The notes under the pieces are model-generated. The model did no database searches and was not told the origin of the DNA. It was given only the letters and a program-made list of their open reading frames with translations. From Fibrisoma limi BUZ 3 (GTDB lineage Bacteria; Bacteroidota; Bacteroidia; Cytophagales; Spirosomataceae): a stretch of DNA of 64,000 nucleotides. The stretch is taken from the NCBI RefSeq assembly GCF_000296815.2, contig NZ_CAIT01000006.1, positions 378,777-442,776 on the forward strand, read 5' to 3'. Shown here piece after piece: positions 1-64,000 of the stretch. The position numbers and the translations under genes are program-made. Each line of letters starts with the position of its first letter. Positions within the stretch are counted from its first letter, which is position 1.

Positions 1-104
1 TTAGATGTTGGAATGTAAGTGAACAGCGTAAACGTACCGTCGCTGCTTCAGAAATCCATCTGAAAACCAGCGATAAATCAATAAAGTAGTCTGATAATCG
101 GGAA

Positions 105-2144
105 TTAGCTGACGATGGGGGGATGGGCTGGTAAGGCGATAATAATCTCCGTGCCTTCGCCTTCCTTGCTTTCTACGTGTAGTTGTCCCTGGTGAGCTTT
201 AGTAACTATCTCGTAACTCAGAGAAAGACCAAGGCCGGTTCCCTCGCCGGTGGGCTTCGTTGTGAAAAAAGGCTGAAATATTTTGGGCTGGAGGGCGTCA
301 GGAATGCCCGTTCCATTGTCCTTGACCCGAATCTCCACATGTCCGTCAACGGCCTGCGTCCGGACGATCAGTTGGGGCTGGTAGGTAGTGTCGCCATCCG
401 TATGTTGCTGTTGCCGGATAGCATAAAAGGCATTATTGTAGATGTTGAGCAGTACACGCCCGATGTCCTGCGGAATCAGCTCAACCGGGCCGATGCCTGG
501 ATCGTAACGGGTAACCAGCTCAGCCTGAAACTGCTTATCGTTTACCTGTTGGCCCCGATACGCCAGATTCAGGTATTCATGAACCAGCGCGTTCAGGTCG
601 GTCGGGCGTTTTTCGCCTGATCGCTGGCGGCTGTGGGCCAGCATTCCCTTGACAATCGCACTGGCCCGCTGCCCGTGCTGGTGAATTTTTTGCAGGCTCT
701 GCGTCAGGTCGTTCACGAGTTCGTCGGCGTAGGTTTTTTCCGCGTCGGGCAACTGCCGGATAGGACCTTCGGCCAGTTCGGTAATCAGCTCTGAACTTAC
801 TTCCGAGAAATTGTTGACGAAGTTGAGGGGGTTCTGAATTTCATGAGCAATGCCGGCCGTTAGCTCCCCCAGTGAAGCCATTTTTTCTTTCTGAATCAGT
901 TGTTGCTGGGCAGCCTGTAGCTGAGCCAGCGCCTGCTCGGCTTTACTGCGCTCCTGTTCAATGTCTTTTTTTTGGCGGCTTAGCAGGGCGTTGGTACGTT
1001 GCTGTCGCCGGTTGACGCGCCACAGCAGCAGGGCGGCCAGGAGAGCACCTATGACCAGGGTCAGCAGACCGTAGATACGGATGCGATTCTGGTACTCGGC
1101 CTTAGCGGCTTCGATATCCTGCTGGCGTTGCTGCTCTTCAAAATCCAGGGTAAGCATTTGTTTAACCTTCTCCTGGTTGAAAAGATTGTCTTTGGCGGCC
1201 ACGGCTACCTGGAAGTAACGCAGGGCCTGAGCGTCGTTACGCCCCCGGGTAAGCTCAACCAGCAGTTCACTGGCGCGCAAGACTCCCCGGAGGTACTTAC
1301 TACGCTGGCCCAGATCGAGCGACGAGCGGGCATACATCAGGCTGGAATCAACAGCGCCCTGCTGTTGAAACAGGCGCGCCATATTCAGCCGGGCATCAGC
1401 TTCAACAAACGCATTGCTATTTTCACGGCTTATAGGAATTGCCTGCCGAAAGTAATCGAGCGCAATCGCATTTCTGCCCCGTTTGGCCTGTATCTGCCCC
1501 ATCACATGAAGCAGGTTATCCAGGTTTGCCCGTCCGACCGGCTGGCGGGCCAGCGGAAGTGCCTGTTGCAAATAATGCTCGGCGGAATCCAGCTCATTGA
1601 GATACAGATAGGTTTCGCCGATATTTCCATATAAGATACTGGGTGTTAATCCGTCAAAGCGGTTATTCTGGCGACTTGACTGCTCGAAAAGCTCCATCGC
1701 TTCTCTAAAGTACTGCAGTGCACGCTGGTAATCTTTCTGTTCAACGTAAGGGATTGCCAGGTTGTTTAACCCTTTGAAGGTACCTTCCAGGTCATTGATC
1801 GACCGAGTGATGGACAGTGATTGCTGGAGGAGCCGAATCCCTTTCGGGTAATCGCCCAGATCGGATAGGGCGCCCCCCATGATGTTCAATGCCTTGGCTT
1901 CTCCGCGTCGGTCGCCCAGCCGCAGCGCCAGTTGGTACCCCTGTTGCCCCAGACGGTAGGCAGTATCCGGTTTTTCGTATTTATACAGATTCGCCAGGCG
2001 GTACAACATCTGCACCCGGAGGGTATCTTGGGGTTGCGTAGCTAATTTTCGGTTGAGGCTGTCGACCTCGTCAGATTGTGCGTAACCTGTCACAACACTC
2101 GTTACGAGTATGAGGCTTATTCCTATTCGTTGGATATAGTTCAT
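105..2144 (-). CDS. TPR-repeat membrane sensor histidine kinase
   Basis: A 679-residue sensor kinase. The start at 2144 was chosen because it gives a clean signal peptide (MNYIQRIGIS..., cleavage near GYAQ); a longer frame opens 18 codons upstream but begins with hydrophilic residues. Residues about 45-330 are a run of tetratricopeptide repeats, expected to lie in the periplasm. One membrane segment lies near residues 355-375 (LLTLVIGALLAALLLWRV), followed by a coiled coil, a HisKA-type phosphoacceptor helix (GELTAGIAHEIQNPLNF, His near 434) and a HATPase domain ending in the G box GTGLGLSLSYEIV. No response regulator or output domain is fused and none is adjacent, so the partner is unknown. 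The same kinase core (LNFVNNF-EVS motif) recurs in the split kinase at 60-62 kb. The kinase assignment is firm; the stimulus is unknown. Confidence 0.9.
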   Translation of the reverse strand: MNYIQRIGISLILVTSVVTGYAQSDEVDSLNRKLATQPQDTLRVQMLYRLANLYKYEKPDTAYRLGQQGYQLALRLGDRRGEAKALNIMGGALSDLGDYPKGIRLLQQSLSITRSINDLEGTFKGLNNLAIPYVEQKDYQRALQYFREAMELFEQSSRQNNRFDGLTPSILYGNIGETYLYLNELDSAEHYLQQALPLARQPVGRANLDNLLHVMGQIQAKRGRNAIALDYFRQAIPISRENSNAFVEADARLNMARLFQQQGAVDSSLMYARSSLDLGQRSKYLRGVLRASELLVELTRGRNDAQALRYFQVAVAAKDNLFNQEKVKQMLTLDFEEQQRQQDIEAAKAEYQNRIRIYGLLTLVIGALLAALLLWRVNRRQQRTNALLSRQKKDIEQERSKAEQALAQLQAAQQQLIQKEKMASLGELTAGIAHEIQNPLNFVNNFSEVSSELITELAEGPIRQLPDAEKTYADELVNDLTQSLQKIHQHGQRASAIVKGMLAHSRQRSGEKRPTDLNALVHEYLNLAYRGQQVNDKQFQAELVTRYDPGIGPVELIPQDIGRVLLNIYNNAFYAIRQQQHTDGDTTYQPQLIVRTQAVDGHVEIRVKDNGTGIPDALQPKIFQPFFTTKPTGEGTGLGLSLSYEIVTKAHQGQLHVESKEGEGTEIIIALPAHPPIVS

Positions 2145-2234
2145 GCTGAAGATGAGCGTGTTGTTGGTCGCGTGGTCGGTACCATCAGCATTTTTCACTG
2201 ATCATACGAGTATACTAAGGGTACCGATCTAATC

Positions 2235-4352
2235 CTACTGCTTCTGTATTTTCAGCGTTTGGCGCTGCGTGGGGGTGGCTACCTGCAACAGATACAGACC
2301 AGCCGCTTCTCCTACCCGCAGCCGCACCACCTCCACGGCCTGGGCCACCGGCCGAATCAGCCCATCAACCAGCCGACCTCGCTGATCAACCACCTGCAGG
2401 TTCAGCGGCTGGCCCTGCGCTCCGCGTACGTCCACCTCCACGCTTTCTCCTACCACAGGGTTGCCCAGCACCACCACCTGCAATTCGTCCACGGCTTCAA
2501 CCACGCCCTGACGGGCTCCGCATGCCTTGGGTGTGAAGCTAAGGTCAGTTTCGTTCCAGCCCCCGCTGGTGTTGCGCTGGCGAGCCCGCAGTTTGAGAGC
2601 CCGACCCAGGTGCTTGCTCTCCAGAACGAAGCGATTGCTCATACTCTCCCAACCGTTGGTCACACTGTTAATATGGTACTCAACAGGCTGGCCGTTGCCC
2701 CCCGTGCTGCGTAACGTGAGCTGGCGGCTGGCGCAGTCGTAGCTCTCCACCAGTAACTTGAGCGGCTGGGCCTGCACGATAATAGTGGCAAATGCGGGTT
2801 CACTGACGCAACTACTTACCTGACAGGTGGCTTGATAGACCAGGGTGCCAGTCTGAATGGTTGGCACGGTGATGGTGGTGCCTAAGCCAGTGGTGCCATC
2901 GGGTCCTGTCCAGCTTATAGCGCCCGGGCAACCCTCAATAAGCAGGGTGACTGTGCCGGAATACTGAGGCACTGTAAGGGTAGACTGCCCCGCAGGATAG
3001 AGTTGTCCGGGCTGGCCGGAAGGGGTTTTAACGGTGGGAGGATTGGGAATCGGGTTGACTATGAGTGTAGTAGAAGCCGAAGCCGAACAGCCTTGGTCGT
3101 TGGTGCCGGTTACGGTGTAAGTACCGGGGAGTGTGACCGTAACGGGGTTGGTCGAGCTAGTAAAATTATCCGGCCCCTGCCACTGGTAGGTATCCGCTCC
3201 TGAAGCGGTAAACCTAGCCGTTTGGCCCTGGCAGATAGCCGTAGCCGAGGGGCTGATGCTAACGCTGGGATTGGGGTTGACCATCAGGTTGAAGGTCGTA
3301 GAAGTCAGAGTACTAACCGAGTTGCTGGCGACGACTACATACGCACCGGTATCCCAAGGCTGCACATTAGCCAGCGAGAGCGTGCTCGACGTTTGGCCGG
3401 CTATAACTTGTCCGTTGCGATACCACTGGTAGGTCCGCACGTTACCCGAAGTGGCGACGCCGACCGTAACGGTCGCTCCGGGGCAGACAGTGGAGCTGCT
3501 GGGGGGCTGGGTAGTAATGGTTAGCGGATTACAATCCGCCTGTACATCAGCTATCGAGCTACAGCCTGGGGCATTATTGTTGATTTCGACTGATCCTGAT
3601 GGCTGGGCAAGATACTGACAGAATGCCGTGATTGCACATTCGCTTAATCTAGTATTATCAAAAATGGCTAAATGGCCAATGCTGGTCAGCTTGTTCAGGG
3701 CGGTCAGACTGGTTAGACTACCGTTCGTATGAATAACTAAGGCTTGTGAGACCGTGGTCAGGTTATTTAGTCCTTCGAGGTTACTTAACCTCGGATTATT
3801 GTCAATAAATACTCGTGTCAGTTGGGTTACTTTGTTAAGAGCCCCCAGGGTTTCCAGGTCATCGTTGAAGAACAGAGTTAAATTTCCGGGGATGTTTGTC
3901 AGGTTATTTAGGCCCCCCAAACTTAGTAGCGAGCCACAATTTGAGATTCGCAGGTTTCCGCCAATGCTGGTCAGCTTGCTTAGGGCGAACAGATTTTCGA
4001 TCCGGACGCACTCATCTATAGTTAAACTTCCAGTGATGGTAGTAAGGTTATTAAAGCCATCAACACTGGTTAACCCCGGGCTTAACCGAATATCTAAATT
4101 ACCATTGACAGACTGGATACCGCTCAAAGAGTTTAGGTTAGAAATAAAAGGCCCTCTAATCTCTAACGCTCCGGGGAGGTTGACGCATCCCGGTGGAAAT
4201 GCATCGACATCGGCCTGCGTGGATAAGATGATTTTACCGGTTGGACACTGAGCCCATCCGCTTAGTGGCAGCAGAGCCGTCAGCAGCGTCAAACAAAGCA
4301 GGGGTATCGTCATCGTCCTGATGAGCCCCCTACGAAGTAAAGGTAGTTTCAT
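2235..4352 (-). CDS. T9SS-sorted LRR-like/Ig-domain secreted protein
   Basis: A 705-residue exported protein. It has an N-terminal signal peptide (hydrophobic LLCLTLLTALLPL, cleavage after GWAQ), then residues about 40-270 with short leucine-rich repeats of the receptor-L-domain type (recurrent LNNLT-I-GNL pattern). Two or three Ig-like beta-sandwich domains follow (WYRNGQ and YQWQG motifs), and the last ~85 residues match the Bacteroidota type IX secretion C-terminal domain (VVLGNPVVGESVEV; GLYLLQVAT). Such proteins cross the outer membrane through the Por machinery and are released or surface-anchored. Binding targets are not evident. The 3' end is nearly identical in DNA to the end of the next gene (4545-7334), and both promoters carry a shared 38-bp element. 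An alternative start lies 13 codons inside, at MTIPLL. Confidence 0.85.
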   Translation of the reverse strand: MKLPLLRRGLIRTMTIPLLCLTLLTALLPLSGWAQCPTGKIILSTQADVDAFPPGCVNLPGALEIRGPFISNLNSLSGIQSVNGNLDIRLSPGLTSVDGFNNLTTITGSLTIDECVRIENLFALSKLTSIGGNLRISNCGSLLSLGGLNNLTNIPGNLTLFFNDDLETLGALNKVTQLTRVFIDNNPRLSNLEGLNNLTTVSQALVIHTNGSLTSLTALNKLTSIGHLAIFDNTRLSECAITAFCQYLAQPSGSVEINNNAPGCSSIADVQADCNPLTITTQPPSSSTVCPGATVTVGVATSGNVRTYQWYRNGQVIAGQTSSTLSLANVQPWDTGAYVVVASNSVSTLTSTTFNLMVNPNPSVSISPSATAICQGQTARFTASGADTYQWQGPDNFTSSTNPVTVTLPGTYTVTGTNDQGCSASASTTLIVNPIPNPPTVKTPSGQPGQLYPAGQSTLTVPQYSGTVTLLIEGCPGAISWTGPDGTTGLGTTITVPTIQTGTLVYQATCQVSSCVSEPAFATIIVQAQPLKLLVESYDCASRQLTLRSTGGNGQPVEYHINSVTNGWESMSNRFVLESKHLGRALKLRARQRNTSGGWNETDLSFTPKACGARQGVVEAVDELQVVVLGNPVVGESVEVDVRGAQGQPLNLQVVDQRGRLVDGLIRPVAQAVEVVRLRVGEAAGLYLLQVATPTQRQTLKIQKQ

Positions 4353-4378
4353 ACGTAATGGATTAGTAAAGTATGGGG

Positions 4379-4445
4379 CAAACGTAGGTCGTAGGGTAGG
4401 TTAAAGGCTACCAGGATTGTTCCATTTTGGCCAGAATTATACCAA
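4379..4445 (-). promoter_or_regulatory. Promoter with 38-bp upstream element (copy 1)
   Basis: On the minus strand a Bacteroidota -7 element, TACGTTTG (4386-4379), lies 27 bases before the start codon at 4352. Upstream of it, 4408-4445 carries a 38-bp sequence repeated exactly at 7510-7547. In both places 21 bases separate the repeat from the -7 element. No TTG sits at the usual -33 position, which suggests an activator-dependent promoter with the repeat as the binding site. The role is inferred; the repeat and the spacing are directly visible. Confidence 0.6.
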
Positions 4446-4544
4446 AACGAGCGAAACGATGCCTTTTTCAGCGCCTACCGGGGCAACAACCGTCCCGGCT
4501 CGTTCTCACGCTGGGCGAGTGAGCCGGGACGAGCCATCGAGTAG

Positions 4545-7334
4545 CTATCGCTTGAGTATTTTCACCGTTTGCTGCTGCGTGGGCGTGGCTACCTGCAACA
4601 GATACAGACCAGCTGCCTGGCCTACCTGCAGCCGCACCACCTCCACGGCCCGGGCTACGTTGAGCTGACGCCCATCAACCAGCCGACCTCGCTGATCAAC
4701 CACCTGCAGGTTCAGCGGCTGGCCCTGCGTTCCGCGTACGTCCACCTCCACGCTTTCCCCCATCACTGGGTTGCCCAGCACCACCACCTGCAAGGCCACC
4801 TCGGGTGATTCGGCTGCCCCCTGCCGGGCTTGGCAGCTCTGCACCGTCACCGCGATGGGCTCGGAGGTAACCACCCCACACTCCCCGCTGATGCGTACAA
4901 GGTAGGTCTCACTCTGGCTCACCCTGATCAGCTTCAGACTGTTGGTGGTCGTGCCCGTCTGCTTGCTGGGGTTGTCGGGCAGCTTGTTGACAGTGGCCAC
5001 GCTGCCGCGGAACCACTCATACTTGAGAGCAGTGCCACTGGCCTGTACCGTCAGGGTCAGATCGCTGCCCGCGCACACGCTCTGTGCCGGGGGGACGCTC
5101 AGGAGCTGGGTAGTGGCGTTGACTGTCAGCGTGAAGCGGGTGGGCACACTCTCACAACCGGTGGCCGGGTCCACCTGGCTGACCTGGTAGGCGTAGCTGC
5201 CGGCCTGAGCCAACACCACCTGTGAGCCAGTGAGCACTTGGCCCTGTTCAGTGCTGTAGCGGAGCTGGTAGCTGGCATTGGTGCGGCTGACGAACTGGCT
5301 GAGCTCAACCGGCCCCTCACTGGGGCAGAGCTGACGGCGGGTGGAGGTGGGTGGGGGAGCCACCGGTCGCTGGTTGACTGTCAGGCGGGCTTCGGCCTGC
5401 TGGCTGGTACAACCCTCGGCCGAGACACGGACGATGTAGCGGCCGGCCTTGCCACCCTCGTTGACGTTGACGGTATAAGTGGGCGTAGTAGCCAGCACAG
5501 GCTGGCCCGCGTCGGCGCTGTTCTTGAACCAGGCGTAGGTCAGGCCCTGAGGTCCCTGGGCCTGCACGGCGAAGGTAACTGAAGTGCCCACGCAGGCGGT
5601 TTGGCTGGCGGGGGGCTGGGTGATAGTAAGGGCCGTAGCACCGGTGACGGTGGTGGTCGCGGTGGTTGAGCAGCCCTGGGGCGAGGTAAGGGTCACTGAG
5701 TAGGTCCCGGGCTGGCTGACGCTGGCCGCGTTGTTGTCACTGCTCTGGCTGAGGCCGGGTCCGCTGAAGGTGTAAGTGCCTAGCCCGGCGGGCAGGGCCG
5801 TGAGGCTGACGCTGGTCTGGGAGCAGCTCAGAGGGCCGTTGCTGGACAGACTGACGGTGGGAGTGGGGTTGACCGTCAGGTTGGCCGCAGCGGTGGCCGA
5901 GCAGCCGGCCGTGGTGGTGGCCGTCACCGAGTAGGTGCCGGTGGCTGAGACGCTGATGGCGGGGGAGGTTTGACCCGTACTCCAGCGGTAGGTATCGGCA
6001 CCGGAAGCGGTGAGCGTGGCGGTCTGGCCCCCACAGATGGCCGGGGCCGAGGGGCTGATGCTGACCGTAGGTTGCTGAACTGTCAGGTTGAAGGCCGTGG
6101 AGGTAACGCTGTTGCAGCTTGTGACGACCACGTAGTAGCTGCCTGAACTGGCCGTGGTGGTGGTGGGCAGCGAGAGCGTAGCCGAGGTCTGGCCACTGAC
6201 CACACCCCCGTCCTTGTACCACTGGTAGGCGCTGACGGTACCGCTGGTGCTGACCGACGCGGTGACCGAGGCCCCGGCGCAGACGCTCTGGCTGGTGGGG
6301 GGCTGGTTGGTGATACCGACTTCGGTACCAGGCGAAAAGCGCTGGATGCGGTGGTTGAATTGCTCGGACACATAGACATTGCCCGCGCCATCCATAAACA
6401 CCCCGCTTGGACGATTCAACTGATTGGGGGCGGAGCCTTGTCCATTGCCTCCGGCTACGGTCACCCCTGTACCGGCACCCGGTGCCCAGCGCTGGATGCG
6501 GTAGTTATCATAATCAGCCACATAGACATTACCCGACACGTCTACAAACACCCCAGTTGGAAAATCCAACTGATTGAGGGCGGAGCCTGCTCCATTACCC
6601 CCAGCCACTGTGGTGCCGGATAGGGCTCCCGGTGCCCACTTCTGGATGCGGTCGTTACCAGTATCAGCCACGTAGACATTGCCCGCGCCATCCACAAACA
6701 GCCCATTTGGACTTAATAACTGATTGGGGGCGGAGCCTAGACCATTGCCCCCGGCGACCGTAGTGCCGGATGTTGCACCGGGGCCCCACTTCTGGATGCG
6801 GTGGTTGAAATTATCAGCCACATAGACATTGCCAGACCCATCCACAAACAGCCCAGTTGGAAAATTCAACTGATTGGGAGCGGAGCCTTCTCCATTACCC
6901 CCGGCTACGGTCACCCCCACACTGGCCCCGGGGGCCCACCGCTGGATGCGGTTATTACTAGCATCGGCCACGTAGACATTGCCCAACATGTCCACAAACA
7001 CCCCATATGGAGAGAACAACTGATTGGGAGCGGAGCCTTCTCCATTACCCCCGGCCACGGTCACCCCCGCACTGGCCCCGGGGGCCCACTTCTGGATGCG
7101 GTCGTTACTAGTATCAACCACATAGACATTGCCCGAGCTGTCCACAAACAGCCCGCCTGGAAAACTCAACTGATTGGGGGCGGAGCCTATACCATTGCCC
7201 CCGGCTACGGTGGTGCCGTTGGGGCAGAACTGGGCCTGCCCGCTCCAGGGCAGCAGCGCTGCCAACAAGGTCAAACAAAGTAAGGTCAGCGTCCGGGCGC
7301 TGATGCGGAGTCGATAAGGTAACGTTGGTTGCAT
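4545..7334 (-). CDS. T9SS-sorted NHL-propeller/Ig-domain secreted protein
   Basis: A 929-residue secreted protein, starting at MQPTLPYRL; an in-frame ATG six codons upstream is also possible. After the signal peptide (cleavage near SGQAQ) come six tandem 50-residue NHL-type repeats with the core FVDGSGNVYVAD-N-RIQKW, enough for a six-bladed propeller. Four to five Ig-like domains follow, of the kind common in Bacteroidota adhesins (TASGADTYRWSTG; CSVTAT-type strands). The last ~85 residues are a type IX secretion sorting domain, almost the same as in the gene downstream. Cys pairs in the Ig region may form disulfides outside the cell. A role in surface binding or adhesion is plausible but not shown; nothing in the sequence indicates enzymatic activity. 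Confidence 0.85.
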   Translation of the reverse strand: MQPTLPYRLRISARTLTLLCLTLLAALLPWSGQAQFCPNGTTVAGGNGIGSAPNQLSFPGGLFVDSSGNVYVVDTSNDRIQKWAPGASAGVTVAGGNGEGSAPNQLFSPYGVFVDMLGNVYVADASNNRIQRWAPGASVGVTVAGGNGEGSAPNQLNFPTGLFVDGSGNVYVADNFNHRIQKWGPGATSGTTVAGGNGLGSAPNQLLSPNGLFVDGAGNVYVADTGNDRIQKWAPGALSGTTVAGGNGAGSALNQLDFPTGVFVDVSGNVYVADYDNYRIQRWAPGAGTGVTVAGGNGQGSAPNQLNRPSGVFMDGAGNVYVSEQFNHRIQRFSPGTEVGITNQPPTSQSVCAGASVTASVSTSGTVSAYQWYKDGGVVSGQTSATLSLPTTTTASSGSYYVVVTSCNSVTSTAFNLTVQQPTVSISPSAPAICGGQTATLTASGADTYRWSTGQTSPAISVSATGTYSVTATTTAGCSATAAANLTVNPTPTVSLSSNGPLSCSQTSVSLTALPAGLGTYTFSGPGLSQSSDNNAASVSQPGTYSVTLTSPQGCSTTATTTVTGATALTITQPPASQTACVGTSVTFAVQAQGPQGLTYAWFKNSADAGQPVLATTPTYTVNVNEGGKAGRYIVRVSAEGCTSQQAEARLTVNQRPVAPPPTSTRRQLCPSEGPVELSQFVSRTNASYQLRYSTEQGQVLTGSQVVLAQAGSYAYQVSQVDPATGCESVPTRFTLTVNATTQLLSVPPAQSVCAGSDLTLTVQASGTALKYEWFRGSVATVNKLPDNPSKQTGTTTNSLKLIRVSQSETYLVRISGECGVVTSEPIAVTVQSCQARQGAAESPEVALQVVVLGNPVMGESVEVDVRGTQGQPLNLQVVDQRGRLVDGRQLNVARAVEVVRLQVGQAAGLYLLQVATPTQQQTVKILKR
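6309..7208 (-). repeat. Six in-frame 150-bp tandem repeats (NHL blades)
   Basis: Six consecutive 150-bp units encode the NHL blades of the protein at 4545-7334. Each begins VAGGNG and contains GSAPNQL, GNVYV-D and RIQ-W/F. The DNA similarity between units is high (for example the block around 'ctggatgcgg' recurs every ~150 bp), which points to recent internal duplication or gene conversion. Unit number could vary by slippage or recombination without breaking the frame. Confidence 0.85.
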
Positions 7335-7480
7335 TGAGTTAGTTGGAAACAAAAGTGGAGAAGGAAGAAAGACCCCGCAGTCCTAGGCGCAGCCCACAAA
7401 GCAGCGTTGAGGTCATACGAGCAGCTGGTCGGACAAAAAGATGTATTAAGAGCATGATGATAGAGCGTAATTAAGCTGCG

Positions 7481-7547
7481 CAAACCTAGCCCACAGCCGG
7501 GGCCAAAGTCTACCAGGATTGTTCCATTTTGGCCAGAATTATACCAA
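7481..7547 (-). promoter_or_regulatory. Promoter with 38-bp upstream element (copy 2)
   Basis: Minus-strand -7 element TAGGTTTG (7488-7481) for the NHL/Ig gene starting at 7334, with the second exact copy of the 38-bp element at 7510-7547, again 21 bases upstream of the -7 box. The leader is long (~140 bases). The same copy lies 54 bases upstream of the divergent HTCS gene at 7602, so it could serve both directions. The element includes TTGGTATAATTCTGGCCAA on the minus strand, which has TTGG/CCAA ends. Confidence 0.6.
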
Positions 7548-7601
7548 GTCAGCAAACTTTCCAACATATTTTAGTACCTTCGGAGTAGTCATGTCAGCCT
7601 C

Positions 7602-10600
7602 ATGATGCTCCTATTCCGCTTTTTACTTCTTAGCCCTCTGTTGGTCGGCAGCGTACTAACGGGGCCACCCTTAAAAGCCCAGCAATTCATGCTGCCCCCG
7701 GCTGAACGCACGCTTACGCAACCGCCCGGTATCAATCTGTTCAGTGCGTTCATGACTCAGGACAACCGGGGGAATTTGTGGCTTAGCTCGTCTAATGGTG
7801 TGATCCGCTACGATGGTCGGCAATTGCGCGTGTTCCATGCCCCGGGGCACCCTCAGGACGATGCCCTGGGCCGGGTAACTACCGATAGTCGGGGGCGGGT
7901 CTGGTTACGCTATTCCTTCGGCAACGATGAGAGTAAGCTGGCTTATTTTGACCCACAGACCCAGCAAATCCAGTTTATTTCCGACACCACCCGGCTGGTG
8001 CGGGAGTTCCTGGCCAAAGACGGTATCCGAACGCTGTTTGTCGATCGGCACGATCACCTCTGGATTGGCCGGATACAGACCGGATTGCTGCGCGTCGATC
8101 CCCGCACTCTTTCCGTTGAGCCGTTTTTACTCGACAAAACGGAGGTGAACAGCATTGACCAAAGTTCCGACGGTATGCTTTGGGCTGGGACTTCCACGGG
8201 GGTGTACTCGGTTAATCCGGTCAGCCGCCAGGTTCGGCGCTACTTTGATAAGGATGGCCCTCTCCGCATTCAGGCGGATAATCCCATCACCGCCCTGCGC
8301 GTCCGGTCAAGTGGAGAACTCGTACTGGGGCTGTACAATAAAGTGGCTGTTGTCAATCCGTCGTCGGGAGAGATTCGGCAAGTTGACCTGCCGCTTCCCA
8401 CGCCAACCAGTCGGTTATGGACCAATAAGATTGTCGTTGACAGTCAGAAGAACGCCTATTTTTCTGTGGGTACCCTGGTTTTCCGGATGAACCCACAGAA
8501 TCAATTGCAACGGCTGGAATTTGCCTATCCAGCCGAAAAAGTGATCAGTATCTGGGTCAGCCAGGGGCAACGGCTGGGCAACAACCGGCTCTGGGTGAAT
8601 GCGGGGCAGCAACTGTACGCGTATGACCTGGGTCGGCTGCGGGCCGTTCCTCCACTGAATATTCTCGACGTATCAATTAACGGTACCCGGCTCGTCCAGA
8701 ACGAAAAGCAACGGGAAGAGCGCTTCAGGCGCGATACGTCGGGGCAGGCTTCTATTTACCTGAAGGAAGGTGATTTTCTGTCGCTGCGTTTTCTGCCTCA
8801 GGTTGGGGTTGTATCGTCGAACTACCGTTATAAACTCGATGGCCATGATTCGCAGTGGGCGGTTTACAGCGATACTTACGGACACGCTACGTACCAGCTT
8901 AGAGCCGGTACCTACTCCTTTGCGCTTAATCGGGCCAGACCTATGGGCGGCTGGGACCCTCAGGTGGCCTACATTCGAATTCAGGTGGAGCCGCCGTTCT
9001 GGCGAACAGCCTGGTTTCTTAGCCTGACAATTCTGGTGCTGGGCGTTACGGGATTCTGGCTCATCCGAAGTTGGAACCGCCGGCGTAGGCTTCGGCAGGA
9101 ACTGGCCCGCCGGGAGTTCGAAGCCGAAACCCTTCGGAAGATGGACATTATGAAGAGTAATTTCTTCGCCAACATTACCCATGAGTTCCGGACGCCCCTG
9201 ACCATCATCCTCAACGCAACCGAGCAGCTCGTTGATACGCCCCTGAACGCCACGCAGCAGCAACAAACCGATGCCATTCAGCGGCACGCTCATCAGCTTC
9301 TGCGGCTAATCACCGAAACGCTCGATATGTCGCGGCTGGATGCCGGAAAACTGGACGCTCATCCCCAACTGGGCGATCCGGTAGCGTTTATCCGACAGGT
9401 GGCTGCCCAGTTTGACGGGCTGGCCGGACAACGGGGTATAACCCTGACCTGGGAGGGCGATCCGGGTACGGATGAACTGGTGTACAGCTTTGATGATGAC
9501 AAATGGGAGAAAATTGCGTATAACCTACTGTCGAATGCGCTTAAGTTTACGCCCGAAGGCGGGCAGGTGAACGTATCGGGGCGTATTGTAGCCCCCGACC
9601 GTTTCGTGCTGCGCGTGGCCGATACGGGTATTGGCATTCCGGCGCAGCAGCTTACGCATATCTTCGACCGGTTTTATCAAGTTGACTCCGGCTCAACCCG
9701 CGCCTACTCTGGAACCGGCATTGGGTTGGCCCTGGTGAAGGAACTGACCGATTGGCTCGGAGGGCGCGTGACCGTCGAGAGTGACGAAGGGAAGGGCAGC
9801 GTTTTCACCGTCGAATTGCCCATCACGAACCCGTATGCCCAGCAACTGAACGAAACAGACACAACCTCTGACTCAGACCGCGACAATCCGCAGAGGCAGG
9901 CAGCGCCGGTCAGCCAATCAGCGCCAGAGACAGCGCAACGCCAAACCGTTCCACTGGGAACCGCGGCCAGGAATCGTCCGTTGCCGGCTAAAAATTCCGA
10001 TACGTCGATTGGCGAGAAGCCTTTGCTGCTGCTGGTGGAAGACAATTCCGACCTCCGGATGCAGATGGCTACGTATTTGTCTAAACAATACCGGATTGCT
10101 ACGGCCGCTACAGGTCGGGAAGGGCTGGAGATGGCCATTGCGGAGATTCCCGATTTGATCGTTAGCGATGTGATGATGCCTGAAATGGACGGCTATGAGC
10201 TTACCCGAACTCTCAAAGCCGACGACCGGACCAGCCATATTCCCATCGTACTGCTCACGGCCCGTTCCTCACCCGACAGTCGACTGGTGGGTTTGCAGGC
10301 CGGGGCCGACAACTACCTGGGCAAACCGTTCAGCTTAGCCGAATTAAACCTGCGGCTGGGCAATGCGCTCCGCACTCGTCAGCAGTGGCAGCAGCGATTT
10401 ACAGAGCAGGCAGTTTCCGCATTGAAGGCTACCTCATCTACTCCAGCGTCTGATCGGGAAGAGCGGTTTATTAATACCCTACGCCAGCACATCCTCTCTA
10501 ACCTGCATGAAGTCGACCGGATGGATGTCGACTGGCTGGCCGAACAAGCTGGTATGAGCCGTACCCAGCTTCATCGCAAACTAACCGCGCTTACATCGCT

Positions 10601-10775
10601 TACTCCTAATCGGTTTATTCACCGCGTCCGGCTCGATCGGGCGGCCGAGCTTTTGCAGTCGGGTGAATTTAATGTGGCCCAGGTTGCCTATGAATTAGGC
10701 TACAGCTCGCAGTCATACTTTGCTAAATTATTTCAGGAGCAGTTCGGGTATTCGCCTAAAGCACTCAAGGTGTAA
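7602..10775 (+). CDS. Hybrid two-component system (HTCS) regulator
   Basis: A 1057-residue one-protein signalling chain typical of Bacteroidota. In order: signal peptide (1-27), two-component regulator propeller repeats (about 40-350; NRGNLWLSSSNGVIRYDG, DHLWIG), Y_Y_Y domain (about 390-455), a membrane segment (about 465-488), HisKA (FFANITHEFRTPL, phospho-His 527), HATPase (GTGIGLALVKEL), a receiver domain with phosphoacceptor Asp856 in IVSDVMMPEMDG, and a C-terminal AraC-type DNA-binding domain (about 960-1057). The periplasmic propeller senses a ligand and the AraC domain acts on DNA. HTCS genes usually sit beside the genes they control; here the divergent neighbour is the NHL/Ig T9SS protein, and the shared 38-bp element is a candidate target. 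The ligand is unknown. Confidence 0.93.
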   Translation: MMLLFRFLLLSPLLVGSVLTGPPLKAQQFMLPPAERTLTQPPGINLFSAFMTQDNRGNLWLSSSNGVIRYDGRQLRVFHAPGHPQDDALGRVTTDSRGRVWLRYSFGNDESKLAYFDPQTQQIQFISDTTRLVREFLAKDGIRTLFVDRHDHLWIGRIQTGLLRVDPRTLSVEPFLLDKTEVNSIDQSSDGMLWAGTSTGVYSVNPVSRQVRRYFDKDGPLRIQADNPITALRVRSSGELVLGLYNKVAVVNPSSGEIRQVDLPLPTPTSRLWTNKIVVDSQKNAYFSVGTLVFRMNPQNQLQRLEFAYPAEKVISIWVSQGQRLGNNRLWVNAGQQLYAYDLGRLRAVPPLNILDVSINGTRLVQNEKQREERFRRDTSGQASIYLKEGDFLSLRFLPQVGVVSSNYRYKLDGHDSQWAVYSDTYGHATYQLRAGTYSFALNRARPMGGWDPQVAYIRIQVEPPFWRTAWFLSLTILVLGVTGFWLIRSWNRRRRLRQELARREFEAETLRKMDIMKSNFFANITHEFRTPLTIILNATEQLVDTPLNATQQQQTDAIQRHAHQLLRLITETLDMSRLDAGKLDAHPQLGDPVAFIRQVAAQFDGLAGQRGITLTWEGDPGTDELVYSFDDDKWEKIAYNLLSNALKFTPEGGQVNVSGRIVAPDRFVLRVADTGIGIPAQQLTHIFDRFYQVDSGSTRAYSGTGIGLALVKELTDWLGGRVTVESDEGKGSVFTVELPITNPYAQQLNETDTTSDSDRDNPQRQAAPVSQSAPETAQRQTVPLGTAARNRPLPAKNSDTSIGEKPLLLLVEDNSDLRMQMATYLSKQYRIATAATGREGLEMAIAEIPDLIVSDVMMPEMDGYELTRTLKADDRTSHIPIVLLTARSSPDSRLVGLQAGADNYLGKPFSLAELNLRLGNALRTRQQWQQRFTEQAVSALKATSSTPASDREERFINTLRQHILSNLHEVDRMDVDWLAEQAGMSRTQLHRKLTALTSLTPNRFIHRVRLDRAAELLQSGEFNVAQVAYELGYSSQSYFAKLFQEQFGYSPKALKV

Positions 10776-10839
10776 TCTGTGGCAGCGTCGATTTCGCACG
10801 CAGGGGAGGACTTCACGGGTCGATGTAACGGCCACGTAA

Positions 10840-10985
10840 CAGGCCAGCCGCTTCTCACACCCGCAGCACCTCCATGGCCTGAGCTACTGGCGTCACCAGC
10901 TCATCAACCAGCGGGCCCCGCTGGTCGACTACCTTCAGGCTTAGTGCCTGAGCTACGTGGACGTGCGGTCCACAGGCTGCCCGCC
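10840..10985 (-). pseudogene. Decayed T9SS C-terminal sorting-domain remnant
   Basis: Read on the minus strand, this stretch gives LSLKVVDQRGPLVDELV followed by TPVAQAMEVLRV, a stop codon, and EAAGLL. It aligns with LNLQVVDQRGRLVDGLI...VAQAVEVVRL...EAAGLYLL of the two T9SS genes at 2.2-7.3 kb. The rest of the parent gene is gone and a stop interrupts the module, so it is a broken copy. It shows that a third cargo gene, or a transferred module, once stood here. The remaining bases of the 10776-11096 gap show nothing recognisable. Confidence 0.7.
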
Positions 10986-11096
10986 AAGTGACGCTTTGGG
11001 ACAAAGCCCCGGATCAGTTGGCATTCCTCCGCCCTCGGCCAGAAACCCAACGTCAGAAGAAAGCGCTGGTACTTGCGTTCCCGAAGGGGAATTGGC

Positions 11097-11606
11097 CTAC
11101 TCAGGTATCGGTACGCCGGGCTTTACGTCTACGTTGTGGTAGCTGACAATTTGCCAGGCTCCAGCCTGTCGGGCAAACACCTGGAGTAGTCGGGTATGCA
11201 GGCGCCCCTTTGTATCCAGTTGTGCCGGAACGGCTGGTCCGGAGCCCGTAAATCCGCTCACCCGGCATAGCGTTTCCACCGTAGCCACATCCGGACTAAT
11301 AAAGCGCAGGGACACAATGCTTTGTTGCAGGGTCGTTTTCTGGAAAATTCCCTTGAAAATAACCTCGTGCCGACTCAGAAACTCCGGATGCCCCGTCATG
11401 AACATACCCGCAATGTTGGTAAACGTACCGTTCTGAGCAAAATGGCGTGAATAGGCCACTGCATCGCCCTGATTCCAGGCACTGGTTTCTTCGGCGATAA
11501 TCGCTTGTAGGGCGAGTGTGTCGGCCTTACTTTGCGCAGCGAGGGACAGGGGGGAGAACAGGCAGCAGAGACTAAAAAGAAGGTTGACTAACCGAGAGGC
11601 TTTCAT
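11097..11606 (-). CDS. Exported SnoaL-like/DUF4440 (NTF2-fold) protein
   Basis: A 169-residue protein starting at MKASRLVNLLFS, with a signal peptide (cleavage near SLAAQ). A longer frame begins 16 codons upstream but adds an unlikely leader. The mature part (LQAIIAEETSAWNQGDAVAYSRHFAQ... and WQIVSYHNVDVKPG) matches the SgcJ/EcaC or DUF4440 branch of the NTF2-like superfamily, small cone-shaped proteins that bind or transform small hydrophobic molecules. The substrate cannot be told from sequence. It stands alone, convergent with the HTCS gene. Confidence 0.75.
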   Translation of the reverse strand: MKASRLVNLLFSLCCLFSPLSLAAQSKADTLALQAIIAEETSAWNQGDAVAYSRHFAQNGTFTNIAGMFMTGHPEFLSRHEVIFKGIFQKTTLQQSIVSLRFISPDVATVETLCRVSGFTGSGPAVPAQLDTKGRLHTRLLQVFARQAGAWQIVSYHNVDVKPGVPIPE

Positions 11607-11814
11607 TGGCCATACAAAAGAAGGTGAACAGCTTAAAGCTACGCAATCTACCACCCTGCGTATCGCATTCTTGACTTAGCGGTAAACGTGTTTATGGTAC
11701 ATACGCGAAACCGCATCAGGACGGTGGAGGCTCAGCCCCAAAGGTAGACAGCGTACCTCAACCGGATGGAGCTGGCTTTGGGTGTACACAAAGCGATACG
11801 TGGCTTTTCAGGCC

Positions 11815-13329
11815 TTATGTGGCCGGCAACCCGGCTCGCAACGATGCAAGCTCCTGTTTGATCTGCTCGTTGCGCCGTTGTTTTTTCCAGAGTACAGGAG
11901 CATGGGCCCGTTCCAGGCAGTCGAGAGCCCCGCATCGTTCGCAGGTTTCGTTTACGGCCCGATGTTGCAGGTTCGGGTCGTCGAGGAAGCGCATCTGCGC
12001 ACGCAATCGTTCATTAATCGCGAAACCAAGCGTAACGCTGCTGTTGTAGCCAACCCGCGGGGGCGAGGGCTTGGCGATGGTCAGCATCAGGTATTGATTG
12101 CCGGTATCCATGTATGCTGCAATCTGCCCGCTGCAAAGTGGCTGCCCGTTCCAGACGCCTGTCTGCTGCTGCCGGGCAAGCTCCTGAAGCAGCGTCAAAG
12201 AGACCAGGCGGTGGCAATAGTGCTCATAGATGGTGCCGTGCGTAGCCTGATGTTTGACCAGATGCAATTCCTTCGCCAACGTAAAGCGGTTGTCGGCCAG
12301 AGCGTTGTCAAAGCGCAGAAAGAAAAACTGATCGATGCCGAAATGACTCGTCATGACGTTGCTGATCCGGTGCATAAATACCTCGGGCGTTGCGTCAAAG
12401 CGGTACATGAGATTCAGAAGCATCTGGGGCTCCCAGGTAGGTTGGACAAAGAAGCTTGCCAGACCCGTAATCAGCATGTGCCGGGGTATTAGAATTGCTC
12501 CGGCGAAATACGACGCCTTGTAGTTGTTCAGGACCTGCTCAAACGATTCGGCTTCGTGCTGCGACGAAACCAGCGGTCGGTTGGCAAGTTGCATTACCCG
12601 AAAACCAATCTCACGACCGTACGTGAAAGCTCGCTGCTGGGGCTCCAGCGCCTGATTTATCATAAGCACCGTGGGGGAGCCCGGCAGCACCAGCGACCGA
12701 ATGCCAGTCAGCGCCGGAAAATCCAACTCCGTAAATTCGTCAATACGGTAATTGTATCCTGCTTCAAGAATCTGCCGAAGACTTGACTCACCAAACGGTG
12801 GTTCCGTCGGTTGGTTGTTCCCCGTATGTTGGCTGAGGAAGTCAGCGGCTACGGATTCGATGTCCTCAAAATAGTTGTTGTGGAGTTCCTGAAACGATCG
12901 TAGTGCGGAGAAATAAAACTGCTCGACGTTCATGCCGTGGTTACGGCTGATCTCGATAATGGTGCTGATGAACGCACTGACCCGCGACGGAGCCTGCGAC
13001 AGCAGTTCCAGCAGATCGGCGGGTTCAATGCCAAATAGTTCAAGTGGTAACTCGCTAAGGATGTTAGAGTTGAGTAGTTCGGCGATGGGTTCAAGTTGTT
13101 TGCTGAGCTTAACCGAAACCAACGTATCATAGTCGGTCCCAAGCGCGTCGGCTAGCGCAAATATCTTCTCTGATTTTGGATACTTTTTTCCTTTTTCAAT
13201 CTCATTGAGATACGACGGTGACAAGCCGGCTTTATCGGCTAACTCGTACAATTGAAATCCTTTATCCTGCCGGAGTTGCTTCAATTTTAAGCCAAAAATT
13301 ACCCGTACGCGCTCAGTTGCCGAAATCAT
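11815..13329 (-). CDS. RamB/ScfR-like XRE-family transcriptional regulator
   Basis: A 504-residue regulator with an N-terminal XRE helix-turn-helix (about 8-65: LRQDKGFQLYELADKAGL, SYLNEIEKGKKYP). The centre resembles ImmA/IrrE but the zinc-protease HExxH motif is absent (REIGFRVM instead), so peptidase activity is not expected. The C-terminal domain has a cysteine cluster (CERCGALDC) typical of the short-chain fatty-acyl regulator family, to which actinobacterial RamB (acetate and glyoxylate control) belongs. It is divergent from pckA-fbp across a 141-bp region with repeated AGCGAA-type boxes. This suggests control of gluconeogenesis, and of its own gene, in response to acyl-CoA or carbon status. 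The family call is good; the effector is inferred. Confidence 0.8.
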   Translation of the reverse strand: MISATERVRVIFGLKLKQLRQDKGFQLYELADKAGLSPSYLNEIEKGKKYPKSEKIFALADALGTDYDTLVSVKLSKQLEPIAELLNSNILSELPLELFGIEPADLLELLSQAPSRVSAFISTIIEISRNHGMNVEQFYFSALRSFQELHNNYFEDIESVAADFLSQHTGNNQPTEPPFGESSLRQILEAGYNYRIDEFTELDFPALTGIRSLVLPGSPTVLMINQALEPQQRAFTYGREIGFRVMQLANRPLVSSQHEAESFEQVLNNYKASYFAGAILIPRHMLITGLASFFVQPTWEPQMLLNLMYRFDATPEVFMHRISNVMTSHFGIDQFFFLRFDNALADNRFTLAKELHLVKHQATHGTIYEHYCHRLVSLTLLQELARQQQTGVWNGQPLCSGQIAAYMDTGNQYLMLTIAKPSPPRVGYNSSVTLGFAINERLRAQMRFLDDPNLQHRAVNETCERCGALDCLERAHAPVLWKKQRRNEQIKQELASLRAGLPAT

Positions 13330-13346
13330 ACTACAAATCGTTTGGA

Positions 13347-13354
13347 CAAAGGTA
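13347..13354 (-). promoter_or_regulatory. -7 element of the RamB-like regulator gene
   Basis: TACCTTTG on the minus strand fits the Bacteroidota -7 consensus TAnnTTTG and lies 18 bases before the start codon at 13329. The AGCGAA box at 13372-13377 falls about where the -33 element would be, which would allow autorepression. Confidence 0.5.
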
Positions 13355-13371
13355 GCTGAAATATACTACTT

Positions 13372-13422
13372 AGCGAACTTATGATAAATTAGCGAATATT
13401 CGCTTGAATATATCAATTCGCA
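13372..13422. promoter_or_regulatory. Operator-like box array between regulator and pckA
   Basis: Four hexamers in a short divergent promoter region: AGCGAA at 13372-13377 and 13391-13396, TTCGCT at 13399-13404, and TTCGCA at 13417-13422. The middle two form the perfect palindrome AGCGAATATTCGCT (13391-13404). Start-to-start spacing of the outer boxes is 19 and 18 bp, about two helical turns. The array overlaps the pckA -33 position and the -33 region of the regulator gene. The boxes are directly visible; binding by the adjacent regulator is inferred. Confidence 0.6.
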
Positions 13423-13435
13423 AAAATACATTTGT
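13404..13435 (+). promoter_or_regulatory. pckA promoter (Bacteroidota type)
   Basis: TTG at 13404-13406, 20 bases, then TACATTTG at 13427-13434: a textbook Bacteroidota -33/-7 pair. The predicted transcript start near 13441 leaves a leader of about 30 bases before the ATG at 13471. The palindromic operator ends on the -33 TTG. Confidence 0.65.
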
Positions 13436-13470
13436 TGCAACACAGCTCTTCATCAACAAACAACCTTTAT

Positions 13471-15102
13471 ATGTTAAACACTACCATTATCCGGTCTATG
13501 GACACCGTAACCATTGAGCCAGTTCGGCAACTTGGCTTGTCGTCCTGTCGGAAGGTCTTTCTGCACCTACAGCCGTCGCGGCTGGTCGAACTGGCGCTGG
13601 CCCGAAACGAAGGGGTGCTGACCAGTACGGGGGCACTGATGTGCGATACGGGGCAGTTCACCGGCCGCTCGCCTAAGGATAAATTCATCGTGCGCGACGA
13701 CACGACAGAGAACCAGGTGGATTGGGGGGACATCAACCGCCCGTTTGATGCCGACGCCTTTGGTCGGTTGCACACTCGTATGCTGCGCTTTCTGGAAGGA
13801 AAGGAAACGTTTGTCCGGTATGCCTATGCAGGGGCAGCCGCTGCCTATCGACAGCCGATTGCCGTCGTGACGACCAAAGCCTGGCAGAACCTGTTTTGCC
13901 ATAACCTGTTCATTCGGCCGACAGACGAGGAACTGGCTGATTTTGAGCCCGTCTGGACCATATTGAGTATCCCGGAGTTCAAAGCCGATCCGGAGGTGGA
14001 TGGGACGCGGCAAGCAAACTTTACCATCGTTGATGTTAGCCGAAAGATGATCCTGATCGGCGGAACGGGCTACGCGGGCGAAATCAAGAAAGGCATTTTT
14101 ACGGCCCTCAATTTCATCCTGCCGGTGGAGCACGGCGTACTGTCCATGCATTGCTCGGCAAATGTTGGCCAGCAGGGGCGCGACGGAAAACCGGATACGG
14201 CCCTGTTCTTCGGGCTGTCGGGAACCGGCAAAACGACGCTCTCGGCCGATCCCGGTCGCCAGCTCATCGGCGATGATGAACACGGCTGGTCCGACGAGGG
14301 AGTGTTCAATATTGAAGGTGGCTGCTATGCCAAGGTGATTAACCTAAGCGCCGGGCAGGAGCCGCAGATTTACAACGCTATTCGGTTCGGTGCCATTCTC
14401 GAAAATACCCGTTTCCGACCCAACGGTCAGGAAGTCGATTATTCGGATGGCTCGGTTACCGAAAACACCCGCACGGCTTACCCATTGAACTATATTGATA
14501 ATGCACTGATCCCCTCGGTAGCGGCTCCCCCAACCACTATCTTTTTCCTGACCGCCGATGCGTTTGGCGTGTTACCTCCCTTATCGAAACTGACGCCTGA
14601 GCAGGCCATGTTTTATTTCCTGTCGGGCTACACGTCCAAGCTGGCCGGTACGGAGATGGGAGTGACCGAGCCGGTTGCTACGTTCTCGGCCTGTTTTGGT
14701 GCGGCTTTCCTGCCGCTGGCTCCTGAGCGGTACGCGCAGTTGCTGGGCGATAAACTCCGCAGCAGCAACACGACGGTCTGGCTCGTGAACACCGGTTGGG
14801 TAGGAGGGCCATACGGAATCGGGAGCCGCATTTCGCTCCGTTATACCCGGGCGCTGCTGCGGGCTGTGCTGAACGTCGACCTGACCGACGTACCGGTTGA
14901 GAACCACGACGTATTTGGCGTGCAGATTCCGGTAAGCTGCCCCGACGTACCGGCCGAACTGCTGCGGCCGGAGCTGTCGTGGTCTGATCCGGTTGCTTAT
15001 CGGGAGCAGGCCCTGAGACTACAGGATGCCTTTCAGGTGAATTTTAGCAAATATGCAGATAGTCAGGTAGTTACTATAAATCAGGTGTCTCACGCTTTTT
15101 AA
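13471..15102 (+). CDS. pckA: Phosphoenolpyruvate carboxykinase (ATP)
   Basis: A 543-residue cytoplasmic enzyme converting oxaloacetate plus ATP to phosphoenolpyruvate, CO2 and ADP, the first committed step of gluconeogenesis. Length and numbering match the E. coli enzyme (540 residues). Visible motifs: [14 protein letters not shown] near the N-terminus, the kinase-1a P-loop GLSGTGKT at 248-255, and the metal-binding kinase-2 motif IGDDEHGW just after it. The ATG at 13471 fits the promoter; another ATG at 13498 would give 534 residues. fbp follows after 8 bases, so the two are one operon for the two irreversible gluconeogenic steps. The divergent RamB-like regulator and the box array upstream suggest direct control. 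Confidence 0.97.
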
Positions 15103-15110
15103 TTCGCCCT

Positions 15111-16106
15111 ATGGTTAATGAGGATACCATTGCCACGCCGGTCGGCGTAACGCTCGACCGCTTTATCAAACGGAGCCAGGATCACTTCCAGCAGGCCACC
15201 GGCGAATTGTCGCAACTGCTGCGCGACATTGCATTAGCCGCCAAAATCGTGAACCGCGAGGTTAACCGGGCGGGGTTAGCCGACATTACGGGGGCGTTCG
15301 GTACCGAGAACCTGCACGGTGAACGTCAGCAACGGCTCGACGTGAGTGCTCATGTCCGGTTTCTGCGGGCGTTACGGAACGGGGGCGAGGTGGCCGCCAT
15401 CGTCTCGGAGGAAGAAGACGGGATCATCTTCACCGGCAACAACCACGGCAAATACGTAGTAGCACTCGATCCGCTCGACGGGTCGTCGAACATTGACGTG
15501 AACGTATCGATCGGTACGATTTTCTCCATCTATCGACGCGTCAGTCCGGTGCATTCGCTGGCCGTTCAGGAAGACTTCATGCAGGGTGGTCACACGCAGA
15601 TCGCGGCCGGTTACGTGCTTTACGGCACCTCAACAATGCTGGTGTACACCACCGGATCGGGCGTAAATGGGTTTACCTACGAGCAGTCGCTGGGCGAGTT
15701 TTTTCTTTCTCACCCCCGTATCACAACGCCCCGTAGCGGCACCATCTATTCGTGCAACGAAGGCAATTTTATTGATTTTCCGAAGCCGATACAAAGCTAC
15801 CTGAACACCTGCCGGAACCAGCGTTATACGGCCCGCTACATTGGTTCGCTGGTCGCTGATTTCCATCGAAACCTGTTCAAAGGGGGGATTTACCTGTACC
15901 CACCGATGGTCAAAACGCCCACCGGCAAGCTGCGGTTACTGTACGAATGCTACCCGCTGGCCTACCTGGTTGAGCAGGCTGGCGGAGCCGCTACCGACGG
16001 CCGGATGCGTATCCTGGATGTGCCCCTGCGGACGTTACACCAGCGAAGTCCGCTGTACATTGGGTCGTTGGATATGATCGATGAGGCCATGTCGTATCGC
16101 GAGTAA
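15111..16106 (+). CDS. fbp: Fructose-1,6-bisphosphatase class I
   Basis: A 331-residue cytoplasmic enzyme hydrolysing fructose 1,6-bisphosphate to fructose 6-phosphate. The metal- and substrate-binding signature [19 protein letters not shown] is present, preceded by the acidic VSEEED, and the sugar-phosphate site lies around [19 protein letters not shown]. Length is normal for class I enzymes. It starts 8 bases after the pckA stop and must be co-transcribed with it. A strong hairpin (16149-16189) follows the stop and may end the transcript. Confidence 0.96.
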
Positions 16107-16148
16107 GTCATCAATTCATGCCCTACTGGCGGTGGGTGATCTACAGGG

Positions 16149-16189
16149 CTGGGGTTGGTGTCAGGTTCCGAACCTGACACCAACCCCAG
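16149..16189. terminator. Perfect 19-bp hairpin after fbp
   Basis: A perfect inverted repeat with 19-bp arms (16149-16167 and 16171-16189) and a 3-base loop, 42 bases after the fbp stop. There is no clear U-run, so it may be an RNA-stabilising 3' hairpin rather than a simple intrinsic terminator. The rest of the 16107-16442 gap is AT-rich just before 16443 and otherwise shows no gene. Confidence 0.55.
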
Positions 16190-16442
16190 TACGTATTGCT
16201 TCGTCCTGATACGCCAATGGATCGCCTGGCTGATTTTCGGTTTTTGTAGTAAGCCTGGTTAATTCCAGCGGGTAAATTGGGTTTAATCAACAGGGTATCA
16301 GACTAAAGAGGCAGCGTAACGTATTTGGCGATACCAATAAAGATTATAACGTTTTTTATTTTTATTACGGAGGTAAACGCTTATTTTTAGGCTCTAAGCG
16401 CTATTCATCAGCAATCGATGGAATACTAACCCGGCCTTTCAC

Positions 16443-17375
16443 ATGAAGCGTGTACAGACACCGACCTTTGATATTTCCCGCCACCTGACCGCCCGGCGAC
16501 TGGAACAGGAAGTAGAAAACCGGACGGCTTACACGATCGATACGGCCGAACTAAATATCTACGAAACGCATCACGTTGCCGAACAGGTCGAGCTTACCTT
16601 CAATAGTCCAGTGCTGGCCAGTATGATCCGGGGCAAAAAAGTGATGCACCTTCCCGGTACTCCTTCTTTTGATTTCCTACCCGGTGAATCCGTGATCGTA
16701 CCCAGCGAGGAAACCATGCGCATCGACTTTCCCGAAGCGCAGACCCAGAACCCGACGCAGTGCCTGGCCCTGGCCATCGCTCCCGATAAGGTCCGGCAGG
16801 TGACTGATTTGCTGAACGATCAGGTGCCGCTGGTCGATACGCCCCAGGGCTGGCAGTTTGGACAGACCAATTTCTACCTGACCAACGACGAACCGATTTA
16901 TCACCTCATTTCCCGCCTGATTTACATTTTTACGGAAAACAACCGGGCTAAGGAGGTTATTGCTAATCTGGTGTTGCAGGAGTTAGTGGTTCGTCTGATG
17001 CAAACCCAGGCCCGGACCCTGCTGCTGAGTTCCGGGGCGTCGTACGCGAACGTAAATCGGCTGGCTCATGTCGCGCAGTACATCAACAAACACCTGAGCC
17101 GGAGTCTGCACATTAGGGAGCTGGCCGACGAAGCCTGCATGAGCGAACCGAATTTTTACCGGACCTTCAAGCAGACCTTCGGCATGACGCCCGTCGACTA
17201 CATCAATCAGCAGCGGATCGCACTAGCCTCCAAACTACTCCGCACGACCAACCGTTGTCTGGCCGACATCAGTCTGGAATGCGGCTTCAATAACCTGACC
17301 TACTTCATGAAGCTGTTCCGTCGGGAAATGGGCATGTCGCCCGCGCAGTACCGCAAGCAGTTGATTTCGCTGTAA
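16443..17375 (+). CDS. AraC-family transcriptional regulator
   Basis: A 310-residue regulator. The C-terminal ~100 residues carry the double helix-turn-helix of AraC/XylS proteins (LHIRELADEACMSEPNFYR; DISLECGFNNLTYFMKLFRR; GMSPAQYRK). The N-terminal two thirds form a cupin-like sensing domain (FLPGESVIVPSEE). It is transcribed away from pckA-fbp and separated by a long gap with a hairpin, so it is its own unit. Targets and effector are not evident. It is convergent with the DUF1080 gene at 17490. Confidence 0.88.
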   Translation: MKRVQTPTFDISRHLTARRLEQEVENRTAYTIDTAELNIYETHHVAEQVELTFNSPVLASMIRGKKVMHLPGTPSFDFLPGESVIVPSEETMRIDFPEAQTQNPTQCLALAIAPDKVRQVTDLLNDQVPLVDTPQGWQFGQTNFYLTNDEPIYHLISRLIYIFTENNRAKEVIANLVLQELVVRLMQTQARTLLLSSGASYANVNRLAHVAQYINKHLSRSLHIRELADEACMSEPNFYRTFKQTFGMTPVDYINQQRIALASKLLRTTNRCLADISLECGFNNLTYFMKLFRREMGMSPAQYRKQLISL

Positions 17376-17489
17376 TCCTGACAGCAATTTTCGACTACTT
17401 AGAGTGTCGACGAAAGGGTTATCTTGTCTGGTAAAGCCTAGAGATTGTAAGCGTGCAATTGAAGGGGCAAGGTGCCGTGCAAAAAAATC

Positions 17490-18107
17490 TTACAACTCCT
17501 CCAGCATCAGATTCCGGAACGACGCCAGGGCTTTGCCGCCCCCGTGAATCTGCAATCCGATGATGCCGGTTTGCGGGATGTTCTGATCTGGCTCGGTATA
17601 ATCGACGGTTTGCTGGCCGTTGATCCAGATCTGGATGTGTCGGCCTTCGCAGCGGAGCCGGTAGTCGTTCCAGTCGTTAGTCTTTACGAGCCTGCGCTGG
17701 GCGGTTGAGTCGGGGCCAGCCAGCACCTTGTCCCGGCGTGATTCGTCGTACAGGCACCCCCAGAATTTATCGCCCATGTCGGCCTGGTAGCCGATCATTT
17801 CGTAGGCCGGGTTCTGCGCCCGCTTGCTCCGGAACTGGATGCCGCCGTTCACAAAGCCCGTTCCTTCGAGCTTTACCTGCAGTGTCAACTGAAAATCATC
17901 GTAAGACTTGCGCGTGCACAGAAAATTGTTGTGGGGCACCGTCGTCGTCAATGAGCCACCTACCAGTGCGCCGTCGACAATACGCCAGGTCGTTGCCGTA
18001 TCGCCCTCCCAGCCCTGGAAGCTGCGGCCATCGAACAGGGGCAAGGGTTTCGTTGCGTGCTGCCATAATGCAGGCAAAAGGAGCAGGAAAAGGAATAATC
18101 GGATCAT
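17490..18107 (-). CDS. Exported DUF1080 (3-keto-disaccharide hydrolase-like) protein
   Basis: A 205-residue protein starting at MIRLFLFLLLLPA (ATG at 18107). It has a signal peptide and one DUF1080 jelly-roll domain related to concanavalin-like folds (LFDGRSFQGWEG, GGIQFRSKR, WNDYRLRCEGRHIQIWING). Members of PF06439 include 3-keto-disaccharide hydrolases acting on oxidised sugars, but many relatives have no known activity. A second DUF1080 gene lies at 30228. It stands alone between an AraC gene (convergent) and a YdcF gene (divergent). Confidence 0.82.
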   Translation of the reverse strand: MIRLFLFLLLLPALWQHATKPLPLFDGRSFQGWEGDTATTWRIVDGALVGGSLTTTVPHNNFLCTRKSYDDFQLTLQVKLEGTGFVNGGIQFRSKRAQNPAYEMIGYQADMGDKFWGCLYDESRRDKVLAGPDSTAQRRLVKTNDWNDYRLRCEGRHIQIWINGQQTVDYTEPDQNIPQTGIIGLQIHGGGKALASFRNLMLEEL

Positions 18108-18352
18108 GAACAAAAACTACCGTTCGTTTTTCGCTTTTCCAACGCTTTAGGGCTAAAACTCTTACTAAGTAGCTTCATTAGTTGTTGAGAAAAGCCAAAA
18201 TAAACCCGGAAAATTACCGGGAATTTGTTGCATTGCGCTGATTACCACATAGTTTCATGTGTGTAGGCTACGTAAAGACAACAATATCGAAACACTGTCA
18301 TAACATTCAAGTAATTTACAGGCTGTTGTTTTGTGCTTTCTTTTCAGCGCTT

Positions 18353-19612
18353 ATGAAGCAACGACTTTTGTTACTTCTTTTCTTTTCAATTCCTTATTTC
18401 TCCCTTTCCCAGCATCTCTCACCTAGTCAGAAGTATAGGATTATTCAGGGTAATAATAGTGTTGAGTCTAAAAATTATTACCTGCTTGCGTTAATCCAGG
18501 CAAACAAAGAAGCCAGAACATTGCTGAAGACGGATTCGGTATTGGTCCGACTGGCCCGTACTAAAGTGCAGCAGTTAAAAACATCATTGAGCGAGTGTAA
18601 ATCCGAGAGCCGGTGTTACACCGAGCGGATGAAGTTTTCGCCCGACGACATCCAGACAATCGGCAGTCAACTGGCCCGGCTCTATAGCCCCAGCAATGCT
18701 TTGGGGAAGCTGGTTACCGATCACCTCATTCCCTCGGGCACGTATTACCTGCACAAGAACCTGTCACCCGACAAACTGCTGGTGAAAGCCTGGGAGCAGG
18801 ACGCTGCCGGCATCAACTTCGCTATTGGTGTTTATGCCCAGGGGCAGAAACCGAACTACCCCGCGATTGATTCCATCGGGTTTAATGTCAGGGACGCCCG
18901 CTACGCCCAGTTGGTTAACGCCTGTACGCAGGCCGTTTGGGACGAAACCCGAAACTCGACGCTGTTCTTCGAGCCGTCGCTGACCAGTGCCCTGCGGTTT
19001 CTGGAAATTAACGAGCGCGAACACGCGGCCGATTTTGAGCCGATGGCAACCGGCGAAAACCGGGCCGCTTACGAGAAGGTAGCCAAGGTGAACTGGAGCA
19101 AGTATCCCTACACGGTCATTCTGGTGCCTGGTGCCGGTCCCGACGACCCGACGGTTCCGCTCAGTGCGTCGGGGATGCTGCGCTGCCGGGTGGCGGCCCT
19201 GCGGTACCGCGAGGGAATGGCCCCGTTTGTGGTCGTGTCGGGCGGACGCGTACATCCCTACAAGACCCGATTCAGTGAGGCTTTTGAAATGAAGCGCTAC
19301 CTGATGGCAGTCATGGGGATTCCCGAAGATGCCATTATCATCGAACCTCACGCCCGGCATACGACCACGAATATGCGCAACTGCGCCCGGCTGATTTTCC
19401 GGTACGGTATGCCGTTCGATAAGCCCTGCCTGACGTCGACTACCAAGTCGCAGAGCTATTACATATCGGAAGGAGTACTCGAAAAACGGTGTCAGCAGGA
19501 GCTGGGCTACGTTCCGTACCGCAACGGCAAACGCCTGTCGGATACCGAGTCCGAGTTTTACCCGCTGCTGGAATCGCTTCAGATTAACCCAACCGAACCG
19601 CTTGATCCATAA
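18353..19612 (+). CDS. Exported YdcF/ElyC-type (DUF218) protein
   Basis: A 419-residue protein starting at the ATG at 18353, which gives the signal peptide MKQRLLLLLFFSIPYFSLSQ; an upstream in-frame ATG at 18257 would bury it. Residues about 245-400 form a DUF218/YdcF domain (VILVPGAGPDDP, LRYREGMAPFVVVSGG, PHARHTTTNMRNCARL), a Rossmann-like fold found in envelope-maintenance proteins such as ElyC and SanA. The N-terminal ~240 residues are not recognised. The next gene starts 9 bases downstream, so the two form an operon. No biochemical function can be assigned. Confidence 0.78.
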   Translation: MKQRLLLLLFFSIPYFSLSQHLSPSQKYRIIQGNNSVESKNYYLLALIQANKEARTLLKTDSVLVRLARTKVQQLKTSLSECKSESRCYTERMKFSPDDIQTIGSQLARLYSPSNALGKLVTDHLIPSGTYYLHKNLSPDKLLVKAWEQDAAGINFAIGVYAQGQKPNYPAIDSIGFNVRDARYAQLVNACTQAVWDETRNSTLFFEPSLTSALRFLEINEREHAADFEPMATGENRAAYEKVAKVNWSKYPYTVILVPGAGPDDPTVPLSASGMLRCRVAALRYREGMAPFVVVSGGRVHPYKTRFSEAFEMKRYLMAVMGIPEDAIIIEPHARHTTTNMRNCARLIFRYGMPFDKPCLTSTTKSQSYYISEGVLEKRCQQELGYVPYRNGKRLSDTESEFYPLLESLQINPTEPLDP

Positions 19613-19621
19613 ACGAACGCT

Positions 19622-20485
19622 ATGAAAACACTTGTATTGATTGGTTTGCTGGGTGCGCTGCCATTTCTGACGGCTAATGTGAACGTGGAGCTGGTTAGTT
19701 CGACCACCATCGATTCGCTGGGAGCCTGCCAGGGCGTCAGTTACCTGAACGGCAAGGCGTACCTCTACGGCGACCGTGAGGTAGGCATGATGCGTATCTA
19801 CGACGTCAAGGACCGCCAACTGGTCTACACAAAACGGGAAATTAAACTGACTGAGAACGGCAAGGACGTCATCAATCACCCGACGGGCATTGCCTACAAC
19901 GGAACCGGTCCCACGTTCATGGGCAACAGCATCCGGTTGAATCCGGAAGGAACGGCCTGGCGGGCGGTGATTTACTGTATCAACTGGGAAGGGCTGCTGC
20001 GCACCGGCACCCTGGATGGTAACCTGCTCAATACCATTGAGGACGATGCCTGCATTCAGGGAACGCGCCCTGAATACGTTCGGTACAACAACAAATGGTA
20101 CGTCGCAACGGCCGATTATGGCAACAAGCGCAACGAAGTCCGGCTATACGATCCCGAAAAATTGCGCACCGCCAGGAAGACCAGTGAAGCGGGCGTAGTG
20201 GTCAAAAAATTCACCTGCTCACCCTGGGTGCAGAACCTGCACTGGATTCCGTCGAAGGGCGTACTGGTGCTGATTCAGAACCAGATTGAAGGACGTCGGT
20301 GGCGCTTCACGTTCGTCGATTTGGCGAAATCCATCGAGTCGGGTAGGGAGGCCGTGATCAACACCATCGACGTCGACAAGGCCGATGAACTGGAAGGATT
20401 CACGCTCCTCGATGATCTGACAACGGGCATTTCCGTTACGTCTTCCCGGTCAAACAACGCACATTTTATGAAACTGGCCTGGTAG
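19622..20485 (+). CDS. Exported propeller-like protein of unknown function
   Basis: A 287-residue protein with a short signal sequence (MKTLVLIGLLGALPFL). The body shows repeating beta-strand units (GACQGVSYLNGKAYLYGD; HPTGIAYNGTGPTFMGNS; ADELEGFTLLDDLTTGISV) like those of scavenged-ligand or lactonase-type beta-propellers, but no catalytic motif is clear. It starts 9 bases after the YdcF gene and ends 135 bases before susC, so all of 18.3-25.8 kb could be one transcription direction. Not recognised as a named family. Confidence 0.65.
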   Translation: MKTLVLIGLLGALPFLTANVNVELVSSTTIDSLGACQGVSYLNGKAYLYGDREVGMMRIYDVKDRQLVYTKREIKLTENGKDVINHPTGIAYNGTGPTFMGNSIRLNPEGTAWRAVIYCINWEGLLRTGTLDGNLLNTIEDDACIQGTRPEYVRYNNKWYVATADYGNKRNEVRLYDPEKLRTARKTSEAGVVVKKFTCSPWVQNLHWIPSKGVLVLIQNQIEGRRWRFTFVDLAKSIESGREAVINTIDVDKADELEGFTLLDDLTTGISVTSSRSNNAHFMKLAW

Positions 20486-20620
20486 CCACGCCGGCAGTAA
20501 GCAACCGACGCTTTTGATGACCAGTTGAGCATCCACCTACGAGAAACCCGGTGGATGCTGGCCCGGTGCTTCCTCGTATTCTCTTTTTGCTCTATAGTTC
20601 TAACCAACTCAAAATGCACT

Positions 20621-23600
20621 ATGAACCTTTACGCAAGTTGTAGGAGTGGATACGTACGGTATCTGCTTGCTTTACTACTAACACTGAGCCCGTTACTGTG
20701 GCAGAGGGCCGAAGCCGCCGGTGCGCCGGACAGCCAGTTGGCGCGCATCACGGGTACCGTTACCGACCAGGCCAATCAGCCGCTGGCCGGGGTAAGTATC
20801 GTAGAAAAACAAACCAAGCGGGGCACCGTTTCGGACGCGAACGGGCAGTTCTCGATCGAGGTAGCGTCGGGCGCTACGCTGGTGTTTTCGTTTATCGGCT
20901 TTGAAACAAAGGAAGTACCCATTACGTCGCAGACCACGGTGAACGTGCAACTGGCCGAAAGTGCTACGCAGTTGAACGAAGTGGTGGCGGTGGGTTACCA
21001 GACGCTGCGGAAAAGCGACGTAACCGGTGCGATCGCCAACGTAAAAGCCCGCGAGCTGAACGTAACGGCCCCAACGCTGGGGCAGGCGCTGGTCGGGAAG
21101 CTGGCCGGGGTGCAGGTATCGCAGGTGAGTGGAGCGCCCTACATTGCTACCAAAATCCGGGTGCGGGGTATCGGCTCGATCAACGCCAGTTCTGATCCGT
21201 TGTACGTGATCGACGGATTTCCGGCCGGTAACGACGTGTTCATCAACCCCAACGATATTGAAAGCATCGACATCCTGAAGGACGCGGCTTCGGCGGCTAT
21301 CTACGGCTCACGGGCGTCGGGGGGCGTAGTGCTCATTACGACCAAGCGCGGCAAAGAAGGCAAAGCCCGGATCGATTACGAATACCAGTTCGGGATCAAT
21401 CAACTGGCTAAGAAGGTGAAGCTGCTGAACTCGACTGAGTTTGTTGAGTTGCTGATCGACGCCCGCAACAATACGTACCGCGACCTGATGCAGAACGCCG
21501 GGAAGCCGTTTACCAACGCCAACTTTTCGGACGATAACGCAACCCGGGTGGGCAACGTAGGTAACGCGGGTGCGGTGCAGATCCCGACCGAGTTTTACGA
21601 TTTCGCGAACCAGCGAATGATCGCCCCGCAATACAACACCGACTGGCAGGATGTGCTGTACCGGAACGCGCCCGTTAATCGGCATAACCTGACCTTCTCG
21701 GGCGGTAACGCCACTACCCGTTACCTGATCAGCGCGGGCTACCTGAACCAGCAGGGCATCCTGGACCCGACCAGGCAGGAGCGCCTGAACGTACGGGCCA
21801 ACATCGACGGCGATATCAGCAAGAAGTTCAAGGTAGGAACGAGCATTTTCGTGACGTCGACCAACAGCCGGGAGGTGCAGGAAGGACGTTTCAATCAGGG
21901 CCCGATTCTGGGGGCGCTGATCTACATGCCGATCTTCCGGGCGTTCGACGATAACGGCAACCTGCTGAAAAACGAAGCGGCTTCAAAAGCTCCGCAGTTC
22001 GGCTACCAGACCATCGAGAATCCGCTGGCGCTGGCCCGCGAGAACAACATCACCCGCAAAGGACTGCGGAGCACGATCAATGGAACGGCCAGCTACGAGA
22101 TTATCCCGGGGCTGACGGCTCGGGCCAATCTGGGTTTCCAGACGTATAACGAGAAATACGAATACTACCTGCCGACCAGCCTGAGCAGCGGTAACAACCC
22201 GCCGTATTCGCCGGCCGCCATTGCAGCCGCGCGGGCAACGGCCGCTACTACGTCGACGCAGAACCTGCTGGGGGAATTTACCGCGACGTATAACCGGCAG
22301 TTTGGTCCGCACAACCTGAGCCTGCTGGCGGGATACACGGCCCAGAAAACGACCGGCGATATCATCAGCGTAACGGCGCAGGGATTCCAGAACGACCGCG
22401 TGCAGGAGATCACGGCAAAAGGGGCTGATCCGAGCTTTTTTGCGTTGAACAACGGAACGCGTAAATACAACGAAACGCTGCTGTCGTACCTGGCCCGCGC
22501 TACGTACAACTTCAACGAAAAGTACTTCCTGACGGCCGCGTTCCGGACCGATGGGTCGTCGCGCTTCGGTCCGCTGAACCGCTGGGGTAACTTCCCGTCG
22601 GTGTCGGCCGGCTGGACCGTATCGAACGAACCGTTCTACCAGGACTGGCTGGGCGATGCGTCGACGCTGAAACTGCGGGCAAGCTGGGGTCTGACCGGAA
22701 ACTACAACATCGGGAACTACAACTACCTGCAAACGATGGCCAGCCCCGGCGGTACGGTGTTCGGCAACGGTACCATCCAGACGGCCGTCTGGGCCGGTGC
22801 CATCAAAGACCAGGGGCTAGGCTGGGAGTCGACGTCGCAGTACAACCTGGGAGTTGACCTTGGCCTGTTTAACAATCGCCTGCTGCTGATTGCCAACGGC
22901 TACATCAGTAATTCGTACGACCTGCTGTTCAACCAGCCGATTTCGGCCGTATCGGGTACTTCGAGCATCCTGACCAACCTGCGCAACTCAAAAATCCAGA
23001 ACAAAGGTCTTGAATTCCAGGTAGACGGCCGGGCTATATCGAGCGGTGATTTCAGGCTGAACCTCAGCGGTAACTTCTCTCTGAACCGCAACAAGGTTCT
23101 TGATATGGGTGGGGCCAACACCATCTTCGGGATCGGAGCCGAGCGGTCGTACATTACGCACATTACGCAGGAAGGGCAACCCATCGGTATGTTCTACGGC
23201 TTCAAGGTGGTCGGCATGGTGCGCGAGTCGGATATGGAAGCCATCGCGCAGGACAATGCCAATTATAACTCCGCGACGCAGACCTTTACCCCGGGCTACG
23301 TCCGCAAAGGACCTCCCCGGTCGACGGCATCCAGCAACCCGCTACGCCCGGGCGACCTGATTTTTGACGATGTCAACGGCGATGGGGTTGTCAATGATGC
23401 CGATAAGCGCGTAATCGGTTCGCCCTATCCGAAGTTCTCGTATGGCTTCTCGGTAACGGCCAGCTACAAAGCGCTGGATGTCAACGCAACCTTCAACGGT
23501 ACGTATGGCAACCAGGTGCTCGACGGGCAGGATTACTACGTATTCAACATGGAAGCGTCGGGCAACCAGTACTCGGTCGTGACGGAGCGCTACCGCTCGG

Positions 23601-23989
23601 AAGCACAGCCGGGCAACGGGCAGATCTACCGGGCGTCGCGGGGTGGTACGCAATCGAACAGCACCCGTCTGTCGACCTTCTACCTGCAAAATGGCTCGTT
23701 CCTGCGGTGCTCGAACATTACGCTGGGCTACAACCTGCCCGCTAGTCTGCTGAGCAAAGTGCGGGTGAGCGGTCTGCGCGTCTACGCGAACATCAACAAC
23801 GCCTTCACGCTGACCAAGTACAAAGGCTACAACCCGGAGGTGGATTATAACTACAACACGTACTACGATGCGGCTACCGGCACAACGGGCGGTACGACCA
23901 GCGCGGGCAGCAACCTGACGCCGGGCGTTGATTACGGGGTGTACCCGCTGGCGCGTGGCTACAACGTAGGGGTTAAACTGACATTCTGA
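20621..23989 (+). CDS. SusC/RagA TonB-dependent outer-membrane transporter
   Basis: A 1122-residue outer-membrane importer. The start at 20621 gives a signal peptide ending near RAEA; an upstream frame adds an improbable leader. Domains: a carboxypeptidase-D-like N-terminal domain (ITGTVTDQANQPLAGVSIVE... GTVSDANGQFSI), a plug with the SusC signature (DPLYVIDGFPAGND; DIESIDILKDAASAAIYGSR; GVVLITTKRGKEG), and a 22-stranded barrel ending in the aromatic residue F (GVKLTF). It takes up large substrates (glycans, peptides) with the SusD lipoprotein that follows 255 bases downstream. The substrate is not evident; no glycoside hydrolase lies alongside. Confidence 0.95.
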   Translation: MNLYASCRSGYVRYLLALLLTLSPLLWQRAEAAGAPDSQLARITGTVTDQANQPLAGVSIVEKQTKRGTVSDANGQFSIEVASGATLVFSFIGFETKEVPITSQTTVNVQLAESATQLNEVVAVGYQTLRKSDVTGAIANVKARELNVTAPTLGQALVGKLAGVQVSQVSGAPYIATKIRVRGIGSINASSDPLYVIDGFPAGNDVFINPNDIESIDILKDAASAAIYGSRASGGVVLITTKRGKEGKARIDYEYQFGINQLAKKVKLLNSTEFVELLIDARNNTYRDLMQNAGKPFTNANFSDDNATRVGNVGNAGAVQIPTEFYDFANQRMIAPQYNTDWQDVLYRNAPVNRHNLTFSGGNATTRYLISAGYLNQQGILDPTRQERLNVRANIDGDISKKFKVGTSIFVTSTNSREVQEGRFNQGPILGALIYMPIFRAFDDNGNLLKNEAASKAPQFGYQTIENPLALARENNITRKGLRSTINGTASYEIIPGLTARANLGFQTYNEKYEYYLPTSLSSGNNPPYSPAAIAAARATAATTSTQNLLGEFTATYNRQFGPHNLSLLAGYTAQKTTGDIISVTAQGFQNDRVQEITAKGADPSFFALNNGTRKYNETLLSYLARATYNFNEKYFLTAAFRTDGSSRFGPLNRWGNFPSVSAGWTVSNEPFYQDWLGDASTLKLRASWGLTGNYNIGNYNYLQTMASPGGTVFGNGTIQTAVWAGAIKDQGLGWESTSQYNLGVDLGLFNNRLLLIANGYISNSYDLLFNQPISAVSGTSSILTNLRNSKIQNKGLEFQVDGRAISSGDFRLNLSGNFSLNRNKVLDMGGANTIFGIGAERSYITHITQEGQPIGMFYGFKVVGMVRESDMEAIAQDNANYNSATQTFTPGYVRKGPPRSTASSNPLRPGDLIFDDVNGDGVVNDADKRVIGSPYPKFSYGFSVTASYKALDVNATFNGTYGNQVLDGQDYYVFNMEASGNQYSVVTERYRSEAQPGNGQIYRASRGGTQSNSTRLSTFYLQNGSFLRCSNITLGYNLPASLLSKVRVSGLRVYANINNAFTLTKYKGYNPEVDYNYNTYYDAATGTTGGTTSAGSNLTPGVDYGVYPLARGYNVGVKLTF

Positions 23990-24034
23990 TAAGACGCAGG
24001 CTACCTGCGGTCAGGTTTCAGGAATACCCATTTT

Positions 24035-24151
24035 GCGGTCAGACGTGCCGTCAGACCGAGTAGGCGAACGGTAGGTCTGACGGCACGTCTGACCGGCAGA
24101 TTCGAGACAGTCGTTTAGCGGTCAGACGTGCCGTCAGACCGAGTAGGCGAA
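24035..24151. repeat. Composite inverted and direct repeat between susC and susD
   Basis: A perfect inverted repeat with 22-bp arms (24036-24057 and 24074-24095; the core reads CAGACGTGCCGTCAGACC). A 34-bp direct copy of its left half lies at 24118-24151, matching 24035-24068. Further GGTCTGACCG sequence at 24158-24167 can pair with the second copy. In RNA this region can fold in at least two mutually exclusive ways. It sits within the susC-susD gap. Confidence 0.8.
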
Positions 24152-24244
24152 ACGGTAGGTCTGACCGCAGGACAACGAATAATCACGGTCCAGGCCTTGG
24201 GTAGTCATTTCATAATTAGTGGATTACAAAAAGACGTTACATTC

Positions 24245-25777
24245 ATGAACCATACATTCTTACGCGTATTGTGCATCTGTGCACTCTTACCGCTGGCCTC
24301 CTGCAACGAGGATTTCCTGGTGCAGACGGACCCCAATGCCGTATCCGCGGCTGATTACTACCGCTCCGAAAACGATGTACTGCTTGGGTTGAACGGGGTA
24401 TATCAGTCTCTGCGTAACAACAACGGCATTGCCGAAAGCAGCGGCCTGTTTTCGGAAGAACGCTCGGACAATACTGGTCGGAACGACAACCAGTCGAACG
24501 CGGGCGAACCGTTCCAGTTCAACGATTTTTCGATCCTGCCCAGCAATACGTACCTGAAGTCGCACTGGCTGGCCCTGTACCAGATCGTCACCCGTGCTAA
24601 TCAGGTACTGGCCGGGATGGAGAACGTAACCTTCGCCAATGCCCAGACCAAAGCGCAGTACCAGGCCGAAGCAAAATTCATCCGGGCGCTGGTCTACTTT
24701 CACCTGGTTCGCAAATGGGGCGATGTACCCCTGGTGACCAGGCCGCTGAATTCCGCCGATGAGGTGCAGGCCAATACGTTCCGCGAGAAAAAAGAAAAGG
24801 TCTACGAGCAGATCGTAGCCGACCTGACAGAGGTGGTCAACAGTCCGCTGCCCGACCACCAGCCCGTGTCGAACAAAGGCCGGGTGTCGAAGGTAGCGGG
24901 GCTGTCGCTGCTGGGGCAGGTGTACCTGACGATGGCGACCACGCTGGATCAGGCCAACCGTACGGCAAACCTGAATCAGGCGAAAACGCACCTGACCAAC
25001 GCCTATAACAAGAAGGCGTTCGGGATGCTGAAGGACATCCCGTATCAGGATGTATTCGATGTGTCGAAGAAATCGACCAACCCGGAGATCATCTTCCAGA
25101 TCGTGTACCGGCAGGGCGACGTGAACTACGCATCGAACATCGCGGCCAGCAACCAGGCGGCTGGTGAGAACATCAACTCGCTGCGGGTCACGACCGGTTC
25201 GGGCGGAAATGTGAAGCCGGATCTGGTGAAGGAGTACGAAGAAGGCGATCCGCGTAAGGATTTCTCTATCAAGTTCGCCAACGCCAGCAACGTTCGGGAT
25301 TATTTCATCACGAAGTACCGCGATACGAGTCCGGCGGCCGGCACCAACGGCTGGGGTGGTAACGACTGGATTCTGATCCGCTACGCCGATGTGATCCTGA
25401 TGCTGGCCGAAACGCACCTGTACCTGGGCGAAGAAGCCACGGCCATTCAGTATCTGGACATGGTACGGGAGCGGGCTAAACTGCCGAAATATGACGTAGC
25501 GAAAACCAACCCGGCCTACAGTAGTAAGTTCCCGACGCTGAAGCTGGCTATTCTGCACGAACGGCGCGTCGAGCTGGCTTTCGAAAACCACCGCTGGTTT
25601 GATCTGCTGCGGTTCTTCACCCCAGCCGAACTGGTTGCCTACATGCAGGCCAAGAGCCAGGCCGACTACGGAACGGCCAAGGTGTCGAACTTCGGGACGA
25701 AGGATTACTACTACCCGATTCCGTTTGACGAGGTGAAGCTGAATCCGGAGCGGATGTACCAGAATCCGGGGTATTGA
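24245..25777 (+). CDS. SusD/RagB-family nutrient-binding lipoprotein
   Basis: A 510-residue outer-surface lipoprotein starting at MNHTFLRVLCICALL, with lipobox LASC (mature Cys near 20). Family features: N-terminal DYYRSENDVLLGLNGVYQSL, TPR-like helices (AKFIRALVYFHLVRKWGDVPLV) and a C-terminal EVKLNPERMYQNPGY typical of SusD proteins. It forms the lid over the SusC barrel at 20621-23989. The 255-bp palindrome-rich gap from susC is long for such pairs. A hairpin follows the stop at 25801. Confidence 0.95.
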   Translation: MNHTFLRVLCICALLPLASCNEDFLVQTDPNAVSAADYYRSENDVLLGLNGVYQSLRNNNGIAESSGLFSEERSDNTGRNDNQSNAGEPFQFNDFSILPSNTYLKSHWLALYQIVTRANQVLAGMENVTFANAQTKAQYQAEAKFIRALVYFHLVRKWGDVPLVTRPLNSADEVQANTFREKKEKVYEQIVADLTEVVNSPLPDHQPVSNKGRVSKVAGLSLLGQVYLTMATTLDQANRTANLNQAKTHLTNAYNKKAFGMLKDIPYQDVFDVSKKSTNPEIIFQIVYRQGDVNYASNIAASNQAAGENINSLRVTTGSGGNVKPDLVKEYEEGDPRKDFSIKFANASNVRDYFITKYRDTSPAAGTNGWGGNDWILIRYADVILMLAETHLYLGEEATAIQYLDMVRERAKLPKYDVAKTNPAYSSKFPTLKLAILHERRVELAFENHRWFDLLRFFTPAELVAYMQAKSQADYGTAKVSNFGTKDYYYPIPFDEVKLNPERMYQNPGY

Positions 25778-25800
25778 TAAACTTCAGTGTAGATTACTTG

Positions 25801-25831
25801 ATGGTGGCACGGTTCCAGACTGTGCCACCAT
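25801..25831 (+). terminator. Hairpin terminator after susD
   Basis: 13-base arms (25801-25813 and 25819-25831, one mismatch) with a 5-base loop, followed by a T-rich tail (TTCTTATTTG), 23 bases after the susD stop. A smaller perfect hairpin (TGTCGGGTT-gag-AACCCGACA, 25884-25904) lies just before the convergent phosphoesterase gene. Confidence 0.6.
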
Positions 25832-25915
25832 TCTTATTTGAAAACGTGCTTAGTCGTGGGGGCAGGTTGTGAGCAACCGCACGTGTCGGGTTGAGAACCC
25901 GACAGCACTGCTATC

Positions 25916-28585
25916 TCAAGGCTCCTCCTTCTCGCCCGCGTGGCGGAAACGTGGATACGGCTTGTCGCCCTTCGTCGCGAACCAGAGGATTTCGTTCATC
26001 AATTCGTCTTCGCCGGTGTCGATGCCTTCTTCGGCCTGCTCAACCGATTCGCGGGCGTAGTGCAGCGCCTTGCCCCGCAGACTCGACAGCGGCTTGTTCA
26101 TCTCATCCAGCGGAATTCGGTTCTGAATAGCCCCGAAGGGTGTTGGATCGGCTTTATCCGTAAAGCAATCGAACATGGGCAGGGCCGTGGCATCGATAAC
26201 GTTCATGGGCGGCAGTCCCAGAATCAGTTCCATCGTTCGCATCATCGACGTTTGGTTGTAGTTGGTCGAGATTGTCCGCCGGAGCCGGGAGTAGTGACTT
26301 ACCACGAAGCCCGTCGTGCGGTAGGCCGAGATGTGATCCCAACCCGCCTGCGAATCGTCTTCCGTGATGAAAATGACGGTATTGTCGGCAAAGCGGCTTT
26401 TCTGAACGGCTTCCACGATCCGCCCGACGGCCAGGTCGTTATCTGCCACCATGGCCCGTGGGGTAGGGAACTGCGGACTCATCCCCGCCGTGTGATCATT
26501 GGGAAGGGCCATAATCATTAGGTTCGGCCAGTCGTCGCCGGGGCGGGCGGCTGCCGTGTTCAGGTCGCGGATAAATGCATCGGCCCGCATCTGGTCGCTG
26601 ATCGTTTCGTCGTCGCAGCCGGGGAAATCCATCGCCAGAATCGGCCGCACCCGCGAGATGGTGGTCGTGTTGGTGTACGAAAACGGTTGCCCGGCCTCGC
26701 GCATCTGGTACAGCTTCCGCCAGTCGTACTGTTTCTTGTCGAACTGGCAGGTGCAGGCTTCGCCGTAGATGCGGACCGTTTTGCCGTGGTCGAGGGCGTT
26801 GTTCCAGATCATGCCTTTCTTGTTGTACACCAGGGCGTCGTACAGCACGTGCGGGTACGACCGGAACCACGCCCGGACGCTTTTTTCGGTGTAGTCGGTC
26901 ACCATGGCGGCATCAGCCCAGTGGTGGCCTTCGGCGGAAGATTTGCCGGATACGTGGTAGTTGTCGAGCAGCATGAACTCGCGGGCAAGCTGGTGCTGAT
27001 TGGGCGTTACGCTATCGCCAAACACGCAGAGTGAGGGCATTCCGCGGCCTTCCTTCATATCGCCCAGCACCTGATCGTAGGTCCGGTTTTCCTTGATGAT
27101 GTAGATCACGTGTTTGAACACCGAGGGCTCGCCGATGCGCTCGGGCACGGGCCGGGGTTTGGCATCCGGTCGGGGTAGCTGCTCAGCCAGCGCCAGCCGG
27201 AACTGTAAACTTAGCTTCCGAACCTGATCCGTATAGTCCGTCAACTGCGCATCCGTCGGTACGGGAATGACCGACAAAGTGGCCAGTTGCCGGTGGGCGG
27301 TATACGCTTCCTGGCCAGCTTTCATCGGTTCGGCGGTCCGGCTGTTGCCCATGTCAACGGACGTAGCAATGCGGGCACCGCTGCCTTCGAGGTTCGTTAC
27401 GTAGAGGTCGTTGCCGAGTTGAAGCACACCACCGGGATAGGCTTGGGTAGGGATGTAGCCACGCACCTGTTTGTTGGTCAGCGATACGACGGCTACCGCA
27501 TTGTCGAGCCCATTGGCGACGTAGAGCGTGGTGCCGGTCGAATCGAGGGCCAGGGCGTTGGGCGTACTGCCGATGTAGGAGGTTTGTCCCTGAAACAAAC
27601 CCACCGGAATCGAATCCGTCACCTGGCGCGACTGCGCGTCGATGATCGATACGTGGTCGCTGTTCCCGTTGGCGACGTAGAGCCGCTGGCCAGTGCGGTC
27701 GGCAAGAATGGCGTTCGGGTGAAGCCCCACCCGTAGTTCGGTTTCGGGGCGGCCGGTATTCCGGTCAATGACGGATACGGTGCCCTGTATGATTGCCCCC
27801 GTACGCGGATCAACGTAGGCACTACCCCAGGGGATACCCGCCGTTTCGCGCTGCTGCGTTGAATCCGGTAAGGGCCCCGCCCAGTTTGTTACGTAGGCGC
27901 GGTCGCCGGCCAGCGCAACCCCGAACGGAGCCACACCCGTGGGGGCCGTCCAGACGATGCTCCGGTCCGAAAACCTGACTTTCGTGAGTTGGTTGTTGCC
28001 GTTCAGAACGACATACAGGTACGGTTCGCCCGCTTCCACACTGACCGCTACGTCGTTGGCGAGGGCAATGGGAGCCGGCGCTACAGCACTGAACGGAATC
28101 AGGCTGACTGTACCAATTTTGCCGTTTGTCCATGTGGCTACCATCACGCCCGATTTGCCCCGTTCCCGCTCGGAAGCGCCCCAGACGATGTAGGTCTGGC
28201 TCTTATACACGAAGGTTTCGATGCCTGAGTACGTGCTCATCATCGCCTTGTAGTCAGGAACGCTGCTGAACGCCCACCGCTGCACAATCTTGCGGCTGGC
28301 CCGGTCGAGGATGGCGATGCCGTAGCGGTCTTCGATCACCAGTTGCTGTTCTCCCGGCAGTACGGCCAGATCGAGGGTGTGATTCTCCAGTTTAGGGTCG
28401 CCGTAGCTCAGCACCGTCCCGGCCGACTGCGTAAGCCGGTTGTAGGGCATGATCAGGGGCGACTTTTCATTGAGCACCCGTTTGTCGGCGCGGTGGCGGT
28501 AGGCACGCTGCGGACGCTGAGCGTACACCGACAGGCTCAGCGTCAGTAATAGACACAGGGGAAAAAGGGATAATCTGTTCATCAT
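25916..28585 (-). CDS. Exported YVTN-propeller/phosphoesterase fusion
   Basis: An 889-residue exported protein (signal peptide MMNRLSLFPLCLLLTLSLSVYAQ). Residues about 60-440 form a YVTN/YncE-like beta-propeller (DRTGQRLYVANGNSDHVSII; LDSTGTTLYVANGLDNAV). Residues about 480-840 form an alkaline-phosphatase-like phosphoesterase domain of the phospholipase C/acid phosphatase family PF04185 (YIIKENRTYDQVLGDM; FITEDDSQAGWDHISAYR). The ATG overlaps the stop of the upstream PI-PLC gene by one base (TGATG), so translation is probably coupled. Expected role: cleavage of extracellular phosphodi- or monoesters. The exact substrate is unknown. Confidence 0.85.
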   Translation of the reverse strand: MMNRLSLFPLCLLLTLSLSVYAQRPQRAYRHRADKRVLNEKSPLIMPYNRLTQSAGTVLSYGDPKLENHTLDLAVLPGEQQLVIEDRYGIAILDRASRKIVQRWAFSSVPDYKAMMSTYSGIETFVYKSQTYIVWGASERERGKSGVMVATWTNGKIGTVSLIPFSAVAPAPIALANDVAVSVEAGEPYLYVVLNGNNQLTKVRFSDRSIVWTAPTGVAPFGVALAGDRAYVTNWAGPLPDSTQQRETAGIPWGSAYVDPRTGAIIQGTVSVIDRNTGRPETELRVGLHPNAILADRTGQRLYVANGNSDHVSIIDAQSRQVTDSIPVGLFQGQTSYIGSTPNALALDSTGTTLYVANGLDNAVAVVSLTNKQVRGYIPTQAYPGGVLQLGNDLYVTNLEGSGARIATSVDMGNSRTAEPMKAGQEAYTAHRQLATLSVIPVPTDAQLTDYTDQVRKLSLQFRLALAEQLPRPDAKPRPVPERIGEPSVFKHVIYIIKENRTYDQVLGDMKEGRGMPSLCVFGDSVTPNQHQLAREFMLLDNYHVSGKSSAEGHHWADAAMVTDYTEKSVRAWFRSYPHVLYDALVYNKKGMIWNNALDHGKTVRIYGEACTCQFDKKQYDWRKLYQMREAGQPFSYTNTTTISRVRPILAMDFPGCDDETISDQMRADAFIRDLNTAAARPGDDWPNLMIMALPNDHTAGMSPQFPTPRAMVADNDLAVGRIVEAVQKSRFADNTVIFITEDDSQAGWDHISAYRTTGFVVSHYSRLRRTISTNYNQTSMMRTMELILGLPPMNVIDATALPMFDCFTDKADPTPFGAIQNRIPLDEMNKPLSSLRGKALHYARESVEQAEEGIDTGEDELMNEILWFATKGDKPYPRFRHAGEKEEP

Positions 28586-29664
28586 CAGCGCAGGGACGGA
28601 TTGAGCCGAAGATACGTACCACCGTCGAAACTTACGGAGTAATCGGAGGGGAAATGCTGGCTTTTTACGTAATAATCCGTCGTGATGATCTGCGCCCCCG
28701 ATGCGCAGGCCGCTTCGAACTTGCGCTTGTCGTTCAGCCGGGCTTCTTTGGTATCCGCATCGGCGCGAGTGCGGACGAGGTACCCTTTCTTCACCAGCTC
28801 GCGAATTTTTGTGCCATCAGCTATGGGGTCGTTCAGGATCAGGAAAGCTGCTTCGGGCGTACCGGCTTCAGCATTCGTGAACAGTACCCGGCCTTTCAAA
28901 GAGGGATGCCCGGCGATGTAAGCCGCCCGTTTGTCGCCGGTCTCGTCCAGAATAAACATAAACTTACCCCGGGCGGCTTTCACCGTTGGCCAGTTGCCGG
29001 CCAGCACCGCTTTTTCGAGCGTTTCGGAACGGTCACGTACGTCGTCGGGCGTAATGAGTTTCCCGCGACCCAACCCGGCCACGATGGTGCTGTCCAGTTG
29101 ATCATACACCTGAGCTGTAAACGGTTCGGGCACCGTGAAGCCCGGCTGGTCGATCTTGTCGTCTTTCGCGTTCATGGTGATGAAAACCGGGTAGTGATTC
29201 GGGTGAGCTGCCGACCAGCGCTTGAGTTCGTCCAGACAAGCCGCGAACGTGAGGCAGTTTGACCGAAAGTCAATGTCCTGAATGTGCAGCACTTTGAAGC
29301 CCGGTGCGTTCATAACCCCTTCCGGATCGTAGGGTTTCTGCCCTTTGGCCCATTCCAGTCCTTTCGGGTGAGCGTATTTGCCGCCTTTGGTGTCGGCGTA
29401 AACGTCAATCTCCAGGTTCTGCAAACCCATGTTGAGCTGCTCCGACAGGCTGATATGGCTGTAGTCGATGGCTTTGAAGCGGCCGGGTCGACGCTCGATT
29501 GAATCGGTGCGGGTCAGCAGAGCAAACAGCGCCGGGTCGATGGCCTGTTTGTAGCTGTTGTGCGAGCCGATCACCTGAATCTGATTAAGTTTAACGGTAT
29601 CAATGTCGGGGACGGTAAATGCAGCCGCAACCGCAGCCACGACGAGAGGAAGTAGTTTTTTCAT
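28585..29664 (-). CDS. Exported Ca2+-dependent phosphoinositide phospholipase C-like protein
   Basis: A 359-residue exported protein (MKKLLPLVVAAVAAAFTVP). It matches the bacterial Ca2+-dependent PI-PLC family PF16670: catalytic-type IGSHNSYK near residue 33, metal-site LEIDVYAD near 103, second histidine in KVLHIQDIDFRSNC, and a C-terminal ITTDYYVKS strand. These TIM-barrel enzymes cleave glycerophosphodiesters such as phosphatidylinositol to diacylglycerol and inositol phosphate. The next gene, a phosphoesterase, overlaps it by one base and may remove the phosphate released. A candidate -7 element (TAACTTTC) lies just upstream. Family good; true substrate untested. Confidence 0.85.
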   Translation of the reverse strand: MKKLLPLVVAAVAAAFTVPDIDTVKLNQIQVIGSHNSYKQAIDPALFALLTRTDSIERRPGRFKAIDYSHISLSEQLNMGLQNLEIDVYADTKGGKYAHPKGLEWAKGQKPYDPEGVMNAPGFKVLHIQDIDFRSNCLTFAACLDELKRWSAAHPNHYPVFITMNAKDDKIDQPGFTVPEPFTAQVYDQLDSTIVAGLGRGKLITPDDVRDRSETLEKAVLAGNWPTVKAARGKFMFILDETGDKRAAYIAGHPSLKGRVLFTNAEAGTPEAAFLILNDPIADGTKIRELVKKGYLVRTRADADTKEARLNDKRKFEAACASGAQIITTDYYVKSQHFPSDYSVSFDGGTYLRLNPSLR

Positions 29665-29811
29665 GGGTAACTGAGCAAGCCTTGATGGTTGAAAGTTACA
29701 GGCCGCGGTATTACCCCTACGTTAAATTTGTCTGGTGCTACGCGTTCGCTCTGGAGACAGCCCTATGTTGATGCTTATCAGGCTGCTTTTGCGTACTGCA
29801 TCGTTGATGGT

Positions 29812-30231
29812 TTACAGCGCAAGCTTGCCGAAGCTGTTGTTATAAACTTTTCCCGCAATAGGATGAGTAAATTTTATGGCCGACCAGGTCGCGTTTACGC
29901 TCAGCGTTTTGCTTTCGACCAAGCCGTAGTCATAGCCTATTTTGATGACAGTCGGTAACGTCAGGTCGGTCGCTAGTTGTTTCGCTTTCGGCCACGATAC
30001 CCAGAGCGTACCCGTTGGCTTGAGGTGAGGTTTCAGCCTGGGAAACTGTTCGGATAAGTCGGCCTGGCTCGTCGCAAAAAGGTGGATGTAATCAAAATCG
30101 CCACTCAATTCGGACGTACGTTCCAAATCGGGCAGCTCGATGGCGGCCATGGCATCGTCGGGGGCGTTGACGAAAAAGGCCCGGCTGCCTGGCTTAATGC
30201 CCATTTTTGCCGATACTGGCTTAGGTGTCAT
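29812..30231 (-). CDS. DUF3052-like cytoplasmic protein
   Basis: A 139-residue soluble protein (KMGIKPGSRAFFVNAPDDA; FDYIHLFATSQADLSEQFP; GTLWVSWPKA) resembling the DUF3052 family, whose function is unknown. It has no signal peptide. Its ATG overlaps the stop of the upstream DUF1080 gene (ATGA, 4 bases), so the two are translated together although one is exported and the other is not. The 147 bases between it and the PI-PLC gene show nothing recognisable. Confidence 0.75.
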   Translation of the reverse strand: MTPKPVSAKMGIKPGSRAFFVNAPDDAMAAIELPDLERTSELSGDFDYIHLFATSQADLSEQFPRLKPHLKPTGTLWVSWPKAKQLATDLTLPTVIKIGYDYGLVESKTLSVNATWSAIKFTHPIAGKVYNNSFGKLAL

Positions 30232-30962
30232 TGTCGTGCAGATAGTGGTTTTACGGCAACTTCTTTAAAGAACACGACATCATTAGCGCCGTGATTCTGC
30301 AAGCCTATATACCCCGCCGTGGGTCGTCTTCCCCGGAGAGGTTCAAAATCGAATTTACGGGCTGGAACCGGTTGCCCCTCCCGATAATCGGTCACCTTTA
30401 TGCCGTTCACGGTCACTACGGTGCGGTCGCCGTCCAGCGTAATTTCCATCGTATTCCAGTTGGGGCCGGGCTTCCCCGGTTTGGCCAGCGGTTTCGACAG
30501 GGAGTAGAGGGTACCCGTAACGTGGTATTCATCCTCGTTCGACGTTTCGGGGCGATTGTCAATCTGAACTTCGTAGCCGTAATGGACCGGCATCCACTCT
30601 TCCCGGGGCTCGACCGGGATGCGGATAAAGACGCCCGAGTTGCTGTTTTCTTTTTCCATGCGGTACACAATGCGCAGCGTACAGTTGCTGAATGTCTCCC
30701 TGGTCCAGTAAAGTAACCCCATCCCGCCATGCCCCCGGATCAGCCCTTTGTCGACCGACATGCGGCCCTGACCAACATGTTTCCAGCCCGTCAGGTCTTT
30801 GCCGTTGAAGAGCTGCCGCCATCCGGTGGCTGTTGTCTGCACGGGTGCCAACGTCGTGACGCCGGTGGGACTTTCCAATGGCTGAAATGAGGGTAGCGCC
30901 AAGCCAGGCATTAAGAGCAAACCCAGGCAGATCAGGCTGGGAGTAAGATGGATTCGTTTCAT
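30228..30962 (-). CDS. Exported DUF1080 (3-keto-disaccharide hydrolase-like) protein
   Basis: A 244-residue protein starting at MKRIHLTPSLICLGLLL with a signal peptide; a longer frame opens 50 codons upstream but runs through a non-coding hairpin region. It is one DUF1080/LamG-like domain (LFNGKDLTGWKHVGQG; SNSGVFIRIP; YEVQIDNRPETSNEDE; YIGLQNHG), a fuller version than the one at 17490. It overlaps the DUF3052 gene by 4 bases. It probably acts on, or binds, oxidised sugars in the periplasm or outside, a role that would fit the aldose oxidation genes divergent from it at 31.3 kb. Confidence 0.85.
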   Translation of the reverse strand: MKRIHLTPSLICLGLLLMPGLALPSFQPLESPTGVTTLAPVQTTATGWRQLFNGKDLTGWKHVGQGRMSVDKGLIRGHGGMGLLYWTRETFSNCTLRIVYRMEKENSNSGVFIRIPVEPREEWMPVHYGYEVQIDNRPETSNEDEYHVTGTLYSLSKPLAKPGKPGPNWNTMEITLDGDRTVVTVNGIKVTDYREGQPVPARKFDFEPLRGRRPTAGYIGLQNHGANDVVFFKEVAVKPLSARQ

Positions 30963-31030
30963 AGGTACGGGTATGTGCACTAAGAGACTGTTTTGAAGAT
31001 ACATGTCTTGCCTAGTATGAGTGCTTTTGC

Positions 31031-31108
31031 CATTCCGACGCAGGAGGAATCTTCGGGAATCTATAGGGAAAGTTACCACATACCGGAAATTCCTCCTGCG
31101 TCGGAATG
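31031..31108. repeat. 20-bp perfect inverted repeat (CATTCCGACG type)
   Basis: Arms at 31031-31050 and 31089-31108 are perfect 20-base complements (starting CATTCCGACGCAGG) around a 38-base centre, inside the divergent gap 30963-31326. No transposase is present, so this may be a palindromic intergenic repeat or a miniature element. The rest of the 364-base gap shows no gene. Confidence 0.7.
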
Positions 31109-31326
31109 ACAAAAATAGTTTTTAGTGCATCTCCAAAAAGTTAGGTTTGTCTCAGCTAATATTGAGTAAATAAAGCAGGCAAACGTATCTACTGATGGGG
31201 GAGGAAAGAAATGTCGTTACAAACTGAACGATGCTGGCAGCGTTCTGGGTACGCTTACGGTTATTTTCGCGTATCTTTTCCGCCCTTATAAAGGCACATT
31301 TAACTAAATCCTTGTAACACAGCTTC

Positions 31327-32280
31327 ATGGAGTACAGAAGGCTCGGGAAGACCGATATGGACGTATCCATCCTTGGTTTCGGTGCATCGCCCCTGGGAAA
31401 CGTCTTCGACATAACCGACGAGCAGGACGCTATTCGCGCCGTTCATTCGGCCCTTGATCACGGCATTAACTTCTTCGATGTGGCCCCTTTTTATGGCGAT
31501 ACACTCGCCGAAAAACGCCTGGGGAAAGCCCTGCTCAACAAACGAAAGGATGTGCTGCTGGCCACCAAATGCTGCCGGTACGCCAACGGCGTTTTCGATT
31601 TTTCGTACCAGCGGGTGATGACAAGCATCGACGAATCGCTGGAACGTCTGCAAACAGACTATGTCGATCTCTACCAGGTGCATGATATTGAGTTCGGTGA
31701 CCGTGAGCAGGTGCTGAACGAGGCCATTCCGGCCGCGCTGGAAGTAAAGAAACAGGGCAAAGCCCGCTACGTCGGTTTCTCGGGACTGCCGGTTCGCTAC
31801 CTCGCGCAGATTGCCCGGGTCGTTGAGGTCGACACGGTATTGTCGTGGGGGCACTATACCCTGCTCGACGACGAGATCAACGACGAACTCGTGCCTTTGT
31901 CGCAGCAGAAAGGATTTGGCCTGCTGAATGCGGCTCCTCTGATGCAGCGCATCCTGTCGGATGCACCCGTTCCGCCGTGGCAGAACTCACCCCAGCCGGT
32001 TAAAGACATACAACCCAAACTGCTTCAACTGTGCGGTGAGTACGGTGTGGCCCTGAGCGACGTTGCAATCAGGTTCGCGCTGGAGCATCCGGCCATTGCT
32101 ACGACCATCATCGGGATGAACACGCAGCGGCAGGTCGAACAGAACGTACGGGTACTTGACTTCCGGATTCCGGACGGTCTGCTTGACCGTATTGACGAAT
32201 TGGTGGCACCGGTAAAAAACTGGATGTGGTTCGAAGGAAAACCGGAAAATAACGTTCCTAAACCGACAAAAACACAATGA
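31327..32280 (+). CDS. Aldo/keto reductase (L-fucose/L-galactose dehydrogenase-like)
   Basis: A 317-residue NAD(P)-dependent (beta/alpha)8 enzyme. The catalytic tetrad is visible: Asp and Tyr in FFDVAPFYG, Lys in LLATKCC, His in YQVHDIE; the cofactor pocket includes TTIIGMNT. Best fit is the branch containing L-fucose dehydrogenase, L-galactose dehydrogenase and D-threo-aldose 1-dehydrogenase, which oxidise aldoses at C1 to lactones. It is the first gene of an operon and overlaps the dehydrogenase downstream by 4 bases (ATGA). The sugar itself is inferred, partly from the mutarotase at the end of the operon. Confidence 0.88.
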   Translation: MEYRRLGKTDMDVSILGFGASPLGNVFDITDEQDAIRAVHSALDHGINFFDVAPFYGDTLAEKRLGKALLNKRKDVLLATKCCRYANGVFDFSYQRVMTSIDESLERLQTDYVDLYQVHDIEFGDREQVLNEAIPAALEVKKQGKARYVGFSGLPVRYLAQIARVVEVDTVLSWGHYTLLDDEINDELVPLSQQKGFGLLNAAPLMQRILSDAPVPPWQNSPQPVKDIQPKLLQLCGEYGVALSDVAIRFALEHPAIATTIIGMNTQRQVEQNVRVLDFRIPDGLLDRIDELVAPVKNWMWFEGKPENNVPKPTKTQ

Positions 32281-33305
32281 ACACGATAAATGCCTTAGTG
32301 CTGGTTGAACCTGGAAAAACCGAAGTGCGGGCAATCGACATGCCCCGGCCGGGCAACGGCGACGTGCTGCTGCAGGTAAGCCGGGTTGGGTTTTGCGGGG
32401 GCGATCTGAACGGCTTCCGGGGACTGTTTGAACTACAGGAATACCCGAACGTACTGGGCCACGAGGTCGGCGCAACGATCGTCGAAACCGGACCGGATGT
32501 GCCCGAAGCGTTTCGGCCGGGGATGCGGGTGACGGTTAATCCCTACCAGAACTGTGGGGTGTGCCTTTCGTGCCGCAAGGGGAGACCCAACGCCTGCCAG
32601 GATAACAAAACAATGGGCGTTCGGCGACCGGGGGCCATGACCCGCTACATTGCCGTGCCGTGGGAAAAGCTGCATACCTCTGATAAGCTATCCCTGCGCG
32701 AGCTGGCCCTGGTCGAGCCGCTGACGGTTGGCTTCCACGCGGCTGCCCGGGGGCGGGTGGCGGCCGGGGAGAAAGTGGCCGTAATCGGCTGCGGCATTGT
32801 CGGTATGGGGGCCGTCGCGTCGTCGGTGAACCGGGGTGCCGAGGTGATTGCCATTGACATAGATGATACCAAAATGGACATTGCCCGCAAAGCCGGAGCT
32901 GCCCACGCGATTAATACCACCAAAACCGACCTGCGCGAAGCGCTGATGCAGATAACCAACGGCGACGGTCCCGATGTGGTAATCGAAGCGGTGGGCAATG
33001 CCGCTACGTACCGGGCCGCCGTCGATGAGGTGGCGTACACGGGTCGGGTGGTTTACATCGGCTACGCCAAACAGCCAGTGGCCTATCAGACCGGTACGTT
33101 CGTGCGGAAGGAGGTGGAGATACTGGGTTCCCGCAACTGTCTGGGCGACTTCCCCGATGTGATCAGTTATCTGGAATCGGGCCGCTTCCCGGTCGATGCG
33201 GTGATCAGCCGGACCGTCAAACTGGACGAAGCCGGGGCCGCGCTGGCCGAATGGTCGGCGAACCCCGGCCCGATCACAAAAATTATGGTTGATCTGGATG
33301 ACTAG
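32277..33305 (+). CDS. Zinc-dependent alcohol/polyol dehydrogenase
   Basis: A 342-residue medium-chain dehydrogenase. Catalytic zinc ligands are seen in VGFCGGDLNGF and NVLGHEVG, structural zinc cysteines in CGVCLSCRKGRPNAC, and the Rossmann motif VIGCGIVGMGAV. It resembles L-threonine 3-dehydrogenase, sorbitol dehydrogenase and sugar-acid 5-dehydrogenases of the same family (for example L-galactonate oxidoreductase), so it probably oxidises a secondary hydroxyl of a sugar acid or polyol. Start and stop overlap both neighbours, showing tight operon structure. Confidence 0.88.
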   Translation: MNTINALVLVEPGKTEVRAIDMPRPGNGDVLLQVSRVGFCGGDLNGFRGLFELQEYPNVLGHEVGATIVETGPDVPEAFRPGMRVTVNPYQNCGVCLSCRKGRPNACQDNKTMGVRRPGAMTRYIAVPWEKLHTSDKLSLRELALVEPLTVGFHAAARGRVAAGEKVAVIGCGIVGMGAVASSVNRGAEVIAIDIDDTKMDIARKAGAAHAINTTKTDLREALMQITNGDGPDVVIEAVGNAATYRAAVDEVAYTGRVVYIGYAKQPVAYQTGTFVRKEVEILGSRNCLGDFPDVISYLESGRFPVDAVISRTVKLDEAGAALAEWSANPGPITKIMVDLDD

Positions 33306-34131
33306 TCGTATAAAATCGTGCGTTACCATCGCTCTGGTCCCGCCGATCAGAACAGGCCCCTGGATTTACTGGGACGATCTGGATGCCAGTATGCGCAAAG
33401 CGGCTGCGCTGGGGTTTGATGCCGTCGAACTCTTCACCGCGTCGGCGGATGCCATTGCTGCCAAGCACCTGACTGCCCTGAGCCGGCAGCACAATCTGGC
33501 GATAGCCGCCGTTGGGACCGGTGCCGGCAAAGTTATGCACGGGCTGACACTGACCGACCCTGACCCGGCTGTGCGGGCCAAGGCGGTACAGTTCATTCAG
33601 CACATGATTGCGTTCGGTGGCCAGGTGCAGGCTCCGGCCATTATCGGTTCCATGCAGGGCAACGCAACGCCGGGCGTATCACGGGAGCAGGCACTCGACT
33701 GGCTGGCCGACGGTCTGAACGTACTGGGTGATTACGCCGAACGCGAGGGCGTACCACTGATTTACGAGCCGCTGAACCGTTACGAGACCAACCTGATCAA
33801 CCGGCTGGAGGATGGCGTGGAGCTGCTCAGTACGTTGACAACCCGTAACGTGCGGCTGCTGGCCGATCTATTCCATATGAACATCGAGGAAACGTCGTTG
33901 CAGGATAGCATCCGGTCGGCGGGTAGGGCTATTGGGCATGTTCACATTGCCGACAGCAACCGCCGGCCGATCGGTTTTGGGCATACAGAGATGAGCGGGA
34001 TCGCGACAGCCCTGACCGACATTGGCTACAGTGGCTACGTATCGGCCGAAGCGTTTCCCTGGCCTGATCCCGATGCCGCAGCCGGGCAGACCATCAACGC
34101 CTATCGGCAGTATTTTGGCCGTGTTTATTAA
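33298..34131 (+). CDS. TIM-barrel sugar isomerase/epimerase (Hyi-like)
   Basis: A 277-residue xylose-isomerase-like TIM-barrel protein. The start at ATG 33298 overlaps the preceding stop by 8 bases; a TTG three codons earlier is less likely. Metal-ligand positions are seen in LIYEPLNRYE, LADLFHMNIEE, HVHIADSNRRPIGFG and VSAEAFPW. Relatives include hydroxypyruvate isomerase and D-tagatose/psicose 3-epimerase. Within this operon it would interconvert the keto sugar or sugar acid made by the two dehydrogenases. Confidence 0.85.
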   Translation: MTSRIKSCVTIALVPPIRTGPWIYWDDLDASMRKAAALGFDAVELFTASADAIAAKHLTALSRQHNLAIAAVGTGAGKVMHGLTLTDPDPAVRAKAVQFIQHMIAFGGQVQAPAIIGSMQGNATPGVSREQALDWLADGLNVLGDYAEREGVPLIYEPLNRYETNLINRLEDGVELLSTLTTRNVRLLADLFHMNIEETSLQDSIRSAGRAIGHVHIADSNRRPIGFGHTEMSGIATALTDIGYSGYVSAEAFPWPDPDAAAGQTINAYRQYFGRVY

Positions 34132-34170
34132 TTCATTCACTACGTTATCGCTTCGCACGGAAGCCGTCCT

Positions 34171-34512
34171 ATGCAACGATTCTGTTTAACCCTTGACCTC
34201 AAAGACGATCCGGAACTGATTCAGGAATACGAAGCCTGGCACGCGCCCGGCAAAGGCTGGCCCGAAGTTCGGCAAAACGACCTGGATGCCGGGGTGCTCG
34301 ATCTTCAGATCTACCGCTTTGGTACCCGCATGGTGATGATACTGGAAACAGACGACGATTTCTCGTTCGAGAAGAAAGCCGAGATGGACGCTAAGAACTC
34401 CCACGTACAGAAATGGGAGGAACTGATGTGGAACTACCAGCAGGCCGTTCCCGGCGCTAAACCAGGACAAAAATGGGTGCTGATGGACCAGATTTTTCAG
34501 TTTGAGAAGTAG
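34171..34512 (+). CDS. L-rhamnose/L-fucose mutarotase (RhaM family)
   Basis: A 113-residue protein of the RhaM fold (RFCLTLDLKDDPELIQEYEAWH; WPEVRQNDLDAGV; EKWEEL-type tail), which speeds exchange between the alpha and beta anomers of L-rhamnose or L-fucose. It lies 39 bases after the isomerase and is presumably co-transcribed. Its presence is the main clue that the operon handles a 6-deoxy-L-sugar, because anomer choice limits C1 dehydrogenases. Confidence 0.85.
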   Translation: MQRFCLTLDLKDDPELIQEYEAWHAPGKGWPEVRQNDLDAGVLDLQIYRFGTRMVMILETDDDFSFEKKAEMDAKNSHVQKWEELMWNYQQAVPGAKPGQKWVLMDQIFQFEK

Positions 34513-34542
34513 CTGGCATAGCTTGCCTGCATGCCGGTCCGA

Positions 34543-34845
34543 TCAGAGGGCTTTCCCTTCGATGAGCAGTACCCGGGCAATCGACTGCTCTTTTAGGGGC
34601 AGGTAGGCCAGTCGCTGTGGATTGTCGCGGTAGGCCTCAAAATCGGCCAGGGTCGGAAAACTAACCAGGTGAATTTCGTAAGGGTAGCCAAAGCTCGTCG
34701 CCAGCACGGCCGATCGGGGAGGACGCACCCGATAAAGCAACTCGCCGTTGTACTGGCTGAGGAACGGCAGCACCTGATCTTCAAACGATTCGAATATGGC
34801 TTCCTGTCCGTCTACAACGAACAGTACCTGAGTGTAATACACCAT
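34543..34845 (-). CDS. DUF1330-like small alpha/beta-barrel protein
   Basis: A 100-residue protein starting at MVYYTQVLFVVDGQEAIF; a longer frame begins 30 codons upstream but lacks coding character. The pattern YEIHLVSFPTLADFEAYRDNPQ matches the DUF1330/dimeric alpha-beta barrel superfamily, small dimers that bind diverse ligands. It is convergent with the mutarotase (30 bases apart). The function is unknown. Nothing else is seen in the 187 bases up to 35033. Confidence 0.7.
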   Translation of the reverse strand: MVYYTQVLFVVDGQEAIFESFEDQVLPFLSQYNGELLYRVRPPRSAVLATSFGYPYEIHLVSFPTLADFEAYRDNPQRLAYLPLKEQSIARVLLIEGKAL

Positions 34846-35032
34846 TGGGCGAGGGGTTAGTTGGAATAGATCGTTAGTCGAACTACCGGCCAGACAAAAT
34901 GATAAATTTTTCTGACGTTCGAGCCCGGCTGACATAGTTTCTTTTAACCATAACTGTGAAAACAGGCATCACCGAAGGTTAACCATCGCCAAGTTCCTGC
35001 TTTTGTAGGCATCAACTAACAAAAGTTTCCGA

Positions 35033-35896
35033 ATGACTACCCGCAGATCGTTTCTGAAAAATACCGGTGGTTACCTGACAATGGCCAGCCTCAGTCCGGC
35101 GATGGCCACCGGCGACGCTACCCAAACCGTTAATGCAGCCGATGAGGATTTATTTAAGCTGGGCATGGCGGGGTACACGTTCGTGCATTTCAAACTGGAT
35201 CAGGCGCTTGAGATGATGCGTAAGGTGGATGTGCATTATTTGTGTATCAAAGATTTTCACCTGCCACTCGATAGCACCCCTGAACAGATTGCCGCTTTTC
35301 ACGAGAAGCTGAAGCAGTCTAACGTAACGGGCTACGCTGTTGGGCCGATCTACATGAAAAGCGAAGCCGATGTGGACCGGGCGTTTGAGTACGCTAAACG
35401 GGTAGGGGTGAAGCTAATCATTGGCGTGCCGAATACCCAGTTTCTGCCGTACGTCGATAAAAAAGTGAAGGAGTACGATATGCGGTTTGCCATTCACAAC
35501 CACGGGCCGGATATTGAGTTGTATCCCAATGCCGTTTCTATCTGGAAAGAGATTAAAGACCTCGACGCACGCATTGGTTTCTGTTTCGATATGGGTCACG
35601 ACCGTCGGAATGGCGATGATCCGGTTGCTGATCTGCAAACCTACGCCAAGCGCATTTTTGACATTCACCTCAAGAACGTATCGGCCGCGTCGAAAGAAGG
35701 AAAAACCTGCGAACTGGGTCGTGGTGTGATCGATATCCCCGCCTTCGTCAGTGCACTCAGAAAGATTGGCTATACGGGCTCCTGCAGCCTGGAATACGAA
35801 AAAAACATGAAAGACCCGCTCGCGGGCATTGCCGAATCTGTAGGTTATTTCCGGGGCGTTTGCGACGCCACCCGTTCCGGCAAACGCAAATCCTGA
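35033..35896 (+). CDS. Tat-exported TIM-barrel sugar isomerase/epimerase-like protein
   Basis: A 287-residue protein with a twin-arginine-like leader (MTTRRSFLKNTGGYL) and a xylose-isomerase-like TIM barrel (YLCIKDFHLPL; FAIHNHGPDIELYP; GFCFDMGHDRR; FDIHLKNVS; CSLEYEKNM). Such exported members are common in Bacteroidota sugar loci; few have known reactions. The Tat signal implies folding, possibly with its metal, before export to the periplasm. It differs from the cytoplasmic relative at 33298. A strong hairpin follows at 35928. Confidence 0.85.
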   Translation: MTTRRSFLKNTGGYLTMASLSPAMATGDATQTVNAADEDLFKLGMAGYTFVHFKLDQALEMMRKVDVHYLCIKDFHLPLDSTPEQIAAFHEKLKQSNVTGYAVGPIYMKSEADVDRAFEYAKRVGVKLIIGVPNTQFLPYVDKKVKEYDMRFAIHNHGPDIELYPNAVSIWKEIKDLDARIGFCFDMGHDRRNGDDPVADLQTYAKRIFDIHLKNVSAASKEGKTCELGRGVIDIPAFVSALRKIGYTGSCSLEYEKNMKDPLAGIAESVGYFRGVCDATRSGKRKS

Positions 35897-35927
35897 CGTG
35901 GTGTCGGGTTAGGTAAAGTTGGGCAGT

Positions 35928-35983
35928 CGCCCCCTTGCCCACATCGCGCATCGACTGGACGACGCGATGTGGGCAAGGGGGCG
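35928..35983 (+). terminator. 21-bp perfect hairpin downstream of the epimerase gene
   Basis: Perfect 21-base arms (35928-35948 and 35963-35983; CGCCCCCTTGCCCACATCGC begins the left arm) with a 14-base loop, 32 bases after the stop at 35896 and 70 bases before the next gene. GC-rich with no U-run; acts as a terminator or mRNA end-protector. Confidence 0.5.
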
Positions 35984-36052
35984 TTGGCTTTCCGGAAACT
36001 TGTTTGCCTGACCTCACGAAAACCGTTGTTGCTCCCGATAGTTATAGAGAGC

Positions 36053-36433
36053 ATGAAACAGGTCGTCTATACGTTGCTCATTGCCGGGTTGAGTGCTTGT
36101 GCCACCGGTAAAAATGGAAATGAAGATACGGGTCGAACGCAACGGCTGCGTGTATCGGTCGGGGAGATTAAGGAAGTTCGGCTGGACAGCCGCGGGGATG
36201 GGTCAACGCAACTCATCGGTACGTCCGACAACAACGAGGTGGTTGAGGTGTCCCGTCGGGAGCTGGCTCCGGCTGTCGATACGCTGAAACGCGACAATGC
36301 AGGCCCGACTGTCTTTCAGATTAAAGGCATTACGACCGGTACGGCCAACGTCGTTTTCTCAGAAAAACGGGTTGGTGACGAAGGTAGCGGCCAGCCCCGC
36401 AAAACCTACGTAGTGCAGGTGGTGATTAAGTGA
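36053..36433 (+). CDS. Small lipoprotein with Ig/chagasin-like fold
   Basis: A 126-residue protein starting at MKQVVYTLLIAGLSACATG; the lipobox LSAC predicts a lipid-anchored Cys. The body (RVSVGEIKEVRLDSRGDGSTQL; VFQIKGITTGTANVVFSE; TYVVQVVIK) has the alternating strands of Ig-like domains such as BIG2 or the chagasin inhibitor family. The chagasin NPTTGY motif is not present, so protease inhibition is only a weak possibility. Otherwise unrecognised. Confidence 0.65.
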   Translation: MKQVVYTLLIAGLSACATGKNGNEDTGRTQRLRVSVGEIKEVRLDSRGDGSTQLIGTSDNNEVVEVSRRELAPAVDTLKRDNAGPTVFQIKGITTGTANVVFSEKRVGDEGSGQPRKTYVVQVVIK

Positions 36434-36455
36434 ACGGCCACTGCTGGCCGTTCAC
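36430..36455. terminator. Bidirectional hairpin between convergent genes
   Basis: GTGAACGGCCA - CTGC - TGGCCGTTCAC: a perfect 11-bp stem that includes the stop of the lipoprotein gene and precedes the stop of the convergent Dabb-domain gene at 36466. It would end both transcripts. Confidence 0.55.
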
Positions 36456-36465
36456 CTGGATACGG

Positions 36466-36879
36466 TCAAGACCGTTTCGGCCCTATTGAATCATAGATAA
36501 CAACTTTCTCCCACAGTGAGGCATAGTTGTTCCGGAACTCATCGTGAATGGGGTGCTTCTGATACGCTTCTTCGTCGGCCGCACTGTCGAACAAACACAG
36601 CCACGAGAACGTATAGCTTCGATCAATCACCTCGCGGTTGGTGGCCGCCGGGGTGCCAATGTGTACCATTTTGATCGTGGGTACCTTGGCCAGTTTGTTT
36701 AGTCCTTCCAACAGTTTAGCCTTATCGGCTTCATTACCGACGTTTTTCAGGTAAAACAATACGTGGTGTACAAATAACTCCTTGGGGGCCACAGTGATCA
36801 GGTCCGTGGCGGGTACGGTTGCCCCTACGCTGGCGGCTACACTTTTTCTGACGAATGCTCTCCGGGATTGTCGGTTCAT
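36466..36879 (-). CDS. Tat-exported Dabb (stress-responsive A/B barrel) protein
   Basis: A 137-residue protein with a twin-arginine-like leader (MNRQSRRAFVRKSVAASVG) followed by a Dabb-type dimeric alpha-beta barrel (LFVHHVLFYLKN; VDRSYTFSWLCLFDS-like strand; YQKHPIHDEF). Dabb proteins bind ligands or haem, or act in aromatic catabolism; none of these can be chosen here. The neighbouring Tat-exported isomerase suggests both serve a periplasmic sugar route, but this is inference. Confidence 0.75.
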   Translation of the reverse strand: MNRQSRRAFVRKSVAASVGATVPATDLITVAPKELFVHHVLFYLKNVGNEADKAKLLEGLNKLAKVPTIKMVHIGTPAATNREVIDRSYTFSWLCLFDSAADEEAYQKHPIHDEFRNNYASLWEKVVIYDSIGPKRS

Positions 36880-37097
36880 GATGGTTTGTGCTTATTGAGC
36901 GCGTTGGACATTTTCCGCTTCGAGAGCAAAAATGATAAACAGGCGGTGGGGAAACAAATAATCGGCCCGGCTGAGCATTCTGCAACGGCCCGACTGTGAC
37001 GACCTGCCTTCAGCTTTAGTCTCAGACGATTTAGCAAATGGTTGTGAGTCAGTTTATTAAATAGGTAAGTTTACGCAAACCAAAAGGATTAAACCTC

Positions 37098-37487
37098 ATG
37101 ACCTATTTTCGTGCACTTTCTACTCTGACTTGGTTTATTGCCGGGTGTTTACTTTTCTCCGCCTGCCAAAACAGTGATGACCCCTCTCCAGGCACTGCAC
37201 CCGAGCAACTTATCGTTAACAAATGGTGGTGCCCTACCGGTGTCTATGCTCAGCAGTATTTCAATTCGGATGGCTCCTGGCAGCAACGGCTCAGAACAAC
37301 GGATTCCCCCGATACCGGCAAATGGGCGTTTTCACCCGATAAAAAAACGATTACGATCAGTGACGTGAAAGGCGGCACAACCCCGCAACTCATTACGCAG
37401 TGGAGCTATACGATTACTAAACTTGAGTCAGAGAGCCTCGATCTGACCTTTTCGGGTATAGCTATTAGTTACAAACCCTGCCCATAA
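37098..37487 (+). CDS. Small lipocalin-like lipoprotein
   Basis: A 129-residue lipoprotein (MTYFRALSTLTWFIAGCLLF, lipobox FSAC). The mature part (LIVNKWWCPTGVY; YFNSDGSWQQRL; GKWAFSPDKKTITIS; LDLTFSGIAISYK) resembles the short lipocalin-like domains common in Bacteroidota, in which a 'W..D..G..' strand pattern recurs. No ligand or process can be named. Confidence 0.65.
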   Translation: MTYFRALSTLTWFIAGCLLFSACQNSDDPSPGTAPEQLIVNKWWCPTGVYAQQYFNSDGSWQQRLRTTDSPDTGKWAFSPDKKTITISDVKGGTTPQLITQWSYTITKLESESLDLTFSGIAISYKPCP

Positions 37488-37519
37488 ACCAACGCCAAGA
37501 CTACGTATTTCGGCTGATG

Positions 37520-37579
37520 CACTACCGGTCATGATTGACTGATAACGGATATTATCGCCGTTTGTCATGACCGGTAGTG
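37520..37579 (+). terminator. 15-bp hairpin with T-tail after the lipocalin-like gene
   Basis: Perfect arms CACTACCGGTCATGA (37520-37534) and TCATGACCGGTAGTG (37565-37579). Inside the loop GATAA/TTATC can pair again, and TCGTTTTTAG follows. It fits an intrinsic terminator for the gene ending at 37487. Confidence 0.6.
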
Positions 37580-37679
37580 TCGTTTTTAGTATATTGGCTA
37601 CGTTTTGAATTCCCGGCCTATGGCTTTATAATAGTTTGAATTATCTGCTGTGCAAAACACATTCTTAACCAAAAAGCGA

Positions 37680-40541
37680 ATGAAGCAAAATTATCTAGCT
37701 ACGTCTTTACTGTGTCTCTCGCTGATTGGAGGGCCCCTCAGGGCGCAGTCCGTAGACGAGATGTACAACGAAAAGATCAAGGAGTACACGACTGATCCGC
37801 GCTTTCTGCCGGCTTCAGTGCTGAACCTGCCCGACGATCCGAAGGTGCCGTCTCCGCGCAAACACTTCGGGCAGATCATTGGAACGCCCGGCATCATTCA
37901 CCGCACCACCGACATTTACGCTTATTACCAGAAGCTGGCGCAGACCTCGCCGAACGTAACGATGCAGCAGGTGGCAACCAGTGAGGAAGGCCGGCCGATA
38001 AACCTGGTGGTTGTTGGGAGTGAGGACGCGCTGAAACGGCTCGATCATTACAAAAAGCAACTGGCGCTCCTGGCCGACCCGCGCAAGGTCAATCCGCAGG
38101 ATGTTGAGACGATTTTGGGGGATACTAAACTGGTGTATTACCTCAACGGCGGCCTGCACTCGCCGGAAATGGGGTCACCCGAGATGCTGATGGAGTTGAC
38201 GTATCGGTTGATCACCAGTCAGTCGCCGGACATCAAAACCATCCGCGACAACATCATCGTGCTGATTAACCCGGTGTCGGAACCCGATGGCTGGGACAAG
38301 CAGGTGGATTGGTACTACCGCTACACCAAAGCCCGGAAGGAGTTCGATGATGGCTTTCCCAAATCACCACCGTACTGGGGTAAGTATACCTACCACGACA
38401 ACAACCGCGATGGGTTGCAGGTATCGCAGGCGCTGACCAAGGCGCTCTTCAAGGTGTTCTACGACTGGCACCCAACGGTGAGCCTTGACCTGCACGAGTC
38501 AGTGCCCCTGCTGTACATCTCGACCGGTACGGGTCCGTACAACGAAACTATCGACCCGATCACCATCGGCGAGTGGCAGATCATGGCCCACCACGATATT
38601 ACGGCCCTGGCTGCGCAGGGTGTACCGGGTGTGTTTACCTGGGCGTTCTACGACGGCTGGTACCCTGGTTACGCCCTCTGGATTTCCAATAATCACAATG
38701 CCATCGGGCGCTTCTACGAAACGTTCGGTAACGCCGGTGCTAACACGTACCTGCGCGATCTGGCCGAGCAGAAATACGCCGGTGATCCGGCCACGAGCAA
38801 AGAATGGTACCGCCCCGCGCCACCTACCGAGAAAGTGTATTGGTCGTACCGCAACAACATCAACTACATGCAGGCCGGGGTGCTGGCGTCGCTGTCGTAC
38901 GGGGCCACCAACAGCCGGTTGCTGCTGAAAAATTTCTACCAGAAAGGACTCAATAACCTTCGGAAAGGCACGCAGGAGACACCCCGCGCTTTTGTGATCC
39001 CGAAGAACCAGCGCGATCCGACTATGGCGGCTTATCTGGTGAACCAGCTCCGGGCGCAGGCCATCGAGGTACACAAGGCTGAGTCGGGGAAGAACCAGGG
39101 TGACTACGTCGTGCTGCTGAACCAGCCGTATCGGAATCTGGCCGTGTCGCTGCTTACGAAACAGAATTACCCGAAAGAAGCGAAGTTCCCGCCCTACGAC
39201 GACATTGCCTGGACGCTGGGCTACCTCTACGGCGTGGATGTGAAAGCCGAAGACAGTGTGAAATACAACCTGGGCGATCTGAAACTCATCAGCGACGATG
39301 TGAAATACGCCGGGATGGTTGAGGGCGACGGAACAAACTACGTCCTGAATTACAAAGCGCAGACCAACGTACTGCCCGCCATGCTCTGGCTGAAGACGCA
39401 GAGCAAAACAGCCAAAGCCGTCGTGCTGGACACGAAAATAACCTTCGCCGGCATGAAAGACACACTGGCGGCTGGCGCGGTCCTGTTTAAAGGGCTGACC
39501 GCCGACCAGTCGAAGAAGCTGGCGACGCAGTTTGGGCTGGACTTGCAGGCGACTAAAGCCGAGCCGAGCGGTGTGGGTGCTCCAATCCGTCAGCACGAGG
39601 TTAGTTTGCCGCGGGTGGCTATTTACCACAGTTGGTTTAACACCCAGGACGAAGGCTGGGCGCGGTACACCTTCGAGCAGCGCGGTATTCCGTACACCTC
39701 AATCAACAAAGATCAACTGAAAGCGGGCGATCTGCGGAAGAAGTTTGACGTCATTCTGATTCCCCGGATGCGTGGATCGGCGGCTAATTTCATTCACGAG
39801 ATCGACAAGAAATACGGGCCGCTGCCGTACACCAAAACGGCGGAGTTTCCGTCGCACGGCTTCCCGGATGCGACCAGCGACATCACCGGCGGCCCGGGCT
39901 TCGACGGGGTCGAAAACCTGAAGCAGTTTGTCGAGCAGGGTGGGGTGCTGGTAACGCTCGATAACTCGTCGCTGATGATTGCGCAGACGGGTATCGCCCG
40001 CGAACTGGAAGAGGCTGCCGCCCCGACGCTGTTCCACCCCGGCTCGATCGTGATGGCCAAAAACCGCAAACCCGACAGCCCGATCATGTACGGCTATCCG
40101 GAAACCTTCCCCATCTTCCGGGGGATTGCACCCCTGCTGCAAACCCGCAAGTACAACCGCGACATGATGGTGATGCAGTACGGTACTAAGCCCCTCAAAG
40201 ACGAGGAAGAATACAAAGGTGAAATCATGGGGATGCCGGACAAAAAGCCGGTGAAGGATGCCAAGGCTGCGCCGAAGAAAGAGGACCCGTACGTATTGTC
40301 GGGTATGGTACGGAATGAGCAGACGATCATCGGCCACGGCAGCATCTTCAACGTACCGGTCGGTTCAGGACGGGTGGTTGCGTTTACGTTCGATCCGTTG
40401 CACCGCTTCCTGAATCACCACGACGCGCCCCTGCTCTGGAACGTATTGATTAACTGGAACCACCTCGACACACCGGCCAGCCCGGCGACCACAGCCGAAG
40501 TGAAGACGGGGGCTGGGTCGAAGTCCAGCGGTGGAAATTAG
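37680..40541 (+). CDS. Exported M14-family zinc carboxypeptidase
   Basis: A 953-residue exported metallopeptidase; the start at MKQNYLATSLLCLSL gives the signal peptide (cleavage after LRAQ). The M14 domain covers about 60-420, with the zinc-binding HSPE in NGGLHSPEMGSPEM and a third ligand in VSLDLHES. The remaining ~500 residues are characteristic of the large Bacteroidota M14 subfamily and contain a glutamine-amidotransferase-like Rossmann segment (RVAIYHSWFNTQDEGW; FDVILIPRMRG) and a closing GSGRVVAFTFDPLHR. It removes C-terminal amino acids from peptides outside the cytoplasm. A hairpin at 40571 ends the gene. Confidence 0.88.
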   Translation: MKQNYLATSLLCLSLIGGPLRAQSVDEMYNEKIKEYTTDPRFLPASVLNLPDDPKVPSPRKHFGQIIGTPGIIHRTTDIYAYYQKLAQTSPNVTMQQVATSEEGRPINLVVVGSEDALKRLDHYKKQLALLADPRKVNPQDVETILGDTKLVYYLNGGLHSPEMGSPEMLMELTYRLITSQSPDIKTIRDNIIVLINPVSEPDGWDKQVDWYYRYTKARKEFDDGFPKSPPYWGKYTYHDNNRDGLQVSQALTKALFKVFYDWHPTVSLDLHESVPLLYISTGTGPYNETIDPITIGEWQIMAHHDITALAAQGVPGVFTWAFYDGWYPGYALWISNNHNAIGRFYETFGNAGANTYLRDLAEQKYAGDPATSKEWYRPAPPTEKVYWSYRNNINYMQAGVLASLSYGATNSRLLLKNFYQKGLNNLRKGTQETPRAFVIPKNQRDPTMAAYLVNQLRAQAIEVHKAESGKNQGDYVVLLNQPYRNLAVSLLTKQNYPKEAKFPPYDDIAWTLGYLYGVDVKAEDSVKYNLGDLKLISDDVKYAGMVEGDGTNYVLNYKAQTNVLPAMLWLKTQSKTAKAVVLDTKITFAGMKDTLAAGAVLFKGLTADQSKKLATQFGLDLQATKAEPSGVGAPIRQHEVSLPRVAIYHSWFNTQDEGWARYTFEQRGIPYTSINKDQLKAGDLRKKFDVILIPRMRGSAANFIHEIDKKYGPLPYTKTAEFPSHGFPDATSDITGGPGFDGVENLKQFVEQGGVLVTLDNSSLMIAQTGIARELEEAAAPTLFHPGSIVMAKNRKPDSPIMYGYPETFPIFRGIAPLLQTRKYNRDMMVMQYGTKPLKDEEEYKGEIMGMPDKKPVKDAKAAPKKEDPYVLSGMVRNEQTIIGHGSIFNVPVGSGRVVAFTFDPLHRFLNHHDAPLLWNVLINWNHLDTPASPATTAEVKTGAGSKSSGGN

Positions 40542-40570
40542 TAAGAGTATTGAGCGACAAAACGAAAGAA

Positions 40571-40612
40571 CACGTCGGCGGAACCGTAGATGAATGCGGT
40601 TCCGCCGATGTG
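40571..40612 (+). terminator. 16-bp hairpin terminator after the M14 gene
   Basis: Arms 40571-40586 and 40597-40612 (CGGCGGAACCG / CGGTTCCGCCG core, one G-T position) with a 10-base loop and TTTATATA after it, 30 bases past the stop. Confidence 0.65.
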
Positions 40613-40705
40613 TTTATATAGGGACCAATGCTCATCAGTAGATTAAGCCAGCCGCTGGCTTAGGTGGAAAGCGCCATACATTTACACCCGGCGATTACCA
40701 TCTCC

Positions 40706-42247
40706 ATGAAGAAACAGAGCATTTTTCTGCTGGTCGCACTAATGAGTTTCCTCGTTCTGAACAGCGTTGTGCTGGCCCAGAAGCAGTCGCTCGGCCTATT
40801 TGATAGTCACGGCGACATCGGGGCTGTGCTCAAGCCCGGTTCCGCCCGCTACGATCCTAAAACCCAGCAGTACGAACTGGCGGGTTCGGGTTATAACGTG
40901 TGGTTCGACCACGACGAATTTCATTTTATGTGGAAACGCATGAAAGGTGATTTTATCCTTTACACGCGGGCGGCTTTCATCGGAAAAGGGGTTGACCCTC
41001 ACCGGAAAGTGGGCTGGATGGTGCGACAGAGTCTGGAGGGTAATTCGCCACACATCAACGCCGTTGAACACGGAGATGGCCTGACATCGCTACAGTTTCG
41101 CCGGACGGCCGGGGCCAATACGGAAGAAATCAAATCAACGCTCACGGGCGCCGACGTGATTCAGCTCGAACGGCGGGGGCGGACCTACACCATGCGCGCA
41201 GCCAAGTTTGGCGAACCGTTCGTGACGGAGCAGGTCGCGGATCTCGACCTGGGCGATGAGGTTTATGTTGGGCTGTTTGTCGGGTCGCACAACAAGGATG
41301 TTCTCGAACGGGGTGTTTTCCGGGATGTACGCATCAGTGTTCCGGCGCGGGAGAATTTTGTGCCGTACCGCAAATACATCGGCAGCAACATCGAAGTGAT
41401 GGACGTAGCCAATGGCCAGCGCCAGATTCTGTACTATTCGCCCGAATCCTTACAGGCTCCCAACTGGACACCCGACAACCGGGCGCTGCTCTACAACAGC
41501 AACGGCAAGATGTACCGGTTCGATCTAAAGAAAAAGACGCCGACGGTACTCAACACGGATTACGTTACGAACAATAATAATGACCACGTACTGTCGTTCG
41601 ACGGCAAAATGCTGGGACTCAGCAGTAGCAGTAAGGAAGACGGTAACAAATCGATTGTCTATACCGTACCTGTGCAGGGTGGCAAACCTAAAAAGATTAC
41701 TCCCGTTGGCCACTCGTATCTGCACGGCTGGTCGCCTGACGGCAAATCGCTGATTTTTACCGGCCAGCGCGATGGAGAATTTGACATTTATAAGATCGGG
41801 GCTGATGGTGGTCCCGAAACCAGGCTGACCACCGCCAAAGGGCTGGACGACGGCTCCGAATACTCGCCGGATGGGCAATACATCTACTTCAACTCAGCGC
41901 GGTCGGGTACGATGCAGATCTGGCGGATGCGGGCCGACGGCAGCGATCAGCAGCAAATCACCAACGACGAGTTTAACAACTGGTTTCCGCATATTTCGCC
42001 GGATGGCAAGCAGATGGTAATCCTGTCGTTCGGGAAGGAGGTGTCGCCCGACGACCATCCGTTCTACAAGCAGGTATACCTGCGGCTACTTCCCATCAAC
42101 GGTGGAAATCCAGCCCAGTCGACGCCCAGGGTGATTGCCTACGTTTACGGAGGTCAGGGGACGATCAACACCCCCTCATGGTCGCCGGACAGCAAGAAAA
42201 TTGCGTTTATCAGCAATTCAGCACCATTGCCCGAACCAGAGAACTGA
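40706..42247 (+). CDS. Exported laminin-G-like/PD40 (TolB-type) propeller protein
   Basis: A 513-residue exported protein (MKKQSIFLLVALMSFLVL, cleavage near VLAQ). Residues about 25-215 form a jelly-roll domain of the DUF1349/laminin-G-like kind (YNVWFDHDEFHFMWKRMKGDF; VGWMVRQSLEGNSPHI). Residues about 240-510 carry five or six PD40/TolB propeller repeats (WTPDNRALLYNSNGKM; WSPDGKSLIFTGQRDGEFDIYKI; YSPDGQYIYFNSARSG). The combination suggests carbohydrate or surface binding rather than catalysis. No neighbour clarifies it. Confidence 0.78.
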   Translation: MKKQSIFLLVALMSFLVLNSVVLAQKQSLGLFDSHGDIGAVLKPGSARYDPKTQQYELAGSGYNVWFDHDEFHFMWKRMKGDFILYTRAAFIGKGVDPHRKVGWMVRQSLEGNSPHINAVEHGDGLTSLQFRRTAGANTEEIKSTLTGADVIQLERRGRTYTMRAAKFGEPFVTEQVADLDLGDEVYVGLFVGSHNKDVLERGVFRDVRISVPARENFVPYRKYIGSNIEVMDVANGQRQILYYSPESLQAPNWTPDNRALLYNSNGKMYRFDLKKKTPTVLNTDYVTNNNNDHVLSFDGKMLGLSSSSKEDGNKSIVYTVPVQGGKPKKITPVGHSYLHGWSPDGKSLIFTGQRDGEFDIYKIGADGGPETRLTTAKGLDDGSEYSPDGQYIYFNSARSGTMQIWRMRADGSDQQQITNDEFNNWFPHISPDGKQMVILSFGKEVSPDDHPFYKQVYLRLLPINGGNPAQSTPRVIAYVYGGQGTINTPSWSPDSKKIAFISNSAPLPEPEN

Positions 42248-42253
42248 CAGCTG

Positions 42254-42336
42254 ATTGCACGCAGATTTTTATGATCGTTATGATTCAAAATGATTATCAT
42301 AATCAATCATGACCATCATAAAAATCTGCATGCAAT
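42254..42336. repeat. 32-bp imperfect inverted repeat between convergent genes
   Basis: Arms 42254-42285 and 42305-42336 match at 29 of 32 positions (core CATAAAAATCTGC). The centre contains the palindrome TGATTATCATAATCA. It fills the gap between the stops at 42247 and 42341 and can act as a two-way terminator; the length exceeds what termination needs. Confidence 0.7.
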
Positions 42337-42340
42337 ACCT

Positions 42341-43000
42341 TTAATTCATCTTCAGCTTAAACGTACCGTTCGTTACGGCAATCGTGTCGGTTTTGCCCTG
42401 CTTTTTGTAGCCGTTGCCTTCGGGGTCGATGTTGGAATCGTAGCCCGATGCTTTCGTAACCGCCTTGTCTTCCATCTTGGACACCAGCCGTCCCACACCA
42501 CCGAATACCGTAGCGGTTGCTTTCTCTTTCCAGTACGATCCTGCCAGGTTGCAGCTGAACGAAGCCTCCAGGAAACCGTCGGCACCTTTTTTTACCGAGA
42601 TGGTTTCGTTGTTGTTCAGCGACTTACCGACGTGGTACTCCATGCGCGGCTCGCGGGTTTCTTCTACGTACTTCACCACGGCAATGCCCTTGTAGTTTTT
42701 CGTGGCCTGGGCTTTCTTCCAGTTTTCCGGTGTGTCGGGGTTGTCGGCATCCACGATCAGGTACTCGCCCGGCTCCACGATGTCTTTGTTGTCGAAACTG
42801 CCGAGCCAGATCCGCAGCGATTTGTCGGGTTTGTTGGCATTGGCCGTCACCCACCAGTACGGACCAATTTTGATCCGGCGGGGCTGGGTTTTAAATTCTT
42901 TGCTATCAATCTGGGCTGAGAAGCTATTGTCATTCGCAATCTGCGCGAACGAGGTCATGGCGACGGCCAGCAGCAGGCATAGGGCGGTAAGTGTTTTCAT
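42341..43000 (-). CDS. Exported protein of unknown function
   Basis: A 219-residue exported protein; MKTLTALCLLLAVAMTSFAQ is a clear signal peptide, so the longer upstream frame is not used. The mature part is rich in beta-strand and lysine (FKTQPRRIKIGPYWWVTANANK; LRIWLGSFDNKDIVEPGEYLIVD; GTFKLKMN) with one pair of Cys-poor domains and no enzyme motif. Not recognised as a known family. Confidence 0.65.
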   Translation of the reverse strand: MKTLTALCLLLAVAMTSFAQIANDNSFSAQIDSKEFKTQPRRIKIGPYWWVTANANKPDKSLRIWLGSFDNKDIVEPGEYLIVDADNPDTPENWKKAQATKNYKGIAVVKYVEETREPRMEYHVGKSLNNNETISVKKGADGFLEASFSCNLAGSYWKEKATATVFGGVGRLVSKMEDKAVTKASGYDSNIDPEGNGYKKQGKTDTIAVTNGTFKLKMN

Positions 43001-43247
43001 GGGTATTCGGTTCGTTTCTGAGGTTAAGACAAAGGTCGGATTTGTTCGTTCGCGGGGAAACAAGACCCGGATGAACTGTCAGGATTGATGTCTGAATTAG
43101 CCGTAATGAATGCTAAAAGTCAGGAGATTGCAGGCCCGGTTTGCTGGGACGTTGCTCCGTTAGGTATTACTTCGTCGAATATAGTCATTTGCGCGTGAGG
43201 TGTTGCTACTTCCTTTGGCCGACCCCGCACTTTTTGTAGCTTCGGTC

Positions 43248-43832
43248 ATGGAAGTTTTTGCGGCCCTTCGCCAGCACGTCGACAAAGTGATCCCGCTGAC
43301 CGACGAGGAGTCTGCTCGGGCATCGGCTCTTTTTACGGTGAAAAAACTCAGGAAGAAACAGTTTCTGGTGCAGCAGGGGGATGTCTGCAAATACGAGAGC
43401 TTTGTAGTTAGCGGCTGTCTGAAATCGTACTACACCGACGAACAGGGGCACGACCACATCCTTCGATTTTCCGTCGAAGATTGGTGGGCCAGCGACCTGA
43501 AAAGTTTACAGACCAACACCCCGGCTTCGTTCAGCATTGAAGCCATTGAGCCAGCTACGTTGCTGGTCATTGACAAAGTCGGGTTGGAAAAACTGTATGT
43601 CGAGGTGCCGAAGTTTGAGAAGTTTTTCAGGATTCTGAACGAGAACGCGCTGACCGCTACGGCACAACGCGTAATTAACAACCTCAGCTTGCCCGCCAAA
43701 GAACGGTATCAGCTCTTTCTGCAAGCATATCCACGGATTGCCCAGCGAATACCTCTCAAGGACATCGCTTCCTATCTGGGCATTACACCCGTGTTTTTAA
43801 GTCAGCTACGGAAAGATATGATGACCGAATAA
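43248..43832 (+). CDS. Crp/Fnr-family transcriptional regulator
   Basis: A 194-residue regulator starting at MEVFAALRQHVDKVIPL; upstream in-frame codons are not convincing. It has an N-terminal cyclic-nucleotide-binding-like beta-roll (LVQQGDVCKYESFVVSGCLKSYY) lacking the canonical phosphate-cassette arginine pattern, and a C-terminal winged helix (IPLKDIASYLGITPVFLSQL). Many Bacteroidota have such Crp-type proteins next to a single redox gene; here the Old Yellow Enzyme gene follows 87 bases downstream and is a likely target. Confidence 0.85.
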   Translation: MEVFAALRQHVDKVIPLTDEESARASALFTVKKLRKKQFLVQQGDVCKYESFVVSGCLKSYYTDEQGHDHILRFSVEDWWASDLKSLQTNTPASFSIEAIEPATLLVIDKVGLEKLYVEVPKFEKFFRILNENALTATAQRVINNLSLPAKERYQLFLQAYPRIAQRIPLKDIASYLGITPVFLSQLRKDMMTE

Positions 43833-43919
43833 AACTAGTTTAAGCGAATTACTTCATCTACTTTAAGGCAAAAGGGAAGCGAAAGCAGGAGGTTTGTGCG
43901 CATAAACAAGCTATTGCGT

Positions 43920-45041
43920 ATGAACCTCCACTGGCCATCTTTTTTCGATCAGACTGCCTTAGGCAACCATCGCCTGAAGAACCGATTTGTGGTCGCACCC
44001 ATGACCCGGATCAGTGCAACGAGCGAAGGAGTCCCCACCAACGACATGGGCGATTATTACGAAGCGTTTGCCGCGGGTGGTTTTGCGATGATCCTATCCG
44101 AAGGAACGTATACGGACGCAATTGCGTCTATTTGCAGCCCCGGGCAGCCGGGGATCGTCACGCATCAGCAGCTAAAAGGCTGGCAGAAGATCACCACACG
44201 GGTACGTCGGCACGGGGCTGTTTTTCTCTGCCAGCTCATGCATGCCGGGGCGTTATCCCAAACGCTGACGGAGACTATTGCGCCGTCTGCGATCAAACCC
44301 GTTGGTAAGCAGTCAGCATCGTCGGGTGGATGTGGTACGTTTCCTACGCCCAGGACGATGACAACGGCGGACATAAAACTCGCTGTCGAAGGGTATAAGA
44401 ACGCGGCCTTGAACGCCGTCGACGCTGGTTTTGATGGCGTCGAAATTCACGGAGCGAACGGGTATCTGCCCGATCAGTTCATTACCCGATATACCAACAC
44501 CCGAACGGATGAATACGGTGGGTCGGTTGAAAACCGCTTTCGGTTTATCGCCGAAATTATGGCAGCCGTGAGGGCGGTTGTACCGGCACATTTCATTGTT
44601 GGCTTACGACTGTCGGAGGGAAAGGTGAACAATCTGGCGTACCGCTGGGAGGAAGGGGCCGACATGGCCAGGGCGCTGTTCGCTGAGGTAAAGAAAGCAG
44701 CCCCTGACTATCTGCATATAGCGGCCGAAGGCGGTGGCTGGGTACGTGAATGTGTGTATGCGGATGGCAGTTCTTCAACGGGAATTGCCAGGCAGATTTT
44801 AGCGTGCCCGGTGATCGCGAATGGTGGTCTGCATGATCCGGTCCTGGCGAAATATGTACTGTCGGAAAAGCACGGCGATCTGCTCGCTATTGGCCGCTAC
44901 GCCATCGCTAACCCCGACTTCCCTAAAAAGCTGTTGACCGGCGAGGAACTGATTAAGTTCGACAAGCGGATGATTGCTCCATCAATTTCGCTGGCCAATA
45001 CGCGGGCGTACTTTGAAGAAACGTGTTACGCAGGTAAATGA
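43920..45041 (+). CDS. Old Yellow Enzyme-type NADH:flavin oxidoreductase
   Basis: A 373-residue flavin-dependent oxidoreductase starting at MNLHWPSFFDQTALGNHRL. The OYE barrel is evident: LKNRFVVAPMTRIS, QLMHAGALS, the substrate-binding segment FDGVEIHGANGYLPDQFI, the NTRTDEYGGSVENRFRF signature, and the phosphate-binding CPVIANGGL and LAIGRYAIANPDFPKKL. These enzymes reduce activated C=C bonds (enones, maleimides, nitro compounds) using NAD(P)H. The preceding Crp-type regulator probably controls it. Confidence 0.92.
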   Translation: MNLHWPSFFDQTALGNHRLKNRFVVAPMTRISATSEGVPTNDMGDYYEAFAAGGFAMILSEGTYTDAIASICSPGQPGIVTHQQLKGWQKITTRVRRHGAVFLCQLMHAGALSQTLTETIAPSAIKPVGKQSASSGGCGTFPTPRTMTTADIKLAVEGYKNAALNAVDAGFDGVEIHGANGYLPDQFITRYTNTRTDEYGGSVENRFRFIAEIMAAVRAVVPAHFIVGLRLSEGKVNNLAYRWEEGADMARALFAEVKKAAPDYLHIAAEGGGWVRECVYADGSSSTGIARQILACPVIANGGLHDPVLAKYVLSEKHGDLLAIGRYAIANPDFPKKLLTGEELIKFDKRMIAPSISLANTRAYFEETCYAGK

Positions 45042-45059
45042 ACGACTTCGCGCTCCTGT

Positions 45060-46082
45060 TTATTTGCTCGTGTCGTCCTCCAGATTGCGGAACGTAAACC
45101 GTTTTTCGTCAATCGGGAAGGGCTTCCCGTCGGCTTCTGCGTAGGGATAAATGAAGTAATTGAGCGGCTCTTTCTGGCCCGGATACAGCATGAGGTCCCG
45201 GCCTATGGTGAACTCAACCCGGTTTTCGTCGTGGGCACCGAAGTAGTACTCGCGTTTTGCCGGATTCTTGGCGGCTTCCGAGGCATCGACCGGGACCCAG
45301 CCGATACCGTTCAGATAGCATTCGGCCCAGCAGTGATACCCGCTTAGCTCGCCGGATGGCCGATCGGTGGGTAGCGAGAAGCCGATGGCAAACCGCGCCG
45401 GAATCCCCACGGCCCGGGCGTATCCGATGTACATGGCGTGAAAGTCGGTGCAGTTGCCGCGCCGGGTATCGCAGGCGTAGTAAATATCGCCCCGCCCCCA
45501 GCCGGTGCCGGTCTTATCGTACTTTACCGTTGAGATCACGTGGTTGTAAATCGCCCGGGCCTTTTCCAGGTCCGTTTCGGCCCCGACCGAGTCGATGATT
45601 GCTTCCGCCCAGCGTTTAATGGTACCGTCGATCGGCACCAGCCGGTCCGGCTGAAGCCACCGAGCCATGTCCGGATCGGCCGGCATGGGGCCCGTCGCAT
45701 TTTTGGTATACAGTCGCTCCTGAATATGCTCTCGCCGAAGCGCGTTGAACCGCACATCGACGGTAAAGATGGTTGGTTCGGGGTTTTTCAACGTAAGGTG
45801 AAGCATCCGGTTGCCGAAGCGGCTGGTGTCGATTTCGTAGGGGTAAGGCGACGCAATGGTCAGGTCAGAAATCTGCTGGAACGGGCTGTTGCGGGGGATA
45901 GGCACCCAAACCTGTACCGTTTTAGCTCCGGCCGGGATGTCTTTAACCACGGTCGAGTACGTAAATGACACGCTGCGTTCGCGAGGGGGCTCCGTGCCTG
46001 GCCGGGCGGAAATCAGCACCGGCAAAACCATGACCAGCCACCAGACCAATACCCGAAACCTTCTATATGTACCCGTTGCCAT
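45060..46082 (-). CDS. Exported transglutaminase-like (papain-fold) protein
   Basis: A 340-residue exported protein starting at MATGTYRRFRVLVWWLVMVL. It has an N-terminal beta domain (VSFTYSTVVKDIPAGAKTVQVWVPIP) followed by a transglutaminase-like core with the complete triad: Cys in RRGNCTDFHAMY, His in SGYHCWAECY and Asp in WVPVDASEA. Bacterial relatives act as peptidases or amide-exchange enzymes in the envelope. No operon partner is present; it is convergent with the OYE gene (18 bases between stops). Confidence 0.85.
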   Translation of the reverse strand: MATGTYRRFRVLVWWLVMVLPVLISARPGTEPPRERSVSFTYSTVVKDIPAGAKTVQVWVPIPRNSPFQQISDLTIASPYPYEIDTSRFGNRMLHLTLKNPEPTIFTVDVRFNALRREHIQERLYTKNATGPMPADPDMARWLQPDRLVPIDGTIKRWAEAIIDSVGAETDLEKARAIYNHVISTVKYDKTGTGWGRGDIYYACDTRRGNCTDFHAMYIGYARAVGIPARFAIGFSLPTDRPSGELSGYHCWAECYLNGIGWVPVDASEAAKNPAKREYYFGAHDENRVEFTIGRDLMLYPGQKEPLNYFIYPYAEADGKPFPIDEKRFTFRNLEDDTSK

Positions 46083-46322
46083 AACGTTGCCTGTTTTGAA
46101 CTGGAAAGATAAATATCTAATGTATAGTTCAAAACAAAGGTATAATGACGCCAAAAGTTGGAAATACGTTGGAAGGACGGCAGATTGGTTACAAAGTTAA
46201 GAAGATAAAAACTTCCGAATTGTCAGCGAGAAGCGGGTTTTACCAGTGGACGGAGTAGCCTGCATGAGCATCAGAGCCGACAACCGGTTATATTTCTTGT
46301 TGATAATCTTCAGATTTAGAAA

Positions 46323-46754
46323 TCAGCGACTGGCTAACTCACGGGCAGGACGCCATAAAGGGCCTACGGCGATCAGCAGGACGATTACGTTGAAAAAGGC
46401 ATTTGAGGTGTTTCCGGAGGCAATGGAACCGGCACTATCCAGCACGAACCACGAAAGAACGCCGGTAAGTACGCTTTTACGAACAGCTTCCGGCGCTTTA
46501 TCATAGACCCATACGGACACGCACCAGATCATGACGCCCCAGCCCAACAGGAAGCCGCCCGTAAGCGCCGACAGAAACTGCGTGTCGGGGGCAGCGTAGG
46601 TGGTGGCACCATCAACCGGCCAGCTCAACAGATCGAGTGTTAGCCGAGCGGGTTCCGATGTCGATTTCATCGTCCCGAGGAAGAAAACCGGCCCAAACGA
46701 GCCGACAACAAAAGCCGTGACTTTCAGCCAGAATTTGTGAAATGAATGAGACAT
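46323..46754 (-). CDS. Small polytopic membrane protein of unknown function
   Basis: A 143-residue protein with about four membrane helices (VTAFVVGSFGPVFFLGTM; LSALTGGFLLGWGVMIWC; VLTGVLSWFVLDSAGSI; AFFNVIVLLIAVGPLW). It resembles no transporter family clearly enough to name. It lies 146 bases downstream of the TetR gene on the same strand, and so could be a regulated target. The 240 bases between 46083 and 46322 show nothing recognisable. Confidence 0.65.
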   Translation of the reverse strand: MSHSFHKFWLKVTAFVVGSFGPVFFLGTMKSTSEPARLTLDLLSWPVDGATTYAAPDTQFLSALTGGFLLGWGVMIWCVSVWVYDKAPEAVRKSVLTGVLSWFVLDSAGSIASGNTSNAFFNVIVLLIAVGPLWRPARELASR

Positions 46755-46900
46755 GATTGTACCTGGGTTGTGGGTTGAAAGGCATACAGGACAGGTTCTT
46801 ACGGACTAAATCCTGAGGTTGCCTCCCTGCTTACCGGCAAAGATGATGTCCACGTTCCGGTAATTTTAGACGGCAGCGTACAATCGGGCGGACCAGACGC

Positions 46901-47443
46901 TTATGGTTTTTTGAACTCCGTAACCATTGAGCGTACGTCGCTGAAGTAATTGGCCAGCCACTCGTAGGTCAACGACGCTTCGGTGAGCTGCAAATAGAAG
47001 TTTTCGAGCGTGAGCTTAAACAGGGAGTGTGCCAGATGGGATTTGTCGGCAAGTCCAAGGTCTCTGGCCCACACGGTCAGGAAAGCGCTCTCCACGGCTT
47101 GTGTGGATTGGTCAAGGCATTTGTTGAACGTTGGATTGTGCCGGTTCACGCGTAACTGCCGGTTGAAGAGTAAATCCTGCTTTACGTCGAGGAGGACGTT
47201 GATCAGATCGGGAGTGATACGTTCACACAGACTCTCTCGCTGGGCAATGATGTGTGACCGTTTGAGATGATAGCTTAGTAATAGCTCCGTAAAGACATCG
47301 ACATCGGCGAAATGATGATAGAAGGACGATTTGCTTTTGTTCACCAGCCGGGCCATGACTTCTACCTTCAACGCGGCCGGCCCTTCTTTGGCGAACAGGC
47401 CATAGCCGACCAGAATCCAAGGTTCTTTGTTGTCGATTGTCAT
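46901..47443 (-). CDS. TetR/AcrR-family transcriptional regulator
   Basis: A 180-residue regulator starting at MTIDNKEPWILVGYGLFAK; the codon two positions upstream is TTG. The N-terminal helix-turn-helix is typical (EVMARLVNKSKSSFYHHFADVDVF), followed by an all-helical ligand domain without a nameable signature. It starts 7 bases after the stop of a Xre/ParS-type antitoxin gene, an unusual pairing; they are probably one transcript. The membrane protein downstream is a possible target. Confidence 0.82.
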   Translation of the reverse strand: MTIDNKEPWILVGYGLFAKEGPAALKVEVMARLVNKSKSSFYHHFADVDVFTELLLSYHLKRSHIIAQRESLCERITPDLINVLLDVKQDLLFNRQLRVNRHNPTFNKCLDQSTQAVESAFLTVWARDLGLADKSHLAHSLFKLTLENFYLQLTEASLTYEWLANYFSDVRSMVTEFKKP

Positions 47444-47449
47444 CTTCAA

Positions 47450-47782
47450 TCAAGCCGGAAGCCCATGATCCAAACGTCCCAGAACATCATCTACTAAGCC
47501 GAATCCAGTCACCGTGTCGAGTAATTGAATAGGAGTCTGGTAAGCCAGTTCGCGGATAGGGGTTCTGAACCAGTGCAATACGGTTGCTTTGCGGCCCTCA
47601 AACGTATCTAAGGCGTGTGCCAGCAAATTTTGGAGGAGATGAAAGCGCTCGGAGGCTGCTACAGGCAAACGCTGTTCATCTTTCAGTCGGTACAAATTGC
47701 GTAGCGTCATGTTAAGGGCATACGCCATCTCTTTATCCGTCAAACCGACTAAAGCCGCAACTTCGTCAACTTGTTTACTCAT
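47450..47782 (-). CDS. Orphan Xre/MbcA/ParS-type antitoxin
   Basis: A 110-residue protein starting at MSKQVDEVAALVGLTDKE. The N-terminal helix bundle (MAYALNMTLRNLYRLKDEQRL) matches the Xre-like part and the C-terminus (WFRTPIRELAYQTPIQLLDT; GFGLVDDVLGRLDHG) the MbcA/ParS toxin-binding domain that normally neutralises a RES-domain NAD+-degrading toxin encoded immediately downstream. No RES gene is present; a TetR gene lies there instead, 7 bases away. It may be an orphan antitoxin, an anti-toxin decoy, or a partner of a toxin elsewhere. Confidence 0.82.
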   Translation of the reverse strand: MSKQVDEVAALVGLTDKEMAYALNMTLRNLYRLKDEQRLPVAASERFHLLQNLLAHALDTFEGRKATVLHWFRTPIRELAYQTPIQLLDTVTGFGLVDDVLGRLDHGLPA

Positions 47783-47844
47783 GATCAATCTAAAAGATAT
47801 TATTCTTCAGCTTTATCAAGTAGCTCATCATTATAGAAGCGTTA

Positions 47845-49395
47845 TCAATTTTTTAAGGATTGATTACAATAGGGGTGAGTGATTTGGCCATTTTCACTTG
47901 TACCAATTCCACCATCTTGCCTTCTAATTATGTGATCGTAGGATATAGATTTACTTGAGTCAATATATCCATCGCATAATGGGCATCTTGGTGCATGTTT
48001 TAGAGTCGATTGTATAAAGATTTTGCTCTTGATGTCATCAGAAAACAGAGTTGACTTTGTTTGCTCACTTCCAACTACGATCTTTCCTGTGAGACCAGCC
48101 CATTCAACAATTTTACTTTCAGAAATTTCTTCGTTATCTACTGCGGCTCTATAAATTGAATTAATTACTTTGCTATAAATCTCAACTCTTTTTACAGAAC
48201 CCAGCTTTTGAAGTATTGTAGCTATAAGCTCTTTATGTAAAATTAATGAATCTTCTATTTTCTTTCGCGATAAAGAAAACTTCCTAAAGAAATCACCATC
48301 ATTATTGCAGATCTTCTCGCTTACAAATCTTGCAGTACCTAAAAACATTGGGGAAGAATGCACACCAGATGGGCCATAGTAATATATAGCTGGATGAAGA
48401 CCTAAGCTACCTCTATCATTACCAGTAATCCTATCAGTTAACCTTTCAGCTTTTTTCAAAACTTTTATTGTCTGATCTCCAGTTTCATCATCAGTTCCGA
48501 ATGTAATAGATTGATGCTTTTCGGTTTGAGTTATACAAGCAATAGAGATGTACTCGATTATTATTTGTAATGCAGTTCTAATTCCTTTTGAGCCACCCAG
48601 CGGTAAATCAAGATTTCTAATTGGTGTTTTAATTTCAGGTTCGAAAAGTGTTGAATGAAGTTTTTTAGCTAAAACCTCAATCTTTAAGGTGTTGTCTTCG
48701 TTAAACTGGGACCAGTATTTGTGGCCACGCCCTGCTCGAATTATTGCTCTAGCTGCAATTGCAATAGGTCTTTTCCTATTTTCCAACAACGACTGCTCAA
48801 TCTTATCAAGAGGTGTTCCTTGGGTGTTAATTTTAAAAAAAGAAGCTTCTGCTTTGCCTGCATCTCCTTTCACCCATTGTACAGGTAAAGCTCTTGATAA
48901 AATAGATGATATCTTAGAATCTATCTCGTTGTTTTCTACCTTCTTTTTGAACTGCTGATAAGACCCAATTGTGGCATTTACCAACTCTCGAGTCTTTTTT
49001 GCTGCTTTTTTTTGGTTTTCAGAAATAGAATCTTCAAAGTATTTGACAGAAAGGTAGTTATCACCGTAATCATCTTCAACCCAAGCTTTTAAAACACTAA
49101 GCCTATGGCCTCCGTCGATAACATACAAAAATGTTGATGACTTCCATAAAATTACAGAGGGAATTAAATCACCACTTACAAAACACTCTAACAATGAAAC
49201 TACTTGTTCAGGAGTCCAGTGATTTGTTTCTCTTTGAAAATCTGGTTTTCTTAAAATTTTTCCTACAAGACCTTCGCTTGTAAAGTGATGTATTGAAATT
49301 TTGTCAAAAGTCTCGAAGCTATTATCCTCATCTTTAATTTGAGCAAAATCTGCTCTTGTAATCATTGCATCTAAATTCACTAAAAGTTTTGCCAT
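47845..49395 (-). CDS. AT-rich DUF262/ParB-like nuclease with C-terminal HNH
   Basis: A 516-residue protein. The N-terminal DUF262 (ParB-like) domain shows KPDFQRETNHWTPEQVVSLL and the active-site variant VIDGGHRLSVLKAW in place of the usual DGQQR. After a helical middle region the C-terminus is an HNH endonuclease module (CPLCDGYIDSSKSISYDHII; NGQITHPYCNQSLKN) with zinc-binding Cys pairs. DUF262-HNH arrangements occur in GmrSD-type restriction of modified DNA and in other phage-defence proteins; DUF1524 of GmrD is not seen here. The G+C content is far below that of the neighbours (two 60-base lines counted by hand gave 25 and 16 G+C), so it was probably acquired recently. It stands as a single gene. 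Confidence 0.8.
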   Translation of the reverse strand: MAKLLVNLDAMITRADFAQIKDEDNSFETFDKISIHHFTSEGLVGKILRKPDFQRETNHWTPEQVVSLLECFVSGDLIPSVILWKSSTFLYVIDGGHRLSVLKAWVEDDYGDNYLSVKYFEDSISENQKKAAKKTRELVNATIGSYQQFKKKVENNEIDSKISSILSRALPVQWVKGDAGKAEASFFKINTQGTPLDKIEQSLLENRKRPIAIAARAIIRAGRGHKYWSQFNEDNTLKIEVLAKKLHSTLFEPEIKTPIRNLDLPLGGSKGIRTALQIIIEYISIACITQTEKHQSITFGTDDETGDQTIKVLKKAERLTDRITGNDRGSLGLHPAIYYYGPSGVHSSPMFLGTARFVSEKICNNDGDFFRKFSLSRKKIEDSLILHKELIATILQKLGSVKRVEIYSKVINSIYRAAVDNEEISESKIVEWAGLTGKIVVGSEQTKSTLFSDDIKSKIFIQSTLKHAPRCPLCDGYIDSSKSISYDHIIRRQDGGIGTSENGQITHPYCNQSLKN

Positions 49396-49515
49396 TTTGA
49401 GTTTGAAAATTACAAGTATTAATAGTAATTACAAAAATGAACTTGCGAGCGTTTTGATAATAGTAAAAGATCTAGCCCATTGTATTATAAGTTTAATAAT
49501 AAAAAGCCAGAACCT

Positions 49516-51072
49516 TCACCGGCTCCCTGAATACTTCGCCGGGGCGCTGTTTTTCGGGGTGCTTTTCTGGATGAATTGGCGCAGGTTTTCGTTGCTGGTC
49601 GCGAGGTCTTCTTTGCGGAGGTACATCATGTGGCCGCTGCGGTAGCCTTCCCATTCCATGCGGTCTTTCAGCTTGCCACCCGCGTCCATTTGCCACATGT
49701 TGTACTTGGCGTTGAAATAATCGCAGGCTCCGTCGTAGTAGCCGGATTGCACCAGCAGATGCAGGTACGGGTTCTGGGCCATTGCCTGGCGCAGGTCTTC
49801 GCCCGTGTGGTTGTTGGTATTGTCCCACGGACGTACCGGCCCGAACATGTAATAGGGCAGGTCGGTTTTGTAGTTCAGCTCCTCCCGCATGAACATATTG
49901 ATAGCGGGCGTGAACGAGTGCAGCCACGACGTTAGTTCGGCGTTGTAGTCGGGGGCAATACCGGCATCCTTGCTGTCGATACCGAGGTAGCGCGAATCCA
50001 GTCGGCCGACGGTCTGGCCCTTGCCACGTAGCAGTTCCTTCCAGAAGAAATTGGTCGGTACGTCAAGGTTCTGCTGCATCACGGCCGATTCAGACAGCCC
50101 CGAATACCGGGCCACTTTGGCGGCAATTTCTTTCCGCTTCTGGTCGCTCAGGGAACCACCCATCGCCAGGGCGGGCATGTACTCCGAAATGGTAAAGTTC
50201 TCGACTTCAGGCAGTACGTCAGTCAGGTCTTTCTTTTGCAGATCAGCGGGAAGCGCCTTGTGGTACCAGGCCGTAGCCGCAAAGTACGGTAGTTTCAGCG
50301 CTCCCCGCGCCGGTCCGTCGCGCTCAATGCCGAGGTCGGTGGGCGATACCAGCACCACGCCGTTGAGGTACATCCAGTGGCTGTTCTGCAACTCCAGCGC
50401 CAGCCCCGATACGCGCGTCGTGCCGTAGCTTTCTCCGATCAGGTACTTCGGCGACGCCCAGCGGTTGTAGCGGCTCACAAACGTATTGATCCACGATGCG
50501 AGGTACTTGATGTCGGCGTTCACGCCAAAAAACAGCTTGGCGGCCGGTACGTCCTTGTTGGCGGGCCGCGAGAAGCCCGTGTTAACCGGATCGACGTAGA
50601 CAATGTCGGCTACGTCTAAAATCGAGTGCGGGTTGTCTTTGATGCCGTAGGGCTGAACAGGATAGCCTTCGTCGTCGACCTTCAGGATGCGGGGGCCAGT
50701 GTAGCCGATCATCATCCAGACGGAGGCTGTGCCGGGGCCGCCGTTAAACGAAATCACCAGCGGGCGGGCCGAGCGGTCGGCCACGTCGGAGCGCTCAAAA
50801 TACGTAAAGAACACACCGGCAACGGGTTTCCCTTCTTCGTCCCAGACAGGAATGGTACCCGCCGTGGTTTTATACGGTACGCGCTGCCCTTTGATCGTCA
50901 CCTGGCCGTTGGTCACGACCTGACGGTCAAGATCCAGTGTACGGTTTTTACCCGAAAAGGTCGGCGTTTCAGGGTTGGGGGCGGGTTTTTCTTTGTCGGC
51001 GGTGGGTTTCTGAGCGTAGCTGCCGGGTAGGATCAGGCAACTGGTAAGCAGTGCAAGAAATGCTTTTTTCAT
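49516..51072 (-). CDS. Exported S10-family serine carboxypeptidase
   Basis: A 518-residue exported peptidase starting at MKKAFLALLTSCLILPGSYAQ; an upstream frame of 40 codons has no signal character. Oxyanion-hole segment LVISFNGGPGTASVW, nucleophile Ser in LIGESYGTTR, Asp in SGYYDGACDYFN and His in GYRSGHMMYL form the alpha/beta-hydrolase triad of serine carboxypeptidases. It removes C-terminal residues at acidic pH. The gene is divergent from the M20 peptidase, sharing a 275-base gap. Confidence 0.92.
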   Translation of the reverse strand: MKKAFLALLTSCLILPGSYAQKPTADKEKPAPNPETPTFSGKNRTLDLDRQVVTNGQVTIKGQRVPYKTTAGTIPVWDEEGKPVAGVFFTYFERSDVADRSARPLVISFNGGPGTASVWMMIGYTGPRILKVDDEGYPVQPYGIKDNPHSILDVADIVYVDPVNTGFSRPANKDVPAAKLFFGVNADIKYLASWINTFVSRYNRWASPKYLIGESYGTTRVSGLALELQNSHWMYLNGVVLVSPTDLGIERDGPARGALKLPYFAATAWYHKALPADLQKKDLTDVLPEVENFTISEYMPALAMGGSLSDQKRKEIAAKVARYSGLSESAVMQQNLDVPTNFFWKELLRGKGQTVGRLDSRYLGIDSKDAGIAPDYNAELTSWLHSFTPAINMFMREELNYKTDLPYYMFGPVRPWDNTNNHTGEDLRQAMAQNPYLHLLVQSGYYDGACDYFNAKYNMWQMDAGGKLKDRMEWEGYRSGHMMYLRKEDLATSNENLRQFIQKSTPKNSAPAKYSGSR

Positions 51073-51347
51073 GGGTACGGAATGAACACGGAATGAAACG
51101 GTAAATGTAGTAATGAACCGTGCGTTTTGACGAAGATAGCCAGAATAGCCGTAGAAAATTCGGGAGAATGGCAAGTTTGTGTATTTTGCCAACTTTGAGA
51201 AAATAAGCTACGTAGTTTTCAGCCCCTTAGGGCGCCTGTGAATAGAATCGCACCTACGGCACTATGGGGTTTGAAGGCTCTTGATATGCTATTGACAGGT
51301 CACCCCTTCGGGGCATTACCCTACGCTTTAACGTTTACGTCAACCTG

Positions 51348-52622
51348 ATGAGAAAACTTCTACTTGCCTTCCTGCTGAGCAGCCAGGTTGCCTTCGGGCA
51401 GTCGCTTACCAAACCCGAAAAGGGAATTGTTCAGAGTGTTCAGAAACAGATGCCCGAAACGATGGCCTTTCTGGAAAAGGTCGTTAATATCAACAGCGGT
51501 ACACTCAATATTGAAGGCGTCCGGACGGTCGGGAAACTGATGGGGGACGAACTACAGAAATTGGGGTTCAAGACCGAGTGGATCACGCTCCCCGATTCGA
51601 TGAACCGCGCGGGGCATCTGGTTGCCACGCGGCAGGGAAAGAAAGGCAAAAAACTGTTTCTGATCGGGCACCTGGACACGGTGTTTGAAAAGAGCCTGCC
51701 GATGGAGCCGTTCACCCGACTGAACGATTCGACGGCCTCGGGGCAGGGTGTCAACGACATGAAAGGGGGCGACGTACTGGTTATTGCTGCCCTGAAAGCG
51801 CTGCAAACTCAGGGCCTGCTCGACGATACGTCCATCACTGTCTACTTCACCGGCGACGAAGAAAGCTCCGGAGGCCCCGAAAGTCGGCGGGATTTCATCA
51901 AACGGGCGAAGCAATGCGACGTAGCGCTGGCGTTCGAAACGGCTCAGGGTCTACGGACGGTGACCACGGGTCGGCGGGGGGCGAGTAGCTGGACGCTGAA
52001 CGTAAAAGCTCGCTCCGGCCACTCATCCGGGGTGTTCAGCAGCCTGGGCTACGGCGCTATTTACGAAGCGACGCGTATCCTCAACGAGTTTCGGCGGACG
52101 CTCAGCCAGGAGCAATACCTGACGTTCAACCCCGGCCTGATCGTGGGCGGTGCCGAAGTACGTTACGACGACAAAACGGCCAAAGCCGAAACGGTCGGCA
52201 AAACGAATATTGTTGCCGGGGCGACCCTGGTGAAAGGCGATCTGCGGTTTTTGGGGGAAGCGCAGAAGGAAAACGCCCGGGCCCGGATGCGCGAGATTGT
52301 TGACAAAAGTCTACCGCAGACCAAAGCGACCATTACGTTTGCCGACGGTATTCCGTCGATGGAGCCCTCGGCCGCGAACGATGATCTGCGTAAGCTGGTC
52401 AGCAAAGTCAGTGAGGACATGGGTCTGGGACCGGTCGCGGCCGGTGATCCGGGTTCGCGTGGGGCGGGGGACGTATCGTTCGTTGCTGCGTACCTGCCTT
52501 GTCTGGATGGGCTGGGTGCGTCGGGCAAAGGCGCGCACAGCATTGAGGAAACCATGAATCTGAAGGAGTACCCGCTGCTGATTCAGCGCACGGCCGTGCT
52601 GATCTACCGCCTGACGCGCTAG
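51348..52622 (+). CDS. Exported M20-family metallopeptidase (glutamate carboxypeptidase-like)
   Basis: A 424-residue exported di-zinc peptidase (signal MRKLLLAFLLSSQVAFGQ). Metal ligands and catalytic residues are seen in LIGHLDTVF, GQGVNDMKGGDV, TGDEESSGG and SGKGAHSIEE. The dimerisation domain lies at about 200-320. It resembles CPG2-type glutamate carboxypeptidase, which releases C-terminal glutamate from peptides or folates. It is convergent with a gamma-glutamyltransferase (12 bases between stops), and both target glutamyl bonds. Confidence 0.9.
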   Translation: MRKLLLAFLLSSQVAFGQSLTKPEKGIVQSVQKQMPETMAFLEKVVNINSGTLNIEGVRTVGKLMGDELQKLGFKTEWITLPDSMNRAGHLVATRQGKKGKKLFLIGHLDTVFEKSLPMEPFTRLNDSTASGQGVNDMKGGDVLVIAALKALQTQGLLDDTSITVYFTGDEESSGGPESRRDFIKRAKQCDVALAFETAQGLRTVTTGRRGASSWTLNVKARSGHSSGVFSSLGYGAIYEATRILNEFRRTLSQEQYLTFNPGLIVGGAEVRYDDKTAKAETVGKTNIVAGATLVKGDLRFLGEAQKENARARMREIVDKSLPQTKATITFADGIPSMEPSAANDDLRKLVSKVSEDMGLGPVAAGDPGSRGAGDVSFVAAYLPCLDGLGASGKGAHSIEETMNLKEYPLLIQRTAVLIYRLTR

Positions 52623-52634
52623 CCCCAGCCCGGC

Positions 52635-54338
52635 TTAAAACCCGGCAGCCTGGCCATCTTTCCGGGATTCTGTTGCCCCGTGGTAGACTTTGTTTTTAGC
52701 GTCGTACATAATGGCCTGATAACCGCCGTAAACGCCAAGGCCATAGCCGACCTGATGGCCACGGATCATCAGCTCCCGTATGCTTTCGTAGGGAAAGCCG
52801 GATTCGAGGGTAACGATGCCCGCGTTCAGCATTTTTTCGCCAGTCGGTTCCGACGAACCCTGGTGATCGATGCGGGGCGCATCGCCGGCTTCCTGCGGAT
52901 TCATGCCAAAATCGATCATGTTCATTACAATCTGAACGTGACCGAGCGGCTGGAAGCTGCCTCCCATCAGGCCGAAGCTCATGAACGGCTGGCCGTCTTT
53001 GGTAATAAACGCGGGAATAATGGTTTGAAACGGCCGCTTGTGAGGGGCGTAGGTGTTGTTTTGGCCGTCAATCAGGCTGAACAGTTCACCCCGGTCCTGG
53101 AGCATGAAGCCAAGCCCGTCGGGAACCATACCCGATCCGAAGCCCCGGTAGTTGCTTTGAATCAGAGACACCATGTTACCTTCACCATCGGCAACCGTGA
53201 GGTAGATCGTGTCGCCATCGCGGAGAGCCGGGTTGCCCGCTTCCACACGTCTGGCGGCCTGCTCCGGGTTGATGAGTTTACGCCGTTCGGCTGCGTACGC
53301 CTTCGAAATCAGTTCGTTGACTGGAATCCTGGCAAAAGCAGGGTCGGCATAGTACTTAGCCCGGTCTTCGAAAGCCAGTTTTTTGGCTTCCACAAAGCGG
53401 TGAATGTGTTCGGGACTGCCCCACGGAATCGTTGAAAAGTCATAGCCTTCCAGAATATTGAGCATCTGCAGCGTGCAAATGCCCTGGCTGTTGGGCGGTA
53501 GTTCCCAGACGTCGTAGCCCCGGTAGTTGGTCGATACCGGTTCGACCCATTCTGACGTATGGTCGGCGAGGTCTTTGGCGGTCAGGTAGCCGCCCATTTT
53601 TTTCATAAAAGCGTCGATGGTGCGGGCGATCTCCCCTTTATAAAAGGCATCCCGACCACCTCTGGCGATTTTCTCAAGGGTATTCGCCAGGGCTGGATTT
53701 TTGAATAGTTCGCCACGGTTTGGTGCCGTTCCGGTAGGCGCGTAGGTTTCCTTTACATTCGGAAACGAGCCAAGTCGCTGGATCATGTAGTCCCAGTAAA
53801 ACGTCGCTTCATCGTGGACGGGGTACCCGTCGCGGGCGTACCGGATAGCCGACGACAAAATCGTCGGCATGGGCGTTTTACCGAACTTTTTGTGAAGCTC
53901 AAACCAGCCGTCAACGCAGCCCGGGACCGATACGGGCAACGGCCCGGTAGGGGGAATGTGCGTCAGCCCGCGTTTTTTAAATTCGGCCAGGGTCAGGTTG
54001 TAAGGCGACCGGCCCGAGGCATTCAGCCCGTACAGTTTTTTGGTTTTGGCGTCCCAGACAATCGCGAACAGATCGCCCCCGATGCCGTTGACGTGCGGTT
54101 CAACGACACCTTCCATGGCGTTCGCTGCAATAGCCGCATCGATAGCGTTGCCCCCTGCTTTCAGCACCTCAACCGCAGCTTGTGTCGACAGCGGATGCGA
54201 GGTGCAGGCCATACCATGCTGCCCCATCACGACGGATCGGGTAGCAAACGATTTGCCGCTGAGTCGGTCCTGAGCGTGTGTTACGTCGAATAGACCCGAT
54301 GCGATGAGAAAGAACAGGCTGATAAAGAGAGACTTCAT
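52635..54338 (-). CDS. ggt: Exported gamma-glutamyltransferase/hydrolase
   Basis: A 567-residue exported Ntn-hydrolase (signal MKSLFISLFFLIASGLFDVTHAQ). It matches the gamma-glutamyltranspeptidase family: ANAMEGVVEPHVNGIGGDLF, the self-cleavage Thr in DGDTIYLTVADGEGNMVS (large/small subunit junction), substrate-binding GLMGGSFQPLGHVQ and NPQEAGDAPRIDHQG. Autocleavage before this Thr makes the two subunits. This YwrD/CapD-like subgroup may hydrolyse gamma-glutamyl compounds (glutathione, poly-gamma-glutamate) rather than transfer. It is convergent with the glutamate carboxypeptidase-like gene. Confidence 0.9.
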   Translation of the reverse strand: MKSLFISLFFLIASGLFDVTHAQDRLSGKSFATRSVVMGQHGMACTSHPLSTQAAVEVLKAGGNAIDAAIAANAMEGVVEPHVNGIGGDLFAIVWDAKTKKLYGLNASGRSPYNLTLAEFKKRGLTHIPPTGPLPVSVPGCVDGWFELHKKFGKTPMPTILSSAIRYARDGYPVHDEATFYWDYMIQRLGSFPNVKETYAPTGTAPNRGELFKNPALANTLEKIARGGRDAFYKGEIARTIDAFMKKMGGYLTAKDLADHTSEWVEPVSTNYRGYDVWELPPNSQGICTLQMLNILEGYDFSTIPWGSPEHIHRFVEAKKLAFEDRAKYYADPAFARIPVNELISKAYAAERRKLINPEQAARRVEAGNPALRDGDTIYLTVADGEGNMVSLIQSNYRGFGSGMVPDGLGFMLQDRGELFSLIDGQNNTYAPHKRPFQTIIPAFITKDGQPFMSFGLMGGSFQPLGHVQIVMNMIDFGMNPQEAGDAPRIDHQGSSEPTGEKMLNAGIVTLESGFPYESIRELMIRGHQVGYGLGVYGGYQAIMYDAKNKVYHGATESRKDGQAAGF

Positions 54339-54597
54339 ACAAATGGCGTAGTGAACAAATAGCGTGTAGGTACTGCCCTAAAATAGCTAAAAATCCTTTA
54401 CCGATTACCAGGTCAGGTGGCTCCTGAAACTTTACGGTATGCTGCAACGCCTTCATGCAGGGAACGCTGCTGAAGGCTCAAACCAGGACTTGGTTTCCGC
54501 TACTGGCTAATAGATAATTTTGTGATATAGCTGGGGGTACATTTGGCCGAAAGGAGTTAAATACATAGCTTATTGAGTACATATAAACCCTACGATT

Positions 54598-54999
54598 ATG
54601 AAAAAGCCAGCAATATGCCTTGTCCTGTTCCTCGGCCTGGTTCAGTGGTCATACGGGCAAACCACCGCCAAAATGAATTTCTACTTCCCGCTGAATTTTA
54701 GCTTACGAGGCATAAAACTGCGAACAACACTCAACGCAGATAAACCTATTCGGATTGGCTCGAATGAATGGGTAATGGTCGAAACGGATGCCGATAGTCT
54801 GGGGTTGCTGGATCGGGAACAGCCGTTTTTTATGCCCCTGGAACGGGGTAAAACGTATTACTTTCTGATCGAATCGGAGCGGGATAATAACTCAGCGCTT
54901 TCGGTCCGGGCGGTCAACGAACAGGAGTTCCTGTTGACGGCGCACTTTGGCGGGGCGTCGAAACCCAGGACCTATTTTTTGAGACGCAATCCGAATTGA
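54598..54999 (+). CDS. Small exported protein of unknown function
   Basis: A 133-residue exported protein (signal MKKPAICLVLFLGLVQWSYG). The body (FYFPLNFSLRGIKLRTTLNADK; WVMVETDADSLGLL; YYFLIESERDNNSALSVRAV) is a predicted beta-sandwich without a recognisable family. It precedes a strong two-way terminator. The preceding 259 bases (54339-54597) contain no gene. Confidence 0.6.
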   Translation: MKKPAICLVLFLGLVQWSYGQTTAKMNFYFPLNFSLRGIKLRTTLNADKPIRIGSNEWVMVETDADSLGLLDREQPFFMPLERGKTYYFLIESERDNNSALSVRAVNEQEFLLTAHFGGASKPRTYFLRRNPN

Positions 55000-55030
55000 C
55001 TATTCGCACTCTTATAAACGGGAGAGATAC

Positions 55031-55074
55031 AAACAAGAAAAACCGAAGCGGAGGCCGCTTCGGTTTTCTTGTTT
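55031..55074. terminator. Strong bidirectional intrinsic terminator
   Basis: Arms 55031-55051 and 55055-55074 with a 3-base loop; the stem core is CCGAAGCGG/CCGCTTCGG, flanked by AAAAA and TTTT so that it has a U-run in both directions. It separates the convergent genes ending at 54999 and 55090. Confidence 0.85.
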
Positions 55075-55089
55075 AGCGTTAAAAACTGC

Positions 55090-56658
55090 TTAGAAACCTA
55101 AGCCCAGGGCCATACCGGAAACGGGGCCCATCATCGTGTTACCCGTCATCGTAGCGGCTCCGGTCATGAGGTTTATCGAGTATACGCGGGTCGAGCCGCC
55201 TGACCGCAGCAGGGCATAGGCCGCATTGGACGTACCGCCGATGTCAAAACCGTTGCCACCTTCAATCATGACGCCCAGTGAACCAACCACATTCAGCACC
55301 CCGTCGTTGGGCGGGTTCTGCGTGAAAAGTTGCATGGTGTTGTTATCCAGCACGTACAGCGTCGTGGTGGTGGCTCCGGCAAAGTTGTTGGTGTAGGCAG
55401 CCGCCGGGATGGTCGGCATACGGCCACCACCTGCCAGCCGCAACATGCCGTCTACGGCCGCTACGGCTGCGTTGTCAGGATTCAGACGCAGGTTCTGACC
55501 CATGTTGCTCGTCACCCGAATCCGGTCAACCGTCGGGTTGAAGTCAAAGCCGAATTCCGTGCCCGACAACGGCGTGCTGAGCGGACCTGAGCCAACCATG
55601 GCAGCCGCACCGTTCGATGTATTGATGGTGTACAACCGGCTGGTGCTGCCGATCGCGTAGAGCTGGCCGTTGGCCGGGCGGAAGTCGATACCCCGGATCA
55701 TCTCGCCATCCTGCAGGCCCGTGACCGACTTCCGGATGAGCGATGACGGATTCATCGGGTTGAACGTAACCAGCGTATTGCCGTTTTCAACCGCATAAGC
55801 AACCGGCTCGGTCGGAATAGCCAGCCCCACGATGCTCATGCCGACGTCGGGCAGATTGCCGATCTTGGTAGCACGGCCCGTAGCCAGGTCGATCTCGAAG
55901 AAAGCCGGTTGATTATCGACGATCAACGTAGCGAGGGTGTTGCCGTCCGGAGCAATGTCAAAACTGCCTGTACCAGCCGCATTGACACCCAGCGAACCGA
56001 TCTCAACCAGGGTCCCGTTGTTGGGCGGGTCCTGCCGATACAGCTTGTCGGTAACGGGGTCGATCACGTACAGCGTCGTGGTGGTTACGCCAGACCGGTT
56101 GTTGGTGTAGGCAGCCCCCGTCAGCCGAGCGCCCGGTGCGCCGTTGATGTTACCGTCGATAACCTGCACGGTTCCCGTTTCCGGGTTCAGGCGCAGGTTC
56201 TGTCCGTTGTTCGTAACCAGGCGAATCCGGTCGACGGTCGGGTTAAAGTCGAAGCCAATGTCATCGCCCATGACCATTGGCATGAAAGGGCCGGAACCCA
56301 GCGCCGTGGCGGCCCCCGTCATGGGGTTGATTGCATATAGCCGGCTACCGCGTGTAACGCCGTAGAGCTGGCCGGTGGCCGGGCGGAAGTCAATGCCCCG
56401 TAGTACGTCACCCGACGCGATGCCGGTGATGGTGATCGTAGCGGTAGGGGAAGTGGTATTGGCCAGCGTTACGCGCAGCAGTTTGTTGCCGTCGGTAAGC
56501 AGATAAACTGGCATATCAGAGGCTAACCGGGCGCTGCTCGGCTGAGAGCTTAGTTCCTCTACTTCCGAAGGTTTACACGCATTCAGCGTTACAAGACCGC
56601 CGGCTAACAGAAGGGCCGCTGCCCGACGTAACACCTGTAATGGGGAGTTAGTAAACAT
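55090..56658 (-). CDS. Lipoprotein with two DUF4394 repeats
   Basis: A 522-residue lipoprotein (LLLAGGLVTLNAC gives the lipobox). It consists of two ~230-residue DUF4394 domains in tandem, each with RGIDFRPATGQLYG and FGFDFNPTVDRIRV-type strands (GIDFRPANGQLYAIGS; FDFNPTVDRIRLVTNNGQNLRLNPETG). DUF4394 is a beta-propeller-like family of unknown function, often exported. The two halves are so similar that an internal duplication is evident. The lipid anchor places it in the envelope. Confidence 0.85.
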   Translation of the reverse strand: MFTNSPLQVLRRAAALLLAGGLVTLNACKPSEVEELSSQPSSARLASDMPVYLLTDGNKLLRVTLANTTSPTATITITGIASGDVLRGIDFRPATGQLYGVTRGSRLYAINPMTGAATALGSGPFMPMVMGDDIGFDFNPTVDRIRLVTNNGQNLRLNPETGTVQVIDGNINGAPGARLTGAAYTNNRSGVTTTTLYVIDPVTDKLYRQDPPNNGTLVEIGSLGVNAAGTGSFDIAPDGNTLATLIVDNQPAFFEIDLATGRATKIGNLPDVGMSIVGLAIPTEPVAYAVENGNTLVTFNPMNPSSLIRKSVTGLQDGEMIRGIDFRPANGQLYAIGSTSRLYTINTSNGAAAMVGSGPLSTPLSGTEFGFDFNPTVDRIRVTSNMGQNLRLNPDNAAVAAVDGMLRLAGGGRMPTIPAAAYTNNFAGATTTTLYVLDNNTMQLFTQNPPNDGVLNVVGSLGVMIEGGNGFDIGGTSNAAYALLRSGGSTRVYSINLMTGAATMTGNTMMGPVSGMALGLGF

Positions 56659-56801
56659 AGTGCTCGAATCGTTGATTGTTAGAAGTGATTAACTCGTACT
56701 CGTACAATCCCCTTACGTAGCCCCATGCGTTTCGGATTTAGAAAAATTAAAATCTAATTAAAAACTAATTTTTCGTCAGATCAGCGTTTGCGTGTCGCAA
56801 C

Positions 56802-56830
56802 TCCAAACCGGTACGTCGAACCGGTTTGGA
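56802..56830. terminator. 11-bp palindromic hairpin
   Basis: TCCAAACCGGT (56802-56812) and ACCGGTTTGGA (56820-56830) around a 7-base loop, in the gap between the DUF4394 gene start and the M16 stop. Its role is not clear. Confidence 0.4.
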
Positions 56831-56886
56831 ATACTATGTAGTGCTACTACAAGCCCACTCGCTTATGAGTGAGTGCCTGCAAAAAA

Positions 56887-56924
56887 GCGAGGAGCGGTCG
56901 GCTGTTTTGCCGACCGCTCCTCGC
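56887..56924 (-). terminator. Intrinsic terminator of the M16 peptidase gene
   Basis: A 16-bp perfect stem (GCGAGGAGCGGTCGGC / GCCGACCGCTCCTCGC) with a 6-base loop; on the minus strand it is followed by TTTTTTGC, giving a normal U-tract. It lies 24 bases after the stop of the gene ending at 56949. Confidence 0.85.
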
Positions 56925-56948
56925 GTATCCTTGGGTGACCCCGGTCAC

Positions 56949-59861
<2,913 letters not shown>

Positions 59862-59995
59862 AAATGGGTGTTGACCATAAATAAGTTGGTAATTTACGCA
59901 GATATAGGAAAATTAAAGGCATAAATGCCATTGAAAACGAAGAAATAGTAGGTTTTCGGGTAGGGAAAAGGAGTTACGATATGCCGGCATTCGAG

Positions 59996-60003
59996 TACCT
60001 TTG
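59996..60003 (+). promoter_or_regulatory. -7 element before the split sensor kinase
   Basis: TACCTTTG fits TAnnTTTG; it lies 37 bases before the ATG at 60040. No clear TTG is seen at the -33 distance. Confidence 0.45.
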
Positions 60004-60039
60004 AGATCAAACCTACTTCCCTTAAGTCTATCTCCGCGA

Positions 60040-61116
60040 ATGCACCGCCTTTGCCTGACTCTTTTCTGCCTGCTGGTACCTTTTTTCGGCGTTGCGCAGT
60101 CGGCCGATAGCACAGAGACCATCCGGGTTATGCAGCAACTCGCTGATAACTACTGGCGATTCCAGGCTGGTGATAGCCTGGTGTGGGCTAACCCTGCCTA
60201 CAATGATCGGGCGTGGGAACTGACGTCACCAGCCGAACCCCTCATCGAAAACAAAGCATTGTGGAGATCCGGGCGCGGCTGGTTCCGGTTGCCGGTTCAG
60301 ATGAAAAAGCGGCTGGTTGGTCAGGAGTTTCAATTGGTAATCGAGCAATACGGGTCGTCGGAGGTGTATCTCGATGGTCGCCGACTGGCCGTTCTCCAGC
60401 CACCGGGGGGAGATTCTGCCGGTCCGCAACGGATTACGCAATTTGTCCCTTTCCAACTGCCTGATACGAATCGGCACGTGCTGGCAGTTCGTTATCGGTT
60501 TGCCCGTCAGCCCGTCTACTACGCCAACGTTGACCTGTCGGCCTTCGAGATGCGGCTGGAAAAAAACAACGAAGCCGGTCAGAATCTGATTTCATACCAC
60601 CGCTGGGTAGCCGGACTCGATTATTCGCTGGCGGGCGTGTTTCTGCTGCTGGGTTTTCTGCACCTGTTGTTTTATCGCGCCAACACCGCGCAGCGGGTCA
60701 ATTTCTGGCTGGGTATCACGATGCTGGTCTTCGGTAGCTTTTTTCTGCTGAGCGGCCTGAGCACTCTTGTCGTTACGCTGCCGTTGTACTCGTTGATACA
60801 ACTGGTCAATGACCTCCTGGGCTATACGGGTTTAGGGCTGCTGTTACGGTCGGTCTACTATTATCTAAACCGGCCACGCGGCTGGATCTATTGGCTGGTA
60901 ATTGGCTTGCTGCTGGTTGACGCTAGCTACCAGATTTTCATTGGACCTTTGGCTGAGTCAATCGCCTGGGTACCGTTCACGGCAGTACTGGCTGAGTACG
61001 TCCGGGTTAGCTGGTTAGGAAAGCGCCGGGGCGATGCCGATGCCCGCCTGCCTTGGAATTCATTACGAATCGTATTCTTCGTGGTTTTGGGTGGTTTTTT
61101 TTGCTGGCTAGCTTAG
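60040..61116 (+). CDS. Sensor histidine kinase, N-terminal part (7TM-DISM-like), before frameshift
   Basis: A 358-residue frame starting at MHRLCLTLFCLLVPFFGVAQ, a clear signal peptide. It has a periplasmic beta-sandwich (about 30-190: WFRLPVQMKKRL; YGSSEVYLDGRRLAVL) and a block of about seven membrane helices like the 7TMR-DISM sensors (FLLLGFLHLLFYR; LGITMLVFGSFFLLSGL). The frame ends at a TAG (61114-61116) just after a run of eight T (61095-61102). One extra T, or a -1 slip there, would join it to the kinase half at 61053-62222, which has no ATG of its own nearby. Without that, a full kinase is not made. Confidence 0.8.
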   Translation: MHRLCLTLFCLLVPFFGVAQSADSTETIRVMQQLADNYWRFQAGDSLVWANPAYNDRAWELTSPAEPLIENKALWRSGRGWFRLPVQMKKRLVGQEFQLVIEQYGSSEVYLDGRRLAVLQPPGGDSAGPQRITQFVPFQLPDTNRHVLAVRYRFARQPVYYANVDLSAFEMRLEKNNEAGQNLISYHRWVAGLDYSLAGVFLLLGFLHLLFYRANTAQRVNFWLGITMLVFGSFFLLSGLSTLVVTLPLYSLIQLVNDLLGYTGLGLLLRSVYYYLNRPRGWIYWLVIGLLLVDASYQIFIGPLAESIAWVPFTAVLAEYVRVSWLGKRRGDADARLPWNSLRIVFFVVLGGFFCWLA

Positions 61117-62222
61117 GCGTTTTTTCGTTTTTATTGGGCAGTTTTCAAAGCTTCGTTTTTCAGAGCGTTACCACCGTAGCCGCCCTCATTGCCCTGCTGA
61201 CCATTCCTCTGGGCCTATCCTTGTCGCTCGTGCGCGACTACGCCCGGACGTACCAGTCCCTGCGCCAGAAACTGCGTGAGGTAGAGGACTTGTCGGCGCG
61301 GACGATCGCCCAGGAGCAGGAGAAACAGCACCTGCTGGCCGTTCAGAACGAAACACTTGAACAGCAGGTTGCGGAACGGACGGCTGCGCTGCAGCAATCA
61401 CTGGCTGACCTGCGGGCCACCCAGGCGCAACTGATTCAACGCGAGAAACTGGCCAGTCTGGGTGAACTGACGGCCGGCATTGCCCACGAAATCCAGAACC
61501 CACTGAACTTTGTCAACAACTTCGCCGAAGTGTCGGCGGAACTGATTCAGGAACTGGACGACGAACGCGAAAAGGATACGGATCGCGACCCGGAGCTGGA
61601 AGGTGAGCTGCTGACCGACCTGAAACAGAACATTACCAAGATTAGTGAACATGGGCACCGGGCCGCCAATATTGTGCGGGGCATGCTGGAACACAGTCGC
61701 GTCGGTACCGGCCAGAAACAGCCTACCGATCTGAACGCACTGGTCGATGAATACCTGCGGCTCAGTTACCACGGATTACGGCGGTCCGGCGATTCGGCAA
61801 AGGATAAAAGCGTTAACGTAACGCTGGAAACCGATTTCGCGGCCGATCTGCCTACCCTGAACGTAGTGGCGCAGGACCTTGGCCGCGTGCTGCTAAACCT
61901 GTTCAACAACGCCTTCTACGCCGTCGGTGAGCAGCAGAAACAGGTAGGCGAACCCTATCAGCCAACCGTTACGGTTCGTACCCGGCGGCAGGATGCTGTA
62001 GTGGCCATTCACATTCGGGACAATGGATCGGGTATTCCTGCTGCCTTGATGGGTAAGATATTTCAGCCGTTCTTCACGACAAAACCCACTGGGCAGGGTA
62101 CTGGTCTGGGCCTTTCTATCAGCTACGATATTATCACCAACGGGCACGGCGGTATGCTGACCGTGCAGTCGGAATCGGGGCAGTTTACGGAGTTTACGAT
62201 CACACTGCCGATTAGCTCCTGA
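61053..62222 (+). CDS. Sensor histidine kinase, C-terminal kinase part (frame-shifted)
   Basis: A 389-codon frame that overlaps the preceding one by 64 bases in another register; the only start near its 5' end is TTG, and no ATG occurs before the kinase core, so it is the second half of a split gene. It reads on from the last membrane helix (FLLASLGVFSFLLGSF), then a coiled coil (TYQSLRQKLREVEDLS), HisKA (GELTAGIAHEIQNPLNFV, His codon at 61485) and HATPase (FTTKPTGQGTGLGLSISYDII). Its core matches the TPR kinase at 105-2144. No response regulator is adjacent. Confidence 0.82.
   Translation: MEFITNRILRGFGWFFLLASLGVFSFLLGSFQSFVFQSVTTVAALIALLTIPLGLSLSLVRDYARTYQSLRQKLREVEDLSARTIAQEQEKQHLLAVQNETLEQQVAERTAALQQSLADLRATQAQLIQREKLASLGELTAGIAHEIQNPLNFVNNFAEVSAELIQELDDEREKDTDRDPELEGELLTDLKQNITKISEHGHRAANIVRGMLEHSRVGTGQKQPTDLNALVDEYLRLSYHGLRRSGDSAKDKSVNVTLETDFAADLPTLNVVAQDLGRVLLNLFNNAFYAVGEQQKQVGEPYQPTVTVRTRRQDAVVAIHIRDNGSGIPAALMGKIFQPFFTTKPTGQGTGLGLSISYDIITNGHGGMLTVQSESGQFTEFTITLPISS
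61095..61102 (+). other. T8 run at the kinase frameshift
   Basis: GG-TTTTTTTT-GC: eight T in a row at the point where the two kinase frames must join. With nine T the reading becomes G-F-F-L-L-A-S-L without a stop. It is either a sequencing error, an inactivating deletion, a phase-variable tract, or a slippery site for -1 frameshifting. Confidence 0.7.
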
Positions 62223-62424
62223 AGCAAAATCGGTTTGTACAATCGCCGACGTCAGGGGCGTTTTTCAGACGGTGATATTCCGTCCGGTTATCCACCATTC
62301 CAATTTGTGATGCCTGCTTGAAGGCTCGTAAGGCTACTTTTACGGCGAATTATTCACCAACACAGCACGTTCTACATATGGAGCCGGTCCGTTTTTCGTC
62401 GGCTCCAGAACGACAAATACATCA

Positions 62425-63429
62425 ATGATTACCACCGATATATGCATCATTGGCGCGGGCCCGGTTGGCCTGTTCGCCGTTTTTGAAGCCGGATTGCTGA
62501 AGATGCGCTGCCACCTGATCGACGCACTGCCGCAGGTGGGCGGGCAACTTTCTGAAATTTATCCGCAAAAGCCGATTTACGACATCCCCGGCTACCCGTC
62601 TATCAATGCTCAGGATCTGGTCGACAACCTGATGGAGCAGATTGAGCCGTTTCACCCGACGTTTACGCTGGGCGAACGGGTCGAGAACCTGGAAAAACAG
62701 GACGACGGATCGTACATCATTACGACGAACGACGGAACATCCGTCCATTGCCAGGTCGTTGTGATTGCCGGTGGGCTGGGTTGTTTTGAACCCCGTAAGC
62801 CGGAAATCGAGAACCTGGAGCACTTTGAAGGTAAGGGTGTGGCCTATATGGTCAAGAATCCCGAGCAGTTGCGCGATCGGCGTGTCGTGCTGGCCGGTGG
62901 TGGCGACTCAGCCCTCGACTGGACCGTTTTCCTGGCCAACGTAGCCAAAGAAGTGACGCTTGTGCACCGGGGCGATACGTTCCGGGGCGCTCCCGACTCG
63001 GCTGAGAAGGTGTTCGACCTGGCCAGGGAAGGAAAAGTTAACCTGATACTACAATCAAACATTACGAGCATCAGCGGCAATGGCCATCTTCAGGAGGTGA
63101 ATATCACGGCCAAGGATAAGACGGTACGCACCTTAGAGGCTGATAACCTGATCCCGCTGTTTGGCCTGACACCGAAGCTGGGACCGATCGCCGACTGGGG
63201 CCTGAACATCGATAAAGCAGCCATTGCGGTAGACACGACCGACTACTCGACCAACGTGGAGCGCATCTACGCCATCGGAGACATCAATACGTATCCCGGT
63301 AAGCTGAAGCTGATTCTGTGCGGTTTCCACGAGGCTGCCCTGATGTGCCAGAGTGCCTTCAGGTACGTATACCCGAACCAGAAGCTAAGTTTCAAGTACA
63401 CGACCGTCAACGGCGTACCAACTTTTTAA
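62425..63429 (+). CDS. Ferredoxin-NADP(+) reductase, thioredoxin-reductase type
   Basis: A 334-residue flavoprotein with FAD motif IIGAGPVGLFAVFEAG, NADPH motif VVLAGGGDSALDW and C-terminal YAIGDINTYPGKLKLILCGF. The CxxC redox pair of thioredoxin reductase is missing, which identifies the TrxR-like FNR (YumC) family. It moves electrons between NADPH and ferredoxin. A [2Fe-2S] ferredoxin gene follows at 63534, so the pair forms a complete electron-transfer module. A 22-bp inverted repeat lies between them. Confidence 0.92.
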   Translation: MITTDICIIGAGPVGLFAVFEAGLLKMRCHLIDALPQVGGQLSEIYPQKPIYDIPGYPSINAQDLVDNLMEQIEPFHPTFTLGERVENLEKQDDGSYIITTNDGTSVHCQVVVIAGGLGCFEPRKPEIENLEHFEGKGVAYMVKNPEQLRDRRVVLAGGGDSALDWTVFLANVAKEVTLVHRGDTFRGAPDSAEKVFDLAREGKVNLILQSNITSISGNGHLQEVNITAKDKTVRTLEADNLIPLFGLTPKLGPIADWGLNIDKAAIAVDTTDYSTNVERIYAIGDINTYPGKLKLILCGFHEAALMCQSAFRYVYPNQKLSFKYTTVNGVPTF

Positions 63430-63440
63430 AAAGGAGTGAA

Positions 63441-63526
63441 GGGAGGAAGGGGAAGAGAGGGACGAAAGGGAATAGCAATGTGCTGATCCATTTTCTCCGT
63501 TTCATCCCTCTCTTCCCCTTCCTCCC
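63441..63526 (+). repeat. 22-bp purine/pyrimidine inverted repeat before the ferredoxin start
   Basis: Perfect arms 63441-63462 (GGGAGGAAGGGGAAGAGAGG begins the left arm) and 63505-63526, all purine on one side and all pyrimidine on the other, with a 42-base loop. The right arm ends 7 bases before the ferredoxin ATG at 63534, where it could hide the ribosome entry site or stop transcription after the reductase gene. Confidence 0.75.
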
Positions 63527-63533
63527 CTTTATT

Positions 63534-63854
63534 ATGATCCAGTTTACCATCGAAGACCGCGACGGCACGCGGCAGCCCATAGAAGTACCGGAAGGCATTA
63601 ACCTGAGCCTGATGGAAGTGTTGAAAGCCTCAGATTACAACGTACTGGCCACGTGTGGCGGTATGGCCCTCTGCGCCACCTGCCATGTTCAGGTGCTGGA
63701 AGGACTCGATAAGCTACCGCCCGCCCAGGATGCCGAACTCGACATGCTCGATACGTTACCTGACGCTGACTTCGACAGTCGCCTGTCCTGCCAGCTTCGG
63801 GTAGAGGAGTCGCTGGAAGGGGGCGTATTCAGAATCCGGGGTGCCGAGCAGTGA
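63534..63854 (+). CDS. [2Fe-2S] ferredoxin (adrenodoxin-type)
   Basis: A 106-residue ferredoxin starting at ATG 63534; an open frame continues upstream into the hairpin and reductase gene but is not coding. Cluster ligands are seen in TCGGMALCATC (C-x5-C-x2-C) and the distant LSCQL Cys, the vertebrate/Isc type. It accepts electrons from the reductase encoded upstream and may serve Fe-S assembly or monooxygenase-type enzymes. Confidence 0.93.
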   Translation: MIQFTIEDRDGTRQPIEVPEGINLSLMEVLKASDYNVLATCGGMALCATCHVQVLEGLDKLPPAQDAELDMLDTLPDADFDSRLSCQLRVEESLEGGVFRIRGAEQ

Positions 63855-63862
63855 GTCACACC

Positions 63863-64000
63863 TCAGTCTACTTCCACCACCAGCTCAATTTCCACGGCGT
63901 AGTTAGACGGTAGCGCGCCCATGCCGACTGCCGAGCGGGCGTGTTTACCCCGTTCGCCAAACGTAGCGACCAGCAGGTCGGAGCAGCCGTTGACGACCTT
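63863..64000 (-). CDS. RidA-family protein, C-terminal end (partial)
   Basis: Only the last 45 codons are in the window. The minus-strand translation [20 protein letters not shown] and [20 protein letters not shown] ends in VVEVD and a stop at 63863. It matches the C-terminus of RidA (YjgF/YER057c/UK114) proteins, which hydrolyse reactive enamine/imine intermediates; the conserved RSAVG-L/M segment with its Arg is present. The rest of the gene lies beyond 64000. Convergent with the ferredoxin gene. Confidence 0.82.

Follow-up and report, generated by a model that had tools for sequence, protein, structure and literature searches.

A shared 38-bp direct-repeat element as candidate HTCS operator at two T9SS cargo promoters

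Genes and promoters around the shared element

In the window, the whole stretch of 64,000 nucleotides analyzed here, two genes encoding T9SS cargo lie on the minus strand next to a divergent HTCS gene. Cargo 1 (2235..4352, 705 aa) contains a Receptor L domain, Ig-like domains and a T9SS type A tail, and cargo 2 (4545..7334, ~929 aa if read from the ATG at 7334; the ORF list begins at the upstream TTG 7352) carries an NHL-repeat propeller, Ig_7/CHU_C domains and a T9SS type A tail. Based on this sorting domain, which matches TIGR04183 with 29.5 and 28.0 bits in the two genes (curated cut-off 23), both are T9SS type A proteins with predicted export to the surface. A TPR histidine kinase gene (105..2198, minus strand), whose ORF starts ~36 bp downstream of cargo 1, is possibly co-transcribed from the cargo-1 promoter.

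The HTCS (7602..10775, plus strand, 1057 aa) consists of one propeller, a beta-sandwich (Y_Y_Y-like), a TM helix, HisKA, HATPase_c, a receiver and an AraC HTH, and the Pfam domains HisKA, HATPase_c, Response_reg and HTH_18, the kinase and output parts of an HTCS, all score above cut-off in this one polypeptide. Its AraC-type DNA-binding domain (HTH_18, residues 979-1055, 10536..10766, plus strand) comprises the helix-turn-helices SRTQLHRK and GYSSQSYFAK. The sensor has the Reg_prop/SGL matches of a periplasmic HTCS sensor, with one propeller instead of two, and no Pfam Y_Y_Y match is listed. A structure model of the 475-aa sensor region (pLDDT 86) likewise shows one propeller, a beta-sandwich and a C-terminal (TM) helix. 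The best fold matches by E-value (8e-19 to 9e-16) are BT4663, BT4673 and BT3049 (4a2m/4a2l, 3ott/3va6 and 3v9f), with low TM-scores of 0.29-0.52 by query length. Like the window sensor, these combine a Reg_prop propeller with a Y_Y_Y domain, but according to excerpts of PMC5121618 they have two seven-bladed propellers, compared to the single one predicted here. A polysaccharide-utilization locus (SusC/D), the usual although not strictly defining context of an HTCS, is replaced at this position by T9SS cargo.

An exact 38-bp sequence occurs twice on the minus strand, at 4408-4445 (copy 1) and 7510-7547 (copy 2), and the HTCS start at 7602 is 54 bases from copy 2, all as described in the sequence-only reading of this DNA. 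One hundred dinucleotide-shuffled versions of the window contained no match to the 38-mer with up to three mismatches. The genome-wide search which that reading had proposed, carried out with up to three mismatches over 7,626,970 bases in 14 contigs, returned only the two window copies, and so did a relaxed two-half pattern, in agreement with its suggestion of a regulon of two promoters. With only two copies in the genome, a mobile repeat is ruled out.

Internally, the 38-mer is an imperfect direct repeat with a pitch of 20 bp, close to the ~21 bp of HTCS operators. Its best 15-mer self-match is 11/15, a value reached by 27 of 20,000 mononucleotide shuffles at pitches of 18-22. Repeat comparison places half-site 1 of copy 1, TTGGTATAATTCTGGCCA, at 4428-4445 and half-site 2, ATGGAACAATCCTGGTAG, at 4408-4425, corresponding to 7530-7547 and 7510-7527 in copy 2; half-site 1 is degenerate (TTGGTAT). 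The earlier reading did not mention this repeat.

At both copies, 21 bases separate the element from a predicted −7 box on the minus strand, TACGTTTG (4379..4386) for cargo 1 and TAGGTTTG (7481..7488) for cargo 2. The spacers, CCTTTAACCTACCCTACGACC after copy 1 and ACTTTGGCCCCGGCTGTGGGC after copy 2, agree by eye at only 10 of 21 positions, and the leaders downstream of the boxes differ. No TTG is present 16-23 bases before either box; at 15 bases, the copy 2 promoter has one, and the copy 1 promoter has none from 15 to 23. These observations bear out the boxes, the differing spacers and leaders, and the lack of a good −33 TTG reported before. Both promoters show the arrangement of class II promoters, with a site ending at −33/−35, a fixed spacing to the −7 box and no −33 consensus.

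Conservation of the layout in the HTCS clade

Conservation analysis identified 20 members of this HTCS clade, including that of the window, in 14 of 222 family genomes, and none outside the family in an order sample of 390 genomes. A repeat with 20-bp pitch, directed at the divergent gene, lies upstream of 15 of the 20, again including the window, and one HTCS in a Flavobacterium-labelled contig is likewise preceded by a repeat of the same architecture, with the same spacing to a TAnnTTTG-like box. The count of 15 was obtained from a wider upstream region at a set pitch of 20 and with scores favoring ATG[GC](AA or TT)C, leaving box spacing unscored; a search of the 260 bp immediately upstream, in which the pitch was left free, had missed degenerate or distant sites (among them those of the window, L026, L034, L039 and L040). 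The same 20-bp-pitch repeat was not found at five members. Three of these have diverged helix-turn-helices (L033, L041 and L042), and the other two (L043 and L044) adjoin SusC/D-like genes, recognized by eye from the length and order of the ORFs and from lipoprotein-like starts, as the only such loci among the 20 stretches of 11-19 kb. Opposite the HTCSs of the clade lie not polysaccharide-utilization loci but single genes or operons of adhesin type, T9SS cargo in most cases, and 17 of the 25 cargo C-termini searched match the T9SS tail at E 0.01.

The spacing to the promoter is conserved as well. Of 16 sites, namely those of the 15 regulators and window copy 1, 14 have the start of an A..TTT[GA] box, resembling TAnnTTTG, at +21 from the repeat and one has it at +20, while the remaining site has CTTCTTTG at +21. 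The chance expectation is 0.0025 per position and site, and the 60 bp scanned at each of the 16 sites hold only two other such boxes, both at −1. A further box at +21 is found at L062, which was examined separately, outside this count; a spacing of 20 bp instead of 21 occurs at two promoters (L035 and L114). A TTG precedes the box by 16-23 bp at two of the 16 sites (L031 and L037, at 16 or 18) and by 15 bases at six, window copy 2 among them, so that these sites may have a weak or shifted −33. In contrast to the spacing to the box, the gap between the site and the first HTCS residue in the alignment varies from 19 to 363 bp, indicating that the position of the site is tied to the cargo promoter and not to the regulator gene.

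A family-wide pattern scan with up to two mismatches gave 52 matches in 34 of 222 genomes, versus 22 for a reversed control pattern. Only 18 of the 52 have zero or one mismatch, and most of those with two look like chance. The scan, which missed the L026 and L035 sites, required the spacing, and its extra matches are therefore no evidence for it.

The layout also bears on the direction of regulation. Binding of the HTCS could instead repress the cargo promoters or mainly autoregulate the HTCS gene, as copy 2 is located between divergent genes and a −7-like box, TACCTTCG (7575..7582, plus strand, a sequence match), could serve the HTCS gene itself. We regard this as improbable, since the constant spacing and the orientation of the repeat in 15 loci both relate to the cargo side, copy 1 is not adjacent to an HTCS gene, the end of the site falls immediately before −33, in the position typical of class II activators, and neither window promoter has a TTG 16-23 bases before the box.

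Alternatively, the 38-bp identity could be left over from a recent duplication of a cargo gene with its promoter and have no regulatory role. The two cargo genes have exact DNA stretches in common in their tail-coding regions and their Ig-like modules are 54% identical over 159 aa, indicating that a partial duplication did occur. However, the identity ends sharply at the 38-mer, with dissimilar spacers and leaders, and in other genera the same layout precedes different, only partly related cargo. A duplication without function is thus very improbable, and as sole cause it is largely refuted by the layout conserved at 15 regulators.

Half-site classes and helix-turn-helix residues

The half-sites fall into three classes (GGAAC, GCAAC and GGTTC), partly selected for by the scoring described above, which are associated with residues of both DNA-binding helix-turn-helices. 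All nine sites with AAC in half-site 2 belong to regulators with SQSYF in helix-turn-helix 2 and H in helix-turn-helix 1, and all six with TTC to regulators with N in helix-turn-helix 1, SPS[HY]F being present in the five of these that have an uninterrupted domain. L062 is a partial exception, with H in helix-turn-helix 1, SPSHF, and the half-sites GGTTT/GGGCT. A tree that leaves out the DNA-binding domain implies at least two changes between AAC and TTC and at least two between GG and GC, with the residues following, although only two independent changes per trait do not suffice for significance (sign test p 0.5). In MarA, bases are contacted by W42, Q45, R46, Q91, Q92, T93 and R96. Two of these, R46 and W42, appear as contact residues in excerpts of PMC11633057.

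Within single genomes, the operator classes are distinct (G223, 3/3, leaving out its fourth member, L033, which has no site; G208, 3/3; G170, 2/2), and 3.6% of label shuffles, which ignore kinship, equal this, so that exclusivity is suggestive only. Related soil bacteria have the same layout with differing "address" sequences that are paired with changes in the regulator.

The idea of a shared activator site with the adjacent HTCS as candidate regulator, put forward in the sequence-only reading, is supported by the repeat and box spacing at 15 of 20 clade members and by the half-site class tracking the helix-turn-helix residues. Less in line with it are the S. profusum ortholog, where the site matches the window's at 35 of 38 positions although the cargo is a different protein, and the one other genome of the same genus that was examined, which has neither the HTCS nor the site. 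Binding by another, unlinked AraC-type or two-component regulator with the HTCS as a bystander is hardly credible: the genome holds 15 further matches to the HTCS protein, none of which starts before residue 389 (they lie in the kinase, receiver or AraC part) and 12 of which extend into the AraC domain, but the site recurs upstream of this very clade, its half-site class follows the clade's own recognition residues, and in 12 of the 15 paralogue upstream regions (all except L070, L074 and L077) a repeat above shuffles was seen at one only (L076; 14/16), with a 22-bp pitch and another sequence.

A model for activation and its relation to known systems

It is thus highly probable that the adjacent HTCS uses the 38-bp element as its operator and, bound there, activates both cargo promoters in place of a −33 element. 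In this model, the two AraC-type domains of an HTCS dimer would bind head-to-tail to the two 18-bp half-sites, whose pitch of 20 bp, or two helical turns, would place them on the same face of the DNA. The tandem dimer would cover about −71 to −34, so that the operator would end approximately one base upstream of −33 at both promoters and substitute for the missing element; phosphorylated HTCS could then bring sigma-A RNA polymerase to the −7 box, 21 bp further on, in a class II-type activation. One periplasmic signal, perceived via the single-propeller sensor, would switch on two T9SS-type surface proteins. We infer binding, its dependence on phosphorylation, activation as its direction and the signal from sequence features.

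Thus, cell-surface display seems here to be controlled by a kind of regulator familiar from sugar-degradation genes. More tentatively, and with somewhat less than even confidence, the single-propeller HTCS clade of Spirosoma-type bacteria might have been co-opted from polysaccharide utilization as a switchboard for mosaic T9SS-type adhesins. Operator classes (GGAAC, GCAAC and GGTTC) that exclude one another and depend on a few residues of the two recognition helices would keep the paralogues of a genome separate, the adhesin behind the conserved operator would be exchanged, and each regulator would control one to four surface proteins. If so, a cell could choose its surface by separate external cues.

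To our knowledge, the choice of displayed T9SS proteins has been little studied in Bacteroidota outside the gut, and HTCSs are a very large regulator family with targets mostly guessed from neighborhood; the literature we encountered treats them as regulators of polysaccharide utilization. If correct, our model would offer a defined system of one regulator and two promoters for T9SS adhesin control, a naturally replicated activator-dependent layout for TAnnTTTG-class promoters, in which 21 bp lie between operator and −7 box, and a testable link from recognition-helix residues (SQSYF / SPS[HY]F, H / N) to half-site (AAC / TTC). In the literature searched, which covered few subscription papers, we found no report of HTCS control of T9SS cargo, of the rigid operator geometry or of operator classes within a genome. 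While HTCS operators as such are already known, these three aspects therefore appear to be new as far as that literature goes. PMC12125979 concerns another regulator type.

The closest known systems are the HTCS regulons of Bacteroides thetaiotaomicron, where, according to excerpts of Ravcheev et al. 2013 (PMC3878776), one polypeptide likewise unites the propeller sensor with a kinase, a receiver and an AraC domain, operators consist of two directly repeated sites spaced by about two turns of the helix (21 bp on average, here 20 bp), and related DNA-binding domains have related motifs, as we observe. In contrast, the targets there are polysaccharide-utilization genes instead of T9SS or other adhesin-type genes; the comparison covers the motif and not the promoter spacing, which is here a rigid 21 bp to the −7 box. 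RamA, a relative of MarA and SoxS, resembles our candidate in its AraC-type domain, its site in the −33/−35 region and its defined spacing to the core promoter box, with one HTH placed at the −35 element of a class II promoter (PMC8811837, excerpts). However, RamA and MarA bind as monomers, whereas the tandem repeat here suggests a dimer, and, unlike their class II promoters, the core promoter is of the Bacteroidota TAnnTTTG type.

A double site upstream of two T9SS cargo promoters

The 38-mer TTGGTATAATTCTGGCCAAAATGGAACAATCCTGGTAG (minus strand) occurs in exact copies at 4408-4445 and 7510-7547, and the coordinates confirm the arrangement described in the sequence-only reading: at both cargo promoters a Bacteroidota −7 box on the minus strand starts 21 bases after the element (TACGTTTG at 4379-4386 and TAGGTTTG at 7481-7488). 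Its remark that a good −33 TTG is missing also held, as no TTG lies 16-23 bases upstream of either box; the second box has one at 15 bases. Searching the 7.63-Mb genome with up to three mismatches returned just these two copies, and a relaxed two-half pattern likewise revealed no third one genome-wide. The TAnnTTTG box of Flavobacterium psychrophilum spans −12 to −5 according to PMC9723704; if this placement applied here, the 38-mer would occupy approximately −71 to −34. The element is a double site, whose halves TTGGTATAATTCTGG and ATGGAACAATCCTGG are identical at 11 of 15 positions with a pitch of 20 bp, a match equalled by 27 of 20,000 shuffles.

Copy 1 precedes a T9SS type A cargo with Receptor L and Ig-like domains (2235..4352, minus strand) and copy 2 one with NHL repeats and Ig-like domains (4545..7334, minus strand). 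A TPR histidine kinase ORF (105-2198, minus strand) begins ∼36 bp past cargo 1 and may be co-transcribed with it, which would provide a second signalling protein for the regulon. The divergent gene (7602..10775, plus strand) encodes a hybrid two-component system regulator (HTCS) with kinase, receiver and AraC domains. In an AlphaFold model of its sensor (residues 26-500, pLDDT 86), the strands of a single propeller are combined with a beta-sandwich and a terminal helix, and the strand order reads as seven predicted blades. The best solved matches by E-value were the HTCS sensors BT4663, BT4673 and BT3049 (TM 0.29-0.52 by query length), which, in contrast to the one propeller predicted here, have two seven-fold propellers according to PMC5121618.

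Operator geometry and half-site classes among related regulators

Searches with the sensor part identified a clade of 20 members (including the window HTCS) in 14 of 222 family genomes; 390 genomes sampled from the order contained no further member outside the family. One more member (L062), with operator and T9SS-type cargo, lies on a contig labelled Flavobacterium sp. SUN052, another genus, close to two resolvase-like recombinase genes (by eye), reflecting either lateral transfer or a mislabelled record; its operator-box spacing is 21 bp as well.

The proposal that the 38-mer is a shared site for the adjacent HTCS as activator is supported by these relatives: 15 of the 20 members carry, upstream of the HTCS gene, a 20-bp-pitch repeat pointing to the divergent gene. 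Scoring of repeats favoured ATG[GC](AA or TT)C half-sites, while box and spacing played no part. Together with window copy 1 these 15 members provide 16 sites. Exactly 21 bp separate the repeat from the start of an A..TTT[GA] box at 14 of them and 20 bp at one, against an expectation of 0.0025 per position and site; the remaining site, L036, carries CTTCTTTG at 21 bp. Just two other such boxes were found within 60 bp of the sites, both at −1. The operator lies anywhere from 19 to 363 bp from the first aligned HTCS residue while its spacing to the box is fixed, so its position is linked to the cargo promoter. At 8/16 sites a TTG precedes the box by 15, 16 or 18 bases, and these may have a weak, mostly shifted −33 element. 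The repeat is missing in L033, L041 and L042, which have diverged helix-turn-helices, and in L043 and L044, whose neighbouring genes look SusC/D-like by eye.

Half-site 2 is GGAAC in the window, L026, L035, L036, L037 and L038, GCAAC in L027, L028 and L032, and GGTTC in L029, L030, L031, L034, L039 and L040. All nine AAC-type regulators carry SRxxLHRK in helix-turn-helix 1 and SQSYF in helix-turn-helix 2; the TTC-type carry SRTQLNRK (6/6) and, where the domain is uninterrupted, SPSHF or SPSYF (5/5). In L030 (Larkinella arboricola, G170:C10) an in-frame stop lies inside the AraC domain, and two operators of the same class persist in the genome. Within the SQSYF type (9/9), the residue preceding SQ is N in GC regulators and S or G in GG regulators, a rule valid only in this context because N occurs with GG among the SPS type. 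L062 is a partial exception, with H in helix-turn-helix 1, SPSHF in helix-turn-helix 2 and half-sites GGTTT/GGGCT. The varying residues align with recognition-helix positions of SoxS, which we take to be base-contacting in MarA. In a phylogeny that left out the DNA-binding domain, AAC/TTC and GG/GC each changed at least twice and the residues change along; with two independent pairs per trait, this apparent association cannot reach significance. Classes are distinct within each of the three genomes having several site-bearing members (3/3, 3/3 and 2/2), which 3.6% of label shuffles matched.

Proteins encoded behind the operator and remote sites

Judged from aligned ends, nine of 15 regulators (window, L027, L030, L031, L034, L037, L038, L039, L040; cargo genes of L037 and L038 are split in ORF lists) face a protein with a type A-like tail. 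Three (L026, L028, L029) face a protein ending in another common tail, two (L032, L036) an operon in which the type A-like tail belongs to the third gene product, and one (L035) a YadA-head protein with S74 chaperone domain. The sorting-domain model TIGR04183 matched 17 of 25 cargo C-termini at E 0.01, and 19 resemble type A tails by eye on the alignment. The cargo proteins are mosaics, with shared modules combined in many ways. The Spirosoma profusum operator is identical to the 38-mer at 35/38 positions and its HTCS ∼77% identical, and its cargo is nevertheless a different protein.

In large cargo proteins of L026, L028, L029, L042 and L113, a conserved ∼60-residue C-terminal end (rough consensus MYxxKAGxWxDxxxWSCGRxPxxTDxVTLNH ... 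SRLxLGGN) replaces the type A tail. This end could not be matched to any T9SS tail model and possibly represents a different sorting or anchoring domain; four of its five bearers, all except L042, lie behind this operator. The three-gene operon of L032, L036 and L115 encodes a beta-lactamase-fold protein, a second protein and a very large one. In L115 (2286-11501) it follows a remote site, its second protein hits the delta-endotoxin N-terminal domain of Pfam (E 3e-25), and its third gene covers 1992 aa within the stretch, which cuts it.

A pattern scan of 222 genomes gave 52 hits compared to 22 for the reversed control; the pattern included the spacing, so that the spacing of hits is no evidence. 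Sites of matching class remote from the HTCS were found in S. profusum BT702 (G223:C1:162570, C11:200044 and C17:9870; GGTTC or GGGTC, like L029), L. arboricola (G170:C3:20873; GGTTC, like L030, 20-bp spacing) and G208 (C3:394690; GGTTC, like L040). Remote sites precede adhesin-type or T9SS-type genes at L029 (second cargo), L112, L113 and L114, with a 364-aa ORF, transposase-like by eye, between site and gene at L112. At L029 of S. profusum, the second operator and the T9SS-type adhesin gene are separated by a gene (3795-4355, minus strand) whose protein matches the T6SS Hcp family (PF05638).

A second, longer HTCS of the own genome (L076, G000:C8:504500-514500) faces a gene with a T9SS-like end (by eye), and the intergenic region holds a direct repeat with 22-bp pitch and 14/16 matches. 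Repeats such as ATGGAACATTAGAGCAAAAG, present twice, precede TAnnTTTG-like boxes in L116-L121 (G190, G194, G012, G004), in front of genes for T9SS-type or very large proteins. In these genomes the clade is absent or represented solely by the member next to SusC/D-like genes, so other HTCS classes may also drive genes of this type.

Proposed activation and relation to known systems

Based on these sequence comparisons, an HTCS dimer most likely binds both half-sites of the 38-mer and activates both cargo promoters as a class II activator, substituting for a −33 element. Relief by phosphorylation of an inhibitory contact between receiver and DNA-binding domain, described for Bacteroides HTCSs in PMC11253607, is assumed to apply here. 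According to PMC3878776, motifs of 16 of 36 Bacteroides thetaiotaomicron HTCSs are direct repeats with a mean distance of 21 bp, compared to 20 bp here, and are interpreted as bound by a dimer whose two monomers sit on the same side of the DNA. An HTCS with a direct-repeat operator is a known kind of system; what is new in this variant is the class of its targets, the rigid geometry at the promoter and operator classes tracking helix residues.
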